This document shows positions 1 through 32,744 of a stretch of DNA of 32,744 bases, in pieces (positions within the stretch are counted from its first letter, which is position 1; every line of letters begins with the position of its first letter). A program made the translations under genes and the position numbers. Under the pieces are notes generated by a model that was not told the DNA's origin, made no database searches, and worked only from the letters and a program-made list of their open reading frames with translations. The DNA is taken from contig JAEMQU010000015.1 of the NCBI GenBank assembly GCA_016463705.1, positions 1 to 32,744 on the forward strand, written 5' to 3'. The stretch comes from Opitutales bacterium (GTDB taxonomy: Bacteria; Verrucomicrobiota; Verrucomicrobiia; Opitutales; UBA953).

Positions 1-420
1 ATTAAATTCGATGGTTTTTTTGTAGTACTCGATTGATTTGGCATACTGACCTAACTTCTGAAAAACATTCCCTAAATTATAACAAGCATCGGGTGAGTTT
101 GGGTTAAGCAAAATTGCTTTTTCAAAAAACTCCACTGATTGATCCGGCTTACCTAAATCATTCAGGGCGGTACCCAGATTAGAAAAATAATTTGAGTTTA
201 GTGGGTCAGCCTCGGTGGCCCTCTTGAAACAATCTACCGCTTGCGCAAAATCTTTTTCTTGCGCGTAAAGTATTCCTAAATTTTGCAGGGACTCCGCATG
301 GCGAGGCCATAACCCAAGTAGTTTTTTGTAGGACTCCTTAGCATTTCCGAATTGGCCTGAGCGGTGCAAATTCAATGCCTCAGCAAATTGGTTTTGAATA
401 TTGTGGGTTTGTGCGTCCAT
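1..420 (-). CDS. TPR-repeat protein, C-terminus beyond the window edge
   Basis: Reading the minus strand from the ATG at 420 gives 140 residues open to the window edge, so the C-terminus is missing. The sequence is tetratricopeptide repeats throughout: about four 34-residue units starting near residues 7, 41, 75 and 109, with the usual pattern (for example NLGILYAQEKDFAQAVDCF and CYNLGNVFQKLGQYAKSIEYY). There is no signal peptide, so this part looks cytoplasmic or N-terminal to something else. TPRs mediate protein contacts, and no catalytic domain is visible here. In Verrucomicrobia and Planctomycetes such repeats often precede glycosyltransferase or sulfotransferase domains, but nothing here shows that. 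The gene lies 14 bases downstream of pgpA on the same strand, so it may share its transcript. Confidence 0.85.
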   Translation of the reverse strand, partial: MDAQTHNIQNQFAEALNLHRSGQFGNAKESYKKLLGLWPRHAESLQNLGILYAQEKDFAQAVDCFKRATEADPLNSNYFSNLGTALNDLGKPDQSVEFFEKAILLNPNSPDACYNLGNVFQKLGQYAKSIEYYKKTIEFN

Positions 421-434
421 TTAGATTGTATCTC

Positions 435-911
435 TTATAGGGAAAAATAAATACCGATAACCTGTAAACATAAATTCGCGTAAAGTGCGGCCACTACATC
501 GTCCATCACGATGCCGATGCCCCCAGGTGCTTTTTCGATCCAGCGAATTCCCAAGGGTTTAACGATGTCGAAAAAGCGAAATAGCCCAAAACCGAGTAAG
601 ACCGTGATAAACCCCAACTTCGTTCCTAAATGTAGATGAGGGTTTAAGAAAAACACCAAGGGCATCGCCACCATCTCATCTAAAATAACTTCCGAAGGAT
701 CTTTTTTCTTAAGGAGTTCAGCCGCGACACCACAAATAAAAATCGCCGCAAGAATGACTAATCCATTAAAACAGATTTCGTGAATCCAACCGCGCGGGGT
801 TGCTAAATTTTGCACCACCAGTGCCCACCAAGCTAAACCCACCGCCGAACCCCAAGTGCCCGGTGCCTTTAATTTTCCCAACGGACCCAGTGTGGCAAGG
901 GAGACGATCAT
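435..911 (-). CDS. pgpA: Phosphatidylglycerophosphatase A
   Basis: 158 residues, the usual size for PgpA. This membrane phosphatase removes the phosphate from phosphatidylglycerol-phosphate, the last step to phosphatidylglycerol. Family signatures are visible: an N-terminal GKLKAPGTWGS segment, the acidic VILDEMVAMPL segment near the middle, and PGGIGIVMDDVVAALYA near the C-terminus, which matches the conserved PGG-GI--DD motif with its metal-binding Asp pair. Several hydrophobic stretches fit a multi-pass membrane protein. Its ATG overlaps the TGA of pgsA (ATGA, 908-911), so the enzymes for two successive steps are probably translationally coupled. Confidence 0.9.
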   Translation of the reverse strand: MIVSLATLGPLGKLKAPGTWGSAVGLAWWALVVQNLATPRGWIHEICFNGLVILAAIFICGVAAELLKKKDPSEVILDEMVAMPLVFFLNPHLHLGTKLGFITVLLGFGLFRFFDIVKPLGIRWIEKAPGGIGIVMDDVVAALYANLCLQVIGIYFSL

Positions 912-1552
912 TCAGACAGGCCGGGTAAATGCCGGCGGTATCGAATTAAATAACTCGCTCCCGAAATAACGGTCAGAGCAACCGAGAGCCAAAACAGACT
1001 CATGATAATGACCTCCCAGCGCTGATGCCACAGTGCCGATAATTTCCAGTGCGTCTCATACGCACGGAGTCCAATCAAGTGCCCGATTGCAATGATCTGG
1101 AGAAAGGTTTTAATTTTTCCTAATCGCTCAGCTTCCAGAATTTGACCACGTGCGGCCGCCACCAAGCGCAGACCTGTAATCAAGAACTCACGCATTAAAA
1201 TTAAGATGACGCCAAAGGCGGCAATCAGGGCACTCGATTGACTGGGTATTTTTTCGACCCCTTGATCGTCCCACTGCTTGACCGGCAAACAATCCGTCGC
1301 CGCCATAGCTACCAATAATCCAATGATGAAAATCTTGTCGACCAAGGCGTCCATCAATCGACCAAAGTCGGAAACCGCGCCCAATTTTCGGGCAACCCAG
1401 CCATCAAAGATGTCCGTCAGAGCAGCGACAATGAAGAGGGCCAAGGCAGCACTGGCCCAGACTCCCGCCCAATACGTCCATATAGCTATTAAAAACACGG
1501 CCGGTAGCCGTGCCGCAGTCAAAATATTGGGGATTTGGCGAAGAAACTGCAT
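908..1552 (-). CDS. pgsA: CDP-diacylglycerol-glycerol-3-phosphate 3-phosphatidyltransferase
   Basis: Makes phosphatidylglycerol-phosphate from CDP-diacylglycerol and glycerol-3-phosphate in the inner membrane, the step before PgpA. The CDP-alcohol phosphotransferase signature DG-x2-AR-x8-G-x3-D-x3-D is perfect at residues 50-72 (DGWVARKLGAVSDFGRLMDA followed by LVD). Several hydrophobic segments surround it. I chose the ATG at 1552 (protein MQFLRQIPNILTAAR, 214 residues), because PgsA proteins start almost directly with the RQIPN-LT-R segment. The 39 extra codons of a longer frame would overlap the divergent coaD start. No clear ribosome-binding site is seen. The gene overlaps pgpA by four bases. 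Confidence 0.92.
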   Translation of the reverse strand: MQFLRQIPNILTAARLPAVFLIAIWTYWAGVWASAALALFIVAALTDIFDGWVARKLGAVSDFGRLMDALVDKIFIIGLLVAMAATDCLPVKQWDDQGVEKIPSQSSALIAAFGVILILMREFLITGLRLVAAARGQILEAERLGKIKTFLQIIAIGHLIGLRAYETHWKLSALWHQRWEVIIMSLFWLSVALTVISGASYLIRYRRHLPGLSE

Positions 1553-1597
1553 GCAGGCTTGCGGTGATAATGTTCTCAGATGAAAGTAACCCGCAAC

Positions 1598-1604
1598 AGG
1601 AAAA
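1598..1604 (+). promoter_or_regulatory. Shine-Dalgarno-like sequence of coaD
   Basis: AGGAAAA ends two bases before the ATG at 1607. It is one of the few purine-rich SD-like stretches in the window and supports 1607 over the upstream in-frame ATG at 1580. Confidence 0.45.
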
Positions 1605-1606
1605 CA

Positions 1607-2098
1607 ATGGCCAGCAAACTTCGAATCGCCGTATACCCCGGCACCTTTGACCCCATCACGCTCGGACACCTCGATGTTCTAAAACGTGGCTCCAGATTAT
1701 TCGATCGCGTCATCTTAGCCGTTGCCCCGAGCGACTCCAAAAATCCTTGGTTTTCCTTAGAAGAACGATTGGAAATGGCGCGTGAAGCGACGAAATCGAT
1801 GAGTAAAATAAAGGTGGCCGTGCTGGATGGCCTTACCGTGGAATTCGCCCAGAAACATGGAGCCATTGCGATTATCCGCGGACTCCGTAAATTCAGCGAT
1901 TTTGAATTCGAGTTCGACCTAGCCCACGCCAACCGCCTCATGGCCCCCAAAATCGAGACGGTTATCTTAATGCCAAGCCAAGATCAGTTCATCACGTCAT
2001 CGTCCTTCGTTAAAGACATCGCACGGCATAAACTGTCGCAAGCCGCCGCATTCGTCCCTCCGTGCGTGCTCCCTAGACTCAAAAAACGCTTAAAATAA
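1607..2098 (+). CDS. coaD: Phosphopantetheine adenylyltransferase
   Basis: Transfers AMP from ATP to 4'-phosphopantetheine to give dephospho-CoA, the next-to-last step of coenzyme A synthesis. The nucleotidyltransferase motif YPGTFDPITLGH is at residues 10-21, with the T/HxGH histidine at its end. The C-terminal ITSSSFVKDIARH segment is the conserved ISS-x-x-[VI]+ motif. At 163 residues it has the normal length. The start at 1607 is chosen because the protein then begins MASKLRIAVYPG like other CoaD proteins. An in-frame ATG nine codons earlier lacks family similarity. The gene is divergent from pgsA with about 54 bases between them. Confidence 0.95.
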   Translation: MASKLRIAVYPGTFDPITLGHLDVLKRGSRLFDRVILAVAPSDSKNPWFSLEERLEMAREATKSMSKIKVAVLDGLTVEFAQKHGAIAIIRGLRKFSDFEFEFDLAHANRLMAPKIETVILMPSQDQFITSSSFVKDIARHKLSQAAAFVPPCVLPRLKKRLK

Positions 2099-2213
2099 GC
2101 GAAAAAGAGCCTTCCTACGCTGTTGACCGTGGGGAATTGTTTCGTTTGCTCTACCCTTCCTTCGGTCTAACACCGGCCCGCGGTCATTCTATCTCTCTAC
2201 CCATCATCTATCT

Positions 2214-3521
2214 ATGGACATTAAAATCCAAACTACCAACCCAACGCGCCGCAATGTCACCGTGACTATTCCCGCCGCCGACGTCGCCTCTACCGAAAAA
2301 GAAGTGATCAAAGGTTTCGTCCGCGAAGCTGCCCTTCCTGGCTTCCGCCCAGGCAAAGCGCCCGAAGCCGTCGTCCGTCAAAAATACGGCAAAAATATCG
2401 ACGAAGAAGTAAACCAACAACTGGTCTCCAAAGGCTACGAACGTATCCGTGAAGAAAAATCTTTTACGGTCTACACTTTAGCCGACGTCAAAAAAGGCGA
2501 AATCACCAAGGGTAAAGATTTTATCATCGAATACGAAGTCGACGTACTTCCTGAATTCAAAACCCCTGATTGGAAAAAAATCAAGGTCGCCAAAGAAGAA
2601 GTCAAAGTCACCGATGCAGATATCGATGAGGGTATCCAAAAAATCTTACTACAGCGCGCTCGTTTCGAAAAAACTGAAGCTGCCGCAACCAAAGGTGATT
2701 ATGTTCGCTTAAGCTACACGGGTACTATCGACGGCAAAGAGGTTAAAGAATTAGACGCCGAAGCGGGCACACTCGCCGGAGCTGAATCCACCTGGGAAGA
2801 AGCCGGAGCCGACAACGAAATCGTCTCCATTCCTGCAATTTCAAAGGCGATTGTTGGCCTCAAAGCCAATGACACTGCGAAGGCTGATTGGACTGTTCCC
2901 GCCGATCACGCTCGTGAGGCACTCCGTGGTAAAAAAATTATTTACAGCATCACCATTTCGGAAATTCGTACCAAGCAACTCCCGACGTTAAACGAAGAGT
3001 TCTTCAAATCCATCGGAGTAAAAGACGAAGCGGAACTTCGTTCTGAATTAACAAAAGGCATCGAAGGAACGAAAACACAACAAGCTGAAACCGCGCGCCG
3101 TGAAAAAGCGGTAGAAACTTTAGTCGCTGGCTTAGAACTTCCTTTACCAAAGTCCGCGGTTGATTCCGTGGCGAGAGACCTATTCATCCAGTACGCGCAA
3201 ATGAGAATGCGTTCGGGCATGCAACCCGGCGAACTCGAAACCAAGCGCGATGAAATCATTGAAGAAGCGCGCAAGGCCGCCGAAGTGCGCGTTCGCGCGC
3301 AAGTCGTCCTCTCCCGCATTGCGGAAGAAGAAAAAATCGACCTCACCCAAGAGGAATTCAGCCAGGCGATCATCAACATTGCTTACGCGGAGAAAACCCC
3401 TCCTGAAAAACTCGTTAAAGACCGCAAGCGCCTCGCCATTATCCGTCGCGATGCGATGCTCAATAAGGCCTTGGATCTCATTTTAGGCGAAGAAAAGACT
3501 GAATTGGTTGAGAAATCCTAA
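2214..3521 (+). CDS. tig: Trigger factor, ribosome-associated chaperone
   Basis: 435 residues. It docks at the ribosome exit tunnel and shields nascent chains, with peptidyl-prolyl isomerase activity. The N-terminal ribosome-binding domain carries the signature loop GFRPGKAP (residues 43-50; E. coli has GFRKGKVP). An FKBP-type domain follows, starting near [17 protein letters not shown] (about residues 160-250). The rest is the charged helical chaperone domain (EARRKAE-rich), rich in Glu and Lys. The gene starts the conserved tig-clpP-clpX cluster. The 30 bases before its ATG contain no G and no Shine-Dalgarno sequence. Confidence 0.95.
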
Positions 3522-3549
3522 GTCTAGGGTTACTATCACACTTACTCCT

Positions 3550-4146
3550 ATGTCCTACATTATTCCAAACGTTGTTGAACGAGATGCACGCGGTGAAAGA
3601 GCGTGGGATATTTACAGTCGCCTCCTCAAGGACCGCATCATTTTCCTCGGGGCTCCTATTTATGATGACGTCGCTAACGCCGTCATCGCTCAACTATTAT
3701 TCTTACAAATGGAGGATCCTAAAAAAGATATTTCCATTTATATTAATTCTCCCGGTGGCTCCATCACCGCCGGCATGGCCATCTACGATACCATGAATTT
3801 CTTGAGCTGCGAAATTAACACCTATTGCATCGGGCTTTCCGCCAGTATGGCCACCGTGCTACTCACCGCCGGCACGAAAGGTAAGCGCCACGCTCTCCCT
3901 AACTGCCGGGTGATGATTCACCAACCGAGCGGTGGTGCGACGGGACAGACTTCTGATATCTCCATCGCAGCCAAAGAAATTCTTCGCTGGCGCGACACTT
4001 TAAATCATGTGCTCGCTAAACACAGCGGAAGAACTCCTGAAGAATTACAGCGCGACTCCGACCGAGATTACTACATGACCGCCGAACAAGCTAAAGCGTA
4101 CGGATTGGTCGATCACGTCGTTTTACCCAAACAAAATAAGGTCTAA
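3550..4146 (+). CDS. clpP: ATP-dependent Clp protease proteolytic subunit
   Basis: 198 residues. Forms the barrel-shaped serine protease that degrades proteins fed in by ClpX or ClpA. The triad can be placed as Ser99 (GLSASMA), His124 (MIHQPSGG) and Asp173 (DRDYYM). The oligomerisation and substrate-cleft segments [18 protein letters not shown] are typical. The ATG at 3550 is chosen because [31 protein letters not shown] aligns with the mature-like N-terminus of the family, while an upstream in-frame start would add 14 unrelated residues and overlap tig. It lies 28 bases after tig and 5 bases before clpX. Confidence 0.96.
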
Positions 4147-4151
4147 TCACG

Positions 4152-5471
4152 ATGTCAGGTTCTCAAGCAGACACCTGTTCATTCTGCGGCAAACCAGCTA
4201 GCCAAGTCGGCAAACTGATTGCTGGACCTCATGGCGTAGGTATTTGCGATAAGTGTGTCACTACCTGCGGTCATTTAATTGAACGTGAAAAAACGCGCGA
4301 CGGAAAAAGCTCAGCCACGGGACCGTCTCTACAGGGCACTGCGCCCAAAACTCCTTTAGCTCCAGTAAAATTAATTACGCCTTCTGAATTAAGAGCCGAG
4401 CTGGATACCCACGTCATTGGACAAGATCACGCCAAAAAAGTTTTATCGGTGGCCGTCAATAATCACTACAAGCGACTCAACGATCGCCTCGCCCAAGCCC
4501 GCGGAGATAAAAAAGGCGAACTCAGCGAAGTTGAATTAGATAAGAGCAATATTCTTTTAATCGGTCCGACGGGTACTGGAAAAACTTTGTTGGCCAAAAC
4601 TTTGGCTAAGATGCTCGATGTGCCCTTTGCGATTGCGGATGCCACCACGCTCACCGAAGCAGGCTATGTTGGCGACGATGTTGAAACCGTCGTTTTGCGC
4701 CTTCTGCAATCGGCGGATATGGATGTTGAGAAAGCTCAACGGGGTATCGTTTTTATTGATGAAATCGATAAAATCGGACGTAAATCCGATTCGGCATCCA
4801 TCACCCGCGATGTCTCAGGCGAAGGTGTCCAACAAGCTCTTTTAAAATTGTTAGAGGGTACGATTTGTAACGTTCCCCCTGCGGGCGGCAGAAAGCATCC
4901 CGAGCAGCAATGCATCCGCGTCGATACTAGTGATATTTTATTTATCGCAGGCGGCGCGTTTGTAGGTCTCGATCGCTTAATTGCCAAACGAGCAGGCACC
5001 AAAGCATTAGGATTTATTCATGGTGGAAATATTCCGCCAAAACTTTCCGCTGAAGAAGTTCTCGCGGGATTACAACCCGAAGACCTTTTCTCCTTCGGCA
5101 TGATTCCTGAATTCGTCGGCCGTCTGCCGGTGATTTCTGTTTTAGAACCATTAAGCCGAGATGCTTTAGTAAGAATTTTAACTGAGCCCAAAAATGCGGC
5201 GACGAAGCAGTATCAAAAATTATTTTCCATGTCGGGCGTCCATCTCGAGTTCACCCCCGCTGCACTTGAAGCATTAGCGGATCGAGCTTTAGAACTGGGC
5301 ACCGGAGCGCGCGGATTACGTTCTGTCCTAGAAGGCATCCTTCTCGAAACGATGTATCACTTACCTGAAGCCGTTGCTGGATCAAAATTTACTGTAACCC
5401 CCGAAGCGGTGCGTGGCACCAATCCCGTTGCGGTCACCCCACCCACTAAGGCCAATAAAAAGAGTGCTTAA
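4152..5471 (+). CDS. clpX: ATP-dependent Clp protease ATP-binding subunit
   Basis: 439 residues. AAA+ unfoldase that recognises tagged proteins and threads them into ClpP. The zinc-binding domain uses Cys9, Cys12, Cys32 and Cys35 (CSFC and CDKC). Walker A is GPTGTGKT (138-145), and Walker B is IVFIDEID (199-206). The pore loop GYVGDD is at about 171-176. The RKH-type pore loop GGRKHPEQQ and the sensor-2 GTGARGLRS segment follow. The ClpP-docking IGF loop appears as ALGF (after AKRAGTK), a conservative Ile-to-Leu change. The linker between the zinc domain and the AAA+ module is Ser/Thr/Pro-rich. The TAA stop directly abuts the hisA start codon, with no intervening base. Confidence 0.96.
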
Positions 5472-6200
5472 ATGATTGTTTATCCTGCCATTGATATTCG
5501 TAACGGCCGATGCGTTCGACTCAACCAAGGTCGCGATGATGCCCAAACTTCTTACTACGAAAATCCCGTCGAACCAGCAGAGCAATTCACCCAAGCGGGC
5601 GCCGAGTGGATTCACGTGGTGGACTTAGATGGTGCCTTTGGTGGAGCGCCCCGTAATTTAAATATCTTACAAAAAATTTCCTCACTCGGTCCGAAAGTTC
5701 AGTTTGGAGGCGGCATGCGCGATGCCAAATTAATCGATGCCGCGCTTACCGCGGGAGCCTCTCGTGTTGTTATTGGAACTCGGGCTGCGACCGACTCACA
5801 ATTTCTGCAAGAGATTGCCCAATCACACGGGAAAAAACTAGCCATCGGGATTGATGCAAAAGATGGACTCGTGGCGGTTAAAGGTTGGACGGATGTCACC
5901 CAATTAAACGCCATCGATTTCGCGGTCACGGTCAGTCAGTTGGGCATTTCAACCGTGATCTATACCGATATCGCGACGGACGGGATGCTCACGGGTCCGA
6001 ATTGGAAATCACTCGAGGCCTTACTTAAACGCTGCACTTGTGGCGTGATTGCATCGGGAGGCGTAGCCAGCGCGGCGGACGTGGCTAAACTCGCACAACT
6101 TTCTAAAGCCTACCCTCATTTAGTGGGAGTCATTGTCGGCAAAGCACTTTACGAAGGCCGCACGAATGTGCCCGAATTATTAAAAGCGAGTCGCGCTTAA
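5472..6200 (+). CDS. hisA: Phosphoribosylformimino-5-aminoimidazole carboxamide ribotide isomerase
   Basis: 242 residues, a (beta/alpha)8 barrel enzyme. It performs the Amadori rearrangement of ProFAR to PRFAR in histidine synthesis. Asp8 in YPAIDIRNGRCVRL is the first catalytic aspartate. The middle of the barrel carries IGIDAKDG. The phosphate-binding strands VQFGGGMRD, IASGGVAS and IVGKALYEG are intact. TDIATDGML is the conserved segment near residue 166. The start codon follows the clpX stop with no gap and no ribosome-binding site of its own, so translation is probably coupled to clpX. It could in principle be a bifunctional PriA, but no trpF evidence exists here, so hisA is the safer call. 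Confidence 0.94.
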   Translation: MIVYPAIDIRNGRCVRLNQGRDDAQTSYYENPVEPAEQFTQAGAEWIHVVDLDGAFGGAPRNLNILQKISSLGPKVQFGGGMRDAKLIDAALTAGASRVVIGTRAATDSQFLQEIAQSHGKKLAIGIDAKDGLVAVKGWTDVTQLNAIDFAVTVSQLGISTVIYTDIATDGMLTGPNWKSLEALLKRCTCGVIASGGVASAADVAKLAQLSKAYPHLVGVIVGKALYEGRTNVPELLKASRA

Positions 6201-6285
6201 AACCCAATAAATAGTGGTTAATAGGGCGGAGTTGTCACATTCCTGTGCTTGCCATATTGGTGTGATTTAACAGGCTTTGAGCCCT

Positions 6286-7035
6286 ATGACTATCGTACGT
6301 CACCTCTTTACCTTTCTCATTTTTACCGCTTCGATTTTCGATGCTCACGCTGCTAATTTAACCGCCGCGCAAATCATCGAAAAGGCCCGGAGTGCGGCGG
6401 CCAAAGAACCCAAGTTCCTGGAACGCGTCCAAGGCTTACATTTTGAAATCAAATTCGTTAGTCCGGAAAATAAACCAGTAAGCTTCACCATGATCCAACT
6501 GGTCGGTCCTAAATCTCGTCGCGAGCTTTCCTACAACGAAAACTATACCGTAGAGGTTATCACCGCCTGCAATGGACTCGAAGCATGGAAATCGACACGT
6601 GAAATTGGCGGGCAAAAGAGAGCTCAAAACCTCATCATTCCTTACGATCAAGTCGCCATCCTACGGGATATGACGATTAACGACTTAGCTTTTTACAGTG
6701 CACCAGCCGAAGGCACCGGTTCGGTGAGTTACCTGGGGACGGACGAAATCAATGGCAAAAAAGTTCATTCCGTGGAGTATAAATTTGATTCCGGTTTCAA
6801 AATCATTCGTCACTTCGGCGTGAACAATTTCGATTTAGTAGCCTACGATCAAAAAAGTGCCAAAGGAGAAATCTACCGCCAGCAAGTTGAAGAAACTGAG
6901 TGGATTGAAGGCGTCTGCTTCGTGAAACGTGAAACTATTTTAATGAATGGCAAAAAAGTATCTGAAGCCATTTACGAAAAAACCGTAGTAAATCCCGAGG
7001 TCGGTGAGAGTTCCTTCGCCTTCCCTATCAAATAA
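6286..7035 (+). CDS. Exported LolA-like lipoprotein-carrier-fold protein, role unknown
   Basis: 249 residues from the ATG at 6286; a TTG three codons upstream is a less likely start. A signal peptide is clear: MTIVRHLFTFLIFTASIFDA, cleavage probably after AHA. The mature part resembles the outer-membrane lipoprotein-sorting (LolA/DUF-type) beta fold: an early helix with LTAAQIIEKARSAA, alternating strands with EIKF and SFTMIQLVGP, YLGTDEINGKKVHSVEYKF, and a closing ETEWIEGVCFVKRETILMNGKK. The fold call is by pattern, not alignment. It acts in the periplasm or at the envelope if so. It lies 85 bases after hisA and 3 bases before hisD, so it is probably cotranscribed with hisD although no histidine role is known for this family. 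Confidence 0.6.
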   Translation: MTIVRHLFTFLIFTASIFDAHAANLTAAQIIEKARSAAAKEPKFLERVQGLHFEIKFVSPENKPVSFTMIQLVGPKSRRELSYNENYTVEVITACNGLEAWKSTREIGGQKRAQNLIIPYDQVAILRDMTINDLAFYSAPAEGTGSVSYLGTDEINGKKVHSVEYKFDSGFKIIRHFGVNNFDLVAYDQKSAKGEIYRQQVEETEWIEGVCFVKRETILMNGKKVSEAIYEKTVVNPEVGESSFAFPIK

Positions 7036-7038
7036 ATA

Positions 7039-8334
7039 ATGGCATTTCTCCGGGCTAACGAAAAAGACTTTGAAAAAAAGTTGCGTGCTTTTGTCGGCAC
7101 CGGCGAAGCCTCGGCTGATGTTTCCAAAACCGTCGCTGCAATCATTGATGACGTCAGAGCCCGTGGCGACATCGCCGTACTGTATCACACGGCGCGACTC
7201 GACCACGCTAAATTAAATATCCGTCAAATCCGCGTCCCCGAAGAACATTTAAAAAAGGCGGTCAACTCGCTGAGCCCCGAGAAAAAGAAAAGTATTACGG
7301 AGGCCGCTAAGTGTATCGAAGATTTCCATAAGCGTACGCTCCCGAAAAACTGGAAGGCAAAAAATCCTCACGGAGCAACCGTCGGGGAAAGATATCATGC
7401 CATTCATCGCTGTGGTCTGTACATTCCAGGCGGCCAAGTGCCCCTGGTCTCAACGGTGCTTATGACAGCTATCCCCGCTAAGGTAGCCGGCGTGCCTGAA
7501 ATCTGCGCATGCACTCCGCCAGGCGCCGACGGTAAAATAAATTCGGATATTCTGGCAGCACTCTATCTTTGCGGCGTTAAAGAAGTCTTTGCAATCGGCG
7601 GAGCCCAAGCCATCGCCGCCATGGCCCTCGGCACCGACGCCGTGAAGCCCGTTGATAAAATCTTCGGACCAGGAAATGCTTATGTCACCGAAGCAAAACG
7701 CCAACTTTTTGGACGCGTGGGAATCGATCTCTTACCTGGTCCCAGCGAAGTGATGATTATCGCAGATCGCACCGCTAAGCCCGCATGGGTTGGGGCGGAT
7801 CTGTGCGCTCAAGCCGAACACGGTAGCGGAAAAGAAAAACTTTATTTGGTCTGCGATCATGAAGCACTAGCTCAACGTTGCCTCTCTGAAGCACGTACTC
7901 AATCGAGCACCCTTCAACACGGTGAAAAAATTCGTAAGGCTCTCGATCTAATGACCTGTGTTATCTTAGTGCCAAAAATCGAAGAGTCTGCCCGCGTCGC
8001 CAATCTCGTCGCCCCTGAACACCTTGAACTCATGGTCGCTGCGGGAAAAATTAATAAACTTTCCGAAGCGATTACCACGGCTGGAGCCATTCTCATAGGT
8101 CACCACACACCCACCGTCTTAGGCGATTTTACTGCGGGCCCCAGCCATACTTTACCGACTGGTGGCACCGGAAGATTTTTCAGCGGACTTCGCGTTCCCG
8201 ATTTTCTGCGTCGCACGAGCCTTGTTCGTTACGATGAAGCCTCGCTCAAAAAAGCAGCCTCCGTCGTTGAGGCATTCGCTAAGATGGAAAGCTTAGACGC
8301 GCACGGAAAGTCGCTGAAGGCCCGTTTAGCCTAG
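7039..8334 (+). CDS. hisD: Histidinol dehydrogenase
   Basis: 431 residues. Oxidises L-histidinol to L-histidine in two NAD-dependent steps, the end of the pathway. The zinc and catalytic residues of the family can be placed: Gln258 and His261 (AQAEHGSG), Glu327 and His328 (VAPEHLEL), Asp363 (LGDFTAGPSHTLPTGG) and His422 (LDAHGKS). NAD-binding-type segments GGAQAIAAMALGTDAV and GPGNAYVTEAKR are intact. The ATG at 7039 is only 3 bases after the stop of the LolA-like gene, with no Shine-Dalgarno sequence. Its TAG stop lies inside the palindrome CTAG (8331-8334), which also holds the stop of the convergent phosphatase gene. Confidence 0.96.
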   Translation: MAFLRANEKDFEKKLRAFVGTGEASADVSKTVAAIIDDVRARGDIAVLYHTARLDHAKLNIRQIRVPEEHLKKAVNSLSPEKKKSITEAAKCIEDFHKRTLPKNWKAKNPHGATVGERYHAIHRCGLYIPGGQVPLVSTVLMTAIPAKVAGVPEICACTPPGADGKINSDILAALYLCGVKEVFAIGGAQAIAAMALGTDAVKPVDKIFGPGNAYVTEAKRQLFGRVGIDLLPGPSEVMIIADRTAKPAWVGADLCAQAEHGSGKEKLYLVCDHEALAQRCLSEARTQSSTLQHGEKIRKALDLMTCVILVPKIEESARVANLVAPEHLELMVAAGKINKLSEAITTAGAILIGHHTPTVLGDFTAGPSHTLPTGGTGRFFSGLRVPDFLRRTSLVRYDEASLKKAASVVEAFAKMESLDAHGKSLKARLA

Positions 8335-9104
8335 CCTTTTAATTTAGCCAAAACTTGAGCGTGCAATAGCGGAGCGGCGGCAATGACATTGCCACTCTTC
8401 AACGCGTCGCCGCCGTGCCAATCTGTTACCTTAACTCCTGCGCCTTTTAAAATAGGAAGCACGGGAATAAGGTCCCAGGGATTTAAAATCGGATCAGCCA
8501 TCACATGAGCACGTCCGCTCGCGACGAGCATATAGCCATACCCATCGCCCCAAGTGCGCGTATGGGTGACGGTACTCGCTAAAGAATTCCACTGTGCCTG
8601 CGGTTGATATTTTTTAATATTATCAAAATCCGACCCCACGACTACGGCGTCTTTTAGGAGGACCTCCTTCGCTCGTACGATATGACCGTTCAGTTGAGTG
8701 AAAACTCCATTGCCCATCATTCTTTCATTGAGCACGGGCTGATCAATTAATCCAAGCAGCGGCTGACCCTGGTATTTTAAGCCGATTAAAATCGTGTAAA
8801 GAGGAACGCGAGAAAGAAAAGATTTTGTACCGTCGATGGGATCGAGCACCCAGCAAAATTCAGCGTCCGCATTTTCCGCGCCAAATTCTTCACCTAAAAT
8901 TCCGTGATTCGGATAAGCTTTTTTAATCAGAGCGCGCATGACTTCCTCCGCTTCACGATCCGCCAGTGTCACCGGTGTGCCGTCACCTTTGATTTCAATC
9001 GAGGTGTCGTCGTGGGCATGTGCCTTTAAAATACCAGGACGGGCAGCGTCGGCCAAAACCTCGGCAAACTTGAGTAGCTCTACTTGATGGGCCTCGGATA
9101 GCAT
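8331..9104 (-). CDS. hisN: Inositol-monophosphatase-family protein, probable histidinol-phosphatase
   Basis: 257 residues from the ATG at 9104 (MLSEAHQVELLKFAEVLADAA). A TTG start at 9140 would add 12 residues. IMPase-family metal sites are all present: Glu72/Glu73 (ILGEEFG), DPIDGTKSF (88-96, with Asp88 and Asp91), and Trp210-Asp211 (NPWDLIP). The TWGDGYGYMLVASGRAHVM segment resembles the histidinol-phosphatase subgroup (GDCYGY in others). The convergent position against hisD and the nearby hisA support histidinol-phosphate as substrate. IMPase-family enzymes also hydrolyse inositol phosphates and PAP, so the substrate is an inference. Its TAG overlaps the hisD TAG, and no Shine-Dalgarno sequence is seen. 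Confidence 0.82.
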   Translation of the reverse strand: MLSEAHQVELLKFAEVLADAARPGILKAHAHDDTSIEIKGDGTPVTLADREAEEVMRALIKKAYPNHGILGEEFGAENADAEFCWVLDPIDGTKSFLSRVPLYTILIGLKYQGQPLLGLIDQPVLNERMMGNGVFTQLNGHIVRAKEVLLKDAVVVGSDFDNIKKYQPQAQWNSLASTVTHTRTWGDGYGYMLVASGRAHVMADPILNPWDLIPVLPILKGAGVKVTDWHGGDALKSGNVIAAAPLLHAQVLAKLKG

Positions 9105-9197
9105 CAAACAAAGGGTAAGGCGAAGAGGTCGACCCTCCAAGCGAAAACCATCAAAGATTAATCATCGTGAGCGTTTGACCCATAGAAGTCGTGCTTC

Positions 9198-9201
9198 AAG
9201 G
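9198..9201 (+). promoter_or_regulatory. Shine-Dalgarno-like AAGG before the GTG start at 9208
   Basis: AAGG lies six bases before the GTG start. This is an exception among mostly SD-less starts and supports the GTG over the downstream in-frame ATG at 9268. Confidence 0.35.
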
Positions 9202-9207
9202 TAAGGT

Positions 9208-9948
9208 GTGGACCCAAAAACTGATAGACTCATTACAGCGAGACATCGACCCAATCGTCGCCCAGTGATGCACCAAAGTTGGGATGATTTGATTTTTTTA
9301 CATTGGGCCTGCGATCCACAAGAAATTCAGTCACGTCTGCCCCAAGGGCTCTTCGTGGATACTTTCGAATCACAAGCGCACATCAGTATTGTGGGTTTCA
9401 AAATGAATAATGTACGACCGTTTAACCTACCCGCACTCCCCTGGTTATCTTTTTTTAACGAACTCAACGTTCGCGTCTACGTCGTTGATCGCCAGGGAGT
9501 ACCTGGAGTTTATTTTTTCTCATTGGATTGCGACTGTTGGCCGGCGGTCGCGATTGCCCGGAAGTTTTTTAGTTTAAATTATGTTTCAACTAAAATGAAT
9601 TTTAAGACTGATCAAAATAAATATCAACTCACCGCCCAAAGAAAAGAAAGTGCGCTGATTGCGCAGTACGCCTGGCAGACTGAAAATCCTGTTCAAAAAG
9701 CGGTTCCCGGTACGCTGGCTTTTCATTTAACTGAGCGGTACAACTTCTTTACCGAGAAAAACGGTCAACTTTTACGGGGGCAGGTTCATCACGAGCCCTA
9801 CGAGTTAATCGATACACATTGCACCGAATACAGTGAAGCGCCGATCGCTTGGAATAATTTTTCTCGTCCACAACGTCCGCCTGATTTAGTCCATGCTTGC
9901 CGAGGGGTTAAAATCCAAGCCTTCTCATTAGTGAAAACAGATGCGTAA
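9208..9948 (+). CDS. DUF2071 (YqjF-like) family protein
   Basis: 246 residues, matching the DUF2071 family: RRPVMHQSWDDLIFLHWACD near the N-terminus, then LPQGLFVDTFESQAHISIVGFKMNNVRP and LPWLSFFNELNVRVYVVDRQGVPGVYFFSLD, all in the usual order. Members have no agreed biochemical function. The start is a GTG with AAGG six bases upstream. A later in-frame ATG would cut into the conserved RRPVMHQ block. There is no signal peptide or membrane segment, so it looks cytoplasmic. The stop overlaps the start of the HAD phosphatase gene by eight bases, so the two are probably one transcript. Confidence 0.85.
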   Translation: MDPKTDRLITARHRPNRRPVMHQSWDDLIFLHWACDPQEIQSRLPQGLFVDTFESQAHISIVGFKMNNVRPFNLPALPWLSFFNELNVRVYVVDRQGVPGVYFFSLDCDCWPAVAIARKFFSLNYVSTKMNFKTDQNKYQLTAQRKESALIAQYAWQTENPVQKAVPGTLAFHLTERYNFFTEKNGQLLRGQVHHEPYELIDTHCTEYSEAPIAWNNFSRPQRPPDLVHACRGVKIQAFSLVKTDA

Positions 9949-10591
9949 GAAACTTACAGCTTATCGCCACGCCGTCTGGGACTGGAATGGCACGTTGCTC
10001 GATGACACCTGGCTTTGTTGTGAGGCGCTCAATCAATTATTGTCCGCAGAAAAGCGGCCACGTTTGGAAACCGACCGTTATCGAATGATTTTTGAGTTCC
10101 CCGCCATCAAGGTCTACGAGAAATTAGGTTTTCCGATTGCGGGTGGAAATTTTGAGGCACTCTCCGCGCGCTTCATGGATGCCTACGAAAATCAGAAATC
10201 GAAGTGCGTGCTACACTCTCAAGCGATGGAAGTCCTAAATCGACTTTCCGGTCATGGTTTATCGCATTCAATCCTCTCCGCTTACGAACATCGGCTCTTA
10301 GAGCAGACTCTGACTGATCACGACGTTGCCCATCATTTTGTTAAAATCAGTGGCAGTGGTGACATCTATGCAGGCAGCAAAGAAAGTAGAGCTCGAGCCC
10401 ACCTAGATGATCTCGCACATAAACCTGATGAAGTTGTTTATATTGGCGATACCGCTCATGACCTTGATGCCGCTAAGGCAATGGGGGCGGATTGTATCTT
10501 AATTGCTCATGGCTATCAGCATCGCGACAACCTTGAGGGCCTGGGGGCAAGAGTGGTCGATAGTTTTGAAGAATTGTTAAAAGAAATCTAA
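9941..10591 (+). CDS. HAD-superfamily hydrolase, phosphatase-like
   Basis: 216 residues. HAD motif I is VWDWNGTLLDD (Asp14 nucleophile, with Asn16 where the usual second Asp would be). Motif II is the SILSAYEH region. Motif III is Lys in GSGDIYAGSKESRA, and motif IV is GDTAHDLDAAKAMGAD (GDxxxD). The cap-1 helical region lies between motifs I and II (about residues 20-90). The pattern is closest to phosphoglycolate phosphatases and 5'-nucleotidases of the Gph type, but the substrate cannot be read from sequence. The DxN variant of motif I also occurs in other HAD proteins. The first eight bases overlap the DUF2071 gene. Confidence 0.82.
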   Translation: MRKKLTAYRHAVWDWNGTLLDDTWLCCEALNQLLSAEKRPRLETDRYRMIFEFPAIKVYEKLGFPIAGGNFEALSARFMDAYENQKSKCVLHSQAMEVLNRLSGHGLSHSILSAYEHRLLEQTLTDHDVAHHFVKISGSGDIYAGSKESRARAHLDDLAHKPDEVVYIGDTAHDLDAAKAMGADCILIAHGYQHRDNLEGLGARVVDSFEELLKEI

Positions 10592-10595
10592 GAAG

Positions 10596-10617
10596 GGACC
10601 TTAAAAATTAAAGGTCC
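10596..10617. repeat. Inverted repeat after the HAD gene, possible terminator stem
   Basis: GGACCTT (10596-10602) and AAGGTCC (10611-10617) pair perfectly over 7 bases around an 8-base AT loop, 5 bases after the HAD stop. No T-run follows on the plus strand, so it is not a classical intrinsic terminator. It may be a weak hairpin terminator or a processing or protein-binding site before acs. Confidence 0.35.
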
Positions 10618-10655
10618 GAAAACGTGTCTGGTGACCGCGTTTTTATTGCCCTTAG

Positions 10656-10684
10656 TTCAAGCTTAGTGCTAAATTAATTATACC
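10656..10684 (+). promoter_or_regulatory. Candidate promoter for the acs operon
   Basis: TTCAAG (10656-10661), a 17-base spacer, then TATACC (10679-10684) gives a sigma-70-like layout 15 bases before the acs ATG at 10700. The -35 match is weak. If real, transcription would begin about 9 bases before the start codon, giving a very short leader. Confidence 0.28.
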
Positions 10685-10699
10685 CCCATTACCGTCACT

Positions 10700-12805
10700 A
10701 TGAGCGATTCGATACCTAACTTACTTATTTATTTAATCATCGCAGGCCTCTCGGTTGCTTACTTTATTTTTAGAAAAAAAGCGACGTCACCCGGACTTAG
10801 CGAAGAAATGGCCGACGTGCAAAATGCGGCGGCGGAGGGCTTCGGTGCATCCGAACAAGTTTTTCCGCCCTCAGCAGAGTTCGTCGCCAAAGCACGCGTC
10901 AAGGGAATGGATGGATATAAAAAACTTTATCGAGAATCCATTGAGCATCCTGAAAAATTCTGGGCCGATGAAGCGAAGGAACTTACCTGGTTTGAGCCTT
11001 GGACTAAAGTTCTCGACGAATCTAAAAAGCCTTTCTTCAAATGGTTCGTAGACGGTAAAACAAATATTTGTTACAATTGCATCGACGCTCAGATTAAAAA
11101 AGGCCTTGGAGAAAAAGTAGCGATTGTTTTTGAAGGTGAGCCCACCCAGAACGGAGCAGCGACTGAAGTGCGTCGAATCACTTATAAAGAATTACTCGTT
11201 GAGGTAAGTCGCTTTGCCAATGTCTTAAAAGAACTAGGACTCCAAAAAGGTGACACCGTGGCCATTTACATGCCCATGGTTCCCGAACTCGCGTTTGCCG
11301 TACTAGCGTGTGCACGCATTGGAGTCGTTCACTCCGTAGTGTTTGGTGGATTTTCTGCGGAGTCGATTCGTGATCGCGTTAATGATGCTAAATCAAAAGC
11401 CGTGATTACGATGGATGGCGGATACCGTCGTGGAAAATTCTTAGCCTTAAAACAAACCGTCGATGAAGCGGTGCAAGATTGCCCAACCTGTGAACGCGTA
11501 TTGGTTTTACAACGCCACGCAGGAAAACCCGATGCAGCCTGTGCGATGAAGGCCGGGCGTGATGTTTGGTATCACGACGTCGCCTCAAAAGTTAGCAGCG
11601 ATTGTCCGGCCGTTTGGCAGGAATCGAATGAAATGCTTTTCTTACTTTATACTTCGGGCTCCACCGGAAAACCGAAAGGCATCATTCACGGAACGGGTGG
11701 TTACATGCTACAAGCTTACACCACGAACAAATATGTTTTTGATTTAAGGAATGATGATTTATTCTGGTGCACCGCCGATGTGGGTTGGGTCACTGGTCAC
11801 ACCTACGTAGTTTACGGTCCACTTTTAAATGGCGCTTCCGTATTAATGTATGAAGGTGCGCCCGATGCTCCAGACTACAGCAGATTCTGGAAAATCGTCG
11901 AAGACCACAAAGTCACCGTCTTCTACACCGCGCCTACGGCGATTCGTGCCTTTATGAAATGGGGCGATGAGTGGGTTAAAAAACATAATCTCTCGTCACT
12001 GCGCTTACTGGGATCGGTGGGTGAACCGATTAATCCCGAGGCTTGGTTATGGTACCATCGTAACATCGGCGCTGAGCGTTGTCCGATTGTGGATACTTGG
12101 TGGCAGACCGAAACAGGCGGACACATGATTACGCCTATTCCGGGATGCACGCCCACTAAACCAGGTTCGGCTACTCTTCCCTTCTTTGGCGTCGATGCAG
12201 CTGTTTTAGATGAGCAAGGTAACGAAACCGACAGCGGTATTCTGGCGATTCGTAAACCATGGCCAGGGATTACCCAAGGAATTTTCGGAGACGAGAAACG
12301 CTACATCGAAGCTTACTGGAGTCGCTGGAATGGCGCTTACTATTTCCCCGGAGACGGAGCAATTAAAGATAAAGATGGATACCTCTGGATCACTGGACGA
12401 GTGGATGACGTGGTTAATGTATCCGGTCACCGCATCGGAACTGCGGAACTTGAAGCCGTCTTTATTGAGAACGCAGCTGTCGCCGAATCAGCCGTGATTG
12501 GCGTTAAACATGAACTTAAAGGCCAGGGCTTGATGGCATTCGTCATCCTTAAATCCGCCGCCGCGAAAACGGTGAATGAAGAAACCTTAGCTAAAACACT
12601 GAATGGCATGGTCGATACGAAAATCGGTAAATTTGCCCGACCAGAAAGAATTGTATTTGTCTCTGATTTGCCCAAGACTCGCTCAGGTAAAATCATGCGT
12701 CGATTACTTCGAGATATTTCTGAGGGGCGAGAACTAGGAAATGTCTCCACCTTAGCCGACCCAGCGGTCGTTGAATCGATACGTAATAAATTTAACAATA
12801 AATAA
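10700..12805 (+). CDS. acs: Acetyl-CoA synthetase (AMP-forming) with an N-terminal membrane anchor
   Basis: 701 residues, about 50 longer than usual Acs (around 650). It activates acetate with ATP and CoA to acetyl-CoA, AMP and diphosphate. The ATP-binding loop YTSGSTGKPKG is at 317-327. The segment WWQTETGGH, the hinge-region GRVDDVVNVSGHRIGTAELE and the catalytic Lys664 in PKTRSGKIMRR (equivalent to Lys609 of the enteric enzymes) are present. Residues 1-25 are unusual: a short polar start, a hydrophobic stretch (LLIYLIIAGLSVAYFIF, about 8-24) and then RKK. This is a single N-terminal transmembrane helix with the catalytic part inside. The ATG at 10700 has no Shine-Dalgarno sequence. A later in-frame ATG (residue 37) would give an unanchored protein, so the start needs testing. 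It lies one base before the TlpA-like gene. Confidence 0.93.
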   Translation: MSDSIPNLLIYLIIAGLSVAYFIFRKKATSPGLSEEMADVQNAAAEGFGASEQVFPPSAEFVAKARVKGMDGYKKLYRESIEHPEKFWADEAKELTWFEPWTKVLDESKKPFFKWFVDGKTNICYNCIDAQIKKGLGEKVAIVFEGEPTQNGAATEVRRITYKELLVEVSRFANVLKELGLQKGDTVAIYMPMVPELAFAVLACARIGVVHSVVFGGFSAESIRDRVNDAKSKAVITMDGGYRRGKFLALKQTVDEAVQDCPTCERVLVLQRHAGKPDAACAMKAGRDVWYHDVASKVSSDCPAVWQESNEMLFLLYTSGSTGKPKGIIHGTGGYMLQAYTTNKYVFDLRNDDLFWCTADVGWVTGHTYVVYGPLLNGASVLMYEGAPDAPDYSRFWKIVEDHKVTVFYTAPTAIRAFMKWGDEWVKKHNLSSLRLLGSVGEPINPEAWLWYHRNIGAERCPIVDTWWQTETGGHMITPIPGCTPTKPGSATLPFFGVDAAVLDEQGNETDSGILAIRKPWPGITQGIFGDEKRYIEAYWSRWNGAYYFPGDGAIKDKDGYLWITGRVDDVVNVSGHRIGTAELEAVFIENAAVAESAVIGVKHELKGQGLMAFVILKSAAAKTVNEETLAKTLNGMVDTKIGKFARPERIVFVSDLPKTRSGKIMRRLLRDISEGRELGNVSTLADPAVVESIRNKFNNK

Positions 12806-12806
12806 T

Positions 12807-13898
12807 ATGAAAAAAATCCTCTCCCTACTTTTAGTCTTTATCACGACGCAGGTCTTGGCGCTGGATGTGGGCGACAAAGCCCCAGCCACCCGTCCCAAAA
12901 CTCAAATTAAGGGCGAAGCGGTTAAAGCTTTTGAAAAAGGTAAGCTCTATATTTTTGAATGCTGGGCGACGTGGTGCCCGCCTTGCGTGTCCGCTATCCC
13001 CCACCTCAATGAATTAAATAAAAAAATGGGGCCGAAGGGCGTAGTGATTACGGGAGTGAATGTTTGGGAAGGCGAAAAAAATCCTGAAGCCGCAAAAAAA
13101 GTTAAGGACTTTGTTAAGACACAGGGCGACAAAATGTCTTATGCTATCGCCATTGGTGGAGATAAATTCCTAAGGGACTGGCTCGAAGCGGCAAAAGTTA
13201 GCGGTATTCCCCATGCCTTTGTGATCAATGGTGACGGTATTATTGTTTGGACGGGACATCCGATGCAATTAAACGAAAAAATGTTGGGCGATTTTCTGAC
13301 CGGAACTAAGACCACTGAACCCGAGAAAAACAAAACGGAAAAAAAAACTAAAGACGGAACCGTAAAGGACGAAACGAGTTCCGCCTTAGAAAAATTAGGG
13401 GAAGCGCTGGACAAAAAGAATTGGGATTTAGCTGAGAAAATTCTGCCCGAGGCTGTGCTGAACCTCAGCCCAAGAGATCAGGCGAATCTCCAAGAGTCGG
13501 TGGAGTCGATTATCGCACTGGGTCGCGGCAACCCTTCGAAAATCAATGCGATGTATGAAAAATCGGCGCAAGATTATATCGATAACGCAGAAATACAAAA
13601 TGAAATCGCCTGGGACCTTTTAACCAATCCGCGTTTTAGTAAAAATATAAATTTAACCCTAGCTGAGAAATGCGCCGTTCGCGCGGTGGCTTTATCGAAA
13701 GAAGAAGAGGCTGATAAATTGGATACTTTAGCCCGGGTTCGCTGGTTGCAGGGTAAAAAAGATGAAGCGATTAAACTGCAAGAAAAGGCTGTCAGTAAGG
13801 CCTCTTATTTAACCCTCAAAGAAGAGTTAAAACTCACACTTGATTCACTCCGTAAGGGGGTATTACCTCCGGGTGATCCCATCGCGATCCCAGAATAA
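12807..13898 (+). CDS. Exported TlpA-like thioredoxin-fold protein with helical C-terminal domain
   Basis: 363 residues from the ATG at 12807; an earlier in-frame start would put 12 residues of the acs tail before the signal peptide. The signal peptide is MKKILSLLLVFITTQVLA. The thioredoxin fold follows, with the redox motif WCPPC (Cys57 and Cys60) and the cis-proline segment GIPHAFVIN, so it probably acts as a thiol-disulfide or reductase-type protein in the periplasm. After about residue 170 comes a Lys/Glu/Thr-rich linker, then a helical region with TPR-like repeats (EEADKLDTLARVRWLQGKKDEAIKLQEKAV). A tight spacing (1 base after acs, 4 before the next gene) makes it part of the acs operon. 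The substrate is unknown. Confidence 0.85.
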   Translation: MKKILSLLLVFITTQVLALDVGDKAPATRPKTQIKGEAVKAFEKGKLYIFECWATWCPPCVSAIPHLNELNKKMGPKGVVITGVNVWEGEKNPEAAKKVKDFVKTQGDKMSYAIAIGGDKFLRDWLEAAKVSGIPHAFVINGDGIIVWTGHPMQLNEKMLGDFLTGTKTTEPEKNKTEKKTKDGTVKDETSSALEKLGEALDKKNWDLAEKILPEAVLNLSPRDQANLQESVESIIALGRGNPSKINAMYEKSAQDYIDNAEIQNEIAWDLLTNPRFSKNINLTLAEKCAVRAVALSKEEEADKLDTLARVRWLQGKKDEAIKLQEKAVSKASYLTLKEELKLTLDSLRKGVLPPGDPIAIPE

Positions 13899-13902
13899 TT
13901 TT

Positions 13903-15327
13903 ATGGAAAGTAAAAGTCTCATCGAAAAAGCCTATTCGGCGCTACACTTACGTTTACTTTCCCTCCAGCAAAGAATTGTTAATCATCATGCGGGTACGGT
14001 GATTGTTATTGGCGGCGGCGATCGCTTGGCGGCATCGGAACTAGCCAATCAACTGACCGAGTGGCTCGACTCTCGCCTCGTGCAAATTTGTGCTCCCGAC
14101 ACATCACTTCCTGAAAACAAACTTCGCCCCTTTCTCTGGCCTTACTGGAACTTAACACCCGCCCAAGGTCGCATTACGATTGTCGTGGGTGATTGGACCA
14201 CGCGTTCCGTGGCAGCCTCAATCAATGGAGAACTTAAAGGGGATGCCCTGCGCACACGTTTAAAGAGTATTAAAAATTTTGAAGACACGCTCGCCGCTAA
14301 TGGAATAGCGATGGCCAAGATCTGGATTGATACACCTGAAAAAATTCTCAAAAAACGGCTGAGTGAAGCGGAAGATACTGATGCCGAGGGCTGGGTAGTC
14401 TCGGCTCGAGATTTACTCATTGGGAAAAAGAAAAATCACCCGCACGTTAAAACGATTAGGACGACTAGCTCGGGCAAAGGACTTCCCTGGAAAGTGATCA
14501 ACGGATCGGACGCCAAGCGTCGCAATTTAGTAGCTGGAAAATATATTGCGGACCAATTAAATAGCGGACTTCGTCGAAAGATTATCAAAGTCAGTAAGCC
14601 TAGTAATCGACCACGGGGACTTTTAGAGAGTGCAACCGCGCATCCCGTTTTAGATAAAAAGGACTACAGTCAGCAAATTGCGAAACTCCAATGGCGCCTG
14701 GGACGACTCAGTCGAATCGCCGCCAAGCGAGGAATTTCCACGCTGGTCGTATTAGAAGGTGTCGATGCCGCCGGCAAAGGGGGAGTCATTCGACGATTAG
14801 CCTCTAAATTAGATGCCGCCCATTATCACGTTCACCCAATTCCTGCACCGACACCGGAAGAAAAGTCTCGTCACTACTTATGGCGATTCTGGGTACGCAT
14901 TCCACCCTACGGCCACATGGCCATCTTCGATCGTTCGTGGTATGGTCGGGTGATTGTGGAACGCGTTGAAGGTTTTTGTCGCACCGATGAATGGGCACGA
15001 GCCTACAGCGAGATTAATGATTTTGAAGCACGCCAAGCGGAAGTCGGATCTATCGTACTTAAATTCTGGATTCATATTTCTAAAGAAGAACAACTTCGTC
15101 GTTTCCACGAACGTGAAAAGTCTCCCCATAAGCGTCATAAAATGACGAAGGAAGATTATCGGAATCGCAAAAAGTGGGATGACAATCAACGCGCCGCCGA
15201 AGACATGATTGTGCGCACCGATACACCTCACGCCCCTTGGATTGTGATACCAGGTAACGATAAACGCTACGCCCGAGTCGCCGTGCTTAAAGGGCTTTGC
15301 CGCGCTCTGGCCGATCGCTTAGATTAA
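13903..15327 (+). CDS. pap: Two-domain PPK2-family polyphosphate:AMP phosphotransferase (class II type)
   Basis: 474 residues, starting at the ATG at 13903 (MESKSLIEKAYSALHLRLLSL). The C-terminal half is a clear PPK2 domain: Walker A EGVDAAGKGG (285-294, Lys292), the lid segment RHYLWRFWVRIP, and Walker B FDRSWYG (342-348, Asp343). The N-terminal half is homologous but its P-loop is degenerate: GGGDRLAASE (37-46) has no Lys. Such tandem proteins use polyphosphate to turn AMP into ADP. Which half does what here is inferred. The position in an operon with acs, which makes AMP, fits AMP rescue. The last 41 bases overlap the convergent mutY gene. Confidence 0.85.
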   Translation: MESKSLIEKAYSALHLRLLSLQQRIVNHHAGTVIVIGGGDRLAASELANQLTEWLDSRLVQICAPDTSLPENKLRPFLWPYWNLTPAQGRITIVVGDWTTRSVAASINGELKGDALRTRLKSIKNFEDTLAANGIAMAKIWIDTPEKILKKRLSEAEDTDAEGWVVSARDLLIGKKKNHPHVKTIRTTSSGKGLPWKVINGSDAKRRNLVAGKYIADQLNSGLRRKIIKVSKPSNRPRGLLESATAHPVLDKKDYSQQIAKLQWRLGRLSRIAAKRGISTLVVLEGVDAAGKGGVIRRLASKLDAAHYHVHPIPAPTPEEKSRHYLWRFWVRIPPYGHMAIFDRSWYGRVIVERVEGFCRTDEWARAYSEINDFEARQAEVGSIVLKFWIHISKEEQLRRFHEREKSPHKRHKMTKEDYRNRKKWDDNQRAAEDMIVRTDTPHAPWIVIPGNDKRYARVAVLKGLCRALADRLD

Positions 15328-16354
15328 TCCATTCCTCAATCCAACGTAAATGCGGCCCCGTGATGGCGGCTTTTTTTATGTGCTTAAACGCAACCCATTC
15401 GAGGGTGGGTTGTTTTTTTATCTTCAGACGTATACTTGAATTTAAGGTGATTAAATTTATATTTTCTTCGTACGTCACACTTCCAATCGTGCGACGACGC
15501 ACCCAGCTTTTTTGAGACTTAAAATCATTATTCAGAAAGTCGACTTCGGGGATTTCGGCCATACCCGCCAAGCGTTTCACATCAGAGGGATTTCTTTGTA
15601 ATAATAATTTATCTTGATCAAAAATAAGCGCGCGGTGGACGATGGCTTGCTGGCGTTTTTTGGGAGCAAAGCGCGGGAGACTTTCGGCCAGATTTTCTTT
15701 TTTTGCCCGACACCACTGCGCCACCGGACAAATCGAACAACTGGGATTCGCTTTACGACAAACCAGCGCACCGAGTTCCATCATCGCTTGATTGAAATCT
15801 CCAGGCTGCTGCACATCGACCAGGTGATTGGCTAACGGCGTAAAATATTTAACGGCGGTAGATCCATCGCTAAAAACTTTTTTGACTCCGGCAATGCGAG
15901 CCAACACGCGCACCACATTTCCGTCGACGACGGCAACGGGCTCATCATAGGCGATACTTGAAATAGCAGCGGCGGTGTAAGGTCCGATGCCTTTAAATTT
16001 TTGCCACTCCATCGCGGTTGTTGGTAAAATTTTTAATTGCGAAATCTCGATAGCACAGGCCCGCAAATATCGCGCTCGATTGTAATAACCCAAACCCGCC
16101 CAAGAGGCCAAAACATCTGATTCTTTGGAACGCGCCAAATCCTTAAAATCGGGCCACTTTTTGACCCAGCGATTAAAATACGGAATAACCGTCGCGATTT
16201 GCGTCTGTTGGCACATCAATTCCGAAACCACGGTGCGATAAGCAGAAACCTTTTCACGCCAAGGCATGGGGCGGCGATGCTTTACAAACCACAGCAATAA
16301 GGCCTTACGAAACTTAAGGGCATTATTGGCTGAAATTATTTCACGCAAAGGCAT
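15287..16354 (-). CDS. mutY: A/G-specific adenine DNA glycosylase
   Basis: 355 residues. Removes adenine mispaired with 8-oxoguanine. Glu45 (SELMCQQTQ) and Asp144 (VVDGNVVRVL) are the catalytic pair. A helix-hairpin-helix GIGPYTAAAIS lies at about 122-132. The iron-sulfur cluster ligands are Cys199, Cys206, Cys209 and Cys215 (C-x6-C-x2-C-x5-C). The NUDIX-like C-terminal domain runs from about residue 232, with LLLQRNPSDVKRLAGMAEIPE. In this domain the FSH loop that reads 8-oxoguanine in other MutY proteins is replaced by TYEENINLIT. Its last 13 codons overlap the polyphosphate gene on the other strand. It is divergent from rnhC. Confidence 0.93.
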   Translation of the reverse strand: MPLREIISANNALKFRKALLLWFVKHRRPMPWREKVSAYRTVVSELMCQQTQIATVIPYFNRWVKKWPDFKDLARSKESDVLASWAGLGYYNRARYLRACAIEISQLKILPTTAMEWQKFKGIGPYTAAAISSIAYDEPVAVVDGNVVRVLARIAGVKKVFSDGSTAVKYFTPLANHLVDVQQPGDFNQAMMELGALVCRKANPSCSICPVAQWCRAKKENLAESLPRFAPKKRQQAIVHRALIFDQDKLLLQRNPSDVKRLAGMAEIPEVDFLNNDFKSQKSWVRRRTIGSVTYEENINLITLNSSIRLKIKKQPTLEWVAFKHIKKAAITGPHLRWIEEWINLSDRPERGKAL

Positions 16355-16400
16355 GGGAAGGGGCTGGATTTAAATACGAAGTACAGTAAAAGTAATCGCA

Positions 16401-17411
16401 ATGGCAAAAAAGACCAAGCAGGACTCCGAAGAAAATCCCAAGAAGGTGGCGATGCACACCCTTAAGCTCGATACCGCCCAAGCGGAAAAACTTAAAGCCA
16501 TCTTAGTCGGAAAAGGCTGGGTATCCGCCGTCGTGGATCATGCCGCGTTTGCCTATAAGGGACCAAGCTGCAACGTGGTTCATTATAAATCCGGCAAGTG
16601 TGTCATCTCCGGCAAAGGCACCGAGGAATTTGTGAAATTCACTTTGGAATCAGAAGTCACTGGCCAGGCTCTCCTCGGCTACGAAGAAGAATTAAATCCT
16701 GAGTGGTTTGAAGAACATGCGGGGCTCGATGAATCGGGTAAAGGTGATTTGTTTGGACCGGTAGTCTCTGCCTGTGTCATCGCAACAGGTGAGATGACAC
16801 GAGAGTGGATCAAAGCAGGAATTAAAGATTCGAAAAAATTGACCGATACGAAAATTGCTGAACTTGAAAAAGTTATTCGGGGAACTCCCGGCGTCGCCGT
16901 AAAAACTACTTTTGCGAGAATGTCTAAATACAATGAACTGCACTCTCGCTTCGGAAAAAATCTTAATCGCTTACTGGGTTGGATGCATGCCACCTCCTGC
17001 GAGGAAGCGTTGAAAGATTACGAACTTCTTCACGGACGTCGACCCGCCTGGGGCTTACTCGATCAATTTTCTGAAGAACCGATTGTGCAAAATGAGTTAG
17101 AACGTAAAAAAGTTATTTTTGATTTAAGAATGCGCACTAAAGCGGAGTCCGATCCCGTCGTGGCCGCAGCGTCGATTATTGCCCGCGCAACTTTTGTACG
17201 AGAACTCGATCGTCTTTCCGCCGATGGCGGCGTGAGATTGCCTAAAGGCTCAGGAGCAGAAGCCAAAGAGGCGGCCATCGAACTGGTGGGTCGATTAGGA
17301 CCAGCCATTTTAGTGAACTTTGCTAAACTCCATTTTAAAACTGCCTACGAAGCTCGCGGGCTCGAGCCCCCTGCCCCCAAGCCCTTCAAGGGCCGCAAGA
17401 AAGTAGATTAA
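16401..17411 (+). CDS. rnhC: Ribonuclease HIII
   Basis: 336 residues. Cuts the RNA strand of RNA-DNA hybrids. The N-terminal part (about residues 15-95) fits the TBP-like DUF3378 domain of RNase HIII. The catalytic domain has the HIII-specific motif GLDESGKGD (108-116, with Asp110 and Glu111), then KDSKKL (142-147), LLDQF and ESDPVVAAASIIARATFV. Its ATG at 16401 lies in a 46-base divergent gap with mutY, and no strong ribosome-binding site is seen. The gene is followed after 3 bases by rnhB, so the two related enzymes are likely made from one transcript. The C-terminal tail is basic and Pro-rich. Confidence 0.95.
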   Translation: MAKKTKQDSEENPKKVAMHTLKLDTAQAEKLKAILVGKGWVSAVVDHAAFAYKGPSCNVVHYKSGKCVISGKGTEEFVKFTLESEVTGQALLGYEEELNPEWFEEHAGLDESGKGDLFGPVVSACVIATGEMTREWIKAGIKDSKKLTDTKIAELEKVIRGTPGVAVKTTFARMSKYNELHSRFGKNLNRLLGWMHATSCEEALKDYELLHGRRPAWGLLDQFSEEPIVQNELERKKVIFDLRMRTKAESDPVVAAASIIARATFVRELDRLSADGGVRLPKGSGAEAKEAAIELVGRLGPAILVNFAKLHFKTAYEARGLEPPAPKPFKGRKKVD

Positions 17412-17414
17412 ACT

Positions 17415-18161
17415 GTGGCGTCTCTGGCTACATTCGACCGCAAGAAAGGTAATGGAAGACCAGGGATTGCGGGTCTGGATGAAGCCGGACGAGGATCACT
17501 TTGCGGCCCCGTGGTAGCCGCAGCTGTTTTACTGGATGCAGGATTCTACGGAGAACCCACTTGGATTCGTCGACTCAAAGGCGCTAACGATTCTAAAAAA
17601 CTTTCCCCATCTAAACGGAGCGACTTGCATCAAGTTATTTTAGAGATGCATGAAGAAGGAAAGCTAAAAGCGGTTTGGGCGGAAGCATCGGTGATGGAAA
17701 TTTCTGCCCATAATATTTTAGGAGCAACCCGTATCGCCATGGGTCGATGTATGACGAGTCTAGCCCAAGGGGCTCTCGCTCCACTCTTCCCTGCCGCGGG
17801 AACTGAAGGCGAATTATTCGGATGGCGTGATGAGAAGAATTTTTTAGTCCTCGTTGACGGACTTCCCTTACGCCCTTTCACCTGGGCGCATGAGGCCGTT
17901 AAACAAGGTGACGGAAAAAGCCTCGCCATTGCCCTAGCGTCCATCGTCGCAAAAGTGGAACGCGATAAATTGTTAATTAAGATGGAGGAAAAGTATCCAG
18001 AGTATGGCTTTGCGACCCACAAAGGTTACGGAACGCTTGAGCACGCGAATGCACTGCGAAAATATGGTCCCTGCCCCGAGCATCGTGATTTATTTATTCG
18101 CGGAATTTTAGCAGGTGAGGATCCGCCGCCCGACTCACATCCGGAATTTGATTTTAATTAA
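17415..18161 (+). CDS. rnhB: Ribonuclease HII
   Basis: 248 residues from a GTG start. Removes ribonucleotides from DNA and cleaves RNA-DNA hybrids. The HII motif GLDEAGRGSLCGP (20-32, Asp22 and Glu23) is clear. NDSKKLSPSKRSDL, VLVDGLPL, KSLAIALASIVAKVERDKL and the conserved GYATHKGYGT-like segment (YGFATHKGYGTLEH) follow. The HII arginine (GRG) distinguishes it from the GKG of the HIII gene before it. The GTG lies 3 bases after the rnhC stop. The TAA stop shares the palindrome TTAA (18158-18161) with the stop of bioC on the other strand. Confidence 0.94.
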   Translation: MASLATFDRKKGNGRPGIAGLDEAGRGSLCGPVVAAAVLLDAGFYGEPTWIRRLKGANDSKKLSPSKRSDLHQVILEMHEEGKLKAVWAEASVMEISAHNILGATRIAMGRCMTSLAQGALAPLFPAAGTEGELFGWRDEKNFLVLVDGLPLRPFTWAHEAVKQGDGKSLAIALASIVAKVERDKLLIKMEEKYPEYGFATHKGYGTLEHANALRKYGPCPEHRDLFIRGILAGEDPPPDSHPEFDFN

Positions 18162-18859
18162 AGCGCAACGGCATCGACCAAGAGCCACGCCCATGTCGCG
18201 ACCACGCCACCCGACTTAGGGTGTAAGCGGTCGTAGTCTTTAATCAGTGACTTTAAATTACCCGACGACATGCGTGGCGCGCCCGTGACGCCACTGCCGT
18301 GTAAGGCTCTAAATAAATCAATCGACGAAGGATAAATTTCCTGCGATTCCAAAACTCCGTTAGCGCGTACATCAAATTGAGCGCTTTGTAATATTTGTAG
18401 CCACTGATCTTCGTCGCGCCAATGCAAGGGTCCCTCGCCCATCAAATCGCGAAGCTCAAATAAGCAAGGATCACAGGGTACACCTAGGAGCAAACGCCCT
18501 TGGTCCGGCAGAGCATCATGCCAGTTACGTAAAACCGCCACAGGATCGGGCGCCCAATGTAATAGACCGGATGATGCTAAAGCTTTCGCTTTGGGTATTT
18601 TTGTAAAAGCATCACGCACCTTCCAATCAGCCAGTGGTGCGTTTTGTCGGCCTAGTTCCACCATCGAGGAAGAATTGTCGGTGGCTTCGACGGCGGCACC
18701 TTGAACCAATAAAGCATTCGTTAAAAAACCAGTACCTGCGCCCAACTCAGTAATTTCAGCACCACGGGGAAAGGGAGCAAAAGCAGCTAACGCTTCGGCG
18801 AAACGACGCTGGGGAGCAGCGTGTTGATCATAGGTATGTGCACGTTCGTTGAAGCGCAT
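18158..18859 (-). CDS. bioC: Malonyl-ACP O-methyltransferase
   Basis: 233 residues. Methylates the free carboxyl of malonyl-ACP so that fatty acid synthesis can build pimeloyl-ACP methyl ester, the start of biotin. A class I SAM-dependent fold is visible: motif I ITELGAGTGFLTN, then the acidic end of strand 2 (AVEATDNSSSM), and SSGLLHWAPDP, the usual BioC LHW segment. It opens with FNERAHTYDQHAAPQRRFAEAL, as BioC does. The position as last gene in the bio operon supports the call over a general methyltransferase. It starts 3 bases after the hydrolase gene. The TAA overlaps the rnhB stop. Confidence 0.88.
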   Translation of the reverse strand: MRFNERAHTYDQHAAPQRRFAEALAAFAPFPRGAEITELGAGTGFLTNALLVQGAAVEATDNSSSMVELGRQNAPLADWKVRDAFTKIPKAKALASSGLLHWAPDPVAVLRNWHDALPDQGRLLLGVPCDPCLFELRDLMGEGPLHWRDEDQWLQILQSAQFDVRANGVLESQEIYPSSIDLFRALHGSGVTGAPRMSSGNLKSLIKDYDRLHPKSGGVVATWAWLLVDAVAL

Positions 18860-18862
18860 GTG

Positions 18863-19477
18863 TTAGTTTGTGTTATCAGCGAAAAAATCGCTGAGGTTAT
18901 GCCCTAAGCCATCTACAATTTGGCAGCCGACGATAGATTGGCAAACTCCGTCAGGGTTTAATAATGAATCCTCCGAACCCACATACGCCTCCCAGCCACT
19001 CGGTAATCCCTGACGACAAAAACTAATCAGCGAGATTCCTGCGGGTTGAGATAAAATTTCTAAACCTTTTAAAAGATTTTCTGATTCATAAGGCGTCTCG
19101 GAAATATTAGAAGGCGGTAGCCCAGCCCGATTTCGAAAATCGCCCAAAGCATTGGGTAAATCTGTTTTGACTAAACGACTCAACCAACGCACCTGCGTCT
19201 CACTGACTTTTCCACATTTTGAGTGTTCGCTACAGAACGAAGTAAAGGGTGCGATGAGCAAAGCCTTAGCGGGCAACTTAACGCCCCGAGAAGCAGCCTC
19301 TAAAATTAAATGAGCGCCCAAAGACCAGCCAATCACCATGTCGCAACCCACCAGGTTTTCTGCCGCGCCCATGACGGGTGGATAAATTAAATGTTCGGCT
19401 TCAGGGGCATGACTCACCGCTAAGGGTTGCATTTCCTCGAGCGAAATTCCCCACCCGCCGATCCATCCGATTTTCAT
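18863..19477 (-). CDS. Alpha/beta hydrolase of the bio operon, probable pimeloyl-ACP methyl ester esterase
   Basis: 204 residues, an alpha/beta hydrolase by motif: the nucleophile elbow GWSLG (Ser52), a candidate acid at Asp170 (VGSEDSLLNPDG) and His193 (DGLGHNLSDFF). It starts with GWIGGWGISLEEM, like the oxyanion-loop region of BioG/BioH-type proteins. Its place between bioF and bioC strongly suggests it cleaves the methyl ester of pimeloyl-ACP, a role met by BioH, BioG, BioJ, BioK or BioV in different bacteria. I do not recognise it as a clear member of any of these, though the small size without an obvious lid domain is nearest BioG. The ATG overlaps the bioF TGA (ATGA). Confidence 0.75.
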   Translation of the reverse strand: MKIGWIGGWGISLEEMQPLAVSHAPEAEHLIYPPVMGAAENLVGCDMVIGWSLGAHLILEAASRGVKLPAKALLIAPFTSFCSEHSKCGKVSETQVRWLSRLVKTDLPNALGDFRNRAGLPPSNISETPYESENLLKGLEILSQPAGISLISFCRQGLPSGWEAYVGSEDSLLNPDGVCQSIVGCQIVDGLGHNLSDFFADNTN

Positions 19478-20619
19478 GAAGCGACTCCTTTCAGTGTAGA
19501 AATAAATTTTTCGAGGTGCGTTGAGTCTAATCCTCTGCGCAGGGAAATTCTGATACGGGCAGTGTTCACGGGCACCGTGGGCGGACGGATCACCGAAACA
19601 ATAAATCCGGCAGATCTTAAAGCTTCCGCATAATGTTGAGTCTTTTTTACCTCACCAATAATTAACGGAATAATCGGTGAATGAAAATCGGGCGCGGTAA
19701 ATCCTGCCATTCGCAGAGCTGCCCGCCAGTCTCTTGAAAGTTGATGTAAATCAGTTCGTTCCTTTGCTAAATTTTTTGTGCGAGTAATCGCAGCTAACCC
19801 TGCAGCTACGGATCCCGGATTAAGATAGGTGGAATAAATAAACTCTGCGGCGAAATTGATAATCATATTCTTAATAAGAACATCATGACATAACACATAG
19901 GCCCCTTGTGATCCGAGGGCCTTACCTAAAGTGCCCACGACAATATCCGCCGCCGCTCGCACACCCTGCTCTTCCTGCATGCCTGAGCCTGTTTGCCCGT
20001 GCCAACCTGTAGCGTGAGCTTCGTCTAATGCCCAACAAAAATTATAACGCTCTTTCAGTTTCAAAATTCTGGATAAGTCGGGACAGTCGCCATCCATCGA
20101 GTAAACACTTTCCGTCACCACAAATACCACTGCGTCCGTTTCTTTGGATTCCTCTAACATGGATTCTAATATATCTAAATCATTATGCGGAAAACGGCGG
20201 AGGGTGGCTTCGGATGATAAAATTCCTTCCAACATACTCGCATGAATTAATTTATCGGCTAAAACGATGTCCCCTTTTTGCGGTAAGCCTCCCAGCACAG
20301 CGGTGTTTGCCGAAAATCCGGTATTTAAAATAAGTCCATGCGCGTAACCATGCCACTGCGCTAAAGTTTTTTCTAATTCCTGGTGCAATGAAGTATAGCC
20401 GGTGACTAGAGGTGAAGCAGAAGACGAAGCCCCCCACTTATTTACAGCCGAAGTGGCTGCGGCAATCACTTCACTATCGTGACTTAAATTAAGGTAATCA
20501 TTATCCGCTAAATTAATTCGTGCATCGGTGGAGGATCGGACTTTCAAAGTACGCAAAAGCCCATCCGCTTCACGCTGGGCGAGAACTTTCTCCATCCGCT
20601 GAAGCAACTTTCGATTCAT
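19474..20619 (-). CDS. bioF: 8-amino-7-oxononanoate synthase
   Basis: 381 residues. Condenses pimeloyl-ACP (or CoA) with L-alanine to 8-amino-7-oxononanoate using PLP. The PLP lysine is Lys233 in VGTLGKALGSQGAY. Asp199 and His202 (LDEAHATGWHG) and His126 (KLIHASMLEG) are the cofactor contacts. The family opening NDYLNLS and the segment WGASSSASPLVTGY are intact. I chose the ATG at 20619 (MNRKLLQRMEKVL) rather than a TTG two codons earlier: the ATG then overlaps the bioD TGA as ATGA, a pattern also seen with the next gene. Confidence 0.95.
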   Translation of the reverse strand: MNRKLLQRMEKVLAQREADGLLRTLKVRSSTDARINLADNDYLNLSHDSEVIAAATSAVNKWGASSSASPLVTGYTSLHQELEKTLAQWHGYAHGLILNTGFSANTAVLGGLPQKGDIVLADKLIHASMLEGILSSEATLRRFPHNDLDILESMLEESKETDAVVFVVTESVYSMDGDCPDLSRILKLKERYNFCWALDEAHATGWHGQTGSGMQEEQGVRAAADIVVGTLGKALGSQGAYVLCHDVLIKNMIINFAAEFIYSTYLNPGSVAAGLAAITRTKNLAKERTDLHQLSRDWRAALRMAGFTAPDFHSPIIPLIIGEVKKTQHYAEALRSAGFIVSVIRPPTVPVNTARIRISLRRGLDSTHLEKFISTLKGVAS

Positions 20620-21248
20620 GACCAAAATTCAGGATTAAAAATTACTTTCTTATTTTGGTAGGAGGACTCTCCGGCTAACGAAATTTTAGATTGTTTAATC
20701 CCCGTGCGATTGGCTTGAGCGGTTTCAGGTGAAACGGTGCGACTTACCATATTTAACCAAACACCCATGCGTCCGTTATATTTTCTTTTTAAATAAGCGA
20801 CGGAAAGTCGGGCCTGATTGATTGCCCCTAATCTATCTTCTACCACGATGATGACTGCGTCGGGCTTGATTGCGTGAGCAAAGTCGGTCCAATCCAGACC
20901 GAGAGGATCAATGGGGACAGCCAAGCCGCCGGCTCCTTCAATGATTTGATGTTCAGCCGGAGAGACGGCCTGATAAGCTTTAACAATATTCTGGAGTGAT
21001 AATTTTTTTCCTACTTGGGCCGCCGCTGCTAAGGGTGCTTGGGCTGGTCCAAACGAAAAAAGTGTAATCGGGGTCGCCCAATCTCCTGCAGCTTGAGGGG
21101 CATCGGCTGGTCTTCCAGCGCTCACTCCTGATTCAACAGGCTTAATCACTTGAGTGTCGCCCAATTCGGAGAGTTCGCGGGCCAACAACCCTACAACATT
21201 AGTTTTACCAATGCCGGTATCACTGCCTGTGATAAAAATAACGGCCAC
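20616..21248 (-). CDS. bioD: ATP-dependent dethiobiotin synthetase
   Basis: 210 residues, starting at a GTG. Closes the ureido ring of dethiobiotin from diaminopelargonic acid, CO2 and ATP. The P-loop is GSDTGIGKT (8-16). VIKPVESG carries the conserved Lys, and IEGAGGLAVPIDP is the family's glycine-rich signature. It lies two bases after bioB and overlaps bioF by four bases. The C-terminal 20 residues are less conserved than usual for this family. Confidence 0.93.
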   Translation of the reverse strand: MAVIFITGSDTGIGKTNVVGLLARELSELGDTQVIKPVESGVSAGRPADAPQAAGDWATPITLFSFGPAQAPLAAAAQVGKKLSLQNIVKAYQAVSPAEHQIIEGAGGLAVPIDPLGLDWTDFAHAIKPDAVIIVVEDRLGAINQARLSVAYLKRKYNGRMGVWLNMVSRTVSPETAQANRTGIKQSKISLAGESSYQNKKVIFNPEFWS

Positions 21249-21250
21249 GA

Positions 21251-22324
21251 TTAGTGATTATGCGAACAGCCACAATCGTCGGAAGATTCTCCGTCGGTCG
21301 TAGTGTTCATTAATTCTTCAGGATTCGGCCAGCCTGCTGCTTGCGCCTGGGAAGGACTGATTTCACCGCGGTGGACGCGACGAGCCTCATCGGGATGTAA
21401 GGGGTGTAAACCTAAACGCTTCATCAGGTTCATATCCTCTTCGATGTCGGGATTGCCCGTGGTCAAAAGTTTTTCTCCTAAGAAAATAGAATTCGCTCCT
21501 GCTAAATAACACAGCGCTTGGGTTTCTGGATTCATATTCGCGCGACCAGCCGAAAGTCGAACCATTGCCTTAGGCATTAAAATTCGGGCGACCGCAATGG
21601 TACGTACGAATTCAATCGAATCGACAAATTTTCTTCCAGCCAAGGGCGTGCCTTCGACAGCAACGAGGGCGTTGATTGGAACGGAGTCAGGCTGCGGATC
21701 CATATTCGCTAATTCAACGAGCATCTTAAGACGGTCATCCACGGTTTCGCCCATGCCAATAATTCCACCTGAACAAACTTCTAAACCTGCTTTGCGAACA
21801 TTAGATAAAGTCTGGAGACGGTCATCATAAGTTCTCGTGGTAATGATTTTTGCGTAATGCTCACGCGAGGTATCGAGGTTGTGATTATAAACATCGCAAC
21901 CGGCTTCCTTGAGACGAATCGCTTGTGGTTCCGACAACATTCCGAGCGTACAACAAACTTCGAGGCCTAATTCTTTTACGCCCGAAACAGTTTTCAGTAC
22001 GCTATCAAATTGTTTTCCGTCCGACACCCTGCGCCAAGCCGCACCCATACAGAAACGTGAAGCTCCACCCAACTTCGCACGACGTGCATCCACGAGGATG
22101 GTTTCCGTTTCCATCAATGATTCGGCTTCGACGAAGGTATTGTGGTGAACCGACTGCGGGCAGTAGGCGCAGTCTTCTGGACAAGCCCCTGTCTTAATTG
22201 ACTTGAGCGTGCAGAGCTGCACGCCCGCAGGATCTTGGTTGGCTTGGTGTGCCTCCTGAGCCTTGAAAATCAAGGTGTTGAGAGACAAATCGTAGAGGGC
22301 ACGGGCTTGAGTGTGGTTAGTCAT
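21251..22324 (-). CDS. bioB: Biotin synthase
   Basis: 357 residues. Radical SAM enzyme that inserts sulfur into dethiobiotin. The 4Fe-4S motif CPEDCAYC uses Cys48, Cys52 and Cys55. The YNHNLDTS segment, [10 protein letters not shown] and [10 protein letters not shown] (with the Arg ligand of the 2Fe-2S cluster) are all present. The C-terminus ends with a short Cys/His-rich tail (Cys351, Cys353, His355, His357) beyond the usual length. The ATG at 22324 is 7 bases after bioA and has no Shine-Dalgarno sequence. Confidence 0.96.
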
Positions 22325-22331
22325 AATAATA

Positions 22332-23711
22332 TTAAAGATTGGGAATTACATCATCCATCGCCCGTCGTACCGCTTGCACGAGGTGGGTGACTTCAGAGGA
22401 TTGAATAGAAATCGGCGGAACAAATAAAATGGAATCACCGAGTGGTCGAATCACGAGTCCGTGTCGACGTGCGGCTAAAGCGATTTGATACCCCACGCGC
22501 ATATCAACTGTCCAACTTTTTGCAGATGTATCAGCAGGTTTAAAATCAACGGCACCGGTTAATCCGTACTGACGATAACTGGCGATGTTCGGATGATCAG
22601 AAAAATTCTTTTGGATTTCGTCTCCCAGTTGTTGCGCACGTTCTGCGATTTGCCCTGAAGAAATCATGGGGCGAAGTTTTTTTAATGAGGCCAGAGCAAC
22701 GGCACAGCCCAAGGGATTTCCCGAAAAGGTATGTCCGTGGAAAAAGGTGCGGCCTTCAGAAAATTCGCCCTGAAATGCTTCATAAATTTTCTCCGAAGTT
22801 AATGTAGCAGCCAAAGGTAAATATCCGGCGGCTAATCCTTTAGCTAAGCAAAGAAAATCAGGAGCTACACCCTCCTCTGTACATGCGGTCAATGAACCCA
22901 ATCTTCCAAAGCCCGTAAAAACTTCGTCGAGAATTAAATGCACATCGTATTGCTGACAAAGTTGCGCCACGGCTTTGATAAATCCAGCTGGCTGCTGGTG
23001 CATTCCCGCGGCGCCTTGCACACGAGGTTCAAGAATAAGCGAAGCAGTTTGTGAGGCTTGAGATTTTAAAATATTTTCTAATGCTTGAAGCGATTGGGTT
23101 GCGTCTGAGAATTTAATCTTACCTGCACATTCTTCATGGCGCGGTGCCTCAAACATTTGAGAAGGAAAAAGCCAGGGCGAGAAACGTTTATGAAAGGTGC
23201 GATTATCGCCCACGGACATCGTTCCGAAGGTGTCGCCGTGATAAGCACCGGACATCGAAATCACTCCGCGTTTTTCGGGGCGGCCGGTTAATTGCCAAAA
23301 CTGAAATGAAAGTTTAAGTGCGACCTCGACCGCGTTACTTCCATTGTCGGTAAAAAAACACCGGGGAAGCAATCCGTTGGTCAGTCCGGCTAGTTCTTCA
23401 GCCAGCTCAGTCGCCACCGGATGATTCAATCCTAATAAAGTAACGTGCGCTAATTGGTGTAACTGTTTCTCGAGGGCGGCATTTAAATCGGGATCGTTGT
23501 GTCCGTGGACATTGGTCCACACCGATGCATTGCCGTCTAAGTAGCGGCGACCATCACTATCGATTAACCACGAACCTTCGCCGCGCACCAAATGCAGACG
23601 CGGATTAGCCTGATACTCCTTCATCTGAGTGAAAGGATGCCAGGCGTGTTTACTGTCCGCTAAATCAATAGCATCGGTCAAACGACTGGGTGCTGGTGAG
23701 GCAGAGGACAC
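22332..23711 (-). CDS. bioA: Adenosylmethionine-8-amino-7-oxononanoate aminotransferase
   Basis: 459 residues from a GTG start. Transfers an amino group from S-adenosylmethionine to 8-amino-7-oxononanoate, giving 7,8-diaminononanoate. The PLP lysine is Lys291 in [10 protein letters not shown]. Asp262 lies in [23 protein letters not shown] near the N-terminus and [15 protein letters not shown] are typical of BioA. No upstream in-frame ATG is available, and the GTG follows AGGG directly, so the start is moderately certain; the family match begins after about residue 20. This is the first gene of the bio operon, 29 bases downstream of the BirA-like operator. Confidence 0.94.
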
Positions 23712-23739
23712 CCCTAATAACTAAGCCTAAAATCGCCTA

Positions 23740-23771
23740 TTGTTAAGCCTTAAGTCTCCGCGGGTTAACAA
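23740..23771 (-). promoter_or_regulatory. BirA-type biotin operator upstream of bioA
   Basis: TTGTTAAGC (23740-23748), a 14-base spacer and GGTTAACAA (23763-23771) form an inverted repeat with one mismatch. This matches the published BirA binding pattern, TTGTTAAC-N14/15-GTTAACAA in Gram-positives and TTGTAAACC-N14/15-GGTTTACAA in proteobacteria. It lies 28 bases before the bioA start and would overlap the promoter, so BirA charged with biotinyl-AMP could repress the whole operon. birA itself is not in the window, so the regulator is inferred. Confidence 0.78.
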
Positions 23772-23814
23772 TGAATACTATTTATAAAGTGCTGTTTATA
23801 AATAACTTATGAAT

Positions 23815-24111
23815 TTATTCGAAGTCGTAAATCTTAACTGAGCTCCAAAATGTCTTACAGGACTGGACGAAATCCACGTGAATGGGGTCGACCTGGTAGG
23901 CGTCGTGTTCGGCCTGACTTTTGAAAATAAACATTTCTGCGAAGTCATACGAGCTGTCGACGATGGCGCGCTCGGACGGTGTGGGGCGACCGATATAACA
24001 GGACGAGATAGATTTAATTTTATCCAAGCCTCTCAATTTAGTTTCGAACTGTGATCGCTCAGCAGGTGTGAGATCTTTGCGGAGATAGAAAAAGACGAGG
24101 TGGTGAAACAT
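23815..24111 (-). CDS. Dabb-domain (stress-responsive alpha/beta barrel) protein
   Basis: 98 residues, the size of one Dabb domain. It begins MFHHLVFFYLRKDLTPAE, with the conserved His-Val/Leu-x-hydrophobic strand and a helix after it. It continues with SERAIVDSSYDFAEMFIFKSQAEHDAYQVDPIHVDFV, the usual DLALVS-F-s-eeal-aY--hP-H--F pattern. Dabb proteins are dimeric ferredoxin-like folds. Many have no known substrate, some are stress-induced. The gene is upstream of bioA on the same strand, but 103 bases and the BirA box lie between them, so it is probably not part of the bio operon. It is divergent from rsmG. Confidence 0.82.
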   Translation of the reverse strand: MFHHLVFFYLRKDLTPAERSQFETKLRGLDKIKSISSCYIGRPTPSERAIVDSSYDFAEMFIFKSQAEHDAYQVDPIHVDFVQSCKTFWSSVKIYDFE

Positions 24112-24204
24112 GCGTCAAAATTGGTTTAATAATGTGCGCATGTGAAGCCTGAAATGCCTTTCCTTGCCAAGTCGGAGGTGTGGCTCATTGTCACGGCAGA
24201 TTAA

Positions 24205-24870
24205 ATGCAAAACCTATACTCTATTTTTCCAGAGCTTAATGAGGCGCAATGGGCAAAGCTGACTGAAATGGCGGCACTCCATCGCGAATGGAATGAAAAG
24301 ATTAATTTAGTGTCGCGTAAAGATATCGAAAACCTTGAGCGGCATCACTATGCCCCCTCTATCGCCGCGATTAAATTCTTAAAACTTCAACCCGGCGCAA
24401 AGATTATTGACGTCGGCACCGGCGGAGGTTTCCCGGGATTAGTCTTAGCCGTACTTTATCCCCACGCTGAATTTACCTTGGTCGATTCCGTGGGTAAAAA
24501 AATACTGGTAGTGGAGGATATTGTTAAACGTCTGGCTCTCAAAAATGTTCAGCCGGTAGTCGCTCGTGCCGAAACACTCAGTCATGATCACGACTTTATT
24601 ATGGGTCGGGCCGTGGCAGATCTTCGCACTTTCGTTCATCAAACCAAACAACTCATTATTCACGGGGTGAAACATTCTTTGCCCAATGGCATTCTCTATT
24701 GGCAAGGTGGCGACCCCGCGGTGGAAAAAGCCGACTCAGGTATCAGCCCCTTCTTCAGTTTCGAACTCCGTCCCTTACTTTGGAATGATGAGAAATTTGA
24801 GGGAAAACGTATCGTTTTATACCGCTCGCAAGATTTGCCGAAGTGCAAAAAGCCCGATTTGCCAGCATGA
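24205..24870 (+). CDS. rsmG: 16S rRNA (guanine-527-N7)-methyltransferase
   Basis: 221 residues. Methylates G527 of 16S rRNA. The family opening is clear: HREWNEKINLVSRKDIENLERHH with INLVSRKD (33-40), followed by the SAM-binding motif IDVGTGGGFPG (68-78), LVDSVGKKILVVEDIV, and the MGRAVADL segment. The C-terminus differs from the usual form and is a little basic. The ATG at 24205 has no Shine-Dalgarno sequence. It lies 57 bases before metH on the same strand. Confidence 0.93.
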   Translation: MQNLYSIFPELNEAQWAKLTEMAALHREWNEKINLVSRKDIENLERHHYAPSIAAIKFLKLQPGAKIIDVGTGGGFPGLVLAVLYPHAEFTLVDSVGKKILVVEDIVKRLALKNVQPVVARAETLSHDHDFIMGRAVADLRTFVHQTKQLIIHGVKHSLPNGILYWQGGDPAVEKADSGISPFFSFELRPLLWNDEKFEGKRIVLYRSQDLPKCKKPDLPA

Positions 24871-24927
24871 CACAAGAGTTACCGTCTGTGCCTTGACCCT
24901 CGCCTAGATAATCTCACGGTAAAACCA

Positions 24928-27900
24928 ATGTCATTTAAGCTGCTACCCTATACCAAAACCGGCGAAAGCCTGGTAGGGCTGTTGCGTCAACGTATTGTCT
25001 TTTTGGACGGCGCAATGGGGACAATGATTCAACAATTAAAACTCACGGAAGAGGATTATCGTGGAACACTTTTTGCCAATCACCCCGGTGAACTAAAAGG
25101 GAATAACGACTTACTCGTTTTAACCAAACCTGAAGCCATTTTACAGATCCACCGCGACTACCTCGAAGCAGGAGCCGATATTTTAGAAACGAATACTTTC
25201 AATGGTACTTCCATTGCGATGGAAGACTACAAGATGGGTCACTTGGTTCGTGATTTAAATACGGCGGCGGTAAAAATCGCTAAACAAGCGTGCGATGAAA
25301 TTAAGGCGAAAACGCCCGGTCGGCTGTGCTTCGTCGCAGGCGCGCTCGGTCCGACGAATAAAACATTGTCGATGTCGCGCGATGTAAACGACCCAGGTAA
25401 ACGCGATATCACTTTTGTTGAATTAAAAGACTCTTATCGCGAACAGGTGGATGCGTTAATCGATGCGGGCGCCGACCTCTTACTTTGTGAAACGGTTTTT
25501 GATACGCTGGTTTTAAAAGCGGCACTCTTTGCTATTGATGAAGCCTTTGAAGCAAGGGGATATCGTTTACCGTTAATGATCTCGGGTACGATTACTGATG
25601 CATCAGGACGCACACTCACGGGTCAGACCACCGAAGCATTCTGGAATTCCGTACGCTACGCTCATCCCATCAGCATCGGTATGAACTGTGCGCTCGGTGG
25701 AGAGCAGATGCGCCCACACATCGACGAGCTTTCGCGTAAGTCAGAAATTTACGTCTCTTGTTATCCTAATGCGGGATTACCGAATCCACTTTCTCCGACC
25801 GGATTTCCTGAAGGCCCAGAGGATACTGCAATTATTCTCGAAACTTTTGCCCGCGATGGTCTCGTTAACGTTGTCGGCGGATGTTGCGGTACCACGCCTG
25901 CGCACATCGCCGCGATTAAACGACGCGTCGAAAAATATTCTCCACGCGTAGCACCCGTTAGCTCGCCCGCGTTACGACTATCTGGATTAGAAGCAATGAA
26001 TGTCGTCGGGGGCGCTCAATCTTTCGTGAATATCGGCGAACGGACGAACGTAGCCGGATCGCCTAAATTTAAAAAGCTCATTGAAGAAAATGATTATCGC
26101 ATGGCCATCACGGTGGCGAAACAACAAGTCGAAGCGGGGGCTGGTATTATTGATGTCAATTTTGATGCCGGTCTGCTCGACGGCAAAGCGGCCATGGTTA
26201 AGTTTCTTAACTTAATTGCGACGGAGCCTGACATTGCCCGCGTGCCCGTGATGATTGATTCATCGAAATGGGAAATTCTCGAGGCCGGCCTGCAATGCGT
26301 GCAGGGTAAACCCATCGTTAATTCTCTTTCGTTAAAAGAAGGGGAAGAAATTTTCATATACCAAGCGAAACTCTGTAAACGTTACGGTGCAGCCATGGTC
26401 GTGATGGCGTTTGATGAGAAAGGTCAGGCCGCCACGTTTGAAGACAAGGTAAGAATTTGTCAGCGAGCCTATAAAATTCTCACCGAAAAAGCAGGCGTCG
26501 ATCCGCAGGACATTATCTTCGATGCGAATATTCTGACTGTTGCTACAGGCATGAAAGAGCACGACAGTTATGCCCTAGATTTCATTAATGCGGTGCGTGA
26601 AATTAAGAAAGTTTGTCCGGGCGTAAGAACTTCGGGCGGCCTCTCCAACGTGTCGTTCTCCTACCGCGGGAATAATCCTGTACGCGAAGCGATGCACTCG
26701 GCCTTCCTCTATCACGCGATTGCCGCGGGTTTAGATATGGCGATTGTGAATGCGGGCATGCTCGAAGTTTATACGGATATTGATCCGAAGCTTAAAGAGC
26801 TCGTCGAAGATGTTATTTTAAATCGAAACGCACAAGCGACGGAACGACTCACCGAGGCAGCGCCGTCTTTTTCGGGAACAAAAACCGAAGTCGATCATTC
26901 CAAAAAGAATGAGTGGCGGAATCTCCCTACGGAAAAGCGCATTGAACATGCCCTCGTTAAGGGCGTGGAAGATTTCATTGTCGCGGACACCGAAGAGGCC
27001 CGCCAAAAACTTGGGCGTCCTCTATTAGTGATCGAAGGACCACTCATGGACGGCATGCGGGTGGTGGGAAAACTTTTCGGCGAAGGTAAAATGTTTTTAC
27101 CGCAGGTAGTGAAATCAGCACGCGTCATGAAGACGGCGGTGCGACACCTGGAGCCGTTCATGGCGGACGAAAAGTCTGATGGCTCGCAACAGGGCAAATT
27201 CCTCATCGCAACCGTACGAGGCGACGTCCACGACATCGGTAAAAATATCGTAGGTGTGGTATTAGCGTGTAATAACTACGCGGTAACCGATTTAGGAGTG
27301 ATGGCTTCCTGTGAAAAAATCATTGAGGAAGCTCGTAGACTTAACCCTGATTTTATTGGTCTCTCGGGTCTTATCACCCCATCGCTCGATGAAATGGCGG
27401 CCGTCGCTAAAGAATTAAAGCGTTCTGGATTCACGACCCCTTTATTAATCGGGGGCGCCACCACCTCGGAAGATCACACGGCCATCAAACTCGCCCAGCA
27501 TTATGATGGACCCGTGGTGCACGTGAGCGATGCCTCATTAGTCACCGGAGTCTGTAGCGACTTACTCAATCCACAGAAAAAAACGGCTTATGTTGAATCA
27601 CTCAAGGAAAGTCAGCTGAGCAAGCGTGAGGCCTATGAGAAAAATCAACCTGCGGAAGTTATTCCCTTAGCTGAAGCTCGACAAAAAAGCCTCCAACTTA
27701 ATGCGTCGCTTCAACCAGCACCGAAAAAATCGGGGGTAACCCTGTTTGAGCGAATTGATGGCGCGTCCGTCGCAGCCATGATTGATTGGACGCCTTTCTT
27801 TGTGACTTGGAGCTTAAAAGGTACCTTCCCAAAAATATTTAATTCGGAAAAATACGGCACTGAGGCACGTAAGTTATTTGATGATGCCCGACGAGAACTT

Positions 27901-28617
27901 GATTTATTAATTAAGGAGAATCGTTTTCACCTCAGAGGCGTCGCCGGAATTTGGTCAGCCCGCAGAGTGGGTGATGACGTCGCTGTGTATGAAAACGAAT
28001 CACAGAAAAAAGAAATTGGGAAATTCCATTTTCTCAGAGACCAAAAGAAGCGCCCACAGGTAAAAACCTGTCGCTCGCTAGCTGATTTCGTATCGGCTGA
28101 ACTAGGAGATCACATTGGCGCCTTCGCGGTATCTGCGGGACAAGAAATCGAAACCTACGCTGCATCATTTAAGGAAAAAGATCCTTATCGTCATATTTTA
28201 ATTCAAGCCATTGCAGATCGACTGGCGGAAGGTTGCGCCGAGTGGTTGCACTGCGAAGTGCGTAAGAATCTCTGGGGCTATGCTCCCCATGAAAGTTTAA
28301 CGGTGGAAGAATTAGTAGACGAGAAGTATGCGGGGCGTCGACCTGCTGCAGGCTATCCGGCCTCTCCTGAGCACACCGAAAAAGCTGAAATCTGGAGACT
28401 ACTCCAAGCCGACCGCATTGATTGCACCTTAACAGAATCCTTTGCCATGAATCCGGCGGCCTCAGTTTCTGGTATTTATTTTGGCAATCCACAGGCCATT
28501 TACTTCGACGTCGATTCACTCGGTCGCGACCAAGTGGAAGATTACGCGAAGAGAAAAGGCTGGTCTGTCGCCGAAGCCGAAAAATGGTTAGCCCCAGTTT
28601 TAGGATATAAAACTTAA
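24928..28617 (+). CDS. metH: Cobalamin-dependent methionine synthase
   Basis: 1229 residues, full length for MetH. Transfers a methyl group from methyltetrahydrofolate to homocysteine through cobalamin. The homocysteine domain (about 15-335) has the zinc ligands Cys254 (GMNCALG), Cys319 and Cys320 (VGGCCGTTP). The pterin domain (about 365-630) has [20 protein letters not shown] and [11 protein letters not shown]. The B12 domain has DVHDIGKN, with His768 as the cobalt ligand. The C-terminal activation domain carries [15 protein letters not shown] (Arg1138 to Tyr1143 and onwards), which binds AdoMet. No riboswitch fits in the 57 bases upstream. The TAA overlaps the next gene's ATG by one base. 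Confidence 0.97.
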
Positions 28618-28946
28618 TGAACGAATCCGAGTTGCAGAATATTTTGGAGAGCTTGGACGCAACTCATGCTCAAGCCGTGCAACGTTTTTTTGGTAAAAAT
28701 ACAAATCTGCAGAATGCCGTCACCACCATCGACCAAGGTGAACATGAATGGTCTGAGTGGTTTAAGGCGATGGCCGTATTACAGCTTTGGCTCGAATCAA
28801 AAAAACAAGATTACCCGATTGAACGAAAGCTGGGGTATCTGAGTTGCACCGTTGATGCCTTCAAGAATACGCCAACCATCATGCGCCCAAAACTCGGTGA
28901 AGCGACTGAACGTATGCTAGCTCAATACGGATTTAGTGATCAGTAA
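28617..28946 (+). CDS. Unknown small protein coupled to metH
   Basis: 109 residues that I do not recognise. It looks soluble and mostly helical, with a mildly acidic composition, no signal peptide or membrane segment, and no clear motif; KLGYLSCTVDAF and RPKLGEATERMLAQY are its most patterned parts. It starts inside the metH stop (TAATG, sharing the A at 28617) and ends inside the start of the flavoprotein gene (TAATG at 28944-28948). It is probably translated from the metH transcript. The tight coupling with both neighbours makes a spurious call unlikely, but no role can be stated. Confidence 0.72.
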   Translation: MNESELQNILESLDATHAQAVQRFFGKNTNLQNAVTTIDQGEHEWSEWFKAMAVLQLWLESKKQDYPIERKLGYLSCTVDAFKNTPTIMRPKLGEATERMLAQYGFSDQ

Positions 28947-30175
28947 TGTCTACCCCTCAACGCATTTTAGTGATTGGGGGTGGCGCGGCGGGATTCTTTG
29001 CGGCCATTACCAGTGCCGAAAAAGCAGACACCCAGGTATTTCTGTACGAAGCCACGCCACATCTATTATCGAAAGTAAAAATTTCGGGTGGTGGACGTTG
29101 TAACGTCACCCACGCCTGTTTTGAGCCCGAGCAATTAGTTAAAAATTATCCGCGAGGTGGGCGCGAACTGCTCGGCGCCTTTCACCGCTTTCAACCACGC
29201 GACACCTTAGCCTGGTTTAATACACGCGGGGTAGAAACTAAGACCGAGGAGGACGGACGGATGTTTCCGACGTCGGATAACTCTGAATCGATTGTTAATG
29301 CACTGAATGAGGCGGCTCAGAAAAATCAGGTTAAAATTTTAATCCAACGCGGCGTTAAAACTATTCAGTATGCTAATGAGAAATTTGAGGTAGAATTAAA
29401 TTCGGGCGAGATGGAGTTATTCGATAAAGTCATTATCGCCACGGGCGGAAATAAATCATCGAGCGGTTTAGCCATCGCCGAGAGTTTCGGTCACACCATT
29501 ATCCCGCCCGTCCCCTCACTGTTCACTTTTCATATTCAGGATAATCGGTTAACGGATCTCGCCGGGCTTTCGGTAGAGAAAGTTAAGGTTAAGGCCGGTG
29601 GGACGAAACTAACTACTGAAGGACCCCTACTACTTACCCATTGGGGGATGAGTGGACCCGCGATTTTAAAACTCTCCGCCTGGGGGGCACGAGAATTTGC
29701 AGAATCTAATTACAACTTCACCATCGAAATTAACTGGGTTCCCGAATTTACCCAAGCTGCCCTTAGTAAAACGTTTAATGATATACGTGTCGCAGAAGCG
29801 CGAAAACAAATCGCGACCTTTAGTCCATTACCCATTCCCCAACGGCTCTGGGAGAGGCTCTTACTCGCCGCAGAGATTAATCCGACCACGCCGTGGGCTC
29901 ATATTAATAATCAGCAGTTAGATAAATTATACAAACAGCTGACCCAGGCCGAGTTCACCGTCACCGGTAAGAGCATGTTTAAGGAGGAGTTTGTGACCTG
30001 CGGTGGGGTGAAGCTTTCGGAGATTAATTTCAAAACCATGGAAAGTCGTAAGCAGCCCGGACTCTTCTTCGCAGGGGAAGTTTTGGATATCGATGGCGTC
30101 ACGGGGGGGTTTAACTTTCAGAACGCTTGGACGACGGGCTGGCTGGCGGGTCAGGCCGCAGCCGAACGCCCTTAA
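28946..30175 (+). CDS. BaiN/HI0933-family FAD-dependent oxidoreductase
   Basis: 409 residues. A flavoprotein fold with the dinucleotide-binding motif ILVIGGGAAGFFAA near the N-terminus. The family signature KVKISGGGRCNVTHA follows, then GVETKTEEDGRMFPTSD, VIIATGG, and at the end LFFAGEVLDIDGVTGGFNFQNAWTTG, which closes the FAD site. The HI0933/YhiN/BaiN family includes proteins with uncertain substrates; the clostridial BaiN acts on bile acid intermediates, but that role should not be assumed here. It is translationally coupled by TAATG to the unknown gene before it and so probably belongs to the metH transcript. Confidence 0.9.
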   Translation: MSTPQRILVIGGGAAGFFAAITSAEKADTQVFLYEATPHLLSKVKISGGGRCNVTHACFEPEQLVKNYPRGGRELLGAFHRFQPRDTLAWFNTRGVETKTEEDGRMFPTSDNSESIVNALNEAAQKNQVKILIQRGVKTIQYANEKFEVELNSGEMELFDKVIIATGGNKSSSGLAIAESFGHTIIPPVPSLFTFHIQDNRLTDLAGLSVEKVKVKAGGTKLTTEGPLLLTHWGMSGPAILKLSAWGAREFAESNYNFTIEINWVPEFTQAALSKTFNDIRVAEARKQIATFSPLPIPQRLWERLLLAAEINPTTPWAHINNQQLDKLYKQLTQAEFTVTGKSMFKEEFVTCGGVKLSEINFKTMESRKQPGLFFAGEVLDIDGVTGGFNFQNAWTTGWLAGQAAAERP

Positions 30176-30216
30176 TCGGTATCGCTTAATCGCAAATTCC
30201 GTATCAGTTTAAAGGG

Positions 30217-30672
30217 ATGAGCGATGATTCTCCAGCCGACGGAATTAAATTAGGCGATGTCGTTGACGGACAAAGTCTGGTCGCCGTGGGGATTGATTTC
30301 ACTTTCACAGAAATCATCAACTCTCATCAGACTGCGTTTAAATCTTTAGATGAGTGGCTCACGGGGATTCGTACGTATGATCTGGAAGACTCTTTTGATA
30401 CTGATGCGATTTTGTGGGATGAACTCGAAGACTGTGGCTATGAAATCGGCGAAGAAGACATCACTGAAGATAATAAGAAGGTTAAGCTCTACGATGTGTG
30501 GGTGGATCAGGATGATACCGAAAGTGTTTTAACCCGGGTTCAGGATCGCTTGGACGAATTAAAACAGAAGGCTATCTCTTTAATACCCGTCGGACTACAG
30601 GCTGCGGCGCAAGCCAATCCAACGCCGACGAGCCTACTGAAGCTCTTAGTGCAAACATCGGAGCCTGAATAA
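30217..30672 (+). CDS. Unknown acidic protein
   Basis: 151 residues with no family that I recognise. It is strongly acidic, with many Asp and Glu in the middle (DTDAILWDELEDCGYEIGEE). There is no signal peptide or membrane helix, so it looks cytoplasmic. The N-terminal part has beta-like stretches (LVAVGIDFTFTEII) and the C-terminal part is helical (VQDRLDELKQKAISL) with a Pro/Thr-rich end. It lies 41 bases after the flavoprotein gene, with AAAGGG directly against the ATG, so it may be cotranscribed. Its stop is one base from the stop of the convergent gene. Confidence 0.6.
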   Translation: MSDDSPADGIKLGDVVDGQSLVAVGIDFTFTEIINSHQTAFKSLDEWLTGIRTYDLEDSFDTDAILWDELEDCGYEIGEEDITEDNKKVKLYDVWVDQDDTESVLTRVQDRLDELKQKAISLIPVGLQAAAQANPTPTSLLKLLVQTSEPE

Positions 30673-30673
30673 A

Positions 30674-31165
30674 TTATTTTACCAGGACCTTGGCCTTGGT
30701 TTGCAATTCTTTATCTAAGTCGATCGCATTGCGGACCGCATTAAGAAGTTTCTGAGCTGAATTAATATCGGGTTTCGAAAAAGGCGGAGCCGCTGAAAGT
30801 TTGGTCGCGTTGATTTCATCTAGAATCGTTCGCAGTTTATCAACCGTTTGCTTAATACATTCACCCTTGGTCCAGTTTTTAGGCGACCAGAGCGCTTCAT
30901 TATTCCAATACTTGAATCGTTTCTCTTCCAAAGCAGAAAAATCTTTTTTGAATTGGGAGAGTGAGGCAAAAAAAGCGAGAGCCTCACGCTGATTTTCATC
31001 GACGATTTTAGTCGTATCTTTGGAAAGCTTAGCCTGCAGGACGGAAAACTTTGATTGGAGTTCCATACGATTTTTCTGCCAGGAATCGAAATCCTTAGCG
31101 TTGGGTGGCTCGGCTGCGGCCCAAGTGACACTTACCCAGCACAGGCTTAGTAAAAATCTAATCAT
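30674..31165 (-). CDS. Unknown exported helical protein
   Basis: 163 residues. The N-terminus is a signal peptide (MIRFLLSLCWVSVTWAAAEPP, cleavage probably after AAA). The mature part is almost all helix with heptad-like spacing (for example MELQSKFSVLQAKLSKDTTK) and is rich in Lys, Asp and Glu, so a coiled-coil or helical bundle is likely. A single Cys lies in the middle (GECIKQ). I do not recognise a family. It is divergent from the GH79-like gene, 106 bases apart, and convergent with the acidic protein gene, with one base between stops. Confidence 0.62.
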   Translation of the reverse strand: MIRFLLSLCWVSVTWAAAEPPNAKDFDSWQKNRMELQSKFSVLQAKLSKDTTKIVDENQREALAFFASLSQFKKDFSALEEKRFKYWNNEALWSPKNWTKGECIKQTVDKLRTILDEINATKLSAAPPFSKPDINSAQKLLNAVRNAIDLDKELQTKAKVLVK

Positions 31166-31271
31166 CGTGAATGTATTCTAATCTCACATTTTGCACCTCA
31201 TTAGCAATTTAATCTCCAATTATTTCCTGTCCCTCTGCAACTTATAGCCTAGTTTGAGGTATTAATCTAAG

Positions 31272-32681
31272 ATGAAACTCTATTCAGCCCTTCTCGCTCT
31301 CACCCTCTCAGGCATATCCGCCTGGGCAGCTGATTCTACGAGCACAACCGTTTCCGTATTAAGTGAGAAATCTCTGGGCGTTATCCCACCCAGATTTATT
31401 GGGCTGAGTTATGAGAAGTCGGCCGTCACAGAAAATCACTTTCGTCCGGATAATCTCGTTTTAGTTAATCTACACAAAAATCTTGGTTCAGGCGTCTTAC
31501 GATTTGGGGGCAACAAGGTTGAACTTACCCAGTGGTCGCGCGAAACGCCGAAAGAAAAACTCGCTAAAGGAATTTTTATGGCGACCACCAGCCACATGGA
31601 TAATTTTTATGCTTTTATAAAGAGTGTAGATTGGAGAGTGATTCATGCCGTCAATCTAGCGAGCAATACACCCGAACTATTCTCTGATGAAATTAGCTAT
31701 GCAGTTAAAATCGCGAACAAGTCTATCATGGGTTTTGAAATCGGGAATGAACCGGATCACTACGATAAAGATACTAAAAAATTTCGTGAAAAAGGGTATC
31801 CGTACGCTCAATATAAGATTGAACTAGAAAAAGCACTTTCCGTTATTTTAAAACAGAATCCTGGTATTAATATCATTGGACCCGCGACGACCAGTGGCGG
31901 TTTCAGGTTTTACGAACCCTGTGTGAATGATTTTAAAGACAAATTATTCTTAGCCACATCGCACTTCTATCCCACATCGGCGATTAGTAATCCTCCCCCC
32001 ACCTGCGAAAGCCTCCTCAGTGTGGCCTCGAAAAAGAAGACGATTGCGATGGCCGATAAACATCTAGCGGTGGCCAAAAAAGCGGGAGTTCCCTGGCGCC
32101 TCGCCGAGTGCAATTCGGCGTCGATGGGCGGAACCAATGGCGTGAGTGATGTCTTTGCCGCAGCAGTCTGGGGTTCCGACTTCTTATTCGATATCGCAAA
32201 AAGCGGGGCCACCGGAGTTAATCTTCATACCATTTTTGGACTCAATGGCTATACCGCGATTAGTTACGACAAGGAGAAAAAAATCTACGCCGTCCGCCCT
32301 CTCTATTATTCGCTGCTCTTATTTAAAGATGCTGGAAACGGAAAATTAATCGAAGCTGATACCAAATCTTCCGGCAACGTGGTCAGTCACGCTACCCTGG
32401 GCACCGACGGAAAACTCCGCGTGATCGTGATTAATAAAGAATTAGACAAAGCCACCAACGCGGTTGTCTTAGCCAACTCTAAGAGAACTCACGGAACAGT
32501 TACCCGTCTCAGTGGAAGTTCACCTACGGAACAAATGGCGGTCAGCTACGGCGAAGGCACCGTTAATAAAGATGGTACTTGGAAACTTGAGAAACGTGAA
32601 GACATCAAAGGCACCGCTGGTCGATTCGAAGTCACCCTCCCCGCCTGCAGCGTTGTTGTTCTGACTCTTGAAAGTAATTAA
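31272..32681 (+). CDS. Secreted GH79-like glycoside hydrolase
   Basis: 469 residues. A signal peptide (MKLYSALLALTLSGISAWA) is followed by a barrel-type catalytic domain, then a beta-sandwich C-terminal domain. The early PPRFIGLSYEK and VLRFGGN segments, GFEIGNEPDHY (Glu160, probable acid/base) and RLAECNSASMGG (Glu279, probable nucleophile) fit the GH79 pattern (beta-glucuronidases and heparanase-like enzymes; GH-A clan GNEP and E-x-N-S). It probably acts on glucuronide-containing polysaccharides or glycoconjugates outside the cell or in the periplasm, but the exact substrate is unknown. There is a weak GAGG 14-17 bases before the ATG. Confidence 0.75.
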   Translation: MKLYSALLALTLSGISAWAADSTSTTVSVLSEKSLGVIPPRFIGLSYEKSAVTENHFRPDNLVLVNLHKNLGSGVLRFGGNKVELTQWSRETPKEKLAKGIFMATTSHMDNFYAFIKSVDWRVIHAVNLASNTPELFSDEISYAVKIANKSIMGFEIGNEPDHYDKDTKKFREKGYPYAQYKIELEKALSVILKQNPGINIIGPATTSGGFRFYEPCVNDFKDKLFLATSHFYPTSAISNPPPTCESLLSVASKKKTIAMADKHLAVAKKAGVPWRLAECNSASMGGTNGVSDVFAAAVWGSDFLFDIAKSGATGVNLHTIFGLNGYTAISYDKEKKIYAVRPLYYSLLLFKDAGNGKLIEADTKSSGNVVSHATLGTDGKLRVIVINKELDKATNAVVLANSKRTHGTVTRLSGSSPTEQMAVSYGEGTVNKDGTWKLEKREDIKGTAGRFEVTLPACSVVVLTLESN

Positions 32682-32744
32682 ATACTAAGACCTGACAGCG
32701 AGTTAGGCAGTCCGCAGTTCGAACCTTAACGGATAGACTTCTTC

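Follow-up and report, generated by a model that had tools for sequence, protein, structure and literature searches.

The palindrome at positions 23740-23771 of the window, the 32,744-nt stretch of DNA analysed here from an aquatic Opitutales bacterium of a little-studied phylum, is very probably a genuine operator for BirA, the biotin repressor. This assignment is based on its sequence, its conservation in relatives and the presence of a helix-turn-helix (HTH)-bearing BirA in the genome; binding and repression are predicted. The assignment is well supported; the mechanism is ordinary, and the operator is new for this family of Opitutales.

The palindrome and the biotin operon

The site reads TTGTTAAGC-CTTAAGTCTCCGCG-GGTTAACAA and consists of two inverted 9-bp half-sites with N14 spacing, in which only one pair, at position 8 of the half-site, is out of register. 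It is located 28 nt upstream of the GTG start codon of bioA (23711, minus strand), inside the 109-nt gap that separates bioA from a Dabb-domain gene on the same strand (23821-24111). The half-sites agree at 17 of 18 positions, with W at position 5, with the published BirA consensus TTGTAAACC-[N14/15]-GGTTTACAA, from which deltaproteobacterial sites depart at a few positions (PMC545781). The first-pass annotation had recognised the half-sites, spacing and position of a BirA box, and this was borne out. A pattern search of the window allowing up to three mismatches returned 23740-23771 as the sole match, compared with 0.02 matches expected in window shuffles. The same pattern search of the organism's own genome (1.47 Mb, 1,471,295 bases; 94.7% complete) again found this site only, and the reversed control pattern gave no match. 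Further copies, for which the first-pass annotation had suggested a search, for instance before biotin transporters, are absent from this genome at up to three mismatches; BioY is absent from it as well.

The operon is ordered bioA, bioB, bioD, bioF, an alpha/beta-hydrolase-like gene and a bioC-like gene, with adjacent genes lying no more than 7 nt apart or overlapping slightly (Table 1). No family was assigned to the hydrolase-like product in Pfam or NCBIfam searches; its position and motif indicate that it is probably a pimeloyl-ACP methyl ester esterase in the role of BioH or BioG, possibly of an undescribed type.

Table 1. Coordinates of the operon, the predicted operator and promoter elements, and the receptor loci in relatives
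Feature	Position	Strand	Evidence or remark
bioA, first gene of the operon	22332..23711	-	TIGR00508 1.3e-147, above cut-off
bioB	21251..22324	-	BATS + Radical_SAM
bioD	20616..21248	-	AAA_26; TIGR00347 5.9e-23, just under cut-off
bioF	19474..20625	-	TIGR00858 2.8e-109, below cut-off
Small alpha/beta-hydrolase-like gene (204 aa) between bioF and bioC	18863..19477	-	Abhydrolase_6 E 0.021 only; GWSLGA motif
bioC-like methyltransferase, last gene of the operon	18158..18859	-	TIGR02072 2.2e-23, below cut-off
Predicted BirA operator, read with bioA: TTGTTAACC-N14-GCTTAACAA	23740..23771	-	Kept in 40/40 readable relatives
Distal half-site TTGTTAACC	23763..23771	-	TTGTAAACC in 27/38 aligned relatives
Proximal half-site GCTTAACAA	23740..23748	-	Kept, asymmetric base included, in at least 35/38 aligned relatives
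Putative -35 element (TTAACA) within the proximal half-site	23741..23746	-	Inferred; 17 nt from conserved TA
Putative -10 element TAGTTA, 6 nt before GTG	23718..23723	-	Inferred; conserved TA in relatives
Receptor genes with box, genus g199	G393:C100 (L229:3297-6318); G388:C18 (L214); G390:C221 (L213); G389:C37 (L231); G395:C83 (L215)
Receptor loci, distant order	L256 (G222); L257 (G553); L259 (G159); L262 (G312); L260; L261; L263

BirA and the conservation of the box

The genome encodes a single biotin ligase (C46, L002:1240-2223), on another contig than the operon and between genes that, by reading, are nadC-like and coaX-like. The first-pass annotation had predicted a BirA with an N-terminal helix-turn-helix, and the 327-residue product indeed carries an HTH_11 domain at residues 11-58 (Pfam, 3.9e-12), followed by the ligase domain (89-214) and a C-terminal domain. 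Its match to the TIGR00122 repressor domain (3.9e-11) is below the cut-off; the HTH region aligns with the HTH-bearing BirA structures of S. aureus and E. coli, e.g. 3v7c and 1bia. The second PF03099 match in the genome is a lipoate-ligase-like protein that, by reading, has no room for an N-terminal HTH. Autoregulation of birA in this order was considered and rejected, as no box was found within 1.5 kb of birA in any of the 57 loci scanned. In another verrucomicrobial lineage, a box is found where a birA with an HTH begins (L085:1501-1532, G310), and autoregulation is likely there.

A bioA gene was detected at E <= 1e-60 in 46 of the 79 genomes of the window's GTDB family; among named relatives, an Opitutales MAG from Lake Baikal comes closest, with a BioA that is 94% identical. 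In the two genera that have retained the operon, g3 and that of the window, the box precedes bioA in all 40 genomes with a readable upstream region (38 aligned loci, together with G418 and G424). Recurrence of the repeat upstream of bioA in relatives, on which the first-pass reading had been staked, thus holds throughout this set, including relatives with a BioA only 66-74% identical. Wherever the BioA alignment extends to residue 1 or 2, the box is placed 28-31 nt before the start codon. In the 38 regions that were aligned, information content is 1.83 bits per column in the half-sites, 0.98 in the spacer and 0.14 in the 70 nt upstream; the A that precedes the box and the T that follows it hardly vary either.

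That one mismatch breaks the symmetry had been noted before, and the single asymmetric position stands; what required correction is its interpretation, because conservation of the proximal half in at least 35 of the 38 regions marks the asymmetric base as a conserved and not a decayed position. The nearly palindromic site L200 (G404), read in the orientation of the other sites, likewise has GCTTAACAA as its proximal half. In the 38 regions, 17 nt separate TTAACA in the proximal half-site from a conserved TA (TAGATA-like), and the conserved GTG comes 6 nt further on. TTAACA is the probable -35 and TAGTTA the putative -10 element of a bioA promoter that the operator would overlap. With the -10 element only 6 nt before the GTG, transcription would start at about this codon and the mRNA may be leaderless. 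A generic promoter scan called only a plus-strand site here and none on the minus strand. Overlap with the -35 element may be why the proximal asymmetry is kept; relaxed specificity at position 8 would explain it equally well, because this G also occurs elsewhere, in boxes of genus g199.

The sister genus g2 provides a natural comparison. All eight of its BirA proteins begin at the ligase domain, and the missing HTH was confirmed with Pfam in the four examined. Six of the eight genomes have no bioA match; in the two that do (G398, G402), no box was found upstream of bioA, the best scores there being at background level. A weaker site, GTTAAGC-N14-GCTTAAC, precedes bioA in G397 (genus g200), whose BirA retains the HTH region. 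The box is thus kept with the DNA-binding domain of BirA and lost with it, a pattern that agrees with BirA control; since the loss in g2 is one evolutionary event, this co-loss is suggestive and does not amount to a statistic. In other families of the order, BirA of most genomes aligned through the HTH region, and no N14 box within two mismatches was found in the phylum scan; other spacings or a drifted motif may serve as operators there. Applied to Paenibacillus and other Bacillales as a positive control, the box scan recovered the boxes expected upstream of bioA. Two further verrucomicrobial families have boxes immediately before bioB (and bioF) (L093:1501-1532, G323; L089:1501-1532, G186).

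Predicted mode of action and alternative readings

We infer biotin-dependent repression, the promoter position and a single transcript from the arrangement described above. With plentiful biotin, BirA charged with biotinyl-5'-AMP would dimerise, and the two N-terminal winged HTH domains of the dimer would bind the two half-sites. The bound dimer would cover the -35 region of the bioA promoter, and bioABDF-hydrolase-bioC would be shut off as one transcript. BirA would leave the site under biotin scarcity or in the presence of unbiotinylated carrier protein. Operator binding by B. subtilis BirA needs biotin and ATP (PMC4016012).

The predicted operator resembles those of the BirA (group II biotin protein ligase) regulons of E. 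coli, B. subtilis and deltaproteobacteria in its TTGTWAACC half-sites with 14-nt spacing, in its location before bioA or bioB, and in that the HTH-bearing BirA is encoded apart from the operon, with no box near birA. Unlike these regulons, it belongs to a verrucomicrobial lineage, keeps GCTTAACAA as a fixed proximal half and has no other target found in this genome; its overlap with the -35 element of a leaderless promoter is probable. The first-pass statement that regulation of biotin genes is little described outside proteobacteria, Firmicutes and archaea had to be corrected, as HTH-bearing BirA has already been placed in 'several other lineages' (PMC5343134).

Other regulators stand in for BirA in other phyla (PMC5343134). 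Biotin regulators of TetR-, GntR- or Rrf2-type include BioQ, BioR and BioL, and an operator for one of them might resemble a BirA box. We consider this improbable here, because sequence and spacing fit the BirA consensus, the genome encodes a BirA with an HTH, and the box is absent before bioA in g2, the genus whose BirA has no such domain. An intergenic inverted repeat might also function at the RNA level, either as the terminator of the upstream Dabb gene or by serving the bio operon as a riboswitch or leader hairpin. The evidence weighs so heavily against such an element that its probability is close to nil: there is no Rfam match, no terminator was called, the transcript folds no better than shuffled sequences (z 0.52) with the half-sites unpaired, and the half-sites are kept while the upstream sequence changes completely.

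The similarity to the consensus could finally be fortuitous. In the phylum-wide scan at two mismatches, forward sites were no commoner than reversed-pattern control sites, so that a match alone means little. Matches of that scan inside reading frames (L084, L086, L087, L091), and also L095 (G102), were set aside as likely chance occurrences. For the site in the window, this explanation is refuted by the conservation of the box in every readable relative, and the site is also unique in its own genome; a chance palindrome is therefore hardly conceivable. Assignment of the palindrome to BirA remains by far the best reading.

TonB-dependent receptors preceded by BirA boxes

BioY was found neither in the organism's own genome nor in any of the 79 family genomes. 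Searches of nine genomes of genus g199 gave no bioA, and bioB in two only; the HTH region is kept in seven of the eight BirA proteins found. In all five readable upstream regions (G388, G389, G390, G393, G395; Table 1), a box with N14 spacing immediately precedes an orthologous TonB-dependent receptor gene; both 7-bp cores are perfect in three of them, and two have one core mismatch. In G393, the receptor gene is directly downstream of bioB and each gene has its own box, the one before bioB being a perfect palindrome that overlaps the predicted start codon. No receptor was detected in G391, whose BirA lacks the HTH.

Independently, the phylum scan revealed a box matching at 18 of 18 positions before a TonB-dependent receptor gene in G312, a member of a distant verrucomicrobial order; 12 of the 48 genomes of this order gave a homologous receptor. 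Identity between the versions of g199 and G222 is 26% over 617 residues. The receptor gene is directly downstream of birA in G222, G553, G114, G159 and G560, and the two frames overlap in G553 and G159. A box precedes the receptor gene in G312, G222, G554, G315 and G558; in G222 and G553, and in weaker form in G159, one is located in front of the birA-receptor pair. Spacing in this order ranges from 13 to 16 nt, the sites that deviate from 14 nt (G554, G315, G558) being weaker evidence. TonB_dep_Rec scored over its cut-off in G388, G222, G553, G159, G558, G312 and G315, and Plug in G388, whose receptor had no useful match in PDB and NCBIfam searches; the receptors of G390, G393, G389 and G554 have no Pfam match, though they are homologous. 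Reading of the neighbouring frames disclosed no inner-membrane partner beside the receptor.

On the basis of the box and the birA or bioB neighbourhood, the simplest reading is that the receptor is a candidate biotin-repressed outer-membrane transporter of biotin or a precursor. Transport genes are part of known BirA regulons (bioY, yuiG, yhfUTS), as they would be in these relatives; unlike those genes, the candidate uptake gene here encodes a TonB-dependent receptor. We lean towards the view that Verrucomicrobiota possess a BirA-repressed receptor importing biotin or a precursor, and that the HTH of BirA was kept for the receptor where the bio operon was lost. No report of such a receptor was found in the open-access literature searched, and an outer-membrane receptor marked by BirA boxes is apparently undescribed.

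Taken together, these data extend the classical BirA-bio switch, with support at the level of conservation, to a family of Opitutales (Verrucomicrobiota), and link loss of the DNA-binding domain of BirA to loss of its site. If the reading of the receptor is true, the operator survived loss of the pathway because it served a gene for uptake. Passage of biotin across the outer membrane is usually left to porins or not considered; the BirA box acts as a tracer that marks the receptor in relatives and thereby provides a testable candidate for outer-membrane biotin uptake in some Gram-negative bacteria.
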